Source of the DNA: Bacteroidota bacterium
Lineage (GTDB): Bacteria; Bacteroidota; Bacteroidia; UKL13-3
Direction: 5' to 3'
DNA: 64,000 bases
Assembly (NCBI GenBank): GCA_947477885.1
Contig: CANJUD010000006.1
Location: 1-64,000, forward strand
Positions 1-64,000 of this stretch are shown here, in pieces. The notes beneath the pieces are model-generated. The model did no database searches. It was not told where the DNA came from and was given only the letters and a program-made list of their open reading frames with translations. Position numbers and translations under genes: made by a program. Numbering within the stretch: position 1 is the stretch's first letter; the number at the start of each line of letters is the position of its first letter.

Positions 1-95
1 AACTTGTATATAGGGGAAGGTTTTTATCCAAAAACTTCTCCAATCTAGCAAGATGCGAATATAGTGGGAAGTTTTTAATTGCAAGTTGTTTCCCA

Positions 96-1154
96 TTATT
101 TTATTTCTAATTGGTCCAATGGGCTCGCAATTTTTTGAAGTGATTTTAAACTCACATGGGTATAAATTTCAGTAGTACGGCTACTTTTATGTCCTAGTAA
201 TTCTTGGATATATCTGAGGTCTGTGCCCGTTTCAAGCAAGTGCGTGGCGTAGCTATGACGAAGCATGTGTAAATTTACCGGCTTTTTTATTCCAGCAAGG
301 TCACATCCTTTTTTTAGCACCAATGCTAATGATCTTTCGCTGTAAAGGTGTCCACCTTGACCTTCAAATAAGTAAACTTTGGGTCGATAAGCCAAGAAGT
401 ATTTTCTCAAGAATTCCAATACAGTCTTACTTAAGGGTACTATTCGGTCTTTTCTACCTTTTGCCTGCTTTATGCTGATTTGCATCCGTTTACTATTAAT
501 GTCGGATAATTTCATATTCACCAGTTCGCTGCGTCGCAAACCCGCCGAATAAATTAAACTAATCATGCTTTTATGTTTAATATTATCAAGTGCATTGATG
601 ATGGCTGCTATTTCTTCTTTTGCTAAAACTTTTGGTAGTGGATTGTAGCGCCTTGGCCTATGCACCAAGTCCACCTTCAACTTTGCATGTTCTATGGTTT
701 GAAAAAACAATTTCACCCCATTCACTATTTGGTTTTGATAGGAGGCCGATAAGTTTTTCTTTAATATATAGTCGTTGTTAAAAACAATAAGGTCATCGTT
801 GGTGATATCGCTGATAACTTTAGAAGCATTAAACAGCAAAAAAATTCTGATGGCTTCAGTATAGGTTTTTACGGTACTGTCGCTATACCGTTTCGATTTT
901 AGCCACCTACTAAATTCTAATAGCTTTTTTTGCCTGTCGTTGGCGTTGCCGCCATCCACATCCGCTATATCCACACCTATCTTAAACCTTTCCCTATTCT
1001 CTTCATTATTAGGCAGGTGCCACACCTTTTTGGTCTGGCTCCATGTTGCACCTTTCAGTTTTTTAATACGTGCAATTAGGTCAGCATCTTTTTCAAAATA
1101 CACACCTATTCGTTGCTCACCCTTGTGTTCTATAATTTTTGCATTCCATTCCAT
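96..1154 (-). CDS. Tyrosine recombinase/integrase (XerC/D-like) with extra N-terminal domain
   Basis: ORF 352 aa; catalytic motifs SAGLRRSELVNMKL, HMLRHSYATHLLE, LGHKSSRTTEIYTHV; N-terminal WSQTKKVWHLP extension. Confidence 0.93.
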   Translation of the reverse strand: MEWNAKIIEHKGEQRIGVYFEKDADLIARIKKLKGATWSQTKKVWHLPNNEENRERFKIGVDIADVDGGNANDRQKKLLEFSRWLKSKRYSDSTVKTYTEAIRIFLLFNASKVISDITNDDLIVFNNDYILKKNLSASYQNQIVNGVKLFFQTIEHAKLKVDLVHRPRRYNPLPKVLAKEEIAAIINALDNIKHKSMISLIYSAGLRRSELVNMKLSDINSKRMQISIKQAKGRKDRIVPLSKTVLEFLRKYFLAYRPKVYLFEGQGGHLYSERSLALVLKKGCDLAGIKKPVNLHMLRHSYATHLLETGTDLRYIQELLGHKSSRTTEIYTHVSLKSLQKIASPLDQLEIK

Positions 1155-1266
1155 ATCGTTATTATATAATACTGTGCAATTTTAATCACAAAATGTAATC
1201 GATTATGCAAAATTTGTCCATGCTTATTCAACAAGAATAGTTTTGGCCTAATCGAATATCTGCACT

Positions 1267-4200
1267 TTATTTCCCTACCATCACCTTACCCTGCTGTTCA
1301 TCGCCAATCCTATAAGTATACAAGCCAGCTGCCCATTTAGATACATCAATAGATACACTATTTACTATATTCGAGTCAAATATTTTTTTGCCATGCATAT
1401 CATATAATGCCAATTTCTGTTTTTGTGCGGCACTTCCTGTATATTCAAATACCAAAATTGAATTGGCGGGTGTGGGATAAATTCTATATAATGCTTGAGT
1501 AATGTCAATAGAATGTATTCCAATATTTTGTTTAATATGAGCAGGGCAGGGGAACTCATACTTAATACCTGGGCTTCCGCCTGGGCAGCCTGTTTGCCAC
1601 GCATCGGGTGTGTTCATATCTAATTGAGGATTTTTCAATTCTAATGTATATCCTTTTCCATTGGGTGAGGTATACCATGGCGTATCCGCTTCATAATATA
1701 TACTTTGCAATAATGTATTATTATCTGCAACTATTATCGCATCATTGCTATCGGCCAATGCAAATCCTGGAGCGTATATAGCTTTATTTACCCACCAATT
1801 TTCTTTGTTAAATTTTTGCGTATCGCCAACTATTACAATATATGAATCGGGGAGTAGGAGCGGGGCATTGTTTAGTATATAACTACCTCCACTTTTGGTA
1901 TATAATGTGAGTCCACTTAAAGTAATTTGTGTGGTCCCTTTATTATACAGTTCAATCCAATCGTCGGCATCTTTTGTGGCACTGCTATGATAGTTAATTT
2001 CCGAAATTAGTAATGTATTATTGCATGGTGAGTAGGCTGTGCCAGGGCTGCCACCAAGGCACCCGGCAAACCAACTAGAAGCAGTATTGCCCATAGTATT
2101 TGAATCTACACGTTCCAAAGTGCGGCCCAATCCATTGGCACCAACTGGCCAATTTTTATCGGAATCGAACTTCATTGAACATACAAAGTAATTGCTGTAG
2201 TCATATATATATAATGAATCGGAAATTGGGCTAATAAAGTTAGTAGGCAAGCTATAATAGTTAGCAGGTTTATTATGTTGGGTAAAAAACTTATTGCTAT
2301 CTGTAATAAGCACGGTATATGAATTTGCAGGAAAAATTGTATTGGTAGGGAATATATATATATCACCTTTGCCATTCTTTATTGCCCAACCAGAAACATC
2401 TAAAGTAGCGTTTGCATTATTCTTTAATTCAACCCATGCAGCTGCATTGGAAGCAAGATGTGATTTATAATTAATTTCAGAAAAATAAATACTTGCATTT
2501 GCACCTGGTGAGCAGTTGCTATAATAACTTTTACCCGGTGTTCCGTTGGGGCACGAGGCATGCCAAGCGCTGCCATCGTATGGTTTTAGTGTGTCAGTCA
2601 TCAACTCTAAAGTATATCCATTTCCATTGGCTGAGTCGGTCCATTGGTTCGTGTTTTCATAGCGCATACTGTAAATAATTTTGCCGGAATTATCATATAT
2701 TTTCAGAGCATCCAAGGTATCCAAATCCAATCCTTTCAAATCGAAACTGATATAAGGATGAACTGTTTTGAATTTCATTGAATCGGCAGCCAGTACTATC
2801 CGTTGTCCTACAGGTAAAATATAATTTGCAGGGAATTGTATATAAGGTGAATCTAATTTGGTACGTAAAGTCCCGTTAGAAATATCCCATTGCTGGGTAT
2901 CATTATTATATAATTCCAGCCAACTTCCTGCATCGTTATTTTTAGCTGAAAGGTAATTAATTTCACTGATATAGTTTGGCTCAATGCAAGGCTGATAAGC
3001 CATTCCCGCACTTCCACCTATGCATCCTGCAAACCAGTTAGTGGGATTGGTAACCGATGAATCTATCGATTTGCGTTCCATTGTGCGGCCCATATTAATA
3101 GCTAATTTATTATATATAATGCTATCTACTATACCCCACCACACTTTACTGCCACCTTCATAATATATAGAGATGGTATCTTTGGTTTTGTTAAAATTAA
3201 AATCGCCGAAAACCATGCCTGTATTGGGATGCCATTTAGTAAAAGCTGTTTTGTCTTCACTTATGATAAATCGTTCTCCAGCCTTGATGTTGGCCTTATA
3301 AGGCAATCGTATATAATTGATATTTGACGATATTTTGATTTGCCAATCGCTCCAATTCAAATCGACGGTATCGGTGTTCATTACTTCTATCCAAGCACCT
3401 TCATTCATATTGTTGTCGGGGAACATATTAATTTCAGTAATTGCAAATTTTGCTTTCGGGTAACATATAGTTTTGCGTGGTCTACCAGGGGTTCCGCCGG
3501 GGCAGCTTAGCTTCCAATTGTTTCCTAAAGTTATATTATACATTGTATCTATGCGTTCAATGGTATTGCCTGTGCCCTTTGCCCCCTTGGGGAATGGGAA
3601 AGTATCACTATACCACACACCGCAATAAAAGGAAGTATCGGCGTTATGTATTCTTACCGCATCAGCGGTAGCTGATAAGCCATAATTAAATTGACCTATA
3701 TAGTTTTGAACGTATGGATATTGTATTTTAAACTTATTGGTATCATTACACACCACCAAATATTCGTGGCTTTTAAGTATAGTGTTTGTGGGAAATTGAA
3801 AATAATTGCTGTCATTATCATCTTTCATGATATAATATGACAAATCAAAATCTGAAGTGTCGGTATTATATAATTCAAACCAGTCGCCAGCATCTTTCGT
3901 TTTTGCACTGCTATAGTTTATTTCATTTACCAATACTTTTTGAGCACAAGGTGTGTATGCTTCTCCTGGGCTGCCATCAGGGCATCCAGTCATCCATGTG
4001 TAGGGGTCGTTTAAATCGCCATTATAGTTTTTCAGTTCTAAAGTGGTCCCATTTCCATCTGCACCTTGTGGCCAGGGCCATGAATCTTTATAACTCATTT
4101 TCTTTACCAAAAACCCTGAATCATCATATAAGGTTATACTATCTTTGTTATTTGAAAGATTAAAATTTGCAGGGCCAATAAAGTTGATAATAGTGGGATG

Positions 4201-6645
4201 TATATTTTTAAATTTGATAGTATCTTCTACCACTACCAAATAATTATTTGCCTTAATAGTTGTGCCTTGCGGAATCTTATATGTTTTTGCTGAATCGTGT
4301 GCCCTAATTACGAAATTTGATACGTCTATATCACTCATCGAACTATTATATAACTCTACCCAATTGCCGCTATTGCTTTTGGGGTTGCTATTATAATTAA
4401 CTTCGGAGAAAGTAACCTTACTACTCGATACTTTATATAATGCCGTTACTGTATCATTTTTTGTCATTCTTAAAACAGTTGAAAGCGAATCAGATTTTGG
4501 ATTGAAGCTATGATACTTCGAGTTCCATTTGATAAATTTATTTCCACTATCTAAGGGTGTTGTTTTTAAAAGAATATCAATACCTCCATAGTATTTTCCT
4601 TTCCAAGGTAAGTCAACATTTTTAAGTGAGTTTATATTCATTTTACCTGCACCAAAAGGATTGCTTTGCAATACCAAGTCATACGGCCCAGTTAGGTTAT
4701 AGCAAGTTTTTATAGTACTCTCAAGCGATTTGCAATGGCGAACAATAAACCACCGCAACCGTTGGGTATTTTTATACCATTCATTATAAGTTCCAAACCA
4801 TCTTTTTGCATGAGCAGTCATTTCAGGTTTTAGAATATTGATAGTACTATCCAATACATACAACATATGCTGAGCACCAAAAGTGGTATTCATTAAATCA
4901 ATATAGCGAGATAAATACCATTGATCAAATACTTTATTTTTACGCAACTTTTTCAATATTTCAATATGTCCTTCAGGGTCAGATAAACCACCTGTTTCAA
5001 TATTGCAAGGTGCCGCACTAGCAGAGGTGTCGGGCACGCCAGTATAATTTATATAAAAACCAAATACGGCATCGTTGTCCCATAATGTATAACCCCATTT
5101 TTTGTGTTTGCCATTGGGGTTTAATCCACGCCACCAACCGGTATTGTAATTAAGCCAATCGGAGGTAACACATAGGGAATTTACTATCATATAATCGGCC
5201 AAACTTTTTACATCCAGCAATGAATCAACATGCGCATATTTTGTAGAGTCGGCCATATTATTGCTCATAATATAATTATATAAAGTTGACCAATCGCTGA
5301 GTGCTTTATTGCCACCATATTCTGCCCATGTGGTGCCCCAGGTAAGTATATATTGTAAATCGTATTTGCCTTGGCCATAATTATAATTTGTATAATCGTG
5401 GTCATCGGGTTTTTCACGCATGTCATATACTCCCCAATATTTGCCATTCAAGTATACTATACATTTTTCAGCGGTACGTACATCCAAACTGAGGCCGCCT
5501 TCCTTTGCTAAATTCTGCACATACGCATCCCGAATATGTGCACTGCCATCGTTTGATGCATGATGTGCAGCAGGATAATTATCGTCGCCGGCAGCACGCA
5601 ATATCACGCGTTGGAAAGAACTGCGATCAGTAAGCGGGAACAGTTTTTCATTAACAGCGGATCCATACCCTGCTTCATCGCGGGTAATAAAATCTAAACT
5701 GCGTTGGTCATTTGCCCACGAGTCTTGCCCATGACTATTAAACTCGCCAGATACATAAGCTTTGCGTTTTTTATTTTTATCAAAAAATTCAAAAGTGCCT
5801 TTGGGGAAAAGTGAGTTGTCGCCATCAGCCAATTTCTGTAAATCGTAACCTGAAATAGAAACCACTTTCATGGTATGCGATACATTAATAAAATAAGTAT
5901 TGAATATGATAAAGCTTGGCAGTACAGAACTATTTGTACTAAAGGCCGCTGCTTTTATTACAGTAGTTGCCGACACTTTAATAGGGTTGCTATATAATTT
6001 TGAGGTGGATACTGGAGGCGTTCCATCAATTGTATATCTTATTTTTAAACCTGCGGTTTTGGTAGACATCGTGATGGTTTGGGCAGTGGTATAAAAACCA
6101 GCATCAACACTTAAAGTAGGTGTTTCGGCATAACTGCTATATTGCGTTGCTGCACTATTACTGCTACCCTTTGTAGGACTTGTAAATATGCCCCATGTGG
6201 AACCTCCATTGTTGTTGCGTCCCATTGAGTGGTTAAGTTGGGTTTTGGAAATGATGATGAGGTCAATCACATTGCCGTTGGTGTCACTCAGAATGATTTG
6301 CTCGGCCTTGCTTTTCGATTGCGAATAATTAAAATTGGTATGATAGCCACTGTCTCGGCCCGATGCCCAAAACGACACGAAACCAGAAGCTGGGATACTG
6401 ATGTTTTTGGTGATTCGCCACATTTTCAAGTTGCTGCTATCGTTGCTTAGGTAATAATTTCCTAGATTTATGGAGCTGCCACCTGCATTATAAATTTCTA
6501 ACCAATCTTCATGTTTTCCATAATTGTCCATGTAAGTGGCAAGGTTTGAACTGGAATATTCGTTTATGTAAAGTTGAGCCTGCATACGCAAGGTAGAAGC
6601 GGTAAAAAATAAAACAAACAGAACAATGGGGAAACCTTTTTTCAT
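1267..6645 (-). CDS. Giant secreted protein: lamin-tail domains (about 7), chitobiase C-terminal-like region, CotH kinase-like domain, T9SS C-terminal sorting domain
   Basis: 1792 aa; repeated SEINYxSxxxxDAGDWLELYN and GCxGGSPGxAYxPC motifs; CotH-like GYTLWDNDAVFGFY; C-terminal YPTPANSILVFEY...GLYTYRI...GKVMVGK. Confidence 0.9.
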   Translation of the reverse strand: MKKGFPIVLFVLFFTASTLRMQAQLYINEYSSSNLATYMDNYGKHEDWLEIYNAGGSSINLGNYYLSNDSSNLKMWRITKNISIPASGFVSFWASGRDSGYHTNFNYSQSKSKAEQIILSDTNGNVIDLIIISKTQLNHSMGRNNNGGSTWGIFTSPTKGSSNSAATQYSSYAETPTLSVDAGFYTTAQTITMSTKTAGLKIRYTIDGTPPVSTSKLYSNPIKVSATTVIKAAAFSTNSSVLPSFIIFNTYFINVSHTMKVVSISGYDLQKLADGDNSLFPKGTFEFFDKNKKRKAYVSGEFNSHGQDSWANDQRSLDFITRDEAGYGSAVNEKLFPLTDRSSFQRVILRAAGDDNYPAAHHASNDGSAHIRDAYVQNLAKEGGLSLDVRTAEKCIVYLNGKYWGVYDMREKPDDHDYTNYNYGQGKYDLQYILTWGTTWAEYGGNKALSDWSTLYNYIMSNNMADSTKYAHVDSLLDVKSLADYMIVNSLCVTSDWLNYNTGWWRGLNPNGKHKKWGYTLWDNDAVFGFYINYTGVPDTSASAAPCNIETGGLSDPEGHIEILKKLRKNKVFDQWYLSRYIDLMNTTFGAQHMLYVLDSTINILKPEMTAHAKRWFGTYNEWYKNTQRLRWFIVRHCKSLESTIKTCYNLTGPYDLVLQSNPFGAGKMNINSLKNVDLPWKGKYYGGIDILLKTTPLDSGNKFIKWNSKYHSFNPKSDSLSTVLRMTKNDTVTALYKVSSSKVTFSEVNYNSNPKSNSGNWVELYNSSMSDIDVSNFVIRAHDSAKTYKIPQGTTIKANNYLVVVEDTIKFKNIHPTIINFIGPANFNLSNNKDSITLYDDSGFLVKKMSYKDSWPWPQGADGNGTTLELKNYNGDLNDPYTWMTGCPDGSPGEAYTPCAQKVLVNEINYSSAKTKDAGDWFELYNTDTSDFDLSYYIMKDDNDSNYFQFPTNTILKSHEYLVVCNDTNKFKIQYPYVQNYIGQFNYGLSATADAVRIHNADTSFYCGVWYSDTFPFPKGAKGTGNTIERIDTMYNITLGNNWKLSCPGGTPGRPRKTICYPKAKFAITEINMFPDNNMNEGAWIEVMNTDTVDLNWSDWQIKISSNINYIRLPYKANIKAGERFIISEDKTAFTKWHPNTGMVFGDFNFNKTKDTISIYYEGGSKVWWGIVDSIIYNKLAINMGRTMERKSIDSSVTNPTNWFAGCIGGSAGMAYQPCIEPNYISEINYLSAKNNDAGSWLELYNNDTQQWDISNGTLRTKLDSPYIQFPANYILPVGQRIVLAADSMKFKTVHPYISFDLKGLDLDTLDALKIYDNSGKIIYSMRYENTNQWTDSANGNGYTLELMTDTLKPYDGSAWHASCPNGTPGKSYYSNCSPGANASIYFSEINYKSHLASNAAAWVELKNNANATLDVSGWAIKNGKGDIYIFPTNTIFPANSYTVLITDSNKFFTQHNKPANYYSLPTNFISPISDSLYIYDYSNYFVCSMKFDSDKNWPVGANGLGRTLERVDSNTMGNTASSWFAGCLGGSPGTAYSPCNNTLLISEINYHSSATKDADDWIELYNKGTTQITLSGLTLYTKSGGSYILNNAPLLLPDSYIVIVGDTQKFNKENWWVNKAIYAPGFALADSNDAIIVADNNTLLQSIYYEADTPWYTSPNGKGYTLELKNPQLDMNTPDAWQTGCPGGSPGIKYEFPCPAHIKQNIGIHSIDITQALYRIYPTPANSILVFEYTGSAAQKQKLALYDMHGKKIFDSNIVNSVSIDVSKWAAGLYTYRIGDEQQGKVMVGK

Positions 6646-6788
6646 AAAATAATTGATTAATTATACGACAAATATAATGTGCTGGCAAGGTTTTATATTA
6701 AACAATTTAAGGGAATGGCCAATCAAAACTTTATTTTTTTGATATGATTTTCTCCCTTTTATTTGCCTGTAAATAAAAATAATAAAAC

Positions 6789-7286
6789 ATGAAAAAAATA
6801 AACTACTTGCTATTCATTGCTGCTTTTGTATCAGTGTTAGCCACAGGCTGCGGCCAAAAACCCAAAGACATGATGGCAAAAAAATGGTCTTTTAAAGAAA
6901 TTGACAAAAAGGATCTTGATGCAATGGTGGCCAAAGAGATGGATGCACAAAAAGGTAGGCTTGAGGGCATGGATGATGCTGCTGCTAAAGCTGAAGTTGA
7001 AGCGACAATGAAAGAGGAAATGGCAAAAGCCCCAGAAATGATGGCCAAAATGTTTAAAGACATGTTTTTTGATATGAAGGCTGACGGTTCTTGCGAGATT
7101 GGAGGTATGAGTAGCACAGTAGAAAAAGGGAAATGGGAATTGAGCGAGGATGGAAAAAAACTTTCTATCACTGATTCAAAAGAGAAAAAGGACATGGAAG
7201 TTTCAAAACTTACAGCCGAAGAAATGACCATAAGGATAAAAGATGGCGAAATGGTTATGGGTATAACTTTTACAGCCGCTAAATAA
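6789..7286 (+). CDS. Lipoprotein of unknown function (lipobox LATGCGQ)
   Basis: 165 aa ORF with signal peptide and lipobox. Confidence 0.8.
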   Translation: MKKINYLLFIAAFVSVLATGCGQKPKDMMAKKWSFKEIDKKDLDAMVAKEMDAQKGRLEGMDDAAAKAEVEATMKEEMAKAPEMMAKMFKDMFFDMKADGSCEIGGMSSTVEKGKWELSEDGKKLSITDSKEKKDMEVSKLTAEEMTIRIKDGEMVMGITFTAAK

Positions 7287-7308
7287 TTTTTTTTTAAACC
7301 AACTATAT

Positions 7309-7344
7309 AAAGCCTGTTCCGAATAATCGGAGCGGGCTTTTTTT
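7309..7344 (+). terminator. Rho-independent terminator
   Basis: AAAGCCTGTTCCGA-ATAA-TCGGAGCGGGCTTT followed by T tract; 14-bp stem with two G.U pairs. Confidence 0.85.
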
Positions 7345-7395
7345 ATGGATGATATTTGCCTTTATTTGTATACTTCTTAATTAGACTTTACCAAA

Positions 7396-7877
7396 CTGAA
7401 ATATATAATATGTATAGGTACGCTTATAGTTTTTTACTCTAAAAGTTATAGTCAAACTCAGCGAGAGTTGATTGCTAAAAAAAGGGAATTCAAGAAAGTT
7501 GATCTAAGATATATAGATGCTAGGATAGCAAAACAGATAAAAAAAACTAAAGCGATGCTTGCCGATATCAAGGACTCAGCTGACAAAGCAGAAAAGGAGG
7601 CTCTAGTGTTAATGGAGATAGGAAATGCAAGTGACATGGTGAACAAAATGCTTGAAGAAATGACAATGGAATTCAAAGTTTATAGCAATTGCAAAACTGC
7701 GGGTATGGGAAAAACTGAATAAGGGAATTAGGTGAAAAGGCGATTAAATTATATATATCCGATGAAAAAAATAGAAGGCAAGAACTTGATATTACCAAAC
7801 TAACTTCCGATGAATTAACAATTGGAATGACAACAGGTGAAGAAAGTATACTTCTGACTTTTACTCCTGCAAAATAA
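7396..7877 (+). pseudogene. Decayed tandem paralog of the 6789-7286 lipoprotein (frameshift near 7720, no good start codon)
   Basis: IAKKREFKKVDLRYIDARIAKQIKK aligns to MAKKWSFKEIDKKDLDAMVAKEMDA; after a frame change ELGEKAIKLYISDEKNRRQELDITKLTSDELTIGMTTGEESILLTFTPAK aligns to ELSEDGKKLSITDSKEKKDMEVSKLTAEEMTIRIKDGEMVMGITFTAAK. Confidence 0.85.
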
Positions 7878-7902
7878 TTATTTATATATTATAATACTCT
7901 TT

Positions 7903-7968
7903 TGTTGTCTGTTATCTGCATTGCCGCCGCCGCATGGCACAGTCATAAGACAACAGCTAACAGGCAAC
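7903..7968. repeat. Inverted pair of heptamer arrays abutting miaB stop
   Basis: TGTTGTC TGTTATC ... AGACAAC AGCTAAC AGGCAAC; right side ends at the miaB stop codon. Confidence 0.7.
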
Positions 7969-9353
7969 TATTCTACTACCTTCCCAATTAAAGAAGTTGT
8001 CGTCGCTCTTTCAATTTTCACATTCACATAGTCACCAGGCTTATAATGTTGTGCTGGAAAAACTACGATTACATTTTGATCATTCCGGCCTTTCAAATCT
8101 TCTTTCGATCTTTTGCTGAAACCTTCTACTAACACTTTGCATGTTTTACCTAAAAATTGTTCGTGCTTTTGCTTTGAAATTCCATTTTGTAGTTTTACAA
8201 TTTCTGCAAGTCGGCGGCCTTTTACTTCTTCTGGTATATCATCAGCATACTGCCGTGCAGCAAGTGTTCCTGGGCGTTCACTATATGCGTACATAAAGGC
8301 GAAATCAAATTGCCCCCATTGTATAATATCCATAGTTTGTTGATGGTCTTCTTCTGCTTCTGTGCAGAAACCTGATATTACATCGGTTGTAATTCCACAC
8401 TCAGGAATTAATTCCCTGATGCGTAAAACTTTACTTTCATACCAAGCTCTATCATAAGTGCGATTCATTAAATCGAGCACACGGCTACTTCCACTTTGTA
8501 CAGGCAAATGAATATAGTTGCAAATATTTTCATACTCCAACATTTTATATAATACGGCATCGGTAATATCTTTGGGATGCGAGGTAGAAAAACGTACACG
8601 CAACTCCGGACTTAAATCGGCAACCATTCCCAATAATTTATCGAAGGTGATGGCTTCTGCTTTTTGCTCGTTTGTTATTTTTTCAAATTCTTTTTTAGGT
8701 CCGCCGCCAAACCACAGATAGGAATCTACATTTTGGCCGAGCAAGGTTACCTCTTTTATTCCTTCAGCCAACAACTGTCTCGCTTCTTCCACAATGGAAA
8801 ATGGGTCACGACTGCGCTCTCGGCCGCGAGTGAAGGGCACTACACAGAAGCTGCACATATTATCGCAGCCACGCATGATGGAAATAAATGCAGATACGCC
8901 GTTGCTATTTAATCTAACAGGTGTAATCTCTGAATATGTTTCCTCCAAACTCAGCATCACATTCATGGCTTTGCTTCCTTCTTCAACTTGACGAATTAAG
9001 TTAGGCAAATCTCTGTAAGCATCAGGCCCTGCAACTACGTCCACCAATCTGTCTTCTTCTAATAATTTACTTTTGAGTCGTTCAGCCATGCAGCCCAATA
9101 CACCTACTATCATGCCCGGTCTTTGTTTACGCATGGCTTTGATGGCACGTAGGCGGTTCCAAATTTTCTGTTCGGCACCATCACGAATAGCACAGGTGTT
9201 AAGGAAGATTACATCGGCATCCTGCTCGTTGTCCACATTGGTGAAACCCTCGCCATTCATCACGCTGGCCACAATCTCACTATCACTCACATTCATGGCA
9301 CAGCCATAAGTTTCTATATATAATTTCTTCGTTTTTTCAGGCATTAAAAACAT
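7968..9353 (-). CDS. miaB: tRNA-2-methylthio-N6-dimethylallyladenosine synthase MiaB
   Basis: ETYGCAMNVSDSE, radical SAM RGCDNMCSFCVVPFTRGRERSR, TRAM-like C-terminus. Confidence 0.95.
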   Translation of the reverse strand: MFLMPEKTKKLYIETYGCAMNVSDSEIVASVMNGEGFTNVDNEQDADVIFLNTCAIRDGAEQKIWNRLRAIKAMRKQRPGMIVGVLGCMAERLKSKLLEEDRLVDVVAGPDAYRDLPNLIRQVEEGSKAMNVMLSLEETYSEITPVRLNSNGVSAFISIMRGCDNMCSFCVVPFTRGRERSRDPFSIVEEARQLLAEGIKEVTLLGQNVDSYLWFGGGPKKEFEKITNEQKAEAITFDKLLGMVADLSPELRVRFSTSHPKDITDAVLYKMLEYENICNYIHLPVQSGSSRVLDLMNRTYDRAWYESKVLRIRELIPECGITTDVISGFCTEAEEDHQQTMDIIQWGQFDFAFMYAYSERPGTLAARQYADDIPEEVKGRRLAEIVKLQNGISKQKHEQFLGKTCKVLVEGFSKRSKEDLKGRNDQNVIVVFPAQHYKPGDYVNVKIERATTTSLIGKVVE

Positions 9354-9425
9354 AAGTGCAAAAATATAGGAAAAAAAGCAAAGGATTTTTATAGTTTACA
9401 AACCTAATATTGCAAGTAAATTCCC

Positions 9426-9830
9426 ATGGAAACCATAGAAAGTCCCTTACTCGAAATAAAAGCCAGTGGCGAAAGTATATATACTTTCCTGAGCGACTGC
9501 AATAATCACAAACTCTTGATGCCAGAAGGGATTGAGAGTTTTGCCGCTACTACCGATACTTGTTCTTATAGCATTAAAGGAACTGGCAATCTGGCTTTGA
9601 AAGTGGAGGAACGGACTCCAAATTCTCAAATTAAATTATTGCCTACGGGCAAAGTTCCATTTAGTTTTGAGTTTTTTTGGCTGATAGAATCGAATGGAGA
9701 AAACTGCAAAGTGCAAAACAAAATCATTGCCAAAATGAACCCATTCATTAAAGCATTAGCGCAAAAACCACTACAAAATTTTATTACTGAGCAAGCACTA
9801 AATTTACAAAAGTATTATCATAACAAATGA
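9426..9830 (+). CDS. SRPBCC-like protein
   Basis: 134 aa; overall fold-like pattern of polyketide cyclase/SRPBCC proteins. Confidence 0.6.
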   Translation: METIESPLLEIKASGESIYTFLSDCNNHKLLMPEGIESFAATTDTCSYSIKGTGNLALKVEERTPNSQIKLLPTGKVPFSFEFFWLIESNGENCKVQNKIIAKMNPFIKALAQKPLQNFITEQALNLQKYYHNK

Positions 9831-10552
9831 GAATTTTTAGAGTAATATATGCGGTTTGGTTTTTCTTTAATTTCCTTTGGGTATTTATTGTATTGCTTCC
9901 ATTTTTTTATATCGCTTTTTCAAAGCCAGAGTGGTATAAATATGGACACAAACTTCGTGCCCTGTGGGGCAAAGCTATTTTAATATTGGGATTTGTAAGG
10001 CTAAAAGTATATAATAAACATTTGCTCGATAGAAAAAAAACTTATGTAATAGTTGCCAACCATGCTAGTTATTTTGATATTATATCCATTACCTGTGGTA
10101 TCCCCATCGATTTAAATTTCATGTCGAAAATACAATTGCAAAAAATCCCGTTGTTTGGTATATTTTCAAAATCAATCGATATCGCTGTAGACCGCCACAA
10201 TTCCATACAAGCAGCGAAAGCATATATGCGAGCCAATCAGCAATTAAAAAACAATATTCGCAGTATATGTATTTTTCCTGAAGGAGGTATTAAAGAGATG
10301 TCGCCACTAGTATCAAAATTTAAAGAAGGAGCATTTAAAATGGCTGTAGAAAACGGAACAACAATTTTACCTGTTTCTATTTTGGACAACTGGAAATTAT
10401 CTCCCAATGATAAATTTGAAGGCAGGCCCGGTATGATGCGTATATATATTCACGAACCTATTGAAACCAAAAATAAGGAACTAAACGAAGTTAATAAATT
10501 ATGTGATAATACCTATCATACAATCAAACGAAAAGTAGAAGAAAATATATAA
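9827..10552 (+). CDS. plsC: 1-acyl-sn-glycerol-3-phosphate acyltransferase
   Basis: NHASYFDI and FPEGGIKEMSP motifs; 4-bp overlap with upstream gene. Confidence 0.9.
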   Translation: MRIFRVIYAVWFFFNFLWVFIVLLPFFYIAFSKPEWYKYGHKLRALWGKAILILGFVRLKVYNKHLLDRKKTYVIVANHASYFDIISITCGIPIDLNFMSKIQLQKIPLFGIFSKSIDIAVDRHNSIQAAKAYMRANQQLKNNIRSICIFPEGGIKEMSPLVSKFKEGAFKMAVENGTTILPVSILDNWKLSPNDKFEGRPGMMRIYIHEPIETKNKELNEVNKLCDNTYHTIKRKVEENI

Positions 10553-10556
10553 TACA

Positions 10557-11786
10557 ATGCTACTGCAAAACATATATATGGCATTTGAATCCATCAAGCA
10601 AAACTTGGTGCGGTTTATTATAACTTCTCTTATTATATCAATTGGTATTATGGCTTTGGTTGGAATGCTCACAGCTATTGATAGTATTAAGGCCGGGCTT
10701 ACCAGTCAATATAGTATTTTGGGTGCAAATTCTTTTAATATTAGAAACCGTGGAAGCAATATAAATTTTAGTGGCCGCAGGCAAAAACCCAAAGAATATG
10801 TTGCTATAACCTACCAACAAGCAACTGATTTTAAACGCAGATTTAATTTCCCCGCAACAATTGCAATTAGTGCAACAGCTACGCAAGGAGCAACTATAGA
10901 TTATGGAAGTTTGCATACCAACCCAAATATGATGGTGTTTGGTGGCGATGTAGATTATCTGAATGCAGCAGGATTTAAATTGGAAGGTGGCCGTAATTTT
11001 TCAGGTGACGAATGCGATAAGGGAAGTCATGTATGTATTATAGGAAAAGATATACAAAATAAATTATTCAAATCAGTTGACCCGATCGGAAAATTTATTA
11101 ATGTGAGTAGCATAAGATATAAGATTGTGGGAGCGATGGCAACACGCGGTTCTTCCATAGGTTTTGGTGGCGACAGAATGCTTATCGTTCCCTTATTAAA
11201 TGCACGCAGTCAATTTCCCCGACCCAATCAAAGTCATGTAATAACAGTTGCTGTAAATGATATACCCTTGCTCGATGCAGCAGTTGCCGAAGCAGGTGGA
11301 GCAATGCGTCCCGTGAGGAACTTAAAAGTATTGGAAGAAAATAATTTTGAGATTATGCGTAGCGATGCCGTTACACAAAAGCTTATAGAAAATTTGAGTG
11401 TGGTAACTATTGCTGCTACATTTATCGCACTTATAACACTACTCGGTGCCGCAGTTGGATTGATGAATATATTATTAGTTTCAGTAAACGAACGCACCCG
11501 CGAAATAGGAACCCGCAAAGCCTTGGGAGCAACTAAGCGAGACATCCGCTGGCAGTTCCTCACCGAAGCTATGGTCATCTGTGTGCTAGGTGGACTAGGT
11601 GGAATACTATTAGGAATCGGATTGGGAAATCTAGTCGGAAGATTAGTCGATTCTCCCTTCATCATGCCTTGGGCGTGGACGATTATGGGCATTATAATAT
11701 GCTTGCTTGTGGGATTATTGAGTGGATGGATTCCTGCGAATAAAGCGGCGAAGATGGTACCGGTGGAAGCATTGAGACACGAGTAA
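10557..11786 (+). CDS. ABC transporter permease (MacB/FtsX type)
   Basis: N-terminal MacB-PCD-like region and C-terminal FtsX core NERTREIGTRKALGATKRDI. Confidence 0.92.
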   Translation: MLLQNIYMAFESIKQNLVRFIITSLIISIGIMALVGMLTAIDSIKAGLTSQYSILGANSFNIRNRGSNINFSGRRQKPKEYVAITYQQATDFKRRFNFPATIAISATATQGATIDYGSLHTNPNMMVFGGDVDYLNAAGFKLEGGRNFSGDECDKGSHVCIIGKDIQNKLFKSVDPIGKFINVSSIRYKIVGAMATRGSSIGFGGDRMLIVPLLNARSQFPRPNQSHVITVAVNDIPLLDAAVAEAGGAMRPVRNLKVLEENNFEIMRSDAVTQKLIENLSVVTIAATFIALITLLGAAVGLMNILLVSVNERTREIGTRKALGATKRDIRWQFLTEAMVICVLGGLGGILLGIGLGNLVGRLVDSPFIMPWAWTIMGIIICLLVGLLSGWIPANKAAKMVPVEALRHE

Positions 11787-11814
11787 TTTACGATTGCGGA
11801 TTTACGATTTACGA
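11787..11814 (+). repeat. Heptamer array (left end of putative cassette)
   Basis: TTTACGA TTGCGGA TTTACGA TTTACGA, starting at the base after the TAA of the ABC permease. Confidence 0.75.
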
Positions 11815-11818
11815 TTTT

Positions 11819-12362
11819 GCTGACGCCAGCTATATACACTGCCTGTGGTTGTGTCTTGTGACCAACCACCTGATGTACACTTTATTTTTGAAGTTTGCTG
11901 ACGCTAGCTATATACACTGCCTGTGGTTGTGTCTTGTGACCAACCACCTGGTGTACACTTTATTTTTGAAGTTTGCTGACGCCAGCTATATACACTGCCT
12001 GTGGTTGTGTCTTGTGACCAACCACCTGATGTACACTTTATTTTTGAAGTTTGCTGACGCCAGCTATATACACTGCCTGTGGTTGTGTCTTGTGACCAAC
12101 CACCTGGTGTACACTTTATTTTTGAAGTTTGCTGACGCCAGCTATATACACTGCCTGTGGTTGTGTCTTGTGACCAACCACCTGGTGTACACATTCATTT
12201 TTGAAGTTTGTTTACGCCAGCTATATACACTGCCTGTGGTTGTGTCTTGTGACCAACCACCTGATGTACACTTTATTTTTGAAGTTCTGCCTTTGGTTGG
12301 TGTTTTCACCGACCAAAAGAACCACCTGGTGTACACTTTATTTTTGAAGTTTGCTGACGCTT
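11819..12362. repeat. 78-bp direct tandem repeat array, about 7 copies, each with a hairpin
   Basis: Units start at 11819, 11897, 11975, 12053, 12131, 12210 (78, 78, 78, 78, 79 bp), then a divergent copy 12287-12352 and a partial copy at 12353; each contains GTGGTTGTGTCTTGTGACCAACCAC. Confidence 0.97.
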
Positions 12363-12383
12363 GATTATATAATCGACGAAATA

Positions 12384-12662
12384 CTACATTACATGATCTA
12401 AGATAAAGAAAAATAAAAACTGTAAAAGTATTATAGAAATCAGAATATCTAAAATGGCAACTAGAATATAAAATAGTCCAACAACTCCTTTGGGTAAATT
12501 TTTATAAATATAAACAATGAATGATGCTGATATAATTAATAGCAATATATCTAGTACAAAATAACTATTGCTCTTAATTGGGTAAAAATCAAGAAAAATA
12601 CATAATAGTGCAATATAAACAATGTTTAATGATAGAAATATAAATGAGTTCTTATTATTCAT
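12384..12662 (-). CDS. Small multi-pass membrane protein
   Basis: 92 aa, mostly hydrophobic; overlaps the upstream antitoxin-like ORF by 8 bp. Confidence 0.6.
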   Translation of the reverse strand: MNNKNSFIFLSLNIVYIALLCIFLDFYPIKSNSYFVLDILLLIISASFIVYIYKNLPKGVVGLFYILVAILDILISIILLQFLFFFILDHVM

Positions 12663-12909
12663 TATTATTACTTTCTAATATATATCGCTTCATCTTTTCC
12701 TCCGACACCTCCCTTGTGATATAAGTCTCCTGTCCTTCTGCCAAACGACTGTCCAATGTTGCTTTTTGCTCATCAGTCAGTTCGTACGCGTCTCCAGAAT
12801 CCTCTTCAACTATAATGGTAATGGGCTTGGATTTGAAGGTTGCCTTAATAGCATCAAGCAATTCATTATTAACATCTTGAGCTGAAGCTAAATGATAAGT
12901 GGAGTGCAT
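12655..12909 (-). CDS. Antitoxin-like small acidic protein
   Basis: 84 aa MHSTYHLASAQDVNNELLDAIKATFKSKPITIIVEED...; resembles small Bacteroidota antitoxins by eye. Confidence 0.55.
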   Translation of the reverse strand: MHSTYHLASAQDVNNELLDAIKATFKSKPITIIVEEDSGDAYELTDEQKATLDSRLAEGQETYITREVSEEKMKRYILESNNNE

Positions 12910-12958
12910 CGGTTTTTATTTATAGATTTCTATTGCAAATATATTATCATTCCAATCA

Positions 12959-12998
12959 GGCGTCAGCCAAATCGTACATCGTACATCGTAAATCGTAC
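12959..12998 (-). repeat. Heptamer array plus GGCTGACGCC, inverted relative to 11801-11826
   Basis: GGCGTCAGCC AA ATCGTAC ATCGTAC ATCGTAA ATCGTAC. Confidence 0.75.
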
Positions 12999-13086
12999 AT
13001 ACATAACGCATTGTATTTTGTGCAAAAACTGTATGTAACGCCACCAATTGCTTCGCTAATTTCGCATAACATTTATAAATTAGACC

Positions 13087-15729
13087 ATGCTGAACAAAAT
13101 CATATTAATTAATACCAAAGTATATCAAAAAGCCGAAATCAACTTGGGCGATTGCGATTCGCTGCAATTGGTGGGGCCGAACAACGTGGGCAAATCGACC
13201 CTGATTTACGCACTCAACTTTTTGTTTATTGTTGATGGCAACAAGATGACCTTTAGTGGTCAGCGTCGTGGTGACAAGGAAACCCTGCACCATTATTTCC
13301 CATCGCCCAACCAGAGTTATATATTGTTCGAGATTCACAAAAAATCATACTATACCATTTTGGTGAAACGTGACAGTGACAGCAACCTCGAGTATTATAG
13401 GATTGACAGTGCTTATGATAAAGATTACTTTATCGATGCCGATAATAAGCTGATGAAGTTTGAAGAGGTGAAGGAAAACCTTACCAAACAAGGTGTTACC
13501 TTATATGAGTACAAAGACAAGCGTGAGGTATTTATGGAAGTATACCAACGTGGCCGTAAGAACAATGGTGTGGTATGGTTGGATGACAAGGTGAGAATGG
13601 ATGGCCTCAGCAATAACTTCTCTAAAATTTATCGTTACCTTATTAATACCAAACTCATCACCAACAAAAATCTGAAAGAAGCTTTATTGATTTCGGATAA
13701 CAGAGAAATGGAGGAATTGAATTTCTCGCAAAAAAACAAAAAAGATATAACTGACCTTTCTCGCATTAATAATGAGATAAGAAATATAAAAGCCGTTCGT
13801 GGCGATTTTGAAGAGTTCAGAGACTCTGTAGGACAATATGCTGCCAGGCACAAAGCCATTAGTGAACTTTATTATGCTTTCTGCAAGCAGTATGAAGATA
13901 CCGTGCCAGCCTTGCAAGACAATGTGATGAAGGAACGCAGCGAGATGGATCGTGTGCGCATGTATATAAGTGAGGAGTTAAATCCAAAGCAAGAAGACTT
14001 GACACGCAGACAAGGAAAAAATGATTCGGATACAGAAAATAAAACGTTTCAATTATTAGAAAAAGAAAATAAACTGAAACTAATTAACAGTTATGAAGGC
14101 GTTCCGATTCTGAATGAAATGCTGGCAAACTATGATAAAACTCGTAAAGAAATAGAAAGCCGCATTACGATGGTTGATATACAAAACTTAACCACCCCAT
14201 TATTAGAGCAAAAAATAAAAACATTAAAGGAAAGAGTACACTTACACGAGCAACAAATTAATAATTATAAAAATTTATTAATACATAATATTGCTGAGAA
14301 AGAATCTGACAGAAAGCTTTTGAATACCATATTCAGCGAGCAAGTGAGCACTTTGCCAATTGGTAATATATTAAAGAAAATTAGCAAGACCGGAAAGAAA
14401 CTAAATCTGTTCGATGGTGAAATAGATACAAAAGGATTGGTAATAAAAGACCTAAAAACGATAGAAGAACTTAAAGCAGAATTGGCAGATTATACACTCG
14501 ATTTGCAACAACAAGAAGTATTGTTAAAAGTAGTACAAGACAAACAAAAAACACAAGATGAACTTGAACATATACTTCGCGAAATTGAGTTGATTAAATT
14601 CAAATTGGCTGAGCTAAAAACCAGACCCAAATTAACCGAAAGTATTACAACAATTAAAGACGAAGTAAAAGAATTATTGTTGACCAAAAAGAATTTAGAA
14701 CAACAATCGAGCGGAATTAAAAAAGATATAGAAGCCCAACAACTTCGCCTAGAAGAAGCCCGGAGCAACAGGGACAGATACGAAAACCGTTTGACCGAAA
14801 TTCAAAGTTTTAAAATGGAATTGGAAAGCATGGGACTCACCTCTTTGGAAGCAGAAAGTGAATTGGATTTGGACAGATTATATAAGCGTATCAAACTGCA
14901 AACTGATGAACGTAATATATTAAAATCGAAAAAAGATAGTCTGTTTAATAAGCTTAAAGAGAAATTAGTAAGCAACTTTGCCAGCGAACAAGAGTTCATC
15001 AGTTATTATGATGAAGAAATTGGATTGATTGATAGCAAAGAACGCAGTATAGAAGGTTTGTTAGAAAGTATCAGTACCCAGTTTGCAAATCCTGCATATA
15101 CTTTATTAAAACGTTTTGAAGAGTTCCAAGAATTCATCGTAAATAATTTCAATGAGAAACTTGGCAAAACTAGAATTTCAGATATCGAATCTTTGCGAAT
15201 AGAGTTGATAGAAAATCGCAGACTAATGGATGAGTTGAAAAAAATTAGTCAGATACAAGAAGTAAAAGGACAATTAATGTTCGACTTCGACCAAAGTGAA
15301 AACTTGCAAATATTGAATCACTATTTAGATACCAGCAAGAAAATAAAATTCGAAGATTTGTTTGATATGACACTTCACCTAACCCGCAAAGGACAAAGTC
15401 GTCCCGTGGATTTGAGTGAACAGATAGAAAGTGATGGAACAGATAAAATGATACGTTTGGTAATAGTAATGAATATAATAAATCGTTTGGCAATTACTGA
15501 TGAAGAAAATCGTATCGCATTGTTTATAGACGAGGTGGCAACCATCGACAAACAGAACAGACCTGAGTTAGTGCGTTTCTGTCGTGAGCATCACTTCATT
15601 CCCATTTTTGCAGCACCTGATGCCGTTCCAGGATTTGGAAAATATTACTTTATATATCCATCTGCCGGCAAAATTAGTATCAACGAACACCACCATGCAG
15701 TATATGCCGAACCTGCTATGTTAAATTAA
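13087..15729 (+). CDS. SMC-like coiled-coil ATPase, MksB/MukB-like
   Basis: 880 aa; Walker A GPNNVGKST, long coiled coil, C-terminal ESDGTDKMIRL and Walker B RIALFIDEVATID. Confidence 0.75.
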   Translation: MLNKIILINTKVYQKAEINLGDCDSLQLVGPNNVGKSTLIYALNFLFIVDGNKMTFSGQRRGDKETLHHYFPSPNQSYILFEIHKKSYYTILVKRDSDSNLEYYRIDSAYDKDYFIDADNKLMKFEEVKENLTKQGVTLYEYKDKREVFMEVYQRGRKNNGVVWLDDKVRMDGLSNNFSKIYRYLINTKLITNKNLKEALLISDNREMEELNFSQKNKKDITDLSRINNEIRNIKAVRGDFEEFRDSVGQYAARHKAISELYYAFCKQYEDTVPALQDNVMKERSEMDRVRMYISEELNPKQEDLTRRQGKNDSDTENKTFQLLEKENKLKLINSYEGVPILNEMLANYDKTRKEIESRITMVDIQNLTTPLLEQKIKTLKERVHLHEQQINNYKNLLIHNIAEKESDRKLLNTIFSEQVSTLPIGNILKKISKTGKKLNLFDGEIDTKGLVIKDLKTIEELKAELADYTLDLQQQEVLLKVVQDKQKTQDELEHILREIELIKFKLAELKTRPKLTESITTIKDEVKELLLTKKNLEQQSSGIKKDIEAQQLRLEEARSNRDRYENRLTEIQSFKMELESMGLTSLEAESELDLDRLYKRIKLQTDERNILKSKKDSLFNKLKEKLVSNFASEQEFISYYDEEIGLIDSKERSIEGLLESISTQFANPAYTLLKRFEEFQEFIVNNFNEKLGKTRISDIESLRIELIENRRLMDELKKISQIQEVKGQLMFDFDQSENLQILNHYLDTSKKIKFEDLFDMTLHLTRKGQSRPVDLSEQIESDGTDKMIRLVIVMNIINRLAITDEENRIALFIDEVATIDKQNRPELVRFCREHHFIPIFAAPDAVPGFGKYYFIYPSAGKISINEHHHAVYAEPAMLN

Positions 15730-15747
15730 TTATATATAATAAATAAC

Positions 15748-16938
15748 ATGCAAGCAGAACCCAAAACCATACTCAATTTTTTAGCTACGCATTTCGATGC
15801 GATGGTATATTTATTTGAGAAACAAAATACAGAAGGCAGTATTCCAATCCGTTCGTTCAGAGAATTTGAGTTGCGATTTGGACAAATAGAACACCAACTT
15901 TTCGATTATAAAATACTTCGCATGGTGGGCGATGATGCGGAGTTTAGCGGTGAGATATATAATCTTTTCCAGTTTGTATTGCGTGAGTTCAAACCCATGC
16001 TACCAGAGGCAATCGAGAAGTATAATAATAGTATCGGAAGTTTATTTAAACTGATTGTAGAAAATATCAATGGCGATAAAGTTATCTTATCAAAACGTTT
16101 GGATGAATTATATAGTGAGATATTTGCATTTCTTGAATCAGTCGAAAAAAACACGCTGAGATTACTAGCTGAAACACGTGAATTAAAATCGAACGTAAGC
16201 AAAATCGACTATAAAGAAAAAGTAGAAAAAGCTACATTTTGGATTGAGTATTATATACAACCACTCAATGCGATTTTAGATATCAATCAACCATTAAGTG
16301 TAGTGAGTCAGTTGTTGGGAGTTTCAAATTTTTTAAATGTAAAACGACTCAATTTCCATGATGAAACTATTAGAAAACAATTTGAAAAAATATATTTCTT
16401 TTTAGTACAAACCAATCACGATTTATTGAATCAATCAAAAATATTGACCAATGAATTATTGCCTTTAATAGAACGCATACGTACCGAAAGCCTTATCCTT
16501 ACTGGCTGGATAGAGTTCTTGAAAAAACCAAACAGGGTGCAAACACCACCCATGCTTAAGGTAACGCGAGACAATCCATATAGTAATGAGATGTATTATC
16601 ATGCCAAAGAATTTGTGATGCAATTCCAAAATGTGGAAGATATTATCATGACCGAAGAACTGATAAAAGATGAGATGTGGATTTTCAATAAAGATAAATA
16701 TAAACAAGATCTTATTAACCAAATGCCCGTCAACGATTTTTTCAAATGGGCTTCCGCTTCACTCAAAAATGACTACAATCAAATAGAAACAGAAAAGTTG
16801 TTTTCTATGACTTCTCTTTTGTTTGAAGACGACCTCACCAAAGAATTCGACCCTCTTGACAAGCACACCACAGTAAGAACAACACACGTAACCTTAAAAG
16901 TACCCAAAATAAAAATATATCAATATGGAATATCCTAA
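15748..16938 (+). CDS. Kleisin-like subunit (MksF/MukF-like candidate)
   Basis: 396 aa, helical; lies between the SMC-like and MksE-like genes and overlaps the next ORF. Confidence 0.55.
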   Translation: MQAEPKTILNFLATHFDAMVYLFEKQNTEGSIPIRSFREFELRFGQIEHQLFDYKILRMVGDDAEFSGEIYNLFQFVLREFKPMLPEAIEKYNNSIGSLFKLIVENINGDKVILSKRLDELYSEIFAFLESVEKNTLRLLAETRELKSNVSKIDYKEKVEKATFWIEYYIQPLNAILDINQPLSVVSQLLGVSNFLNVKRLNFHDETIRKQFEKIYFFLVQTNHDLLNQSKILTNELLPLIERIRTESLILTGWIEFLKKPNRVQTPPMLKVTRDNPYSNEMYYHAKEFVMQFQNVEDIIMTEELIKDEMWIFNKDKYKQDLINQMPVNDFFKWASASLKNDYNQIETEKLFSMTSLLFEDDLTKEFDPLDKHTTVRTTHVTLKVPKIKIYQYGIS

Positions 16939-17485
16939 ACAACATAAATTAATAGTGAGCGAGTTGATGGCCGGAAAATTCTTGCTACGCAACGAAATGG
17001 ATTTTGAAACTTTGAAACAAAACAAAGATTTTTATATATCTTTTTTCAAAGAAAGTTTTGGATATGGTTTGCAAATAGAAAGCGAATATGCGTACTTAAT
17101 TAGTTTCGAAACCAAAGAGCAATTCTCCAGAGATGTATGTGTTTTAATGGCGGTGCTAAGTTACGAGCTTGATAAAGATGGCAAGAACTTTATGGACCAA
17201 CTAAACTATACACCATTTGAATACGACCAAATAGATAGTTACTTCGAAAACTCATCATATCAAGACCTGATAAAAGCCAACAAACAATTGCGTGACTCTG
17301 AATCGCGGAGACAATTTTTACGCACCATGGCCAACAGAAATATTATAGAAAAAGTAGGCGAACAGCAATTCATGTTCACCCCCGCACTAAAAGTTTTCAT
17401 CGATTTCGCAGTCGATTTTGCCCAGGGAAGACTGGAGCAGGCGAGTGTGAGTTTGGATGATGTGGAGGGAAGTGAGGAGGAATAA
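16925..17485 (+). CDS. MksE/MukE-like wHTH subunit
   Basis: 186 aa; MEYPKQHKLIVSELMAGKFLLRNEMDFETLKQNKDFYISFF resembles MksE-type proteins; operon position. Confidence 0.6.
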   Translation: MEYPKQHKLIVSELMAGKFLLRNEMDFETLKQNKDFYISFFKESFGYGLQIESEYAYLISFETKEQFSRDVCVLMAVLSYELDKDGKNFMDQLNYTPFEYDQIDSYFENSSYQDLIKANKQLRDSESRRQFLRTMANRNIIEKVGEQQFMFTPALKVFIDFAVDFAQGRLEQASVSLDDVEGSEEE

Positions 17486-17546
17486 AATACTTGTTCCGTC
17501 GGCTGAAGCCAGAGGGCAATAGATAACTGTATCAACTACTAGTCAA

Positions 17547-17602
17547 CTTCTGACTTCGGTCTTCTAGTTTCTAACTGACCACTGTCTACTGATTACTGTT
17601 TA
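17547..17602. repeat. Degenerate heptamer array (8 units)
   Basis: CTTCTGA CTTCGGT CTTCTAG TTTCTAA CTGACCA CTGTCTA CTGATTA CTGTTTA. Confidence 0.75.
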
Positions 17603-17656
17603 CTAATTTTTATTTCCGCATGCAACCATTTATCTTTGCAAAGGGTCTTCTACAAA

Positions 17657-18724
17657 ATGAAAAGAATTTACAGTATCATCTTGCTCTTATTTATCGCTGG
17701 CCGCGGCATGGCACAAGTGGGCGGTTCACAAATTTTTACTTTTCTTAAATTACCGCCTTCCGCACGGGTGGCTGCTCTTGGCGGGTCCTGTATACAGGTG
17801 ATGGATGATGATGTGGCCAACGTGCAGCAGAATCCTGCGTTGCTCAATCCGCAGATGCACATGCAGCTTAGCACCAACTGGGTTAATTATCTAGCAGATA
17901 TAAAGTTCGGATATTTTGGAACTGCTTATTCCTTGAAAAAATATGGAAACATAGCGATCGGATTACAGTATATAAACTACGGTAATTTTAATGGCTATGA
18001 TGAATCGCAAAACCCAACGGGAGTTTTTAAAGCGGGAGAAAATGCATTCAATATCGCGTATTCAAAATCATATAATAAATGGGTGAACTTTGGTGTGGGT
18101 GCAAAATATATATCGGCGAACTATGGTGGGAATCACTCCACTGGCATGGCAGTAGATGCAGGTGTGAATGTGCGTAGCGGTGACAGTTTATTTGATGCTG
18201 CACTGGTATTTCGCAATTTTGGAACACAATTCAAAACCTTTAATGGTGTGGATGGAAAAGAACCATTACCTTATGAGTTGCAAGCAGGTTTAAGTTTTAA
18301 ACCTAGGCATATGCCCATCCGTTTTCTGTTTACGGGAACCAATTTGCAAACTAATGCAACTACTTATATCAATAACAATAAACCGCGTCAGGTTTCTTTA
18401 GAAACTGGTGAAGAAATTATTCCAAAAGTAAGTGTAGCACAAAAAGTTTTTAGTCATATTACTGTGGCAACAGAATTTATATTGGGCAAAAGTTTACGCT
18501 TACGTATGGGCCTAAACCCACGAATGCGTGGCGACATGAAGCTTGATGAAATAAAAGGCCTTTCAGGTTTCTCATGGGGAGTGGGATTTAAAGTAAAACG
18601 TTTTGCTGTATCATATGGCGGTGCAATGTATACACCCGGAATTACTACAGGGCATTTTTCGTTGCAGTTGAATATGGATAATTTTAGGTGGGTGAGAACA
18701 CCTCCACCTATGCACAGTTTTTAA
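17657..18724 (+). CDS. porQ: Type IX secretion system protein PorQ
   Basis: MKRIYSIILLLF signal peptide; FLKLPPSARVAALGGSCI; PorQ/PorV-like barrel; start placed at internal ATG 17657 rather than 17636. Confidence 0.85.
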   Translation: MKRIYSIILLLFIAGRGMAQVGGSQIFTFLKLPPSARVAALGGSCIQVMDDDVANVQQNPALLNPQMHMQLSTNWVNYLADIKFGYFGTAYSLKKYGNIAIGLQYINYGNFNGYDESQNPTGVFKAGENAFNIAYSKSYNKWVNFGVGAKYISANYGGNHSTGMAVDAGVNVRSGDSLFDAALVFRNFGTQFKTFNGVDGKEPLPYELQAGLSFKPRHMPIRFLFTGTNLQTNATTYINNNKPRQVSLETGEEIIPKVSVAQKVFSHITVATEFILGKSLRLRMGLNPRMRGDMKLDEIKGLSGFSWGVGFKVKRFAVSYGGAMYTPGITTGHFSLQLNMDNFRWVRTPPPMHSF

Positions 18725-18817
18725 TTTGAAAAAGGTATAAAGACAAAAGAGTTCTCTTGTTTAATACAATAATCAAAAAAAGTTTTTTATATTTGTTCCT
18801 TTAAACAACCCTTCTTA

Positions 18818-19048
18818 ATGAAAACATTGAATATTTCTATATCTGAACTTGAATTCAACAAATTTGGGTTGAGTAAAGAGAAACTCTCATTCAAAGAATT
18901 TATCGAACTTGTTAGCCAAGAATTCTCGAGACAAACATTGAATAAATGCATGGAACTATCAGACAAACATGGACTTTCTAAAATGACAATCGATGAAATC
19001 TCGAAAGAAGTGAAAGCTGTAAGGAGGAATGCAAAGGGTCGTAATTGA
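18818..19048 (+). CDS. Putative antitoxin of a PIN-type TA pair
   Basis: 76 aa; overlaps the downstream PIN-like gene start (ATG at 19029). Confidence 0.55.
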   Translation: MKTLNISISELEFNKFGLSKEKLSFKEFIELVSQEFSRQTLNKCMELSDKHGLSKMTIDEISKEVKAVRRNAKGRN

Positions 19049-19423
19049 TATGAATGTTTTGGTTTCTGCTCTAATACAGAGAAGTTATCCCTATAAAATC
19101 ATTAATGAACTTTTTTCGCAAACAAGATAAAATTATGTCTTTCGGATGAATTATTTTTCGAATATTATGAAGTATTAAATCGGAAAAAATTTTCAAAGTA
19201 TCCTGATTTTATTTTAAATGCAGAACTTTTATTAGCTGACATTGAAACAAAAGCTACAAAATACTTTCCTAAAAATACTTTGACAATAATTAGTGATATG
19301 GATGACAACAAACTATTGGAACTTTCTGATGAATGCAACGCTAATTTTCTTATAACAGGAAATACAAATGATTTTACAATGACGAAATTTAAGAAAACGA
19401 AAATTGTTACTCCAAGTGAGTAG
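19029..19423 (+). pseudogene. PIN-domain toxin, frameshifted
   Basis: MQRVVIDMNVLVSALIQRSYPYKIINELFSQTR* then, shifted frame, KLCLSDELFFEYYEVLNRKKFSKYP...TIISDMDDNKLLELSDECNANFLITGNTNDF...KIVTPSE*. Confidence 0.85.
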
Positions 19424-19456
19424 TGGGAAATACACAAACCATACTGATTTAAATAA

Positions 19457-19717
19457 ATGACAACGCTCTTAAAAAATAAAACCATTTGCATTGAAAAAAT
19501 ACTATTTGATGTACCTGGTAAAATCACACTCAAATTAGAGGATGGCAGAATAATTATAACACCTTTAAGATATTTTCCAGAGATTCAAAAACTAAGCGTT
19601 GATAAACGAAAAAAATATACAATTGTTGATGACAGGACGATACTGTTCTCATATTCCGATTCTATATATCATCTTGAAGATTTTATGGGACTGGAGAATA
19701 ACTGGAGACAACGGTAG
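19457..19717 (+). CDS. DUF2442-like protein
   Basis: 86 aa; LEDGRIIITPLRYFPEIQKLS. Confidence 0.65.
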   Translation: MTTLLKNKTICIEKILFDVPGKITLKLEDGRIIITPLRYFPEIQKLSVDKRKKYTIVDDRTILFSYSDSIYHLEDFMGLENNWRQR

Positions 19718-19741
19718 AAGTTTTTACAATGCACGGCTAAC

Positions 19742-19888
19742 ATGAAAAACAAAATAAGTTCCGTTCCAAGCGATACAAAGCACCTCTCTCCCCGAATTAA
19801 AAAATTACTTGGAGTTCTAAAATTGCCAAAAGATTTTGACTATAAAAAAACTTTAGAAGCAGCATTGAAAAAAAGGTATATTAAATAA
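19742..19888 (+). CDS. Small ORF (48 aa), accessory/antitoxin-like
   Basis: MKNKISSVPSDTKHLSPRIKKLLGVLKLPKDFDYKKTLEAALKKRYIK; not in supplied ORF track. Confidence 0.45.
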   Translation: MKNKISSVPSDTKHLSPRIKKLLGVLKLPKDFDYKKTLEAALKKRYIK

Positions 19889-19932
19889 TATCAGGGCAAC
19901 CTTTTCAAACTTTCTGTGTTTAATCTATAAAT

Positions 19933-19963
19933 TTTTTATCTTTCGTCTATAATCTTTTATCTC
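19933..19963. repeat. Heptamer array immediately upstream of 19966 CDS
   Basis: TTTTATC-type phase: ATC TTTCGTC TATAATC TTTTATC TCCC. Confidence 0.6.
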
Positions 19964-19965
19964 CC

Positions 19966-20856
19966 ATGAATAAACTACTCATCATTATCGCCCTCGCATT
20001 ATTCACCAAATACACATCCGCTCAAACCTTTGCACCCGTGGGAGCCAAGTGGTATTATACTGAACGCTACCCTTTTTCGGGCGATATTAACTATATACAG
20101 TACACCGCTGAAAAAGATACTATGGTGAAGGGACAAACGTGCAGAAAAATATCTAAAAAAGATGATCCCATGTGTTGGGGTAGGCCTGGCATTGAATTAA
20201 TGTATTCCACTAACGACTCAATATTATTCTATGACCCCAAATTAGATACTTTTCAAATGATATATAGATTTAGTGCGAGCAAAAATGATACTTGGTCTTT
20301 TATATATAAAGATTATCCATCTGGCAAAAACGAGACTGTAACTATTACTGTAGATTCTGTAGGAAGTATAATGGCAAATAATCAATCATTAAAAGTATTG
20401 TATGTCACTTATAACAATAGATATAAATATCAATCAACCATTATTGAGAAAATGGGCGATATAGGATTTATGTTTAACTTTACACCTTCCTTTATCGCAA
20501 CCTGCGATGGGAATTACCCCGAAGGTATAAGATGCTATGAAGATACAATCATAGGGAACTACCATTTTGCCAATAAGGATTCGTGTACCTATACTCATAT
20601 ATGGACTGGTATTAATCCTATAACAGATAACAACATTATAATATACCCAAATCCCAGCAATGAAACTATATATATAACAGGATTAAATCAAGCAGCCAAT
20701 TTTCAAATGTATGATATTAATGGCAGAATGGTTAAATCTGGCCATATAAAAGATGCTCAGATACAGGTGAAGGATTTGGTGAATGGGATGCATGTACTGA
20801 ATATATGCGATCTTACAGGCTTGAAATTAATCAATAAGAAAATAATTAAAAACTGA
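19966..20856 (+). CDS. Secreted protein with T9SS C-terminal sorting domain
   Basis: 296 aa; signal peptide; C-terminal IIIYPNPSNETIYITGLNQAANFQMYDINGRMVKSG. Confidence 0.8.
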   Translation: MNKLLIIIALALFTKYTSAQTFAPVGAKWYYTERYPFSGDINYIQYTAEKDTMVKGQTCRKISKKDDPMCWGRPGIELMYSTNDSILFYDPKLDTFQMIYRFSASKNDTWSFIYKDYPSGKNETVTITVDSVGSIMANNQSLKVLYVTYNNRYKYQSTIIEKMGDIGFMFNFTPSFIATCDGNYPEGIRCYEDTIIGNYHFANKDSCTYTHIWTGINPITDNNIIIYPNPSNETIYITGLNQAANFQMYDINGRMVKSGHIKDAQIQVKDLVNGMHVLNICDLTGLKLINKKIIKN

Positions 20857-21109
20857 TAATCGTACTGTTTTTGGGGGGTATTACAATTACAACATTATAA
20901 GATACGATTTTCTTTAAATTTAACATCATTCTTACCTTTGTTCCATGCTTCATTTGCAAAAAGAAAATCTACCCAATGTGATACCTTAAAATCGTTCAAA
21001 ATTGATGCTTTTTGGAGATATCAGTATTTAGATCATAAACTATAGTGACAACGGTTAATTTAATGGTGGTGCAGTTGAAAAAGGGTGAGAATTATAGCTG
21101 TTTTCGATA

Positions 21110-21139
21110 CAATTTAATCCCGCAGTATCGATTAAATTG
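21110..21139. promoter_or_regulatory. Perfect 10-bp inverted repeat upstream of 21193 CDS
   Basis: CAATTTAATC-CCGCAGTATC-GATTAAATTG. Confidence 0.5.
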
Positions 21140-21192
21140 GCTCATTATTCTATCTCCTCATTTTCTAAATTAAAACTTTTTTCATCCCGAAA

Positions 21193-21570
21193 ATGTTTAA
21201 AACTTGTAATTGTTTGCGTATTTTTGCCCCCAATCAAGATATACATTTATTGAAAACCATAACTATTTATATATTTATTCTGCTTGCTTCAATTGCTTAT
21301 AGCTTTGAAACAATTGAATATTTTACAAAAGCAGTAGGAGGGGATGCCACTGCCTGGATAAAAGATTTTGATTGCGAACAAAGTGATTCGGAGCCTGAAA
21401 ACTCTAGCGAAGAGCAGCTTGATTTAGATGATTTTTATCTAAACAATAAGTATCTTCATCAACTAATTCCAGTCCATATTGAACTCGGTATTATCGAAGC
21501 AATGCAAAATGATTGTTTCTCCTCAATTGGCTATGGTCAAGAGGTGTATTCTCCTCCAGAAATACTTTAA
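21193..21570 (+). CDS. Hypothetical protein
   Basis: 125 aa ORF upstream of the SulP-CA gene. Confidence 0.5.
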   Translation: MFKTCNCLRIFAPNQDIHLLKTITIYIFILLASIAYSFETIEYFTKAVGGDATAWIKDFDCEQSDSEPENSSEEQLDLDDFYLNNKYLHQLIPVHIELGIIEAMQNDCFSSIGYGQEVYSPPEIL

Positions 21571-21678
21571 TCGTATTATATAAGGCTATTTCTGCCTTAT
21601 AGATTTATTTTTTTCATATCAATCATTTTTGATTTAATCTCCTTTCAGATTTAATCATTATAACTATAATATTTATTT

Positions 21679-23874
21679 ATGGATACACAATACAAAAAAA
21701 CATACGGATTAACTTTCAAATATTTAAAATATGATTTACCAGCAAGTACGGTGGTATTTCTTGTGGCGTTGCCTTTATGCCTTGGCGTGGCTTTGGCAAG
21801 CGGAGCACCATTACTATCCGGTATAATTTCTGGAATAATAGGCGGAATTGTAGTGGGTGTTATTAGCGGTTCTCATGCTAGTGTGAGCGGCCCAGCGGCT
21901 GGTTTGGCAGCTGTGGTGTTTTCGGCCATTGCTAAATTAGGGAGCTATGAAACATTTTTATTAGCTGTAGTACTTGCCGGTATTATTCAATTTATATGTG
22001 GTATAGCAAAAGCGGGTTTCATTGCGAATTATATCCCAAGCAATGTAATTAAAGGATTATTAGCTGCTATTGGTATTATACTTATACTAAAGCAAATCCC
22101 CCATATAGTAGGCTACGATAGAGACCCTGAAGATGATTTTTCATTCTTTCAAAAAGACGGTGAAAACACTATATCAGAACTGTTAAACATATTCAATTAT
22201 TTCTCGTGGGGAGCAGTTATTGTTTCTACCATTTCAATAGCTATATTTATATATTGGGACAAATCCTTTTTAAGGAAACTAAAATTTCTGCCGGCATCAT
22301 TATTTATTGTTATATTGGGAGTGATAATTAATATAATTTTTGAGAATTTTTTTCCTGATCTGTATATAGAAAAACAACATCTGGTAAACATACCAGAAAT
22401 TACTCATATTTCATCGCTTGTCACCCAGCCTTCTTTTGCCGATATAGGTAATTATGAGGTTTGGCTAGTTGCTTTAACAATTGCAATTATTGCTTCGTTA
22501 GAAACACTTTTAAATTTGGAGGCGGTGCAAAATATCGACCCGCACAAGCGGCATGCATCGCCTAACAGAGAACTTATTGCCCAAGGCGTTGGAAATATTA
22601 TTGTTGGATTTTTGGGCGGTATTCCTATCACATCAGTTATTGTGCGAGGCTCTGTAAATATTAATGCAGGAGCTAAAACCAAACTCTCAACTATTTTACA
22701 TGGAGGTCTTCTTTTGGTTAGTATTTTGTTTTTAAGTTCTACTTTAAACCTAATACCGCTTGCATCTTTGGCAACAATTTTATTGATGACTGGCTATAAA
22801 TTAGCCAAGGCTTCATTATTCATTAAGATGTATAAAAAGGGAGCCAATCAATTTATTCCTTTTATGGTAACTATTATAGCTATAGTTTTTACGGACTTAC
22901 TGGTAGGTATTTTAATAGGCTTAGCTACCAGTATATTTTATTTATTAAAAAGCAATTTCAAAAACCCATTTACTATTGAAAGAGAGAAACTAAATTTAGG
23001 TGAAACGGTAAGAATAGAATTTCCGAATCAAGTTTCATTTTTCAATAAGGCCAGTATTAAAGAAACTTTATGGGCCTTACCCAGAAACACAAAAGTAGTT
23101 ATTGACGCCACCCACAGCGACTATATAGATAACGATGTGCTGAGTGTAATTGACGATTTTAAAAATACCGTTTCAATTGAGAAAAATATACAACTAAATA
23201 TTATAGGACTACAAGATACCTATAATATCAATGACGTGATCCAGTTCACCAATTTTTTAGATAAAGAAACACAACAGAAATTAAAACCCGCTGAAATATT
23301 AGAAATATTAAAGCAAGGAAATGATAGGTTTATGCAAGGGAAATTCAGAGAAAAATATTTACGCCAACAAGTAAATGCTACCTCGAGTGAACAACACCCC
23401 ATGGCTGTTATTGTATGCTGTATCGATTCACGAACCAGTCCCGAACTTATATTTGATGTGGGATTGGGTGATATAATTTCTATACGAATTGCTGGCAATA
23501 TTGTGAACGATGAAATAATAGGAAGTATAGAATTAGCCTGTCAGGAAATTGGCACCAAACTTATTGTAGTATTGGGTCACTCCAATTGTGGTGCGGTATC
23601 ATCTGCCATTAATTTGGTGAATCAAGGGCATATCAGTTTTATTACAAACAAAATAGAGAAAGCAATAGCGCAATGTAACTGTGATAGGGATAAAATTATT
23701 GCAGATAAAGCAATGTTTGACAAGGTAATTCAAAACAATGTGACAAACTCACTTGATGAAATATTGAAGGAAAGTGAATACTTAAACAAAGCAATTATAT
23801 CGCAACAACTAAGTATTGTTTCAGCTTTTTATGATACTACTTCTGGATTGGTTAGTTTTGAAGAAAAAGTGTAG
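21679..23874 (+). CDS. SulP family transporter fused to beta-carbonic anhydrase
   Basis: 731 aa; SulP membrane domain, STAS-like segment, CA motifs CCIDSRTSPE and GHSNCGAV. Confidence 0.93.
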   Translation: MDTQYKKTYGLTFKYLKYDLPASTVVFLVALPLCLGVALASGAPLLSGIISGIIGGIVVGVISGSHASVSGPAAGLAAVVFSAIAKLGSYETFLLAVVLAGIIQFICGIAKAGFIANYIPSNVIKGLLAAIGIILILKQIPHIVGYDRDPEDDFSFFQKDGENTISELLNIFNYFSWGAVIVSTISIAIFIYWDKSFLRKLKFLPASLFIVILGVIINIIFENFFPDLYIEKQHLVNIPEITHISSLVTQPSFADIGNYEVWLVALTIAIIASLETLLNLEAVQNIDPHKRHASPNRELIAQGVGNIIVGFLGGIPITSVIVRGSVNINAGAKTKLSTILHGGLLLVSILFLSSTLNLIPLASLATILLMTGYKLAKASLFIKMYKKGANQFIPFMVTIIAIVFTDLLVGILIGLATSIFYLLKSNFKNPFTIEREKLNLGETVRIEFPNQVSFFNKASIKETLWALPRNTKVVIDATHSDYIDNDVLSVIDDFKNTVSIEKNIQLNIIGLQDTYNINDVIQFTNFLDKETQQKLKPAEILEILKQGNDRFMQGKFREKYLRQQVNATSSEQHPMAVIVCCIDSRTSPELIFDVGLGDIISIRIAGNIVNDEIIGSIELACQEIGTKLIVVLGHSNCGAVSSAINLVNQGHISFITNKIEKAIAQCNCDRDKIIADKAMFDKVIQNNVTNSLDEILKESEYLNKAIISQQLSIVSAFYDTTSGLVSFEEKV

Positions 23875-24170
23875 CTTTTCTTGCAAGCCTAAGCATAACC
23901 TAAGACGATTTCTCTGCTACCAGTATTCGACCACGCTCAGATTTGTATGATGATATTTGATATTTTGTGCATTTTGTACTACTATTGGATGCAATTTAAA
24001 TAGCACACTAGAAGCCATATAAAAAAAATACAATTATTATAATATTCACAACTATTATAAGTTTTAATTTTTCATGCTGTAGTGAAAAAAATCAGAAAAA
24101 AATACAATTGTAAATAGTAAAGTGCCGGTATATAAAAAGCTCAACCTTTAAAGCTAACTAGTTCATAAGT

Positions 24171-24253
24171 AGTATCAAGTAGCTAGTATCAAGTAGCTAG
24201 TATCAAGTATCAAGTATCAAGTATCAAGTATCAAGTACCAGCTACTTGATACC
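24171..24253. repeat. Heptamer array AGTATCA (10 units) with an inverted GCTACTTGATACC end
   Basis: AGTATCA AGTAGCT AGTATCA AGTAGCT (AGTATCA)5 AGTACCA GCTACTTGATACC. Confidence 0.9.
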
Positions 24254-24261
24254 CCGACCAC

Positions 24262-24927
24262 TTACTTTCCAATTACCACACTTCCTCCCAAATCGGGAAT
24301 AGGCACAAAAGATATATGTTGCTGTTTGCAGAATTCTAATACTGCTTGCCTCGCACCTTTATAGCCTTCATTATTATAGTCGTGAACAAATATATAACCG
24401 CCAGCATTTAGTCTGGGATAAAAATATTGTAGTCCGGCTAGGATGGGTTCATATAAATCTGTATCGATACTTACAAAAGCAAATTTGTCTTCAATATCTT
24501 TTGCTGTTGCTGGAAAATATCCTTTACAAACAATACAATTATCTTTATGTGGCATTTTGCCCAATACCAAGGCCACACTCGTACCACTAAAATCTTGGTC
24601 TCCTGTTGAGAATCCTTTGCCCACTTCCGTCCCTATATCTCGATTGTCAAATCCCTCAAATGTATCGAATAAATATAGTTTCCTATCAGGGAAAACGGTA
24701 TTGATATCTTTGGCAAAATCACCCTTGAACACACCAAGTTCAGCAACATTGCCTGCAACATTGTGAGCATATATTTCGTGCCCACACATTTCGAGGCATG
24801 CAAGTCTATTATAATCCAAACGGTTTAAATCAATACGCTTTTCACGGTTCAAATAAATAAGTGATTTAACCAAACGAAGACCACGCTTGGCAAGTATTTT
24901 TTGTATAAGGTGGAATATCTTTTTCAA
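24262..24927 (-). CDS. TylF/MycF-like O-methyltransferase
   Basis: VAELGVFKGDFAKDIN, LYLFDTFEGFD, FVSIDTDLYEPILAGLQYFYPRL. Confidence 0.85.
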   Translation of the reverse strand: MKKIFHLIQKILAKRGLRLVKSLIYLNREKRIDLNRLDYNRLACLEMCGHEIYAHNVAGNVAELGVFKGDFAKDINTVFPDRKLYLFDTFEGFDNRDIGTEVGKGFSTGDQDFSGTSVALVLGKMPHKDNCIVCKGYFPATAKDIEDKFAFVSIDTDLYEPILAGLQYFYPRLNAGGYIFVHDYNNEGYKGARQAVLEFCKQQHISFVPIPDLGGSVVIGK

Positions 24928-25067
24928 AATTTTATTTTAATTCGATTAGTTTGCAAATATAATAAATTAGGTATCACCGATATCTGAATTTTCTTTTTCA
25001 AAATTGGAAAATTATGCGTTACTTTGCAAATTAAATTAATAAATCTTTATTTATTGCATTTGACTAC

Positions 25068-25508
25068 ATGAAAAATATAAATTTTATATACCTAATTATT
25101 TTGGGTTCAATTACTTTTTTATCCTGCAATAAGACCGAGATTAATTCAGTAATAAATTGTACTATTAATTCTATTCCATGGGCTTCGGAAGGAAAAATAA
25201 CTTTCAAAAAGAACAATAGCATCAGTGTGATGTTTTTTGCGAAGGATGCAGAAGGGAATGAATTTTCGCTCTCCGTACCGCTACCGCCAGCAAAAAAAAC
25301 CTATATCATAGGAGGCCGTGAAAATATTTGTTGGGCAGAATACAAATCTAAATTGGGAAATGTATATGCCGCAACAGATGGAGGGTTAGCAATAGTAAAA
25401 GCTTCTGAAACTTATTTTGAAGGTATGTTTTATTTCAATGCTGAGTGCAAAGACAGTGCAGTTGCTAAATTTTTCGGAGGAGGTAAATTCAAGCTTTATT
25501 ACAAGTAA
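25068..25508 (+). CDS. Hypothetical lipoprotein
   Basis: 146 aa; lipobox FLSCNK. Confidence 0.65.
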   Translation: MKNINFIYLIILGSITFLSCNKTEINSVINCTINSIPWASEGKITFKKNNSISVMFFAKDAEGNEFSLSVPLPPAKKTYIIGGRENICWAEYKSKLGNVYAATDGGLAIVKASETYFEGMFYFNAECKDSAVAKFFGGGKFKLYYK

Positions 25509-25509
25509 A

Positions 25510-26136
25510 ATGAAAAAATATCAACTTTTCACAAATATAGTTTTACTATTTTCATTTTATCAAGCTTCATCGCAAGCTGTTAATTCCGAGGCGATAAAAC
25601 CAAAATACGCTTATTGGGGTAGTGTTGGATATTACCTGCCGACTGGCTACTCTTTAGGTTTTCAATTTGCTTATAATTATAATTCAAATATGTCTTTTGG
25701 AGTAGAAGGAGTTTTTGCACACTTTAATAATGCCATATATACACTTAGGGATCCCTACCTTAAAAGACCAGAATCCCTGGACATTGATGCTTGGAAAACA
25801 ACCAGAATAAATCCATACAATAGAATAGGTATACTTGCAAAAGCAACGTATAATACTGGATATACATATGCCTCACCTTTTGGGCCAACTTGTTTTCACA
25901 TAAGTGGTGGAATAGGTATTGGTCGAACCTCATCAAACTATTTAGTGACTTTTGAAAACTATAATTTATGGGGTAATTATCTATATACGCATTCCATAAT
26001 ACCTGGCGTAAAATACGCTGCGATTTTTGATATTTCAGCCGGAGCAAGAGTTAAAATAGCTAAAGACATAGCTATATTCGGTGAAGCTGGTTTTGGTCTA
26101 AGCTTGTTAAAAGTTGGATTAATATTCGAAAAATAA
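25510..26136 (+). CDS. Outer membrane beta-barrel-like protein
   Basis: Start at ATG 25510 (MKKYQLFTNIVLLFSFYQASSQA) rather than 25417. Confidence 0.6.
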   Translation: MKKYQLFTNIVLLFSFYQASSQAVNSEAIKPKYAYWGSVGYYLPTGYSLGFQFAYNYNSNMSFGVEGVFAHFNNAIYTLRDPYLKRPESLDIDAWKTTRINPYNRIGILAKATYNTGYTYASPFGPTCFHISGGIGIGRTSSNYLVTFENYNLWGNYLYTHSIIPGVKYAAIFDISAGARVKIAKDIAIFGEAGFGLSLLKVGLIFEK

Positions 26137-26170
26137 AAATTACAATAAATATAAACTACTAACTAAAATT

Positions 26171-26716
26171 ATGAAAAAATCACTAATTATTTTATTCATC
26201 CTCATTCGAGCATCAATTGGGTATGCACAAGATATTCAGACTTCAAAAGTGTATGTCTCACAAAATGAAATATGGATCAAAAACACAGAAACTGGAGAAC
26301 TTAAAATGATAGGTATGGGGTCCGACCCTACATTTTCACCAGATGGTAAATTCGTACTCTTCTTAGGTCACAAATTGGACAAAACTACTAACAAAGATTT
26401 TGGCACTATTTGCATTATGTCAGTAGATGGTGACAACGTAAAAGAAATTACAACAACTGATATGGGAAATGCTCACACACCATGTTGGAGCCCCGATGGC
26501 AAAAAAGTTGTTTTCGCTTTCAGTGACAAAAAAGGAAAAGATGATATGGATATATATATGATTGATATAACTGGCGAAAACCTGATGCAGCTTACCACAA
26601 ATAAATCAGCTGATTTTGCACCATATTGGACTAAAGATAATTATATATACTTCACGTCAGATAGGGGAGCTAAATTTGGCAACTATCAAATCTGGCGTTT
26701 TAAATACATAAAATAA
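26171..26716 (+). CDS. PD40/TolB-type beta-propeller protein
   Basis: FSPDGKFVLFLG, WSPDGKKVVFAFSD, YFTSDRG repeats. Confidence 0.8.
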   Translation: MKKSLIILFILIRASIGYAQDIQTSKVYVSQNEIWIKNTETGELKMIGMGSDPTFSPDGKFVLFLGHKLDKTTNKDFGTICIMSVDGDNVKEITTTDMGNAHTPCWSPDGKKVVFAFSDKKGKDDMDIYMIDITGENLMQLTTNKSADFAPYWTKDNYIYFTSDRGAKFGNYQIWRFKYIK

Positions 26717-26729
26717 AAAAATAACTCAA

Positions 26730-27401
26730 ATGAAAAATAGCAATTTACTAATACTAGCAACTATTATAACAATTTTTACTAGTTCGTGTGCAAAACTGGC
26801 ACCCACCACCACCACCACCACCAACATTTTCCAAATGCAATCAGAGGGAGAAAGCTTTGATGCATTAACCAAAATTACAGATTTATCAAACCCCTGTATA
26901 GCCCCATATGGAGGAGATAGTAGCAAAAATTTAGTATTCCATTCAAAAGATGAAAATGGAAATTATCAGATGTATCTGAAAGAAAATGTACTTTCACCTG
27001 TAGTTATCAAAAAAACCTTTAGTGATGCTAACAATGCATGGGGTAAATTATCACCCGATAAACAAAAGTTAGTTTACCAATCATCATCAGGAAATGGCTC
27101 TTCAATATTGTATATTGATACTTATAAAGGTAAAGCGGTAGCGCAAGTTTTAAGTAATAGTGAAAACTTTTATACTCCTAGTTTTTCACCTGACGGTAAA
27201 TTGATAATAGTTGAAAAAGGTGCGAAGCCCCGGTCTTATACGTTTGGGACAGTAACTACTCCTAGCACTGCTGGTACTTTGGGCGGCATTAAGACACCTC
27301 CCCCCGCCGTCAAACCGCAAAACCAGCTTGCTGGTGCATGTGTAACAACAGGTTTAATAGGACTACTCGTATATATTTATGTATATATAGGTAAAATTTG
27401 A
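26730..27401 (+). CDS. PD40-type lipoprotein with C-terminal hydrophobic segment
   Basis: lipobox TSSCAK; poly-Thr from ACC repeat; FSPDGKLIIVEKG; C-terminal TGLIGLLVYIYVYIGKI. Confidence 0.7.
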   Translation: MKNSNLLILATIITIFTSSCAKLAPTTTTTTNIFQMQSEGESFDALTKITDLSNPCIAPYGGDSSKNLVFHSKDENGNYQMYLKENVLSPVVIKKTFSDANNAWGKLSPDKQKLVYQSSSGNGSSILYIDTYKGKAVAQVLSNSENFYTPSFSPDGKLIIVEKGAKPRSYTFGTVTTPSTAGTLGGIKTPPPAVKPQNQLAGACVTTGLIGLLVYIYVYIGKI

Positions 27402-27506
27402 TTTAAATTGAAACACATGGAAGAACCATCTTAATTACTTTCAATCTGATAACCTATATTATAGTTGTAATGCTTAATAAATTAGTCGTTCACAGTATTT
27501 GCTATC

Positions 27507-27962
27507 TTATCTCTCTATATCACTCAGATTCACAACACTCATAATAGCCGAAGCTTTGGCTATCATAGTTAGCACGCCATTTTTTTCGCAATAAATTTCG
27601 CCTTCACAGAAAATCATTTTACGCCCGGCCTTAATTACAAAACCTTTGGCTGTAATTTTATCTCCTTGCCCTGGGTTTAAGTATGATACTCTTAAATCGG
27701 CTGTTAGCACCACTTGCTCCTCGGCAACCAAGGTGTAAGCTGCAAAGCCCATTACCAAATCGGCAAGGGTGGCAGTGGCTCCTCCATGCACAAAATTTGT
27801 TTGCTGTAAAATGTGTTCTTCTATCACCATGCCCGCTGTTACCAATCCGGGTTCGATAAGGTCGAGCTGAAAACCTATATGGTGCATAAACCGCTGCCCC
27901 ACTACTTTTTCAACGATGAGCTCGCGGTAATTTGGATTTAAAACAGTAAATGTTGATGACAT
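27507..27962 (-). CDS. PaaI-family hotdog thioesterase
   Basis: FVHGGATATLADLVMGFAA; LRVSYLNPGQGD. Confidence 0.88.
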   Translation of the reverse strand: MSSTFTVLNPNYRELIVEKVVGQRFMHHIGFQLDLIEPGLVTAGMVIEEHILQQTNFVHGGATATLADLVMGFAAYTLVAEEQVVLTADLRVSYLNPGQGDKITAKGFVIKAGRKMIFCEGEIYCEKNGVLTMIAKASAIMSVVNLSDIER

Positions 27963-27970
27963 ATAATCAT

Positions 27971-28003
27971 AAAAAAATCACCCAACTTGCGAAGGATGAT
28001 TTT
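27971..28003 (-). terminator. Terminator hairpin downstream of the 46-aa ORF
   Basis: AAAATCACCC-AACTTGCGAA-GGATGATTTT (9/10) with a T tract on the minus strand. Confidence 0.6.
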
Positions 28004-28025
28004 AAATATTTTCGTGAAAAGAGCA

Positions 28026-28166
28026 TTAGTCTTCTATAATACCTGTCTTATCTTTATAAGGAGATTCTACACTCACTGTTTTGATAACAAGCTTTATATG
28101 TTGTTGTTTCAATCTTGAAACGGTCTTATTGTAACGGTCTTTTCTTTTAAGTCTAGTAACTGCCAT
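28026..28166 (-). CDS. Small basic protein (46 aa)
   Basis: MAVTRLKRKDRYNKTVSRLKQQHIKLVIKTVSVESPYKDKTGIIED; below the supplied ORF size cutoff. Confidence 0.65.
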   Translation of the reverse strand: MAVTRLKRKDRYNKTVSRLKQQHIKLVIKTVSVESPYKDKTGIIED

Positions 28167-28229
28167 GATTGTTTAATTTTTAGGAGTGCAAATTTATGAC
28201 TAAACATCAAAACGGGCAAATTTTTTTGC

Positions 28230-30293
28230 TTATTGTTTCAAGGTGCCTAAATATTTAGCTATCGCAAGCTGCGACCTAATTGGCTTATTGCCCCCTTTCT
28301 TATATTGGTTTTCCAAATTTTGATCGATAATTCTGGACTTTACATTATCGCTCAATTGGATATTGATAAGGTCTTTTACAATTTTACGGCAATCGGGGTC
28401 TAATATTGGGAAAGCCGCTTCTATCCTGTTCTCCAGGTTGCGGGTCATCCAATCGGCACTACTTAGGTACACTATTTCATTGCCATCATTTCCAAAAATG
28501 AATACCCGGCAATGCTCTAGCAATCGGTCAATGATACTGGTGATCGAAATATTTTCACTCAATCCCGCTACGCCAGGAACCAAGCAACAAATTCCTCTGA
28601 TAATTAAATTAATTTTCACACCAGCTTTCGATGCTTCATATAGTTTGTCGATTATGTCTTGGTCAACCAAACTGTTCATTTTGGCTGTGATATAAGCTTT
28701 CTTGCCCAATCTCGCCAAAATTGTTTCGTATTCTATTTTATCGAGAAAGAATGTTTTCAAATGATGAGGAGCAACTTTGATATGCTTTGTTTTTGCAGGC
28801 TTTTCGGGATTCTGCAGCATTTTGAAAGTTGCAGTCATATCGGCAGTAATTTCTTTGTTGGTGGTGAGCAAACCCAAATCGCAATACAAGCGCCCCGTGA
28901 TTCTATTATAGTTGCCTGTAGATAAATGACCGTAATTGATAACTTCTCCATCTTCTTTGCGAGAAATTAAACACATTTTACTATGAATTTTCTGACCTGG
29001 CTTTCCATAATAAACTGTGGCCCCAGCTTCTTCCAATTTTTTGGCCCAGTATATATTCGACTCCTCATCGAACCTGGCCTGCAGTTCCATCCAAGCAAAA
29101 ACTTTTGCTCCATTTTTTATGGCATTGATAAGTGCGTGTACAATACTTGAATGCTTGGCCACACGATACAAAGTAATTTTAATCGTTTGCACACCCGGGT
29201 CGATAGCGGCCTCGCGAAGCAGTCTTATTATATAATCGAAACTATGATAGGGATGATACAATATATAATCTTTTTGCTTGATGGCAGCAAACATCGTTTT
29301 CGACTTGTCTATAGTTTCAATATATGCCTGTGGCAATGAATGATTGTAAAATGCTTTATTTTTAATGACAGGGAAATCGAAAAAATCTTTGTAGTTATGA
29401 TAACGCCCACCAGGTATTAAACTGCGGGTGCTTACCTTAAGTTTGTTGATTAAATATTTGAGCATCTCTGCCGGAATTCTTTCATCATATACCAAACGGG
29501 TGAGTGCTCCTTTTTTGCGATTTTTTAAACCCTGCTGCATGATATCGAGTAGTGATCGAGTGAGGTCACTGTCCAAATCCAACTCGGCATCACGGGTAAT
29601 TTTAATAGTGAATGAATGAAACTCATTATAATCGAAAATGGAAAAAAGCAGATCCATCGACGAACGAATTACATCGTCTAATAATATAATATTAGTTGAA
29701 TTTTTTGCTCCTGCTTTTATCAAATAAAATCTGTTGATTACGTCAGTTGGCAGCTCAAATATTGAATATAATGTTTTAGATGAATTGTCTTTGGTACTCA
29801 TGCTCACCACCTGATATATGGATTTGTCTTTCAACAAAGGCAATTCATATTTTTCGTCCATGATAATGGGGAACAGAAATGGGAGTACCGAATTGGTGAA
29901 ATAATCTCTCACTTCTTTCGATTGATCAGCAGTGAGGTTTTTTTCATCAACAATAAATATATTTTCGTGCTCTAGTTTTTCTATAATACTTTGATAGGTC
30001 TCATTGAATTTAATTTGCAGATATAGTACTTTTTTCTGGATTAAATCAATCACCACAGTAGGGGAGTGCTGCATGGGCAACAAATCTTTTTTGCCTACTT
30101 TAAGTAAACGGCGGATGGAAGCAACACGCACCCTGAAAAACTCATCGAGGTTAGAAGAAAATATAGATAAAAATTTTAACCGCTCCAAAATCGGCACAGT
30201 ATCATCCGCAGCTTCTTGTAATACCCGCTCATTAAAAGCCAACCAACTCATCTCACGGTCTTGATATAATTTGCCTTGGAATTCTTTAATCAT
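28230..30293 (-). CDS. ppk1: Polyphosphate kinase 1
   Basis: 687 aa; DREMSWLAFNERVLQEA; IHSKMCLISRK...YGHLSTGNYN; SSADWMTRNLENRIE. Confidence 0.97.
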   Translation of the reverse strand: MIKEFQGKLYQDREMSWLAFNERVLQEAADDTVPILERLKFLSIFSSNLDEFFRVRVASIRRLLKVGKKDLLPMQHSPTVVIDLIQKKVLYLQIKFNETYQSIIEKLEHENIFIVDEKNLTADQSKEVRDYFTNSVLPFLFPIIMDEKYELPLLKDKSIYQVVSMSTKDNSSKTLYSIFELPTDVINRFYLIKAGAKNSTNIILLDDVIRSSMDLLFSIFDYNEFHSFTIKITRDAELDLDSDLTRSLLDIMQQGLKNRKKGALTRLVYDERIPAEMLKYLINKLKVSTRSLIPGGRYHNYKDFFDFPVIKNKAFYNHSLPQAYIETIDKSKTMFAAIKQKDYILYHPYHSFDYIIRLLREAAIDPGVQTIKITLYRVAKHSSIVHALINAIKNGAKVFAWMELQARFDEESNIYWAKKLEEAGATVYYGKPGQKIHSKMCLISRKEDGEVINYGHLSTGNYNRITGRLYCDLGLLTTNKEITADMTATFKMLQNPEKPAKTKHIKVAPHHLKTFFLDKIEYETILARLGKKAYITAKMNSLVDQDIIDKLYEASKAGVKINLIIRGICCLVPGVAGLSENISITSIIDRLLEHCRVFIFGNDGNEIVYLSSADWMTRNLENRIEAAFPILDPDCRKIVKDLINIQLSDNVKSRIIDQNLENQYKKGGNKPIRSQLAIAKYLGTLKQ

Positions 30294-31244
30294 CTAATCA
30301 AACTGTTTTTGCAATTCTTCTGCAAGTATACTATTATATTTTGTTTTTCCCAAGTTATTTAAATGATGGTAGTCGTAAAAATTGTGGAAAGCGAGGCCAA
30401 TATCTAGGTGTGTAAAATCTAAGTAGGGGGTTTGGGTTTTATCGAAAATAGGTGACAGGTATTTGTTTGTAATCAAATCTGTTTTCTTAGTTATCTGTTG
30501 TTGGATATTTAAAATGGGAGCAGTTATCATAATCAGTTTAACATTTTTCGATTTACACAAAGCTATCATTTTCTCCAAAAAATAAAGATTCTGATTATTT
30601 ACTTTAAAGTTATCTGATATATTGGCCATACTGTTGAATTTATGTGTATCTACTGCCATATTATTGGGTTTTAAATAATCCCCATTTTTAATATTGTATT
30701 CTTGTTTTAATAAATTCAACTTGCTATTGGCAGCAGCTAACAAACCCAGCCGAGAATTATATTCGGTAAATTTCCAAAAAGGAAAGTAACGCCACAAATA
30801 AGTTCGATATCCAAATACAGATTTGTATTCTGAATACACGGATGAATCATTTATTTCATTCAACAATATCCACGTTCTTTTGGGGTCATCCAAATTAAAA
30901 CTGAGTGACCATGGGTCGATATTATATACCAGATATTTGATAGTATTGTGCTGTTTCAAAAACAAATTCAGCAACAAATAATGATGCATGATATTGGTAC
31001 CATCTACACCTAGGTTCACACAATTTTTGCCTAATTTATGAGTTAAAGAATCGGTGTAAATTTGTGTGTAAACCCTTGAATTACCTAGGAATGCCACATC
31101 GTAAATTTCATTTTTCTTATTCAACACCCATGATGATTTATAATACTTATCGCTAGAGAAAATAGACGAGAAAGCAAAGTCAAATATATATAATAGTATG
31201 ATGACTATCACACCCAAAATTGCGATATGTTTTAGTCTTCTCAA
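30294..31244 (-). CDS. SGNH/AlgJ- or DltD-like envelope protein paired with MBOAT
   Basis: 316 aa; N-terminal TM; VAFLGNSRVYTQIY; overlaps the MBOAT gene by 4 bp. Confidence 0.6.
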   Translation of the reverse strand: MRRLKHIAILGVIVIILLYIFDFAFSSIFSSDKYYKSSWVLNKKNEIYDVAFLGNSRVYTQIYTDSLTHKLGKNCVNLGVDGTNIMHHYLLLNLFLKQHNTIKYLVYNIDPWSLSFNLDDPKRTWILLNEINDSSVYSEYKSVFGYRTYLWRYFPFWKFTEYNSRLGLLAAANSKLNLLKQEYNIKNGDYLKPNNMAVDTHKFNSMANISDNFKVNNQNLYFLEKMIALCKSKNVKLIMITAPILNIQQQITKKTDLITNKYLSPIFDKTQTPYLDFTHLDIGLAFHNFYDYHHLNNLGKTKYNSILAEELQKQFD

Positions 31245-32641
31245 AATTGGAAATATATAAATTGTTGTGGTTTAATATAACTACCAAAGAATATCAACAT
31301 GAGAATTGCGGATACAGAAAATACATACTGTATATATAGTTTTTTGTTTTCAATAAGCTCAAATAGTGGATTAACTTTACAACGAAACTCTATCCAAAAA
31401 CAGATAACAATCATCACTATAACGGTGGTAAACTCCAGTGTGTTTTCAAAGTTGCCAATGAAACTTGTTTTACTATATGAATGCGAAACTAAACTATTGA
31501 ATACCGCAGAAACCTCAGTAAAATTAGCTGCCCTAAAGAATACCCAAGCCAAGCACACCAAATGAAAGATGATAAGCTGTTTGATGATTTTGGGTAATTG
31601 CAAAGGGGTTTTACTGATATATATTTCTATAATTAAATATAATACATGTATCGCTCCCCAAGTTATAAAAGTCCAATTGGCTCCATGCCATAATCCGCTA
31701 ATCAGGAACGTAATAATCAAATTGAGAATATGTTTTTTTTTGTTCCCACCCAAAGGAATATATATATAATCCCTAAACCAAGTGGACAGACTAATATGCC
31801 ACCGCTGCCAAAAATTACTGAACGATGTTGCAAAATATGGTTTATTGAAATTGAGCGACAAATCGAAGCCCATTACTTTGGCTGCGCCACGGGCAATATC
31901 TGTATATCCAGAGAAATCGCAATATATTTGTATGGCAAAGAAATAGATACCCATCATCGAATCTGCTCCACTTGCATGGCTGGGATTGTCATATAATTTA
32001 TCTACAAAAAAAGAAAGATGGTCAGCTATAGCCATTTTTTTAAAGAAACCCCACCACATTAAAGTGAGTCCATATTTAAGGTTATTATAGTCGAAATATT
32101 TGGGTTGCTTTATTTGTGCCAGTAGTGTTTGTGGCCGTTCTATAGGCCCTGCCACTAGCTGCGGGTAGAACATCACATACAAGGCATAATCAGATATTTT
32201 TTTTTCAGCTATATATTTTTTGTTATATACTTCTATCACATATGACAAGCTCTGAAAAGTGTGAAATGAGAGTCCGATGGGTAATAATACTTTGAAAGGT
32301 TTGAGTTGTTCGTGGTCGAATATGGAATAAAACATATTCAAGTTTCCAATAAAAAAATCTATATATTTAAATACGAATAGCAATGCACAAGTTGCCACTA
32401 TACTTAGTATTAGCCAATGTTTCCGGAGTTTACTGTTTTCTGATTTTTGTATTTGTAGTGCTGCAAAATAGTCAATAATAATTGCAGCAAATAGTATAAT
32501 AATATAGGATGGAATAGCAGCCATATAAAATATACAACCAGCTAATAGCAATACATAATTTCGCAGCTTAACAGGAACCGCAAAAAACAAAAAAGTAACT
32601 ACTGAAAAAAAAACAGCAAAATGTAAAGAATTAAAAAGCAT
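31241..32641 (-). CDS. MBOAT family O-acyltransferase
   Basis: YPQLVAGPIERPQTLL; NFWQRWHISLSTWFRDYIYIPLGGNKK; LISGLWHGANWTFI. Confidence 0.95.
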   Translation of the reverse strand: MLFNSLHFAVFFSVVTFLFFAVPVKLRNYVLLLAGCIFYMAAIPSYIIILFAAIIIDYFAALQIQKSENSKLRKHWLILSIVATCALLFVFKYIDFFIGNLNMFYSIFDHEQLKPFKVLLPIGLSFHTFQSLSYVIEVYNKKYIAEKKISDYALYVMFYPQLVAGPIERPQTLLAQIKQPKYFDYNNLKYGLTLMWWGFFKKMAIADHLSFFVDKLYDNPSHASGADSMMGIYFFAIQIYCDFSGYTDIARGAAKVMGFDLSLNFNKPYFATSFSNFWQRWHISLSTWFRDYIYIPLGGNKKKHILNLIITFLISGLWHGANWTFITWGAIHVLYLIIEIYISKTPLQLPKIIKQLIIFHLVCLAWVFFRAANFTEVSAVFNSLVSHSYSKTSFIGNFENTLEFTTVIVMIVICFWIEFRCKVNPLFELIENKKLYIQYVFSVSAILMLIFFGSYIKPQQFIYFQF

Positions 32642-32647
32642 GGTATT

Positions 32648-34087
32648 TTACGCCTCTAATTCTAATTGTTTCAATTCGTCATCATAATGTCCCCATTCCA
32701 AATACCGCAATCTGATTTGTTCAGAGGTATCAACATCTTCTTTATCAGGCATCAAATTAATAAATGCCAGTCCGTATACAAATCCCATAACGCATAGCCG
32801 CATTGCCGCATGCAGGGATGCAATAATTGAAAAACTCACAAAAACAATCATCAATAACTTTCGATAATAAGCTTTGTATGACAGGAATCTTTGAACAGGT
32901 ATTACCAACAAAATAATTAAAGCCCCTACTCCAAACAGCCCATGTTCCGATAAAAGTCTGGTAAGTTCTGTATGCGATGCTGCATAGCGAGGTCCAAATT
33001 GAAGTCGAGCTTCCTTGGCCATACCCACACCTACTCCAAATACAGGATTGTCTATAAAAAGTTGATAATCTTCTAGTGCCAGCTCATCTCGACCGCTAAC
33101 TCCCGATCCGAATTTTTCGAATTTCGGATTTTTCTTTTTAAAGGTACCACCATAGCGTTGTGATAAAGCATTACCTGTTACATTGTCAAAATAATTGAAG
33201 AGGAAAAATAGCAGAATCAAGAGCACACCGAATCCAATCAAAAATGTATTTTTTGCTTGAGATACAGAAAATCTTAACCAAATTAAAGCTCCCAAAAATA
33301 CAGAAATAGTGGCTGTAACGATTCCGCCGCGAGAGAAATTAATTACACAAAATAAAAATAATAAGAAGGTAACTATCCTGTCCAAAATAGCTGAAGTAGT
33401 TATCCTTACATTGAGGAAAAATGCCACCAGCATTAATACCAACCCATAGGCAAAAATAGTAGAAACCTGATTGGGTCCATACCCACCGCTTAATTGAAAA
33501 TTTGCTGAATCTTTAAATGAAATTTCTGCTAAAGCTGGCATTCTTAATGTAATAATTGTTGCACAAGTTAATAAGGGTAAAATTGCTAATAAAATTAAAG
33601 TTCTAAACTCCTTAATAGTGAATACTCTATTTGCAAAGTAAATTACCGATACAGCCAAACTAAAAGGGCCTGATAGATTGAATGAAATGTTTTTTCTAAA
33701 CACTTCCAAATCATCTATATTGGTTAATGCAATGGAAGGGAGCAGGAAAAATACATATAATAGAATTGACGTCGGCGATCGGGACGAGAACGACTGAAAT
33801 TGCCTCGATGATAAAAACATAAAAATCAGTATATATTTCACACCTTCCCATGGCACATTGGCATTCAACATACGCAAGCTAATTTCTAATGATACAAGAT
33901 ACATAACATAAACGTGGGCAACACCATTTTTATTCTGCTTTGAGAACATATTTGATATAGCAAACGCTAGCAGCCCGTAATAATAAACGTTGATGGTCCA
34001 AATCGCATTATAGAATAATATACCCAATCCTATATGAACAAGTATGAAGGTGTGTATTCTATTTTGGGAGAGATCTCTGAATAACAT
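32648..34087 (-). CDS. O-antigen ligase/polymerase-like membrane protein
   Basis: 479 aa multi-TM; FGVGVGMAKEARLQFG...ASHTELTRLLSEHGLFGV. Confidence 0.85.
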   Translation of the reverse strand: MLFRDLSQNRIHTFILVHIGLGILFYNAIWTINVYYYGLLAFAISNMFSKQNKNGVAHVYVMYLVSLEISLRMLNANVPWEGVKYILIFMFLSSRQFQSFSSRSPTSILLYVFFLLPSIALTNIDDLEVFRKNISFNLSGPFSLAVSVIYFANRVFTIKEFRTLILLAILPLLTCATIITLRMPALAEISFKDSANFQLSGGYGPNQVSTIFAYGLVLMLVAFFLNVRITTSAILDRIVTFLLFLFCVINFSRGGIVTATISVFLGALIWLRFSVSQAKNTFLIGFGVLLILLFFLFNYFDNVTGNALSQRYGGTFKKKNPKFEKFGSGVSGRDELALEDYQLFIDNPVFGVGVGMAKEARLQFGPRYAASHTELTRLLSEHGLFGVGALIILLVIPVQRFLSYKAYYRKLLMIVFVSFSIIASLHAAMRLCVMGFVYGLAFINLMPDKEDVDTSEQIRLRYLEWGHYDDELKQLELEA

Positions 34088-35449
34088 TTATATTTTTTCT
34101 ATTTTAGGTCCTTCTTGCATCATTCTACTTGATTTATCCCACGACTTTTTGAAGCGGATAAGTATGATGGGCAACTTTAATATTACAAGTACAAAGGTAA
34201 GTGGCAAAAAGCTACGGTACTTTTTTAAATTGAAAGGTACTGCTGCTGTAAGCACCCCACTAGTCATACCAACTTTTACATTTAGTTTTTCGAAATAGGT
34301 GCGGTACAAAAAAGTAACGCTGGGAATAGGGATGGCATCGAACCATTTTTTTGAATGGAATGCATCCCAATGGCCTACCTGCCTCAATCCACCATCACTC
34401 ACTTTTAAATGTAGGCGGCTGGCATAAGGATGTGATATACTTTTAAAGCCTTGTAGGTAGGATCTTAATCCAAATTCGCCATCGCCCATTCGCATTTTAT
34501 CATATTGCATATCATATAATCCCACAGCTTTAAATACCCGCTTGTGTACCAATGCATTTCCTGAATCAAACTGATCAGCCCAGCGGAAAAAGGAATAGTT
34601 GGCGGGTACGGTATCCCCCACTTTTGAGATACTAACCCCTGCTGAAATATCTGCATTGAAATAATCAACGCCTTTTATATGTTCTTCTACCCAATTAGGT
34701 TCAACCCGCGAATCGTCGTCGAAAAACAAAAGCCAATCACTGGTAGCTTGCTTAATGGCTTCATTTCTTGCAAGCCACTGCCCACGGCCTTCTTGCACTA
34801 TTAATTTAATTGGGGTTTTAAACTGTTTGTAAAACTCTAAGTCCAATGGTTTTGTTTGATCTATGATAATAATTTCGTAAGGTGTAACAGTTTGTTTCTC
34901 CAAATCCCATATCACATCTTTCAAATATTTATATCTATTAAGAGTGGGTATTATAATACTTACTTTGGGTTGCGATGCCAACAAAGGTGATTGGAAAGTA
35001 TTATAATCACTATATACTTTGTGGTTTTTAAAAAGCTCAATCCGGCTAATATTTCTTGATTTTATAAACCCATAGATTTCAGCAAATGGATTGTGAAAAG
35101 TAATCAGTCTCCTGAATAATACATTGAAGGCCCAAGCTTTCTTATAATACTTTCGCAAAAAACGATACTCATCGGCTATGCTAGGTTTTTCGATATCTTC
35201 AGGCCATTGTGAAACATCATCGGTAAGCATATACCCTTTGTTCCACAGGCGGTATCCCAAATCCAATTCTTTCGATACGGTGGTATCATAATTATCATCA
35301 ATTGGTTCTTCTGGATATTTATCGGCATCTGCCATTTTGCATCGGGCTACGGGTACTTTTCCAGCAGCACTAGGCAACAAATGGAAATACCAACTGCTGC
35401 TAGGGTAAGTTTTAAATATGAATGTTGCTATTTTGTCTTTTACTTTCAT
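34088..35449 (-). CDS. Glycosyltransferase family 2
   Basis: VSIIIPTLNRYKYLKDVI; LLFFDDDSRVEPNW. Confidence 0.9.
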   Translation of the reverse strand: MKVKDKIATFIFKTYPSSSWYFHLLPSAAGKVPVARCKMADADKYPEEPIDDNYDTTVSKELDLGYRLWNKGYMLTDDVSQWPEDIEKPSIADEYRFLRKYYKKAWAFNVLFRRLITFHNPFAEIYGFIKSRNISRIELFKNHKVYSDYNTFQSPLLASQPKVSIIIPTLNRYKYLKDVIWDLEKQTVTPYEIIIIDQTKPLDLEFYKQFKTPIKLIVQEGRGQWLARNEAIKQATSDWLLFFDDDSRVEPNWVEEHIKGVDYFNADISAGVSISKVGDTVPANYSFFRWADQFDSGNALVHKRVFKAVGLYDMQYDKMRMGDGEFGLRSYLQGFKSISHPYASRLHLKVSDGGLRQVGHWDAFHSKKWFDAIPIPSVTFLYRTYFEKLNVKVGMTSGVLTAAVPFNLKKYRSFLPLTFVLVILKLPIILIRFKKSWDKSSRMMQEGPKIEKI

Positions 35450-35451
35450 AT

Positions 35452-36036
35452 TTAGTCTTTAAAAAATTTAACCATGCCCATTAAGTGACTCCAGAACCAA
35501 GATTCTTCAGCATGCATTAGCATCTCAATAGAGCTATCGGTTTGTTTCACCATTTTTTGCAAACCTGTAATAGTTTTCTTCAGTGCTTTTACATTTTTGT
35601 CTCGACCGTCGCCTTCAAAATCGGAAAGGGTTGCCAATGATTTTATGATTGGCGATAGCTCGCGTTTGCGGCGTTCACGTGCTACATATTTTGCAATTTT
35701 CCAAGGTTCTTTTTCAGCTTCAAAATAATCTTTGCGGTCGCCTGCTTTCACTTTTTTTATCACCAAACTCCAGTCGAGCAATTCACGCAGGTTCATATTG
35801 GCATTGCCACGGCTAATATCCAATTGTTTCATCACATCTTCGGTAGTAAGGGCTTCGGGCGATATTAAAAGTAATGCGTGTATTTGGGCCATCGTTCTAT
35901 TGATTCCCCAGAATGGTCCCATCGAACCCCAGGTGCTTATAAATTCTTTCTTTGCCTCGTTGTAGTTCAAAATGTTTTTAGTAGTGTATAGAATATTATT
36001 TTTTTTGAATCTATTTGATTGGTTTTGCAGGAACAC
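35452..36036 (-). CDS. GbsR/MarR-like transcriptional regulator
   Basis: MAQIHALLLISPEALTTEDVMKQLDISRGNANMNLRELLDW; start may be downstream of 36036. Confidence 0.75.
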   Translation of the reverse strand: MFLQNQSNRFKKNNILYTTKNILNYNEAKKEFISTWGSMGPFWGINRTMAQIHALLLISPEALTTEDVMKQLDISRGNANMNLRELLDWSLVIKKVKAGDRKDYFEAEKEPWKIAKYVARERRKRELSPIIKSLATLSDFEGDGRDKNVKALKKTITGLQKMVKQTDSSIEMLMHAEESWFWSHLMGMVKFFKD

Positions 36037-36541
36037 CGACTAAAGTATTATTACCATCTGGGAAATTGTGCACCACACAGGCCGATGCTGCAATATATAA
36101 TTTCGGTCCTAGATTTATAGGTCCAATAATAACTGCATTGGCTCCCATATTGCAATCGTCTCCTATTACAATATCACCGGGTTTGCATCCATCTTTGGCA
36201 CCAATTACATTGCCGCCAACCATCGTAAGTTTTTTGCCAATTACAGCCATGCCAGATACTACAACTCCCAAGGAAGGGTGAAGTATAGAAATTCCTCCTT
36301 TAATATCGGCCTTGTAATGGATATCAATATTTGAATAGGCTTGTATGGGGTAATACAGCGGCGAAAAAATAACTCTGATAAATTGATAAGGTTTGCCTAA
36401 GGTGTTGAATAAACCTCGCTCCAAGCGGTATAGTGCCAAACCCCAAAAATTGCGGCTAAGCCAAATATGTACATAGCGAATTTTCTTCTTACCCACCATG
36501 CGTTTCATATCTTCTCCAAAGTATTTGAACTGGCTTGCCAT
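36011..36541 (-). CDS. Serine acetyltransferase-like hexapeptide transferase
   Basis: left-handed beta-helix repeats; ILHPSLGVVVSGMAVIGKKLTMVGG; GVPAKPIK C-terminus. Confidence 0.85.
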   Translation of the reverse strand: MASQFKYFGEDMKRMVGKKKIRYVHIWLSRNFWGLALYRLERGLFNTLGKPYQFIRVIFSPLYYPIQAYSNIDIHYKADIKGGISILHPSLGVVVSGMAVIGKKLTMVGGNVIGAKDGCKPGDIVIGDDCNMGANAVIIGPINLGPKLYIAASACVVHNFPDGNNTLVGVPAKPIK

Positions 36542-36656
36542 TTTTTTTATAAGTCTTTATACTCCTGATTCGAAGCTACAAAATAAACCCAAATATGCCA
36601 AGGTAGCAAATTTTGAAATTGAACAATACAAACATTTGCGTTAATATTGCACCTCG

Positions 36657-37106
36657 ATGAGGTTCTATGCTGCTTTAATATTTGTGTTACTTGGGGTGGG
36701 TTGCCGCGACTCTAATCAGTCTAATAACCAACCTACTGAAGTAAAAAATGACACTTTGAGAACTCCTGAAAAAATGGACACAGATAAAAACTTATCCAAT
36801 ATGCTTGACCATGTTTTGCGCTCAAAAAAAATTTTTACAGGCAAGCATCGGGTTATATATGAAGATGGTAGTTCGCGTAGTATTGAAATTGATAGCTTCG
36901 GCAATATATCGGGATCGAAAAATTATAAACTATTTAGGGTGGTTGCAAATGGACAAAACATTATCTACCTAATAAAAGGGAAAGACGAAGTCCACTCACC
37001 CAAAGATACCTTTAGCTATGCGCAGCAAGACAATGGCGTACAATTATATCTGATTAATAACCATCAAAAAACATATAAATATACTTTAACAAAAATTACC
37101 CAATGA
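36657..37106 (+). CDS. Hypothetical lipoprotein
   Basis: 149 aa; lipobox GVGCRD. Confidence 0.6.
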   Translation: MRFYAALIFVLLGVGCRDSNQSNNQPTEVKNDTLRTPEKMDTDKNLSNMLDHVLRSKKIFTGKHRVIYEDGSSRSIEIDSFGNISGSKNYKLFRVVANGQNIIYLIKGKDEVHSPKDTFSYAQQDNGVQLYLINNHQKTYKYTLTKITQ

Positions 37107-37909
37107 AAATATTAGAAGGAAAAAAAGGAATCATATTTGGGGCACTCGACCCCAATTCTATAGCTTGGAAAGTTGCCGAACAATGCCATGCAAATGGAGC
37201 AACATTTACACTCACTAATGCTCCGATAGCTTTGAGACTGGGCACCATTAATCAATTGGCCGAAACTACCAACAGTAAAGTAATTGGCTGCGATGTTACC
37301 TTGAGTGCCGATATGGAAAACTTATTAAAAGAATCGATGGAAGTATTGGGGGGCAAAGTTGATTTTATATTACACTCAGTAGGTATGTCGCTCAATATAA
37401 GGAAAGGGAAAGTATATACCGATTTGGATTATGAGATGATGAAAAAAACATTCGACATCAGTGCCATGTCTTTTCACCGCCTATTGCAAACCGCTTGGAA
37501 AATGGACGCCATCAACGATTGGGGTTCAGTAGTAGCACTTACTTATATTGCTGCCCAACGCGTATTTCCCGACTATAGTGAAATGGCAGACACCAAAGCA
37601 TTATTAGAAAGTTTCGCCCGCAGCTTCGGTTATCATTATGGCAAAGCAAAAAAAGTGAGAATCAATACCATTTCGCAATCGCCAACTAAAACAACTGCAG
37701 GAACTGGTGTAAAGGGTTTCGGCTCTTTCTTCGATTATGCAGATGCCATGAGTCCGCTTGGCAATGCAAGTGCAGAAGATTGTGCAAACTACTGCGTGAG
37801 CCTTTTTAGCGATTATACAAAAATGGTTACTATGCAAAATTTATTTCACGATGGTGGATTTTCATTTACTGGAATCAGTAATGAAGTGATAGAACAAATG
37901 GGCCAATAA
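37103..37909 (+). CDS. fabI: Enoyl-[acyl-carrier-protein] reductase (NADH)
   Basis: SDR-type; NSIAWKVAEQCHANGA; ILHSVGMS; KKVRINTISQSPTKTTAGTGVKGF. Confidence 0.93.
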   Translation: MKILEGKKGIIFGALDPNSIAWKVAEQCHANGATFTLTNAPIALRLGTINQLAETTNSKVIGCDVTLSADMENLLKESMEVLGGKVDFILHSVGMSLNIRKGKVYTDLDYEMMKKTFDISAMSFHRLLQTAWKMDAINDWGSVVALTYIAAQRVFPDYSEMADTKALLESFARSFGYHYGKAKKVRINTISQSPTKTTAGTGVKGFGSFFDYADAMSPLGNASAEDCANYCVSLFSDYTKMVTMQNLFHDGGFSFTGISNEVIEQMGQ

Positions 37910-38863
37910 ATGCAAATGAAAATTTCTGTTGTTATACCCAATTTCAATGGCAGTATGCTGCTAAAGGAGAATCTGCCTCATCTTATTACTGCTCTCAAAA
38001 AATCGACACTGCCTTATGAGGTTATTATAGCAGACGATAAATCGACTGACGATTCAGTAGCTTTTATCAAACAAAATTATAGTGAAATTATAGTGATTGA
38101 GAATACTTCAAATTTGGGTTTCTCGGCAAATTGTAATAGTGGATTTAAAATTGCAAAACACGATTGGATTTTAGCTATGAATACCGACGTGAAAATACAT
38201 GAAAACTTTTTTGAACCTATAATAAAATATCTCAATAATAAAAATCTTTTCTCGGTAGGCGGTGCCATATATGGTTATGACAATGTATTGCAAGATGCTG
38301 GCAAATACCCAGCCTGGGGCCTGCAAGGATTAAAAACCACCATCGATTTTGAACAGAAAGATTATATAACAAGTGTCTCTACATTATTCAATTCAGGAGC
38401 CTGTGTATTATATAATAAAGAAAAACTGATGCAGCTGAAAGGCTATGATGAATTGTTCACGCCCTTCTATTATGAAGATGCTGAAATATGTTTGCGAGCT
38501 TTGCGTAAGGGCTGGGAGTGTTTATATATTCCCGCATCTATATGCTACCATCCCAACTCGGCCACTATACAAAAACACCACTCAGAAGAATATGTGAAAG
38601 TAATTGCCAACCGCAACAAACTTGTGATGGGTTACCTTCACTATGATGGTATGCATCGCAACACATTTTATATCATGATGTATTTAAAACTGTTAGTTTG
38701 CTGGGCAGGTAAAATATGGTATTATAAATCGTTTGCAGGTTTTAATAAGTTACTCCCACAATTAAGAAATCGTAAAAAAGGAAACAAATATATACATTCA
38801 CTTTCCAAGGTCTGTAATGAATTGAAAGCAGATTTGAAGGGAAAGGTAGTCAGGTTGTTTTAA
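37910..38863 (+). CDS. Glycosyltransferase family 2
   Basis: ISVVIPNFNGSMLLKENL; FSANCNSGFKIAKHDWILAMNTDVKI; YYEDAEICLRALRKGW. Confidence 0.92.
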   Translation: MQMKISVVIPNFNGSMLLKENLPHLITALKKSTLPYEVIIADDKSTDDSVAFIKQNYSEIIVIENTSNLGFSANCNSGFKIAKHDWILAMNTDVKIHENFFEPIIKYLNNKNLFSVGGAIYGYDNVLQDAGKYPAWGLQGLKTTIDFEQKDYITSVSTLFNSGACVLYNKEKLMQLKGYDELFTPFYYEDAEICLRALRKGWECLYIPASICYHPNSATIQKHHSEEYVKVIANRNKLVMGYLHYDGMHRNTFYIMMYLKLLVCWAGKIWYYKSFAGFNKLLPQLRNRKKGNKYIHSLSKVCNELKADLKGKVVRLF

Positions 38864-38927
38864 GAGTTAAAAGTGATTCGCCGCTGCGAACTAAAAGGGA
38901 AAAGTTTTTCCAGTTTACATTTCACTA

Positions 38928-38954
38928 TAATCAGCGTAATCATTTTAATCAGCG
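38928..38954. repeat. 9-bp-period intergenic repeat
   Basis: TAATCAGCG TAATCATTT TAATCAGCG. Confidence 0.6.
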
Positions 38955-39042
38955 GTTCAGACAATGTGGACAATGATTACCAAAATACATCCATTGTATT
39001 ATATGTTATCGCATCAATATAGATTTCCCCGAGAAGTACCGT

Positions 39043-39061
39043 CTTTCTCCCTCGGAGAAAG
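39043..39061 (-). terminator. Perfect hairpin next to gatC stop
   Basis: CTTTCTCC-CTC-GGAGAAAG; 8-bp stem, 3-nt loop; no clear T tract. Confidence 0.5.
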
Positions 39062-39079
39062 ATAAGAGATAGAGGCCAC

Positions 39080-39370
39080 CTACTTATCCAAAAACTTAGG
39101 AACTCTAAAATAATCACTGTCTTTTTTGGGTGCATTTTTCAATGCTTCTGCGTGGGTAATTTCTTCTACTATTATATCATCACGCAAAATATTAGTTTCG
39201 GTGCTCATATAGATTAGTGGTTCAACACCCGTGGTGTCAATCTCATTTAGTTTTTCGCAGAAAGCGGTTATTTGGGTAAGGTCTTGTTTGATGCTTTCTT
39301 TGTCAGCACCATTAAATTCAAGGCGGGCCAAGTGGGCTAGTTTGTCGATGGCATCGTTGGTGATTTCCAT
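39080..39370 (-). CDS. gatC: Asp-tRNA(Asn)/Glu-tRNA(Gln) amidotransferase subunit C
   Basis: ITNDAIDKLAHLARLEF...LTQITAFCEKLNEIDTTGVEPL...LRDDI. Confidence 0.93.
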   Translation of the reverse strand: MEITNDAIDKLAHLARLEFNGADKESIKQDLTQITAFCEKLNEIDTTGVEPLIYMSTETNILRDDIIVEEITHAEALKNAPKKDSDYFRVPKFLDK

Positions 39371-39382
39371 TGCATATAATAA

Positions 39383-39769
39383 TTAAGCTGAGAAAGAAGT
39401 ACCACAACCGCAGGTGCTTTTCGCATTGGGATTGGTAAAAGTGAAACCGCGAGAGTTCAAACCATCTTGCCAGTCTATCTCCATTCCTATCACATACATT
39501 TCATGGCTGCGGTCCATCAGTACTTTAAGTCCGCCCATTTCATATATCGTGTCTGCATCTGTTTGTTGGTCGAATGCCAGAAGGTAACTCATTCCTGAGC
39601 ATCCGCCGCCTTTTACGCCAATACGCAATCCTTGCTCATCGCCTACTGTGTTTTCTTGTTTCAGTTTATTCAACTGTTCTATAGCTCCTTCGGAAATAAG
39701 AACCGGTGCTTTTTTAATTGTATTCGTGTCCATATTGATATCTGTAATTACTTTTGCAAAATTAAACAC
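39383..39769 (-). CDS. IscA/ErpA-type iron-sulfur carrier
   Basis: LRIGVKGGGCSGMSYLLAFD; FTNPNAKSTCGCGTSF. Confidence 0.93.
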   Translation of the reverse strand: MFNFAKVITDINMDTNTIKKAPVLISEGAIEQLNKLKQENTVGDEQGLRIGVKGGGCSGMSYLLAFDQQTDADTIYEMGGLKVLMDRSHEMYVIGMEIDWQDGLNSRGFTFTNPNAKSTCGCGTSFSA

Positions 39770-39783
39770 AAAAATCTATTATA

Positions 39784-40371
39784 ATGTCTGCCCTGCCCCA
39801 AAAATCGAAAATAGTTCTCTTTTCTCTCCTCCTCATCAATTGTATATTTATATATAATAGCTGCACCTGCAACAAAGAAAAGCTCATCGAATCCGTCGTT
39901 ATCAGTTTTGAACCCGGCAAGGAAGCTGCTACAGATAAGGCACTCACCGCATTCACCTTTAAAAACTATAGCGACTCAAAAGGTGGTGCTGCATGGCACG
40001 CATACGATTCGAGTGTGCTTGCAAAATTTGGAAGTCAAGATTTCAATGATACTTTGGTATCTGTTCCTATTAAAGGTTTATATACTCTGAACAAACAAAA
40101 AATATTAATCAAACTGTTCGCCACTTCACCCACCGACTATGTGTGCGATGGTTGCCAACCAGTAGTGAGTTTGGCCGTATTCAAAGAAAAAACACCCGAT
40201 GAATATACCAAAGTGAAGCACCATTTTCTAAGCAATAGCGGCAACCTTGGCAAAATGGGAAATCTAGATGTGAAAACTGTCGGCGATACTATTATATATC
40301 TTGACTTACCTTCGTTACAAGGAGCGAATAGGTGGAGCTACCATTATAAGGAAGGAATAAAGGGTAAGTAG
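39784..40371 (+). CDS. Hypothetical lipoprotein
   Basis: 195 aa; signal peptide with YNSCTC. Confidence 0.6.
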   Translation: MSALPQKSKIVLFSLLLINCIFIYNSCTCNKEKLIESVVISFEPGKEAATDKALTAFTFKNYSDSKGGAAWHAYDSSVLAKFGSQDFNDTLVSVPIKGLYTLNKQKILIKLFATSPTDYVCDGCQPVVSLAVFKEKTPDEYTKVKHHFLSNSGNLGKMGNLDVKTVGDTIIYLDLPSLQGANRWSYHYKEGIKGK

Positions 40372-40440
40372 TAAGTCGTAATTGTTCAGCGGGTTAGCAG
40401 CGGATGCATCAAAGCGTAGCTACTAATTACTGACTACTAA
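40364..40440. repeat. Inverted heptamer arrays between 39784 CDS and carA, overlapping both 3' ends
   Basis: GTAAGTA GTAAGTC GTAATTG ... CTACTAA TTACTGA CTACTAA. Confidence 0.75.
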
Positions 40441-41529
40441 TTTTATAAAGTCATCAAACAAATACCTACTATCATGCGGACCAGGATTGGCCTCGGGATG
40501 GTACTGCACACTAAATGCTTTATGATTCACCAATCGAATTCCTTCAATTGTATGGTCATTCAAATTAACATGCGTAATCTTAATATTTTTATTGGCTTCC
40601 ACATCTTCGGCTATAACTGAGAAACCGTGGTTCTGAGAAGTAACTTCGCATTTTCCCGTCTCTAAATTTTTTACAGGATGGTTACCTCCTCTGTGGCCGT
40701 TGAACATTTTATATGTTTTTACTCCTGCAGCTTCTGCCAATATCTGATGACCCAAACAAATACCGAACAAAGGTATTCCGGCATCCAAAATTTGTTTCAC
40801 AGTTTGCACCGCATAGGGCATGGCCGATGGATCGCCGGGCCCATTAGATATTTGGAAACCATTTGGATTCCATTTTATCATTTCTTCAAAATTAGTTTTT
40901 GCGGGGAATACGCCCACGTAGCATCCACGGTCTGTGAGTGAGCGTATAATATTTTGCTTCACACCCAAATCTAATAATGCAATTCTGATGGCCGAATTTT
41001 CATCGCCAACAAAATAAGGTTTGCTGGTAGTAACCATACTTGATAGTTCCAAACCATTCATATCTGGAACAGCTTTTAGTTGCTCCATTAATTTAGTTAC
41101 ATCCGTTTCTTCGCTGCTTATAATGGCATTCATCACGCCCTTGTTGCGTATATACGTAACCAAGGCACGGGTATCTACACCGCTAATGCCAACCAAATTG
41201 TTGTCGGCAAAATAGTCTTGTATATTCTCATCGGCGAGTTTGCGGGCATAGGGAATATTAAAATTACGGCACACAAGCCCTGCGATTTTTATTGAATCGC
41301 TTTCTATTTCTTTATGGGCAATACCATAATTGCCTACGTGCACATTGGTGCTCACCAAAATTTGTTTGTAATAGCTGGGATCGGTAAATATTTCTTGATA
41401 GCCAGTCATACTGGTATTGAAACATATTTCGCCAGTGGTGGTGCCGGTTTTGCCAATAGCGAATCCTTTAAAAGTGGTGCCGTCTGCCAATAACAAAACG
41501 GCTGGCAGTTGTTGAATTACTTTGCTCAT
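40423..41529 (-). CDS. carA: Carbamoyl-phosphate synthase small subunit
   Basis: GEICFNTSMTGYQEIFTDPSYYKQI; GICLGHQILAEAAG; SVQYHPEANPGPHDS. Confidence 0.96.
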   Translation of the reverse strand: MSKVIQQLPAVLLLADGTTFKGFAIGKTGTTTGEICFNTSMTGYQEIFTDPSYYKQILVSTNVHVGNYGIAHKEIESDSIKIAGLVCRNFNIPYARKLADENIQDYFADNNLVGISGVDTRALVTYIRNKGVMNAIISSEETDVTKLMEQLKAVPDMNGLELSSMVTTSKPYFVGDENSAIRIALLDLGVKQNIIRSLTDRGCYVGVFPAKTNFEEMIKWNPNGFQISNGPGDPSAMPYAVQTVKQILDAGIPLFGICLGHQILAEAAGVKTYKMFNGHRGGNHPVKNLETGKCEVTSQNHGFSVIAEDVEANKNIKITHVNLNDHTIEGIRLVNHKAFSVQYHPEANPGPHDSRYLFDDFIKLVVSN

Positions 41530-41687
41530 TGGGTTGCAAAATTAAGGCATACTTAATGGCTATTTATTGATGTTTAAAACAAATGTAAATTTTATTAAAA
41601 GGTTTATTATCAGCACTGAACACTTTCGCATTTCACAGAGTGTGATAAAGTACATATATTTGAAGTAAACTATTCTAAATTCTATCT

Positions 41688-42707
41688 ATGATACTTTATG
41701 TAGGTAACTACATTTCAAAGCACGGCACTACGCCAACATTCAACGAGTTCTTATCGGACAAGTTAGGGGAAACCTATAAGGTTTATAAAAGCTCTGACCA
41801 GAAAAATAAGTATTTGCGGATGATTGCGATGTGTTGGTCCGTGTTTAAATATTCGCATAAAGTGAAGGTGGTGATGGTTGACTCATTTAGTACGCAGGCT
41901 TTTTGGTTTGCATTTGGCGTGGCATTGATGTGTCGTATCAATCGTATTCCTTATGTGCCTATTATTCGTGGAGGGATGTTTGAAGAAAGGTTGAAACGCA
42001 ATCCCCGTTTATCGCGTTGGATATTAAAAAACTCAGCAGCAAATCTGAGTCCTTCGCATTTTATGGAGGATATATTAAAGAGCAAAGGTTATTCGGTTAC
42101 CTACATTCCCAATTATTTGGATGTTAAAAACTACGAATTTTTTAAGCGAGATAAATTTGAATTAAAACTACTTTGGGTTCGTTCGCTACACGAAGTATAT
42201 AACCCAGTTTTGGCAGTTGATATATTACATACACTAAAACAAAAACATCCCAATGTTAGCTTGTGTATGATAGGGCCAGATAAAGATGGTTCGAAAAAAC
42301 AAATAGAAGATCAAGCCATTAAATTGGGTGTGCAAGATGCCATTACGCTAACCGGGAAATTGAACAAAGATGAGTGGCGAATGGAATCGAAGAACTATGA
42401 TATATTTATCAATACCACCAATGTCGATAATCAACCACTCACCGTTATAGAGGCTATGGCATTGGGACTGCCAGTAATATCAACAGCGATAGGAGGGAAC
42501 AAGTATTTTATAAGAGAAGGTGAAAATGGTTTCTTAGTTCCAGTTGGCGACAGAGATGCATTTGTAGAAAAGATAGAATATATCATTAACAACCAAGAAA
42601 AGGTTAAAACCATCTGCCAAACTGCACGCCATGATGCGGAACAATTTGAATGGGACAAGGTGAAACCTTTATATGATAGTTTGTTTGCGGGGATTATGAA
42701 GAAGTAG
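41688..42707 (+). CDS. Glycosyltransferase family 4
   Basis: NVDNQPLTVIEAMALGLPVISTAIGGNKYFIREGENGFLVPVGD. Confidence 0.92.
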   Translation: MILYVGNYISKHGTTPTFNEFLSDKLGETYKVYKSSDQKNKYLRMIAMCWSVFKYSHKVKVVMVDSFSTQAFWFAFGVALMCRINRIPYVPIIRGGMFEERLKRNPRLSRWILKNSAANLSPSHFMEDILKSKGYSVTYIPNYLDVKNYEFFKRDKFELKLLWVRSLHEVYNPVLAVDILHTLKQKHPNVSLCMIGPDKDGSKKQIEDQAIKLGVQDAITLTGKLNKDEWRMESKNYDIFINTTNVDNQPLTVIEAMALGLPVISTAIGGNKYFIREGENGFLVPVGDRDAFVEKIEYIINNQEKVKTICQTARHDAEQFEWDKVKPLYDSLFAGIMKK

Positions 42708-42749
42708 TATCAATTATCAATTATAAGGTATCAAGTATTTGCTACCTGC
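42708..42749. repeat. Heptamer array after the GT4 stop
   Basis: TATCAAT TATCAAT TATAAGG TATCAAG TATTTGC TACCTGC; GT4 stop TAG abuts the array. Confidence 0.8.
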
Positions 42750-42782
42750 TTTCGCCATATTCCGCAAATCACAATATAAATT

Positions 42783-43391
42783 ATGAAAATATTTCTGACC
42801 TGTTTTTTAATCTTGACTTGCTATTATATACAAGCTCAAAATAAAACCAAAGAGTTATATCTAGGTTTTACAAATTTTTCATTAGCTAATACTCAGATAA
42901 AATATAAATTTCAAATTGGAAAAAAAGTATTTTTTAAGACAGGTTTGATTAATATAATAGGCTATTCAAATTCAATAAACTATACGGGCACCAATAATTA
43001 TCCAACAAGCAGATCGGGACATTCGGAAGGGATTGAGCTAGGGCTTGAATGGCGGAAGACGATAGAAAAAAATGTAAGTTTCTTTCATGGAATCAACTTG
43101 AGTTACACCTATTCCGACGATGCCAAAACAATAAAAAACCCTCAATTTAATTCTGCTGAACAGACAGATCATATTACAAGCCAATATTTCAATATCCCTT
43201 ATACCATAGGTTTGTTATGGAGTATAACTCCGAATATACTGATGGCTATTGAAGTTAATCCTTCAATTTCATACGGAATTACAAAGTATAAATATGGATA
43301 TGACCCTTTTGGTAGAAATCGCAGTATGGATTCTTATAATTTGAATTTAAATAATAGAATAGGCCTGTTGTCGGTGGCCTATCGATTTTAA
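42783..43391 (+). CDS. Outer membrane beta-barrel-like protein
   Basis: 202 aa; signal peptide MKIFLTCFLILTCYYIQAQ; terminal aromatic AYRF. Confidence 0.6.
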   Translation: MKIFLTCFLILTCYYIQAQNKTKELYLGFTNFSLANTQIKYKFQIGKKVFFKTGLINIIGYSNSINYTGTNNYPTSRSGHSEGIELGLEWRKTIEKNVSFFHGINLSYTYSDDAKTIKNPQFNSAEQTDHITSQYFNIPYTIGLLWSITPNILMAIEVNPSISYGITKYKYGYDPFGRNRSMDSYNLNLNNRIGLLSVAYRF

Positions 43392-43487
43392 TATAACTTG
43401 TGGTGACAATGTAATTGTATTTTATTTTGTATAAATATGTATACTTTGCTTTAAAAGCCACTGCTATGTTTTTAAAGGAGCTAGTAC

Positions 43488-46400
43488 CTATTCCTTCACC
43501 ACCTTCACCACTTCATTATTTATCGAAATAAAATAAACCCCTTTAGCATAATTGGATAAATCTATTTTATGTATACCCTGCAAATTTCCTTGCTGCAAAT
43601 ACCTACCTGTTGCATCGAGCAATATATATTTATTGGAGAGATTATTTGCAGTTTCTATAATGATATAATCTTTGGCAGGATTGGGAAATATTTTGAAGGA
43701 TGTATTATATATATTACTGACATTGATATTACTCAAGCAAAACACATGGGCAGTACCTGGAGAACCTCCCAAACACCCGATGTTCCATTGGTTGGGTAGG
43801 GCTGGGTTGGTTGCGGTGGGCGTCAATTCTAGGGTGTAACCAAGTCCATCTGCGGAGTCGTTCCATGGGGTTTTGTTGTCCCAAGTTTGTATAAATCGGA
43901 GACGACCCTCGGTATCATAAAATCTTAGTTTATCTGAATTGCTCAAACTGAAATTTGAAACAGATTTGTTATATATATTGGGGTGTTGTAAATTGAATTT
44001 AGAAAGATCGGAAACTATTACATGGAACGAATCGGATAACAGATTAAGGATGTTTATTTTAATAGTTTGCTTGGCTTCATTGGCAATGTTCCAAGCAGAT
44101 AAATCAATAGGTTTGGTAGAAGAATTATAGAGCTCGAGCCAATCCCCCGCATCCAAAGTAGGCAAGCTATGATAATTAATTTCCGATACCCATACAGGTG
44201 ATGCACAAGGTATATATATACTAGCGGGAGAGCCCGTGTAGCAACCCTCTTGCCAAGCTGTAGTTGAGGATAGTCCATCCAAGTTTGTATCAGGTAAGTT
44301 CAGTTCCAAAGTATATCCTGGGTTCTGATATATATTATTATAGAACAATACAAACTGTGGTTTTTTATTTGCATCCCATATTCGAATTACCCCAGTTGTA
44401 TCAATATCCAAACTATTATATAATATTGTCTGATTGGTAAAAGGGTGAACGGTTTTAAACTTGATATTATCCCTGTTCAAAACCAAGCGGAAATTGGGTT
44501 TCAGAATAGTATTTGAGGGGAATACAAAACGAGTATTATAATCATTTGTTCCTACTGACCAAGTTGAAATATCCAAGGCCTGTGCAGTATCTCTGTTCCA
44601 TATTTCTATCCATTTTCCATCATCAAATTTTGGGTCGGAGAAATTATTGATTTCGGAAACAAGGGGATTGATTTTGCAGGGAGTATATATAGTATTTGGC
44701 GAACCACCGGGACAGCCTCTGAACCAATTGGCAGCTGTAGTACCTGTATCAGCAATGGATTCAAGGGTGCAGCCATAGCCTTGTGTGAACTTGTTCGTAC
44801 TATTATAATTGGTATTGTATATATTTTTCCCAGATTCATTATATATATTTAACTGTCCCGAAAGAGGTAGAGAATCCAGACTAGTGGTAATCGGAGAAAT
44901 ATGATAAGCGGAAATAAACTTTTGCGAGTCAGCTGCGAGAACAAGCCTTTCACCCGAATTCATAAATGCATTTCCACTAAAAATATAATTCTGATTTCCG
45001 CTTGATATTTTATAATTCAATAAATTTACAGCACCCGAACCAAAATTGTGAAGCTCGATCCAATTGCCACTGTTTAGCAAAGAATCTGAACGCAGACAAA
45101 TCTCGGAAACAGAAATTTGAGAAACGCAATTACCTCCACTGTCGCCCGGACTACCCAATAAACACTGGTGTTTCCAAGCACTTGGATTTAGTATTCCGTT
45201 ATGGGTATATATGTTCTTGTTCAAGTTTAATGTATAACCGTGGCCTGATGGAAGTTTATCCCATGGTGAAGAATTGTTATAAGTAAGATATAATTTCAAA
45301 ACAGTTTTCGAATCGAATAATTGTATCCTGTCCGAGCTATTATCGAGATTGAAAAATGGTGTATATATTATATTACCGATACCTGTAAAATATTTATTGA
45401 ATCTAGCAGAATCGCCAACAAGCACAACTCGTTCATGCGATTGTAATATAATATTTCCCAATTGTTTTGTAGCACCTTTGGTTTGCACATACCATCCGTT
45501 CAAATCAATCTGTGTTGTATTGGGGTTATATAATTCCAACCAATCTCCTGCATCCATTTGGGTGGCCGATTGATAATTGATTTCTGAAACCACCACCTCC
45601 GCATCGCATGGGGTGTATGCCACACCAGGGCTTCCGCCTAAGCAGCCCGCAAACCAACTTGATGGATTTGTGAGAGATGATGATTTAGATACTAACTCTA
45701 AGGTAAACCCAACTCCATTAGCAAGCGGTGTGAAACCAGATGAAGTATCATAATAAGTTAACAATATCAAATTGTTATTTTCATCAATTAATTTAATCGA
45801 GTCTGCAATATTATTTAAATTGAATCCGTTAAAAGCTATATGGTTCCATGCCATGAAATTACTGTCGGTATTGGTAACTAATAACCTGTCTTTGCTTTTT
45901 ATTTTGGCAGTTATGGGGAAAGTATATATCCCAGATTTAGTATAAAGTTTCCAATCACCTATATATAAATCTTGCTTACCATAATTATATAATTCCAAAT
46001 AATCGCCTTTGTCGAGAGATGATTCCATATTATAGTTAATCTCAGAAACGGTGAGGGGATAATTACATGTAGCTCTTGCTGTACCTGGTGAACCGCCTGG
46101 GCAACCAATTGTCCAGCTATCGCCTGATGAGTAGTCAACTACCGAATCTTTTCTCTCCAAAGTATATCCCAATCCGTTTGGTTTGTATGGCCAATCAGGT
46201 TGGTGGTGACTATACAACACATTAAATTTAAGTTTTCCAACACTATCATATAACCTCAATAGTTCGCCGCCTGAACTCAATCCAAAACTAAATGGACCGA
46301 TATAATTTGAGACAGCAGAAAACTCTTTTTTAAACTTAACAGTATCCGAAACCAATACCAGATAACCCTTTGGAGGTATTATAGTTCCAATAGGTATTAT

Positions 46401-49400
46401 ATAGATATCTGTATCCAACCCATCCTTAAATTCCCATTTTGATATGTTGACTGCAGCATTTGTTGTATTATATAATTCTACCCAATCACCTGCATCAGCA
46501 GTGCTTGCTGACTTATAATTTATTTCAGAAATTACTATATCGTCTTTGCAAGGACTATATGCTTTTCCTGGTGAACCACCTAGGCAGCCATTGAACCAAG
46601 TATCATAAGTATATATTGCTGTATCGTATTTGTGTTCCATGGTGTGCCCAAGCCCATCGGCCAACTGCGGCCAACCGATAGTATCAGAAAAACCAAATTT
46701 CACCACATTTTTCCCTATATTATCGAACAGATATATAGAGTCTCCAAAATTATCTAAAGAGAAACCTAGGTTGCCAATTTTATTATATACATTTTTATAA
46801 ACGGCATTAAATTTATCTGTATCTTCACACAAAACTAAATAACTTCCCGCAGCAATTGTTGTCCCCATTGGGAACTTGTAATTATAATAATCACCGTGGC
46901 TATGGAAACGCCAATCAGATATATCAAGATTGTAGTTTCCATAATTATGTAGCTCAACCCAGTTGCCTGCGTCGGGGGTTTTGAGCGAATTATAATTCAC
47001 TTCGCTTACAATTAATTTTAATGGTTGTTTAGTACCATTAAAATAAGCTTTTATACTTGTATCGTTTGTGTAGTTTTGTGTAATAGTTTGGTTGCTGTCT
47101 TTCGTACTGCCGATTTTAAAATAATTAAATGTATAACCTGGATTTGGTAATGCAGTTATAGTAACTGGTACCCCATTAAAATACACTCCCTTCCACGGAT
47201 ATTTAGTAGGTATAATGGTTGATATTTTTATACGACCAGCTCCCAGAGGGGATACATCCAAAGTAAAAGTATCTTGGTTTACCAGGTTGAAATTACTTTG
47301 TATATAGTTTCTGGCATATGCAGGGCGGGCATCGATAAAATCTTTCATCACCTGGATATTGCTATACCAATATGATGTTGATTGTGCGGGCCACCACCGA
47401 GCGTATTCTCTGGCCATTTCATTGTCCATTGTGTCAACAAAAAGTTTCATTACTTTCTTGAATTCTATTGGCTGATAAATAGTATTAATTAGATCGGCAT
47501 AGCGATTTACAAAATAGTTTTTGAATTTAGTGTTGGTGATCATGGTATCAAACATTACTGAATGTATTGAGTTAGATGCAGGGTATCGCAGATTATATAA
47601 TTTATCCTGAGTTGGTCCCGACCAGAAACTCATACCCACATCTGTATCCCACAATATATAACGCCATTTAGCATTGGTTTTTTTTGACCGCCAAAATTTA
47701 ATATTATTAGTCCAATCGCCCAACCAGTCGTTATTGACATAGTAAGTTTCTGCGATCATATAATCGCAGTAGTTTTCTATATCAATCATTTTTGCAGCAG
47801 AATCATAATTGGTATTATTGGTTAGATCGGAATTCGCAATGAATGTATATAATTTTGTCCATTCATTTGCGTCACCTTCCAAAACTGTGTTGTGCCATTT
47901 TAGTATATCAACGTTATTGGGATCGATGCCATGTATATTGGCTAAATAGTCTTGGTCTTCACGTTCACGTATTTGATACACGCCAAAGTATTCCCCATTT
48001 ACAAAGGCGACACAGGGTGTACTTGCCATCATGTCATTATTGGTAGGATAGGCCATTCGTTGCATCACATCATCTCGCATATGCCCAGCAAGCCAATCAA
48101 TTCCCGCATTTCTGATATTGAAATTTTTTACCGTTTTATATTGTCTGATATCCCATAGAGGATAATTGATAATAGAACTATCGTAGCCATTTCTCGTTTC
48201 AATTCTAAAACTTCTTTGAGCCCAGCTTCTTGAATAATTTCCATGTATTTTTAAACCTGCATCTATTTCAAATAATTGTGTTCCTGCTTTACTCGGTTTA
48301 AAATATTCCACGTGACAAGGCTTCTCCCAATCGTTCCAAAAATTAGCTCCAAAATTGGGAATTCCTGCTGTTGCATTTGGTCCAAGTACATACATTCCTG
48401 TATCCCAATCCCACAAGTTTGAAGAGTCGGTAGTAATTGATATAACTGGTAGTGTTATATTTTCATTGATAAAATAACTATTGGTAAATACTTTTCCAGG
48501 CAGATATTGTCCTGAAGTATCTATACACCTTGCACGAATTGCTTTGCTTTTATCGATGGTAATACTAGTAACAAATTTTTTGGAATTGATATTCGGAATA
48601 TTTCCATTGTCAGTATATCGTATTACAAAATTAGGATTGGTAGTTGTTAGTTTTAAATATTGTGCTCCTTTATAAAATCCGGCTTTCAAACTAAATGCCG
48701 GTGGAGGAGCATATCCTTTAAAACATTTCTGTCCGTTATTGGTGCTATCAGGTGTTGCGGTAGGGGTGATGCACCAACCGCTGCCATCAGGAATGCGAGC
48801 TACTACCAAACCTGAATCCAAGAATCCTGTATTTTGTGAGTCGAGCAGATTGTTGTTGTTGTCATTTAGATATACACCTTCATTTCTTCCCAATTTAAAA
48901 TTGGTGTGCAGGTAAGATTTGGAAACTGATATCCAAGATAAGTTATGGGTGGTATACCATTTCCCGGTATCGGACACTGCCAAACTCAAAAATGGAATTG
49001 CCGACAAATCGCTAGAACTGGGCAACAAATTATGAACTTGTACTGCCAAAACATTTCCTGTAGGCATCAATAAATTTCTGAAAACGGAATCGGATATATT
49101 ATATGTTTCTGGTGCCAATCCTTGGTATATCAATGCTTCGTGTGTTGCAGTAGCACTATCGTTCCATGCCTTGCCATTCATATTGCTGCGGGCTATTTCT
49201 ACACCATTTAAATAGGCGATAAAACCATCATCATAATCCATGCTCAACACCATGCGAACAATTTTTCCAGTATCGGGCACATCAAATTTTTGACGCATGA
49301 ATACCGACATATTGGATGAGGAAATTGTAGTACTGTCATCACCATCACCATAACCTATCCCGCCTTTTCCACTGGTCCAGTTCACATCATTAAAACCGGG

Positions 49401-49802
49401 CTGGGTCCATGTGGACGGCACGGCACCTTTTGGTAGCAAATATTTCCAATAATTATTAAACCATATTGCTGTTTCCCATCGGTCGATAAAAAGCCTGCGG
49501 TCTTTGCCCGAAGTAAATACCAGCAAGTGTTTGCCGGGGCTAAGTATATAAGTAGGGAAAGTCCATTTGAATGATTTTCCATAGCGGTCAGTCAGTTGGT
49601 ATTTTTTTAAATCCACGGCCGTATTTCCGCTATTATATAATTCAAGCCAGGTATTGGCCTGCCCGTCCTCATCCAAAATATTTCCCAGGTTTACTCCCTG
49701 TACTTCATTGATTACTATTTGAGCCTTAGCTGTTGAGGTGCTTAATATTCCTATGAAAAAGCACAATAGTATTATATAATTTTTTTTGCAGAATGCAATC
49801 AT
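43488..49802 (-). CDS. Giant secreted protein: about 8 lamin-tail domains, galactose-binding-like insert, CotH kinase-like domain, T9SS sorting domain
   Basis: 2104 aa; repeated VSEINYxSxxxxDAGDWLELYN and GCLGGSPGxAYxPC; WRYILWDTDVGMSFW; C-terminal FKIFPNPAKDYIIIET. Confidence 0.9.
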   Translation of the reverse strand: MIAFCKKNYIILLCFFIGILSTSTAKAQIVINEVQGVNLGNILDEDGQANTWLELYNSGNTAVDLKKYQLTDRYGKSFKWTFPTYILSPGKHLLVFTSGKDRRLFIDRWETAIWFNNYWKYLLPKGAVPSTWTQPGFNDVNWTSGKGGIGYGDGDDSTTISSSNMSVFMRQKFDVPDTGKIVRMVLSMDYDDGFIAYLNGVEIARSNMNGKAWNDSATATHEALIYQGLAPETYNISDSVFRNLLMPTGNVLAVQVHNLLPSSSDLSAIPFLSLAVSDTGKWYTTHNLSWISVSKSYLHTNFKLGRNEGVYLNDNNNNLLDSQNTGFLDSGLVVARIPDGSGWCITPTATPDSTNNGQKCFKGYAPPPAFSLKAGFYKGAQYLKLTTTNPNFVIRYTDNGNIPNINSKKFVTSITIDKSKAIRARCIDTSGQYLPGKVFTNSYFINENITLPVISITTDSSNLWDWDTGMYVLGPNATAGIPNFGANFWNDWEKPCHVEYFKPSKAGTQLFEIDAGLKIHGNYSRSWAQRSFRIETRNGYDSSIINYPLWDIRQYKTVKNFNIRNAGIDWLAGHMRDDVMQRMAYPTNNDMMASTPCVAFVNGEYFGVYQIREREDQDYLANIHGIDPNNVDILKWHNTVLEGDANEWTKLYTFIANSDLTNNTNYDSAAKMIDIENYCDYMIAETYYVNNDWLGDWTNNIKFWRSKKTNAKWRYILWDTDVGMSFWSGPTQDKLYNLRYPASNSIHSVMFDTMITNTKFKNYFVNRYADLINTIYQPIEFKKVMKLFVDTMDNEMAREYARWWPAQSTSYWYSNIQVMKDFIDARPAYARNYIQSNFNLVNQDTFTLDVSPLGAGRIKISTIIPTKYPWKGVYFNGVPVTITALPNPGYTFNYFKIGSTKDSNQTITQNYTNDTSIKAYFNGTKQPLKLIVSEVNYNSLKTPDAGNWVELHNYGNYNLDISDWRFHSHGDYYNYKFPMGTTIAAGSYLVLCEDTDKFNAVYKNVYNKIGNLGFSLDNFGDSIYLFDNIGKNVVKFGFSDTIGWPQLADGLGHTMEHKYDTAIYTYDTWFNGCLGGSPGKAYSPCKDDIVISEINYKSASTADAGDWVELYNTTNAAVNISKWEFKDGLDTDIYIIPIGTIIPPKGYLVLVSDTVKFKKEFSAVSNYIGPFSFGLSSGGELLRLYDSVGKLKFNVLYSHHQPDWPYKPNGLGYTLERKDSVVDYSSGDSWTIGCPGGSPGTARATCNYPLTVSEINYNMESSLDKGDYLELYNYGKQDLYIGDWKLYTKSGIYTFPITAKIKSKDRLLVTNTDSNFMAWNHIAFNGFNLNNIADSIKLIDENNNLILLTYYDTSSGFTPLANGVGFTLELVSKSSSLTNPSSWFAGCLGGSPGVAYTPCDAEVVVSEINYQSATQMDAGDWLELYNPNTTQIDLNGWYVQTKGATKQLGNIILQSHERVVLVGDSARFNKYFTGIGNIIYTPFFNLDNSSDRIQLFDSKTVLKLYLTYNNSSPWDKLPSGHGYTLNLNKNIYTHNGILNPSAWKHQCLLGSPGDSGGNCVSQISVSEICLRSDSLLNSGNWIELHNFGSGAVNLLNYKISSGNQNYIFSGNAFMNSGERLVLAADSQKFISAYHISPITTSLDSLPLSGQLNIYNESGKNIYNTNYNSTNKFTQGYGCTLESIADTGTTAANWFRGCPGGSPNTIYTPCKINPLVSEINNFSDPKFDDGKWIEIWNRDTAQALDISTWSVGTNDYNTRFVFPSNTILKPNFRLVLNRDNIKFKTVHPFTNQTILYNSLDIDTTGVIRIWDANKKPQFVLFYNNIYQNPGYTLELNLPDTNLDGLSSTTAWQEGCYTGSPASIYIPCASPVWVSEINYHSLPTLDAGDWLELYNSSTKPIDLSAWNIANEAKQTIKINILNLLSDSFHVIVSDLSKFNLQHPNIYNKSVSNFSLSNSDKLRFYDTEGRLRFIQTWDNKTPWNDSADGLGYTLELTPTATNPALPNQWNIGCLGGSPGTAHVFCLSNINVSNIYNTSFKIFPNPAKDYIIIETANNLSNKYILLDATGRYLQQGNLQGIHKIDLSNYAKGVYFISINNEVVKVVKE

Positions 49803-49866
49803 TACCTTTATGTTAAATTTAAGGTGTAAAATTACGGGGAAAAGTTGGAATTTGGATTTGGGGTCA

Positions 49867-49882
49867 GTCCGCCGCGGCGGAC
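49867..49882. repeat. Perfect 16-bp palindrome
   Basis: GTCCGCCGCGGCGGAC. Confidence 0.8.
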
Positions 49883-49911
49883 AGGCTTCGGGGGCTATAC
49901 GGCAATTTTCC

Positions 49912-49963
49912 CTGAATCCTGAAACCGCTTCGGTTCACGTTTCGTAATCCCGAATCCCGAATC
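49912..49963. repeat. GAATCC-type heptamer units around a small hairpin
   Basis: CTGAATC CTGAAAC ... CGTAATC CCGAATC CCGAATC. Confidence 0.65.
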
Positions 49964-49983
49964 CACGGCCTACATTTGCTCCA

Positions 49984-50640
49984 ATGAAAAATCAGTTTAC
50001 GATGAAAAACTACAAACTATTATTTATACTATGCGTCGGACTTTCCTCTTGTGGAATTTATCGACAGAATGTGGTAAATGTTCCTATGATTCAAAAAAAA
50101 GGACAAGTGCAAATGGGCGTGTACCAAAGCTTTAGTGGCAGGGAAGCACAAGTAAGTTATGCTGCCACCAATAGTATTGCACTTATGGCTAACTATAATA
50201 ATATGAGAGCAAAAAAAACTACTTATTCACTAGAAAATTATAATATAGATAAACATTATTTTGGAGAAGTTGGACTGGGTTTATATAAAAAGGATACCGC
50301 TAAAAAAGGCAAAATTAGAGAGGTGTTTTTTATTGTAGGAAAAGGAATGACCTCCCATTATTGGCAAGGTCTAGATTCTTCATCTAAATTATTAACCTCA
50401 TTCCGGCAAGGCTAGCACAGCCGTTTCTGCGTGCAGGGCGATTTTGGAAAAGCATCAGATAAGTTTAGTTTAATGTTTTCTCCCCGATTGGTTTTTATAC
50501 ATTATTATAATGTTACTGACGATGAAAGAAATGACTATAAAGATCTGTTAGGTTCCTATTTATTTTTTGAAACAGCCCTTACCGCAGGTTATAATATAAA
50601 AAAATATTTAGCACTAACTGGCCAAGCTGTTGCGAAAGGG
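49984..50640 (+). pseudogene. Barrel-like lipoprotein gene with in-frame TAG, truncated 3' end
   Basis: ORFs 49984-50415 and 50431-50769 share a frame, separated by TAG at 50413; barrel-like sequence fades at ALTGQAVAKGN. Confidence 0.7.
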
Positions 50641-50980
50641 AATAAAAGGGTATTTGTCGAAAGATGTGCAGCCCAAAGAACTGCGAGATGCATTGATATC
50701 TGTGTCGCAGAAGGGCTATTATTATACGGATTATGTTACAGGGAAAATTGTTGCTACCTTCTCTCCTGAAGATCGTGTTTTAATTGATTTGACCGATAGA
50801 GAAATTGAATTTTTGAAATTGTGCTGTACCGATTTGAGCTATTGAGAAATCGCAGAACAAATGAGTTCCACCCTAAAAACGGTAGAGTTTCATAGTGCAA
50901 ATGTGTTTAAAAAGATGGAGGTAAAGACCAGAATCGGTGCCGTATTATTTGCGGTAAAGCATGGGATAATTGATTTGTAG
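50630..50980 (+). pseudogene. 3' fragment of a LuxR/NarL-type response regulator with internal TGA
   Basis: KGIKGYLSKDVQPKELRDALISVSQKGYYYTDYVTG...LTDREIEFLKLCCTDLSY*EIAEQMSSTLKTVEFHSANVFKKMEVKTRIGAVLFAVKHGIIDL*. Confidence 0.85.
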
Positions 50981-51048
50981 CTTCACCGCATTAATATTTA
51001 TTAATATTACAAAATATATTCAGTTCTACCGAATATTCAAATAATTAC

Positions 51049-51795
51049 TTATTGATTAACAAAAAAACCAGTACTAGCTTTAAAAACTGAGGAGATTGAA
51101 ATTAATTTACCTTTTTTGTCTTTAAAATTTGTATTGGTGCCTCTATATATATCAACAGTTACGTAACCAGTATTTACCTTGCTATATATTTCTAAGGGAA
51201 TAGTGAAATCACCATCATCATCTGTAATTTTATTCCAGGTTAATCTTTCTCCCGACTCATATGATGAAAGAGGCATAAAATTAACCGATATAACTACCTG
51301 CTCCCCACTACTTGTATTGTCAGTACTCCATTTTACAGATATAGGTTGTCTTTGTCCCATTATATGTTTTGGCATTACAGAGCGACTTTTTATTGGTGGA
51401 GCAAGTTCTACTTCTTTTGAAAAATCCTCATATCCCGCACCACTAATATTTTTACAACTAACGATGCATTTTTTCAAATTAAAAATGCTATCTAAAAAAG
51501 GGTTTAAAGAAAGCGAATTTTGAGGTGCGTTAATTAAGGAGTTGTCTACGTACAATTTGTTTTCAGCTGCTAAAGACCTTCTTTTAGCTTTATCGGTATT
51601 GTCTATAACATCAAGTATGCCATAGGTTAATCTCCCGTCTAAATACATATTATAACCCATTAATTTTATGTCGAGGTCAGCAGGTTGGTCACCCCATAAT
51701 GCAGAAATATCATCACTTTGGAGTGGGTCATTAGATTTGTGCTTACAGCCTGCTAAAATGCTAGCAAAGCATATAAACATTATTATTTTTTTCAT
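51049..51795 (-). CDS. Hypothetical lipoprotein
   Basis: 248 aa; lipobox ILAGCKH. Confidence 0.65.
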   Translation of the reverse strand: MKKIIMFICFASILAGCKHKSNDPLQSDDISALWGDQPADLDIKLMGYNMYLDGRLTYGILDVIDNTDKAKRRSLAAENKLYVDNSLINAPQNSLSLNPFLDSIFNLKKCIVSCKNISGAGYEDFSKEVELAPPIKSRSVMPKHIMGQRQPISVKWSTDNTSSGEQVVISVNFMPLSSYESGERLTWNKITDDDGDFTIPLEIYSKVNTGYVTVDIYRGTNTNFKDKKGKLISISSVFKASTGFFVNQ

Positions 51796-51812
51796 TTGAA
51801 TATTTTTTTAAA

Positions 51813-52502
51813 TTAACAGGAACAAATACAAATAAATTCTTTTACTCCGATTATAAAATCTGTTATCGAGTTACTATGCTCATCCACATATGCTCCTCCA
51901 GTGGCTGAATATACTTGGCTAGCTAAAGTAAACTGAGGTTTACCCCATCCTTTAGTGTCATTTGGCGGTGTTGGATGGCTCGAGGGATTAAAATCACAAC
52001 CATTAACGTTTGTAAATATAGTGTCGGATGCTGCGGCAGTCAATAGAACATTTTTATCGCAGCATACTGTACAATCCATTGTAACATGCACGACATACCA
52101 AAATTGTCCATCCCATGGAACCTTTAGGCCTGTTACATCTAGACTAGTGATTCCGCCAGAAGTGCTTAAACTTGATTGTGTGAAGGTTTTGCTATCATAG
52201 ACTTGCTGTACTCCATTATTATCCAAATACATGACATAAATCTCTATTGTTTGGCCAATGGTAGAACTATACAAACATGATACACCACCTACAATCCCAC
52301 TACTACCCATATGGGCTAAGTGATTATTTATTTCTGATAAGGGTATCCTTACTGGTGGCGGGGTATTATTTTGCCCTGATGGCTGGGTAAAAGGGCTTGG
52401 CGGCGGTGCTGTATTGCCACATTTTTTAAACATTAGGAAATTACATCCAATTACTAACAATAATAAATAAAGCGTTTTTTGTGAAAGAAAATTTTGTTTC
52501 AT
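51813..52502 (-). CDS. Hypothetical exported protein
   Basis: 229 aa; N-terminal hydrophobic segment, Pro-rich linker. Confidence 0.55.
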   Translation of the reverse strand: MKQNFLSQKTLYLLLLVIGCNFLMFKKCGNTAPPPSPFTQPSGQNNTPPPVRIPLSEINNHLAHMGSSGIVGGVSCLYSSTIGQTIEIYVMYLDNNGVQQVYDSKTFTQSSLSTSGGITSLDVTGLKVPWDGQFWYVVHVTMDCTVCCDKNVLLTAAASDTIFTNVNGCDFNPSSHPTPPNDTKGWGKPQFTLASQVYSATGGAYVDEHSNSITDFIIGVKEFICICSC

Positions 52503-52728
52503 ATTTTTTCACTGCAAATAAAGTTTAACGACATTTGCAAATGTAATAAAAAAATATGCTTCTAAACAAACATAAAATGTTTTATATTGAAGGTAATTAA
52601 AAAACAATAAACCTTAGGCCATTAAATATGAAAAAAGATTAGGTACTCGACTCTTAAATCTTATGTATCCACATTGTCATAATTGAAGTAGACACAAAAA
52701 TTTTTGGAAAGATACTTAAAGAATAAAC

Positions 52729-53475
52729 CTAATCCTGCAACACCGAGGCTTTCAAATAATCCATATTCATTCTCGCTATATTACTTAGCGAAATTTCTTT
52801 AGGACATTCAGCACTGCAAGCACCTGTATTGGTGCAGGCTCCAAAGCCTTCTTCATCCATTTGTGCTACCATTTTTTGTACACGCAATTTGCGTTCAGGT
52901 TGTCCTTGTGGTAGTAATGAATATTGTGATACTTTGGCTGCAACAAATAACATTGCTGATGCATTTTTACATGCTGCTACACAGGCACCACATCCAATAC
53001 AAGAAGCAGCATCCATTGCCAAATCGGCTTTGTTTTTTTCTACAGGGAGGTTGTTTGCATCCTGCACTTGTCCGGTGTTTACGGATACAAATCCACCCAC
53101 CGCTTGTATACGATCAAAAGCTCCGCGATCAACTATTAAATCTTTTAAAACAGGAAATGCTTTTGCCCTAAATGGTTCCACATGTATAGTTTCCCCATCG
53201 GTAAAATTACGCATCATCAACTGGCAAGTAGTAGTACCTTTTAAGGGTCCGTGAGCACGTCCATTTATATACATACTGCACGATCCGCATATTCCCTCAC
53301 GACAGTCGTGGTCGAATGCTACGGGCGAATCGCCTTTGCGGATGATGTCGTCATTGAGCACATCAATCATTTCTAAAAATGACATATCAGGGTTTACATT
53401 GTCAATTTTATAGTCAACCATTTTGCCTTGTGCTTCAGCATTTTGTTGACGCCATATTTTCAGATTAAATTTCAT
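52729..53475 (-). CDS. sdhB: Succinate dehydrogenase/fumarate reductase iron-sulfur subunit
   Basis: [46 protein letters not shown]. Confidence 0.95.
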
Positions 53476-53477
53476 TT

Positions 53478-53512
53478 TGGATTTACGATTTTAGATTACT
53501 CAGTTATTAATT
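53478..53512. repeat. Heptamer array between DUF2442 gene and sdhB
   Basis: GATTTAC GATTTTA GATTACT CAGTTAT TAATTG. Confidence 0.6.
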
Positions 53513-53568
53513 GTTTTTTTATGGTCTTCATTAACCGGAAGCCGGTTTTACGATTGAAAAGTTGTTGT

Positions 53569-53874
53569 TTAATTTATTGGTTTGCTCAAGTCATATAATA
53601 CATCAGGGCAAAAGTCTAATGGGCAAGGTTCTTCATGACCATCGGGGTATTTGATTTTCATGCCATTTTCCCAGAGCAAAGTATAACCATCAGTTTTTAC
53701 CTGTTTAAATCTATTAAAATCCGATAACTGGTTACAAACATCATTAGGATGTTGAGCCCATTCTGATAATTTTTCTTTAAATGGTATAATTCGAATTTCA
53801 CCAGTATTCCAATTACAGACCACAGAAAAATCTGGACGAACTTCAATAATATTTGTAATTCTAGGTAAATTCAT
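53569..53874 (-). CDS. DUF2442-like protein
   Basis: 101 aa; overlaps the DUF4160-like gene by 4 bp; NTGEIRIIPFKEKLSEW. Confidence 0.7.
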   Translation of the reverse strand: MNLPRITNIIEVRPDFSVVCNWNTGEIRIIPFKEKLSEWAQHPNDVCNQLSDFNRFKQVKTDGYTLLWENGMKIKYPDGHEEPCPLDFCPDVLYDLSKPIN

Positions 53875-54134
53875 TTTAGAGGGTCAATTTTTAAAAAATC
53901 TGGATTGTCTTTTTGTGATTCTTCAAAATTACGAATAAGTTCTTCTTTATGCAAGTTTGCCCACTCCATAACTAATTTTAAAGCCCTATTTGATAAATTA
54001 CCTTTAATTATTTCTCCGTTATTGATGTTTATCATTGCTTCATCATCAGCGTAACGGGCATGAAAATGCGGTGGCAAATGATCGCCTTTATACATGCATA
54101 TAACTATTCCAAAAAATCGACTTATCTCTGGCAT
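53871..54134 (-). CDS. DUF4160-like protein
   Basis: [45 protein letters not shown]. Confidence 0.9.
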   Translation of the reverse strand: MPEISRFFGIVICMYKGDHLPPHFHARYADDEAMININNGEIIKGNLSNRALKLVMEWANLHKEELIRNFEESQKDNPDFLKIDPLK

Positions 54135-56047
54135 TATTTGTAACTCCTTACCTGTAACTTGATATTTTCAAACGTGAGGTCCTCTCTATGCATAGTTGGT
54201 TCTGCGTCCATACCTTTATACTCCCAAGCTGCCACATAAGCATACTTCTCATCATTCCGTTTGGCTTCGCCGGCGTCTTGGTATTCTAATCTGAAATGGC
54301 CGCCACAACTTTCGTTTCTATTCAGTGCATCCACTATCATAAGTTCGCCCAATTCAATAAAGTCGGCTACACGAAGTGCTTTTTCTAAGTCGGGATTTAT
54401 TTCTTCATTGGTTCCAGATACTTTCACATCTTTCCAAAATTCTTCTCTCAATTCTTTCACCATCACACGTGCTTTTGTTAATCCTTCTGCCGTGCGAGCC
54501 ATACCACAATAATCCCACATTATTTTTCCGAGTTTTTTGTGGAAGTCATCAACTGTTTGTGTACCTTTTATTGATAATAGTTTTTCAATTCTTTCTTTTG
54601 CGTTATTCGCTGCTGCTTCAAATTCTGGATGTGAAGTTTCTATAGCTTTGGTGAATATTTCATCAGCCAAATAATTTCCAATGGTATAAGGTAATACAAA
54701 ATATCCATCGGCCAAACCCTGCATCAATGCTGATGCTCCGAGGCGGTTTGCACCGTGGTCGCTGAAATTACATTCGCCCATTGCATATAGTCCTGGCACG
54801 GTGGTCATCAAATCATAATCGACCCAAAGGCCGCCCATTGTATAATGCACAGCTGGATAAATTCTCATTGGAGTTTCATATGGATCTTCACCAGTTATAT
54901 GATGATACATATCGAACAAATTTCCATAACGAGCTGCTACTACTTCTTTTCCCAAACGATTTATTGCATCGGCAAAATCTAAATATACAGCTAAACCTGA
55001 TTCGCCAACACCTCTTCCATCATCACATGCCTCTTTAGCCGCACGACTGGCAATATCACGCGGGGCAAGGTTTCCAAAGGATGGATATTTACGTTCCAAA
55101 TAATAATCACGATCTTCTTCTGCAATATCTTGTGGCTTCTTTTTACAGTCTTCTACTTTTTTGGGAACCCAAACGCGTCCGTCATTTCTCAACGACTCAC
55201 TCATCAATGTTAATTTCGATTGGTAGTCTCCGCTTACAGGAATGCAGGTAGGGTGAATTTGTGTATAACAAGGATTTCCAAAAAAAGCTCCTTCTTTATG
55301 AGCTTTCCACGCTGCAGTTACGTTGCAGCCCATGGCATTGGTGCTTAAGAAAAATACATTTCCATATCCGCCAGTTGCTAGAACCACAGCATGTCCGAAA
55401 TGTTTTTCCAATTCGCCCGTTATCATATTTCTTGCTATAATACCTCTTGCTTTTCCGTCAATCTTCACCACTTCAAGCATCTCGTGGCGGTTATGTTCTT
55501 TCACATTTCCAAGTCCAACTTGACGCATCATTGCTGAGTAAGCACCCAATAATAATTGTTGTCCGGTTTGTCCGCGTGCATAAAATGTACGACTAACCTG
55601 AGCACCACCAAACGAGCGGTTATCTAATAGTCCGCCATATTCACGTGCAAAGGGAACACCTTGTGCTACGCATTGGTCTATAATACTTGCACTCACTTCG
55701 GCAAGGCGATATACATTGGCTTCACGGGCACGGAAGTCGCCGCCTTTAATAGTATCATAGAATAATCTATATACCGAGTCGCCATCATTCTTATAGTTTT
55801 TGGCAGCATTAATTCCACCTTGGGCAGCAATACTGTGGGCCCGGCGGGCACTATCTTGGTAACAAAAAGTTTTCACAGAATAACCCAACTCAGCAAGAGA
55901 AGCCGCAGCAGAAGCACCAGCCAAGCCAGTACCCACCACTATAATTTCGAGTTTTCTTTTATTCGCGGGGTTCACAAGTTTAACATGGGACTTGTAATCT
56001 TCCCATTTCTTTTCTAATGGGCCTTCTGGTATTTTTGAATTTAACAT
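54134..56047 (-). CDS. sdhA: Succinate dehydrogenase/fumarate reductase flavoprotein subunit
   Basis: [76 protein letters not shown]. Confidence 0.96.
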
Positions 56048-56052
56048 ATTGG

Positions 56053-56137
56053 TATATAGTATAAAGTATAAGGTATAAAGTAGAGATTGTTAGTTGTTAC
56101 TTTTTTTAGATTAAAGATTAAAGACAAAAGACAAAAA
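56053..56137. repeat. Two adjacent heptamer arrays at left border of S23-like cassette
   Basis: TATATAG TATAAAG TATAAGG TATAAAG, then AGATTAA AGATTAA AGACAAA AGACAAA. Confidence 0.85.
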
Positions 56138-56145
56138 AATTTCGA

Positions 56146-56499
56146 TCAGGGGTTTATTTTTTTCATGAAGGAGAAAATCATTTTTTGTTGCTCGATACAC
56201 TGATTTTTTAGTGAATTGAAAGACTCGTCGTTTAATATTTTAATTTTGTTGGCGATGATAAGTTGCGATTCTAGTTCATAGCTTGAGCCTAATGAAATTG
56301 ATAGAAAATATGCCATCTCCTTCTCAGATTTTCTTGAACATCCTTCAGCAATTTGAGAAGGTATTGATACTGCAGCACGCGTAATTTGGCTGGTTAGCCC
56401 ATATCGCTCATTGGCAGGGAATGACTCAACAGATTGATACACGCTAGTAGCCAAATCAATTCCATTTTGCCATATTTTCAACTCCCTAAAATTATGCAT
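56146..56499 (-). CDS. Four-helix-bundle protein (S23/23S rRNA intervening-sequence family)
   Basis: FRELKIWQNGIDLATSVYQSVESFPANERYGLTSQITRAAVSIPSQIAEGCSRKSEKEMAYFLSISLGSSYELESQL. Confidence 0.95.
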   Translation of the reverse strand: MHNFRELKIWQNGIDLATSVYQSVESFPANERYGLTSQITRAAVSIPSQIAEGCSRKSEKEMAYFLSISLGSSYELESQLIIANKIKILNDESFNSLKNQCIEQQKMIFSFMKKINP

Positions 56500-56507
56500 A
56501 TCCTCTT

Positions 56508-56542
56508 TATTGTCTATTGTCTTTCGTCTTTTATCTTTCTGC
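56508..56542. repeat. Heptamer array at right border of S23-like cassette
   Basis: TATTGTC TATTGTC TTTCGTC TTTTATC TTTCTGC, 2 bp before the sdhC stop codon. Confidence 0.85.
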
Positions 56543-56544
56543 TA

Positions 56545-57501
56545 CTAAAAGAATCGTGTCCAATCCAAAACTCCATCATTCTTCATATAATCCAACAAAA
56601 AATAAATCGGCATCGCTGCAAATCCTGCTGGGATAGCTATTGAGAAAAACCATCCTATAGCTTTAATTATAGGAACATATTTTCTGTGGTGAACCCCGAT
56701 ACTTTGCCAGGCAGATTGGAAACCGTGCACTAAGTGGTAGGAGAGGGCAAGCAATGAAATAAGATAAAATATAACATACCAAGGTTGTTGGAAAGCCAAT
56801 TTTACTTCCATGTATAAATCTTTTACAGCTTCAGTTTTTATAGGTTCTGGGCCAATATAGGTTGAGCTGAAGGTAGTGAATTCCATTTGAAGTTGTTGCA
56901 TTAGGCCTGGGTTTTCAGCCTGAAGTTTTTGCATCATTTCACGATTTGTCAAATCAATCCCCTTACGTTTTAATTTTTCGATAAAGATACTTTCTGCATT
57001 ATACATTTTGTAGTAGGATTCGGCACTGTCTTTACCATAAAAAATATGGTTTTCTCCTTCGTACTTGATGGTATAATAGTTTTTATATTTCACTTCGCCG
57101 AACTTGTATTCAGCCCAAAAATCGGCAAAATGTATAACAAGAAAAACTAAGAGAATAGAGCCCAAAATGCCCATATTGCGGCTGCTCCAAGTACTGCTCT
57201 TTTCAGGTTTGTTGTGCACATATCCTTGTGGTCGGGCTGCACGGTTTTGCAAGGTGAGCACCAAGGATTGTATGATATGAATTAATATGGTAGCATATAA
57301 TAAGTATGATATAGTTTTGATGATAGGGTTGTGTATCATAAACACGCTATAGCTATTAAAAGCAAAACCTGCATCATCTTTAAACAATTGAAAATTGCCC
57401 GAAACGTGCACCACTAAAAAAAGGCACATGAACAAACCTGAGAGTGACATTACCCATTTGCGGCCTAGGCTGGAAGTAAAAGCTTTTGTAAACCAATTCA
57501 T
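56545..57501 (-). CDS. sdhC: Succinate dehydrogenase cytochrome b subunit
   Basis: 318 aa; WVMSLSGLFMCLFLVVHVSGNFQLF; SYHLVHGFQSAWQSIGVHHRKY. Confidence 0.92.
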   Translation of the reverse strand: MNWFTKAFTSSLGRKWVMSLSGLFMCLFLVVHVSGNFQLFKDDAGFAFNSYSVFMIHNPIIKTISYLLYATILIHIIQSLVLTLQNRAARPQGYVHNKPEKSSTWSSRNMGILGSILLVFLVIHFADFWAEYKFGEVKYKNYYTIKYEGENHIFYGKDSAESYYKMYNAESIFIEKLKRKGIDLTNREMMQKLQAENPGLMQQLQMEFTTFSSTYIGPEPIKTEAVKDLYMEVKLAFQQPWYVIFYLISLLALSYHLVHGFQSAWQSIGVHHRKYVPIIKAIGWFFSIAIPAGFAAMPIYFLLDYMKNDGVLDWTRFF

Positions 57502-57605
57502 TTTAAGTATCTAAATTTTTCCGCGAAACTATATTATAATCTCCAATTTTCTTGGGCTTTTTTTAAAATAGTTTAGTTCAGAATGATTTTAAATACAGTA
57601 ACAAA

Positions 57606-57995
57606 CTATATAGCTTTTCTGTTTTTCTTTTTTTCTGATAGAAGTTTCTTGCCCTGTAATCTGCTTTCAACCGATGAACGCGTTGGCCTAGTGGGCTTGC
57701 GTTTATTGGCAACCGTCATTGCTTTTTCAATCAGTGCATAAAATTTCTCGATACATATTTCCTTGTTCACCAACTGGCTGCGGTCTACTTGCGAAACAAC
57801 CCTGAGGAATCCATCTGCATTAATCCGTGCCAAAAGCTTTTCGGTAATCAAGACTTTCTCTGCATCATTTAAAAAATTAGAAGTCATCACATGAAAACGA
57901 AGCTCCACCTTGCTCGAAACTTTGTTTACATTTTGTCCGCCCTTGCCACCGCTGCGGCTGGTATTAAATTCAAATTCGGGAGAGAGGTCTTTCAT
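57606..57995 (-). CDS. arfB: Peptidyl-tRNA hydrolase ArfB
   Basis: SRSGGKGGQNVNKVSSKVELRF; basic C-terminus LQGKKLLSEKKKNRKAI. Confidence 0.93.
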   Translation of the reverse strand: MKDLSPEFEFNTSRSGGKGGQNVNKVSSKVELRFHVMTSNFLNDAEKVLITEKLLARINADGFLRVVSQVDRSQLVNKEICIEKFYALIEKAMTVANKRKPTRPTRSSVESRLQGKKLLSEKKKNRKAI

Positions 57996-58013
57996 TTAAG
58001 GTGCAAAAGTATG

Positions 58014-58124
58014 TACGATTTACGATTTACGATGTGGCTTACGCCCGATGTTGCCTGTGGTTGTGTCTTGCGACCAACCACAAGTGTATCATAAAGCCCC
58101 TGAATCCTGAATCCCGAATCCCGA
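58014..58124. repeat. Composite intergenic repeat: heptamers, GGCTTACGCC, hairpin, second heptamer array
   Basis: TACGATT TACGATT TACGATG TGGCTTACGCC; hairpin GTGGTTGTGTCTTGCGACCAACCAC at 58057-58081; TGAATCC TGAATCC CGAATCC CGAT. Confidence 0.85.
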
Positions 58125-58146
58125 TTTTTTTCCCTAATTTTGTAGC

Positions 58147-59391
58147 ATGAATACCGCAACTATGTCATTAACGGAATATTATATACATTTGGAACACGAG
58201 CATGGTGCTTATAACTATAAGCCTTTGCCTGTGGTATTGGAGCGAGGCGAAGGTGTATATGTATGGGATGTAGAAGGCAAGAAGTATTATGATTTTTTAT
58301 CGGCTTATTCTGCGGTTAATCAGGGTCATTGTCATCCTGAAATTGTGAAAGCTATGATAGAACAAGTTGGAAAATTAACTTTAACGAGCCGTGCATTTCA
58401 TAATAATATATTGGGCGAATACGAAAAATATATATGTGAATATTTTGGCTACGATCGTGTATTACCCATGAACACTGGCGTAGAAGGAGGGGAGACAGCT
58501 TTAAAATTAGCACGCCGTTGGGGATATAAAATTAAAGGGATTCCCGATAACCAAGCCAAAGTAATTTTTGCAGAAGGAAATTTTTGGGGCCGCACCATCG
58601 CTGCTATCTCATCCAGCTCCGACCCCGGTAGTTATAGTGGTTTTGGTCCCTTACTTTCGGGATATATCAATGTTCCTTATAATAATTTGGATGCATTGCG
58701 TGAGGCCGTAAAAGACCCGAATGTGTGTGCATTTATGGTGGAGCCTATACAAGGCGAAGCAGGTGTAATAGTTCCCGATGAAGGATATTTGAAAGCGGCT
58801 TATGATATATGTAAACAGGCGAATGTATTGTTTATAGCTGATGAAATACAGACTGGATTAGCTCGCACAGGTAAAATGTTGGCCTGCGATTATGAAGATA
58901 TAAAACCCGATATTTTGATTTTGGGTAAAGCCCTTTCAGGTGGATTAATGCCGGTAAGTGCCGTGCTTGCCAGCGACGAAATTATATTAACGATAAAACC
59001 CGGAGAACATGGAAGCACTTATGGCGGTAACCCACTTGCATGCAAGGTTGCAATGGCAGCATTAAAAGTATTGAAAGACGAAAACATGGCCGACAATGCA
59101 TATAAAATGGGCGAAATCTTGCGTAATCGTCTACGTAATATAAAATCAGATTTAATAACCACTGTGAGAGGTAAGGGCTTGCTCAATGCAATTGTTATCA
59201 AGCCTTATGATGAAGATAAAACAGCATATAATGTATGTTTGGAATTAATGAAAAACGGATTGTTGTGCAAGCAAACTCATGGTGATATTATACGTTTTGC
59301 ATGTCCATTAACTATTACTGAAGAGCAAATAAATGAGTGTGCTGATATTATAGAAAAAACCATTTTTTCACTCACTACAAAGCTTGATTAA
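58147..59391 (+). CDS. rocD: Ornithine--oxo-acid transaminase
   Basis: [62 protein letters not shown]. Confidence 0.94.
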
Positions 59392-60625
59392 AGTACTTAA
59401 AAAAATAAGCAATACTATACAGGCAAATATTACGCTGCCTGCTTCCAAAAGCATTTCTAATAGACTTTTGGTTCTACAAAAACTATATAATCTTTCTATT
59501 CAAATTCATAACCTTTCCGATTCGGATGATACGAAAGTATTATATAATTGTTTGCATACAGAATCGAAAAATTGGGATGTTGAAAACTGCGGTACTGCCA
59601 TGCGTTTTTTAATTTCGTATGCTGCAATTACAAGTGGGAATTATATACTAAGTGGCAATGAACGCATGCACGAACGTACTGTGAAACCTTTGGTGGACGC
59701 TTTGAGAGCATTGGGAACTGAAATTAATTATATAGAAAAAGAAGGATATCCCCCATTAATTATTGTAGGAAAAGATATAATAGATTATCCTGAGACCATA
59801 CAGATTGATGGAAGTGTAAGCAGTCAATATGTAAGTAGTTTGATGATGGTGGGATGTAAATTGGATAAAGGGTTAAATATACAGTTAACGGGAATTATCT
59901 CATCCAAACCTTATATACAAATGACTTTAAAGTTGATGCAGAATTTGGGTTTAGATATATTATGGGATGAGGAGAAAAATATCATATACAGTAAAAAATA
60001 TAGTGAACAAAATAGCTCAGTACAGAACTATAATATTGAATCTGATTGGAGTGCTGCATCCTACAGCTATTTGTGGGTTTTAGCTATTCCAAATTTGCAG
60101 ATTGATATAGAAAATATAAGTATAAATTCTGTGCAAGGTGATTCGATATGTATAGAATATTTTAAAAAATTTGGAGTAAGCACCAAAGAAAATTCTCATA
60201 ATCATATTTCAATGGTTAAAGATAAAAATATAATACAAAATGAACTTTTATTTGATTGTTGTGATTGCTTAGATATAGCTCCCACCTTGGCCTTGGCCGC
60301 ATTTATTACACAAACAAAAGTTACTTTAACAGGCTTACAAAACCTGAAACATAAAGAATCGGACAGGCTAAAAGTATTATGTACGGAGCTCAATAAATTC
60401 TCGCCAAATTCTGCTACTATTATATCAGATGATGTATTATATATCCACCGCACTGCACAAATTAATTTCGATGAAACACTAGAAACTTATGGCGACCATC
60501 GGATTGCGATGGGATTCTCGGTACTTGCTAGTTATGGCGATTTGAAGATTAATAATCCTGATGTGGTTTCCAAATCGTTTCCTGGTTTTTGGGATGAGAT
60601 GGGGAAGGCGGGATGTGAGTTGTGA
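59384..60625 (+). CDS. aroA: 3-phosphoshikimate 1-carboxyvinyltransferase
   Basis: [46 protein letters not shown]; start (TTG) uncertain. Confidence 0.93.
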
Positions 60626-60652
60626 GTGTGAGTGTGACTCCTCACTCACACT
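60625..60652 (+). terminator. Hairpin overlapping the aroA stop codon
   Basis: AGTGTGAGTG-TGACTCCT-CACTCACACT; no strong T tract. Confidence 0.45.
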
Positions 60653-60764
60653 GTCTTTGTCCATTATTTTGTACAACCCTGTGGTTTAGTGGATAGATAA
60701 AAAAACTGCTTCGTAGTAAGTATAATAATTTTGAGCGGTTAAAAAAATTGGGACTGAACCGTTC

Positions 60765-63700
60765 ATGTTTAAGAAATTATATTTAGTTTTATTATATATA
60801 AGTTTGCATAGTGCATTTGTTGCTAATGCACAAAAGACGGGCTACTTCGACGAGCCTGTGTGCACCTACAAACGTGCTGTGGAGTTATTTGATAAAGAAA
60901 AATATGGGGCAGCACGCAGTTTGTTCGAGCAAGTATTAACCCAAAACCCCGACGAGAATATTAAATCTGAAGGTAGTTATTACATTGCTTTGTGTGCCAC
61001 CAATCAGTTCACGAATGATGCGATAGGGTTATGGAAATCGTTTACACAAGCGTATCCTACACATTCTAAATATGATGAGGGTACTTACTATATTGCTCAT
61101 ATTTATTTTAGAGACAAGCAATATAAAGATGCCTTGAAAGCCTTTGCAGCAATCAATGTAGAAGAGTTAAGTGTAAACCTAAAACATTTATACTATTTTG
61201 AAAAAGGATTTAGTGAATATAAACTAAACAAATACGATGAAGCAATAAAATCATTCGCTGCTATGCCCGATAATGGCGATTCGGAGAATGATGTGGGAGC
61301 AAGATATTCAGATGCCAAGTACTATTTGGGTTATATGTATTATATACAAGGCAATGACAAACTGGCTCAAAAGAATTTGGAAATTGTTATAGATTATGAC
61401 CCTTATAAGAAAGTAGTACCATTATATCTTTGTCAAATATCGTATAGAAATAAGGAGTATGCCCAATGCGTAAAATGGAGCAGTGAAAATGCAGGCAAAG
61501 AAATTTTACCCGATATATATCTTTTCAAAGGATTATCATATTATGAAATAAAAGAGTTTGATAAAGCGGCTGAAATGTTGGAGAACCGCTCCAAATACAA
61601 GGAATTGACGGATAGTGAATTGTATATTTTGGGCTATTGTCATATCAGAAACAAAGAATTTAGTCAGGCCGTTTATCGACTTTCGCATATTGCTGATCAT
61701 AATAATTTGTTATACCAGCAGTCGCAATATACTTTGGCAAATTGTTTTGTTATATATCTTAACAAACCTGAAAATGCACGGGCAGCATATTATAATGCAG
61801 GTAAGTATGATCATGATAAAAGTATTAAAGAAGAATCGCAATTTAACTATGCAAAGCTAAGTGCTGAGATATTCCCAATGCAGGGAGCTTCAATTACCTC
61901 ACTCCAAAATTTTATTAATAATTATCCAGATTCAAAATATGGTGATGATGCTAAAAATATATTGAGTAACTTGTTACTAAATACCAAGCAATATGCAAAA
62001 GCTCTGGGTATATTGGAAGAGATAAAAGTTAAGAATGCGAGTATAGAATTGGCCATACAGAAGTGTGCCTACTGCAGAGCTGAGGAATTATATAAAGCAA
62101 ACGATATTAACGGAGCAGCTAAATTATTCATGAGAAGCTATACCTATAATCATGATATGAAGTTTAAGGCCTTGTCAGTATTTTGGTTGGGAGAGATTGC
62201 ATATCATAAAGAAGAATATGGTAAAGCAATAGATTTATATAAAGAATTTGAAGGATACCCGCAGGCTGCTTCCACATTTCATTATACCACTTCCTATTAT
62301 AATCTGGGTTATAGTTATTTGAAGTTGGACAAATATCAACAGTCGAATGTTTGGCTTGAGAAATTTATTGCTGCAGAAACTTATTTTGGCAATAAGGCAG
62401 AACTGGTGCTGGATGCACATTCACGCTTAGCTGATAATTATTTCTTAGAGAAAAATTATACAAAAGCAACCAACGAATATAATTATGTGATCAATAAAAA
62501 TTCGCCTGATGCCGATTATGCTTTATTTCAGATGGGTATAATATATGGTTTGGAAACCAAATTGTATGATAAAATTAATATATTAAATAAGCTGATTGAA
62601 AAATATGAGAATAGTGATTTATATGAAAAAGCATTATACGAGTTGGGCTATACTTATTTCAATTTAGAAAAATACGACCAGGCAGTTGAGAGTTTTAACG
62701 ACCTGATACAATCGCAGAAAAGCCCAGTGGGCCTGGTAAGAAGAGCACAACTGAATATAGGTTTGATATTCTATAATCAAAAGCAAAACAGTAAAGCCAC
62801 GGAACAATTTCAATATATATTAAAAAAATATCCCGAGAGTGAAGAAGCTCATGAAGGACTTGAATTGTTAAAAACAATATATACTGAAAATGGAGAGTTT
62901 GATAAATTTGATGAATGGGCTAAGGCTAATGGAATTAAAATATATCAATCGAGCACTGCAGAAAAAGATACACTGATGTTTGAATCAGCAATGAATTTGT
63001 TGGACCGCAAGGATTCTATAAAATCATTGGAAGTATTGGGTAAATATATTAATGAGTTTCCCGATGGTGCATTTATATTAAAATCGCACCAATTGAAGGC
63101 AGATATCTTGAGTCGTAAAAACCGCAAAGATGAGGCCTTGCCTGAGTATGAGTGGATAGCTACCCGTCAGCCCAATGAATACACTGAGCGCAGTTTGAAA
63201 TGGGTTTGCAACTATTATTATAACCTTAAAAATTACGAAAAAGCTCTCGAGTATTTTGAAAAATTGGAACCCAATTCATCAGTAAAAGAAAATAAAATTT
63301 TGGCATTGGTTGGGCAAATGCGATGTGCAGACAAATTGGGATTAACAGATAAATTGAAAGTTGCTTCTGAAAAAACTGTTCAATACCCAGGTATAGAAAA
63401 AGACTATAGCACGGAAGCAAAATATAACTTAGCAAAAATATATTACAGTACCGATAAAATTACCGCACTCAATTATTTTAAAGAGGTGGTGAAAGCTAGT
63501 AAAAATAAGCGTGGAGCAGAAAGCAAATATTATACAGCCCTTATCTATTTTGATAATGGAGATACTATAAACTGCAAGAAAGCAGTGTTTGAATTGAGTG
63601 AACAATACCCCGATTATGATTACTGGGTTGCCAAAGGCTATTTGGTTTTGGCTGATCATTATATTAAACAAAAAGACGAATATCAAGCAAAATATACTTT

Positions 63701-63893
63701 GCAAAGTTTGATAGATAATTATGAAAAATCGGATACTGACCCTGATGATATCATTAAAATGGCTACAGAAAAATTGGAGCAATTTAATAATAAAGAAAAG
63801 AACCGCGAAGAATTGATACAGCAACAGAAGCTGAATGATACCAAGAGTCAGGAAGAAAAGGATAAAGAGAATCAAGGCGTAAAAGATTTTTAG
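60765..63893 (+). CDS. Large tetratricopeptide-repeat protein, exported
   Basis: 1042 aa; signal peptide; many TPR units (YYIALCATNQF, ALYELGYTYFNLEKYDQAVESFNDLI, etc.). Confidence 0.9.
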   Translation: MFKKLYLVLLYISLHSAFVANAQKTGYFDEPVCTYKRAVELFDKEKYGAARSLFEQVLTQNPDENIKSEGSYYIALCATNQFTNDAIGLWKSFTQAYPTHSKYDEGTYYIAHIYFRDKQYKDALKAFAAINVEELSVNLKHLYYFEKGFSEYKLNKYDEAIKSFAAMPDNGDSENDVGARYSDAKYYLGYMYYIQGNDKLAQKNLEIVIDYDPYKKVVPLYLCQISYRNKEYAQCVKWSSENAGKEILPDIYLFKGLSYYEIKEFDKAAEMLENRSKYKELTDSELYILGYCHIRNKEFSQAVYRLSHIADHNNLLYQQSQYTLANCFVIYLNKPENARAAYYNAGKYDHDKSIKEESQFNYAKLSAEIFPMQGASITSLQNFINNYPDSKYGDDAKNILSNLLLNTKQYAKALGILEEIKVKNASIELAIQKCAYCRAEELYKANDINGAAKLFMRSYTYNHDMKFKALSVFWLGEIAYHKEEYGKAIDLYKEFEGYPQAASTFHYTTSYYNLGYSYLKLDKYQQSNVWLEKFIAAETYFGNKAELVLDAHSRLADNYFLEKNYTKATNEYNYVINKNSPDADYALFQMGIIYGLETKLYDKINILNKLIEKYENSDLYEKALYELGYTYFNLEKYDQAVESFNDLIQSQKSPVGLVRRAQLNIGLIFYNQKQNSKATEQFQYILKKYPESEEAHEGLELLKTIYTENGEFDKFDEWAKANGIKIYQSSTAEKDTLMFESAMNLLDRKDSIKSLEVLGKYINEFPDGAFILKSHQLKADILSRKNRKDEALPEYEWIATRQPNEYTERSLKWVCNYYYNLKNYEKALEYFEKLEPNSSVKENKILALVGQMRCADKLGLTDKLKVASEKTVQYPGIEKDYSTEAKYNLAKIYYSTDKITALNYFKEVVKASKNKRGAESKYYTALIYFDNGDTINCKKAVFELSEQYPDYDYWVAKGYLVLADHYIKQKDEYQAKYTLQSLIDNYEKSDTDPDDIIKMATEKLEQFNNKEKNREELIQQQKLNDTKSQEEKDKENQGVKDF

Positions 63894-63896
63894 TAT

Positions 63897-64000
63897 ATGC
63901 AAAAACATATTATATATATATTCATACTGATTTGCAATATTCAATTTGCCAATGCCCAAGCCGATACTTTGGAAAAGGGACATATCACCATTGTGCGACC
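63897..64000 (+). CDS. Exported protein, truncated by window end
   Basis: MQKHIIYIFILICNIQFANAQADTLEKGHITIVR, open to the window edge. Confidence 0.6.
   Translation, partial: MQKHIIYIFILICNIQFANAQADTLEKGHITIVR

Follow-up and report, generated by a model that had tools for sequence, protein, structure and literature searches.

The window analysed here is a stretch of 64,000 nucleotides (positions 1 to 64,000 of contig CANJUD010000006.1, assembly GCA_947477885.1) from a bacterium of the Bacteroidota lineage UKL13-3, and it carries an sdh operon on its minus strand. The preliminary description read the operon as sdhC, a four-helix-bundle gene and sdhA, and the coordinates agree with this order: the upstream host gene sdhC (cytochrome b558 family) occupies 56545-57501, the gene of the S23 or four-helix-bundle family 56146-56499, and the downstream host gene sdhA 54134-56047. 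The whole insert between sdhC and sdhA measures 497 bp (56048-56544, minus strand), figures that are the limits of the gap, as the nearest empty sites are too diverged to fix exact boundaries. One open reading frame lies in the gap, in the same direction as the sdh operon, and its 117-aa product matches PF05635 (7.5e-37; 126 bits, curated Pfam cut-off 33.8) and TIGR02436, "four helix bundle protein" (120.6 bits, cut-off 24); solved relatives in this family are 2gsc (XCC0516) and 2rld. Among the open reading frames of the insert only S23 was found, with no transposase, reverse transcriptase or known nuclease encoded, and the insert lies outside any 23S rRNA gene.

The S23 gene is bracketed by two tandem arrays of 7-bp units. 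Read in the sense of S23, the 5' arm, between the sdhC stop and the S23 start (56504-56538, minus strand), is AGATAAA AGACGAA AGACAAT AGACAAT, and the 3' arm, after the S23 stop (56104-56139, minus strand), is the inverted TTTGTCT TTTGTCT TTAATCT TTAATCT; on the forward strand these appear as TATTGTC/TTTCGTC/TTTTATC on the sdhC side and as AGATTAA/AGACAAA on the sdhA side. The two arms match as inverted copies at 21/24 positions, as good a match occurring in 0/1000 shuffles (shuffle mean 15.2). Thus the heptamer-based inverted ends proposed in the preliminary description hold for the inner left array against the right array; they do not extend to the outer array of TATAAAG type beside the sdhA start (56049-56086, no strand assigned), which has no inverted partner opposite. 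The right array also ends about 6 bp from the sdhC stop, rather than the 2 bp first given. Strict 28-bp arrays occur five times in the window with period 7 and not at all with periods 5, 6 or 8-12. The predicted RNA of 56048-56544 folds better than shuffled sequences (-103.4 vs. -89.3 +/- 5.5 kcal/mol; z -2.6; 0/100 shuffles better), and in this predicted fold the two heptamer arms pair.

Seven S23 loci are present in the genome from which the window derives (3.12 Mb in 25 contigs); the frame is open at five of them and contains a stop codon at two. All seven are flanked by inverted tandem 7-bp arrays, as an earlier suggestion to look at other S23 loci had anticipated, and the heptamer is particular to each locus (AGACAAA, CAGTAGT/CAGTAAA, AAGGAAT, TGGTTAA, ATACGAT, TTTACGA and AATTCTA). 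Arrays also occur often in this genome away from any S23 gene: of about 28 places of the TACGATN type, 2 are near S23. In samples of other genomes such arrays are rare. The density of arrays away from S23 increases with S23 copy number (Spearman 0.59, p 0.025), a correlation drawn from samples of 14 genomes that hold only 10 arrays in all. The window itself has solo intergenic arrays without S23 at 24185-24246, 58008-58035 and 58096-58128 (AGTATCA, TACGATT and TGAATCC). In addition, at 11790-13000 inverted TACGATT arrays with GCTGACGCC motifs surround several 78-bp tandem repeats (GTGACCAACCACCTG..) and two small open reading frames, with no S23. The solo TACGATN arrays of the genome (L207-L236) usually adjoin GCTGACGCCTGAT / ATCAGGCGTCAGC, an inner motif of this genome, and GCCATACGGCAG has a comparable role in CAGTAGT arrays of the genus.

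S23 genes are present in 37/40 relatives, in up to 12 copies, and in total 189 S23 loci were scored for inverted arms, with a cut-off of at least 18/24. Inverted arms flank 65% of the 96 loci from the same class (the relatives together with the window's genome; cross-locus pairs, 6.7%), 75% of 76 from a set of eighty named loci collected by profile search, 94% of 17 loci from outside the Bacteroidota and 59% of 17 loci on plasmids. Control genes, taken from the window and the loci, reach 6-9%, and a quarter to two fifths of the S23 loci in the larger sets score under the cut-off. Self-similarity at lag 7 (16/21) is present upstream of S23 at 35% and downstream at 30% of the same 96 loci, with 1% in sequence further out, and lags of 5, 6 and 8-12 reach 0-5%, so that period 7 alone stands out. 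The records from outside the Bacteroidota, mostly metagenome-assembled genomes, are titled Planctomycetales, Marinamargulisbacteria, Cloacimonadota, Anaerolineae, Terriglobia, Clostridia, Bipolaricaulota, Ignavibacteria and others. Inverted arrays also occur at S23 genes of cyanobacterial plasmids and of one Gemmatimonadota plasmid, and the package of gene plus arrays is found in operons of at least 10 bacterial phyla. Among phage records no S23 was found. Of 120 loci whose arms are clear, 93% have a G-rich 5' arm and a C-rich 3' arm on the sense strand.

The preliminary description also proposed that the insert is a mobile cassette, and this is supported directly by insertion polymorphism on cyanobacterial plasmids, where flanks with and without the insert are about 91-98% identical. 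At one site, copies filled in Trichormus variabilis plasmid C (L275) and Scytonema (L282) and empty in Nostoc linckia (L278) and Microchaete (L279) share 97.5% identity; the filled copies read AAAAAGTAAT/AAATCAGAATTCAG...S23...TTCTTTG/TAAT/TAAC and the empty ones AAAAAGTAATTAAC. The direct repeat GTAAT at this insertion (L275/L278) is a clean target duplication of 4-5 bp and the sole clean case, duplication being unclear at the other sites. Nostoc C052 (L280) has at this site a decayed remnant made up of one array and the beginning of the gene. Within an operon of a Nostoc plasmid, L273, L288 and L292 carry the insert in one gap, which is empty in L284, L289, L290 and L291, and in L284 a different S23 insert with GGGAAAA heptamers sits in the next gap of the operon. 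Further sites without S23 are L277, L281 and L405-L408 (cmr2-cmr3, cas6-cas4 and an integrase operon). At a second plasmid site a 5-bp repeat, TTCTA, is ambiguous: arrays elsewhere contain these letters, so that it could belong to the array itself. In L283 the insert appears to have replaced the last codons of the upstream gene. On these plasmids S23 inserts also lie within CRISPR-Cas operons (cmr2-cmr3 and cas6-cas4; L269, L272 and L274).

Related copies are likewise found at different sites. S23 proteins that are 79-83% identical, all with AGTCAGA heptamers, occupy three unrelated plasmid sites. In the window's genus, two species have a 90% identical S23 gene in two gaps that lie two genes from each other; where this gene is missing, what is left is either arrays by themselves or arrays plus 3' gene fragments. 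In L292 an S23 gene is split by approximately 190 bp of non-coding DNA bearing the same inverted heptamers, that is, by a gene-less copy. The sequence TTGA, considered as a target duplication of this gene-less insert, was withdrawn after comparison with intact genes.

Purifying selection acts on the S23 gene, dN/dS being near 0.1 for most pairs: values of 0.02-0.13 were obtained in 12/14 pairs with a computable value, and the remaining two, which are very close pairs, gave 0.23 and 0.86. With orientation called from the longest open frame, S23 is co-directional with both neighbours in 135/150 clear cases and antisense to both in 5/150. The median spacing is 63 bp from the upstream stop to S23 and 53 bp from S23 to the next start, and this sense orientation with short spacing is consistent with a promoterless element living on host read-through. 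The same strong sense bias, the occurrence in transcribed units and the parallel with rRNA could also favor movement at the RNA level, in which an excised RNA joins another transcript and a reverse transcriptase copies it back to DNA. Such a pathway concerns the mode of movement and not whether the unit is mobile, so that its probability overlaps that of the mobile-element reading, and it is a live rival for that mode, though a rather unlikely one: antisense copies exist (L267, in an nrd operon, and L268), the target duplication of 4-5 bp seen in one place points to staggered cutting of DNA, and selection for read-through could yield the same sense bias.

The sdh operons of relatives bear on whether the unit moves at all. 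SdhA was located in 40 relatives and 30 sdh loci were fetched; among the loci where the sdhC-sdhA gap was in hand, S23 fills it only in the window's genus (G000 and G002; in a third member the sdh locus ends at a contig end, placing the gap outside the comparison). In the other genera read, including a relative with a 92% identical SdhA, the gap is short and free of S23, as expected of the empty sites that the preliminary description had suggested looking for. The two copies of the genus encode sister S23 proteins (tree support 0.94) with different heptamers, which indicates that the insertion is common to both species and that the arrays have altered since; within the genus, the sdhC-sdhA copy is an old insertion inherited by two species and not a recent one. 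Arrays at a fixed site can switch heptamer between sister species (L001/L014), and so are not a stable end sequence. In G002 a 276-aa open reading frame, FkbM-methyltransferase-like by eye, precedes the S23 gene in this gap (L038, 229-1059).

A copy shared by sister species is what would be expected if S23 and its RNA stem formed a stationary cassette that regulates, or is released from, the mRNA of the host operon, is not mobile itself, and spread by ordinary horizontal transfer and recombination. The sense orientation within operons, the predicted RNA stem and the precedent of the rRNA intervening sequences fit such a cassette too, but it is quite improbable, because different S23 lineages occupy one gap, near-identical units lie at unrelated sites without their neighbours, and a gene-less copy has inserted into S23 itself. 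The gap in question is that between sdhA and sdhB, whose S23 genes belong to at least three clades of the tree, pointing to insertion on more than one occasion; in three inserts where S23 is the sole occupant of this gap, the arms match at 20-21/24. Further recurrent sites of S23 are the methionine synthase region and, in several families, the gap between sufB and sufC (by eye from the flanks; L008, L018, L021 and L024).

The sdhA-sdhB gap also receives other small genes. In the window (53569-54134) it holds a gene for a DUF4160/DhiT-like toxin together with a small partner that by eye resembles DUF2442 and has no profile match, and the same pair occurs in G001 (L053); in G026 and G029 (L042 and L044) it is filled by pairs that are nucleotidyltransferase/HEPN-like by eye. 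Such neighbours, and the arrays that occur alone, might suggest that S23 is accessory cargo, a toxin-antitoxin or defence gene captured by chance by a separate mobile array repeat. This is very unlikely, since these pairs are without inverted arrays and since S23 recurs as the occupant in every phylum examined, with no constant partner gene. The possibility that the arrays are shared by other small inserted gene pairs was considered and rejected, as the sdhA-sdhB pairs score 14-15/24 and have no inverted arms.

That the arrays are ordinary slippage repeats of intergenic gaps, with S23 a normal operon gene beside them by chance, is highly improbable: slippage has been proposed for the heptameric repeats over-represented in many bacteria (PMC4692102), solo arrays exist and array copy number differs by 14 bp between L275 and L282, but slippage does not make paired inverted arrays that share a locus-specific heptamer and enclose members of a single gene family across many phyla, when controls stand at 6-9%, and the precise presence or absence of the gene and both arrays together, with clean empty sites that have neither, already contradicts it.

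Taken together, the insert is quite probably one copy of a widespread mobile element, here termed the S23 element, that has inverted heptamer-array ends and S23 as its sole gene; the mobility of the element is well supported. Weighing against this reading are the lack of an encoded transposase, reverse transcriptase or known nuclease, the single clean target duplication, the many arrays of this genome that stand apart from S23, the heptamer change at a fixed site and the S23 loci that score under the inverted-arm cut-off. An S23 element would measure approximately 0.45-0.6 kb and consist of inverted tandem heptamer arrays and a single gene, with a 7-bp sequence that varies by element lineage. 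The arrays may serve as terminal inverted repeats, and S23, a pentameric four-helix bundle in a solved relative, may bind the array as nucleic acid and be needed for mobility or upkeep. The catalytic step could be supplied in trans by a host or foreign enzyme. The element would be promoterless and transcribed from the host operon; in the transcript the arms would pair, and a cut of RNase III type, for which the 23S rRNA intervening sequence (IVS) is a precedent, could free the S23 part and let the host operon go on working.

The closest known system is the 23S rRNA IVS. In Coxiella this is a sequence of 428 nt with an S23 open reading frame, 28-bp inverted ends and variable-number tandem heptamers (GACAGAT) before the frame; excision by RNase III has been reported and the authors discuss possible mobility (PMC4990558). 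The same work describes a Xanthomonas S23 relative as a homopentamer (PMC4990558). The insert resembles the S23-bearing IVSs of Coxiella and Leptospira (PMC4990558) in its S23 frame, its inverted stem-forming ends and its similar size, but its host is a protein-coding operon, heptamers make up both of its arms, and S23 elements occupy many different sites with precise insertion polymorphism. The best reading is that the S23-bearing IVSs are related to the S23 element. We rate the element as set apart from the rRNA IVS by its location, and from insertion sequences by the absence of a transposase of its own, while working like an IVS; if the S23 IVS is counted as the same kind, the S23 element would be a variant of it.

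Heptameric repeats are over-represented in bacteria for reasons that are unsettled, and they are generally not tied to mobile elements (PMC4692102). Arrays of TAACTGA in Beggiatoaceae, Cyanobacteria and Bacteroidetes have been described without S23, a mobile repeat-binding protein being one speculation offered for them (PMC4679880). The heptanucleotide repeats of cyanobacteria, Xanthomonas and Beggiatoaceae (PMC4692102; PMC4679880) are also 7-bp tandem, intergenic, lineage-specific and occasionally in inverted pairs; they were reported there without S23 or a mobile element, whereas S23 genes of cyanobacterial plasmids have such repeats as inverted ends. Our literature search, which reached neither preprints nor most subscription papers, found no publication joining S23 to heptamer arrays outside rRNA. 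Like MITEs, REPINs and REP/RAYT systems, S23 elements are small dispersed inverted repeats in which gene-less copies stand beside gene-bearing ones; unlike them, their ends are variable tandem arrays and not a fixed palindrome, and they encode no RAYT-like (Y1) or DDE transposase. The Avd proteins of DGRs have a small helical-bundle fold, as does S23; searching PDB structures by profile matched no Avd chain and gave no sequence link between the two, and among the open reading frames listed within 1.5 kb of the other S23 loci of this genome no reverse transcriptase was noted.

A broader proposal, which we put forward tentatively as possible, is that S23 elements are mobile DNA of a class of their own. 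In it, recognition and upkeep of the inverted heptamer arrays would fall to the S23 pentamer itself, and the unit length of 7 bp would be dictated by the complex of protein and nucleic acid rather than by sequence. Bacterial heptamer repeats, the cyanobacterial short tandem repeats among them, might then largely be footprints of these elements, and the rRNA intervening sequences the same elements in rRNA. The small dispersed repeats of Nostoc and the cyanobacterial STRR sequences are candidates for such a link to S23.

S23 is a protein family with a solved structure, many relatives and no known function, and the finding links it to the over-representation of heptamers and to the origin of the rRNA IVS, which makes each of these three questions testable. 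The S23 element looks like an overlooked kind of mobile element, and could explain the abundance of 7-letter repeats in bacteria. If it is true that S23 elements move without a known recombinase, they would involve either a new chemistry of transposition or a host chemistry put to new use.
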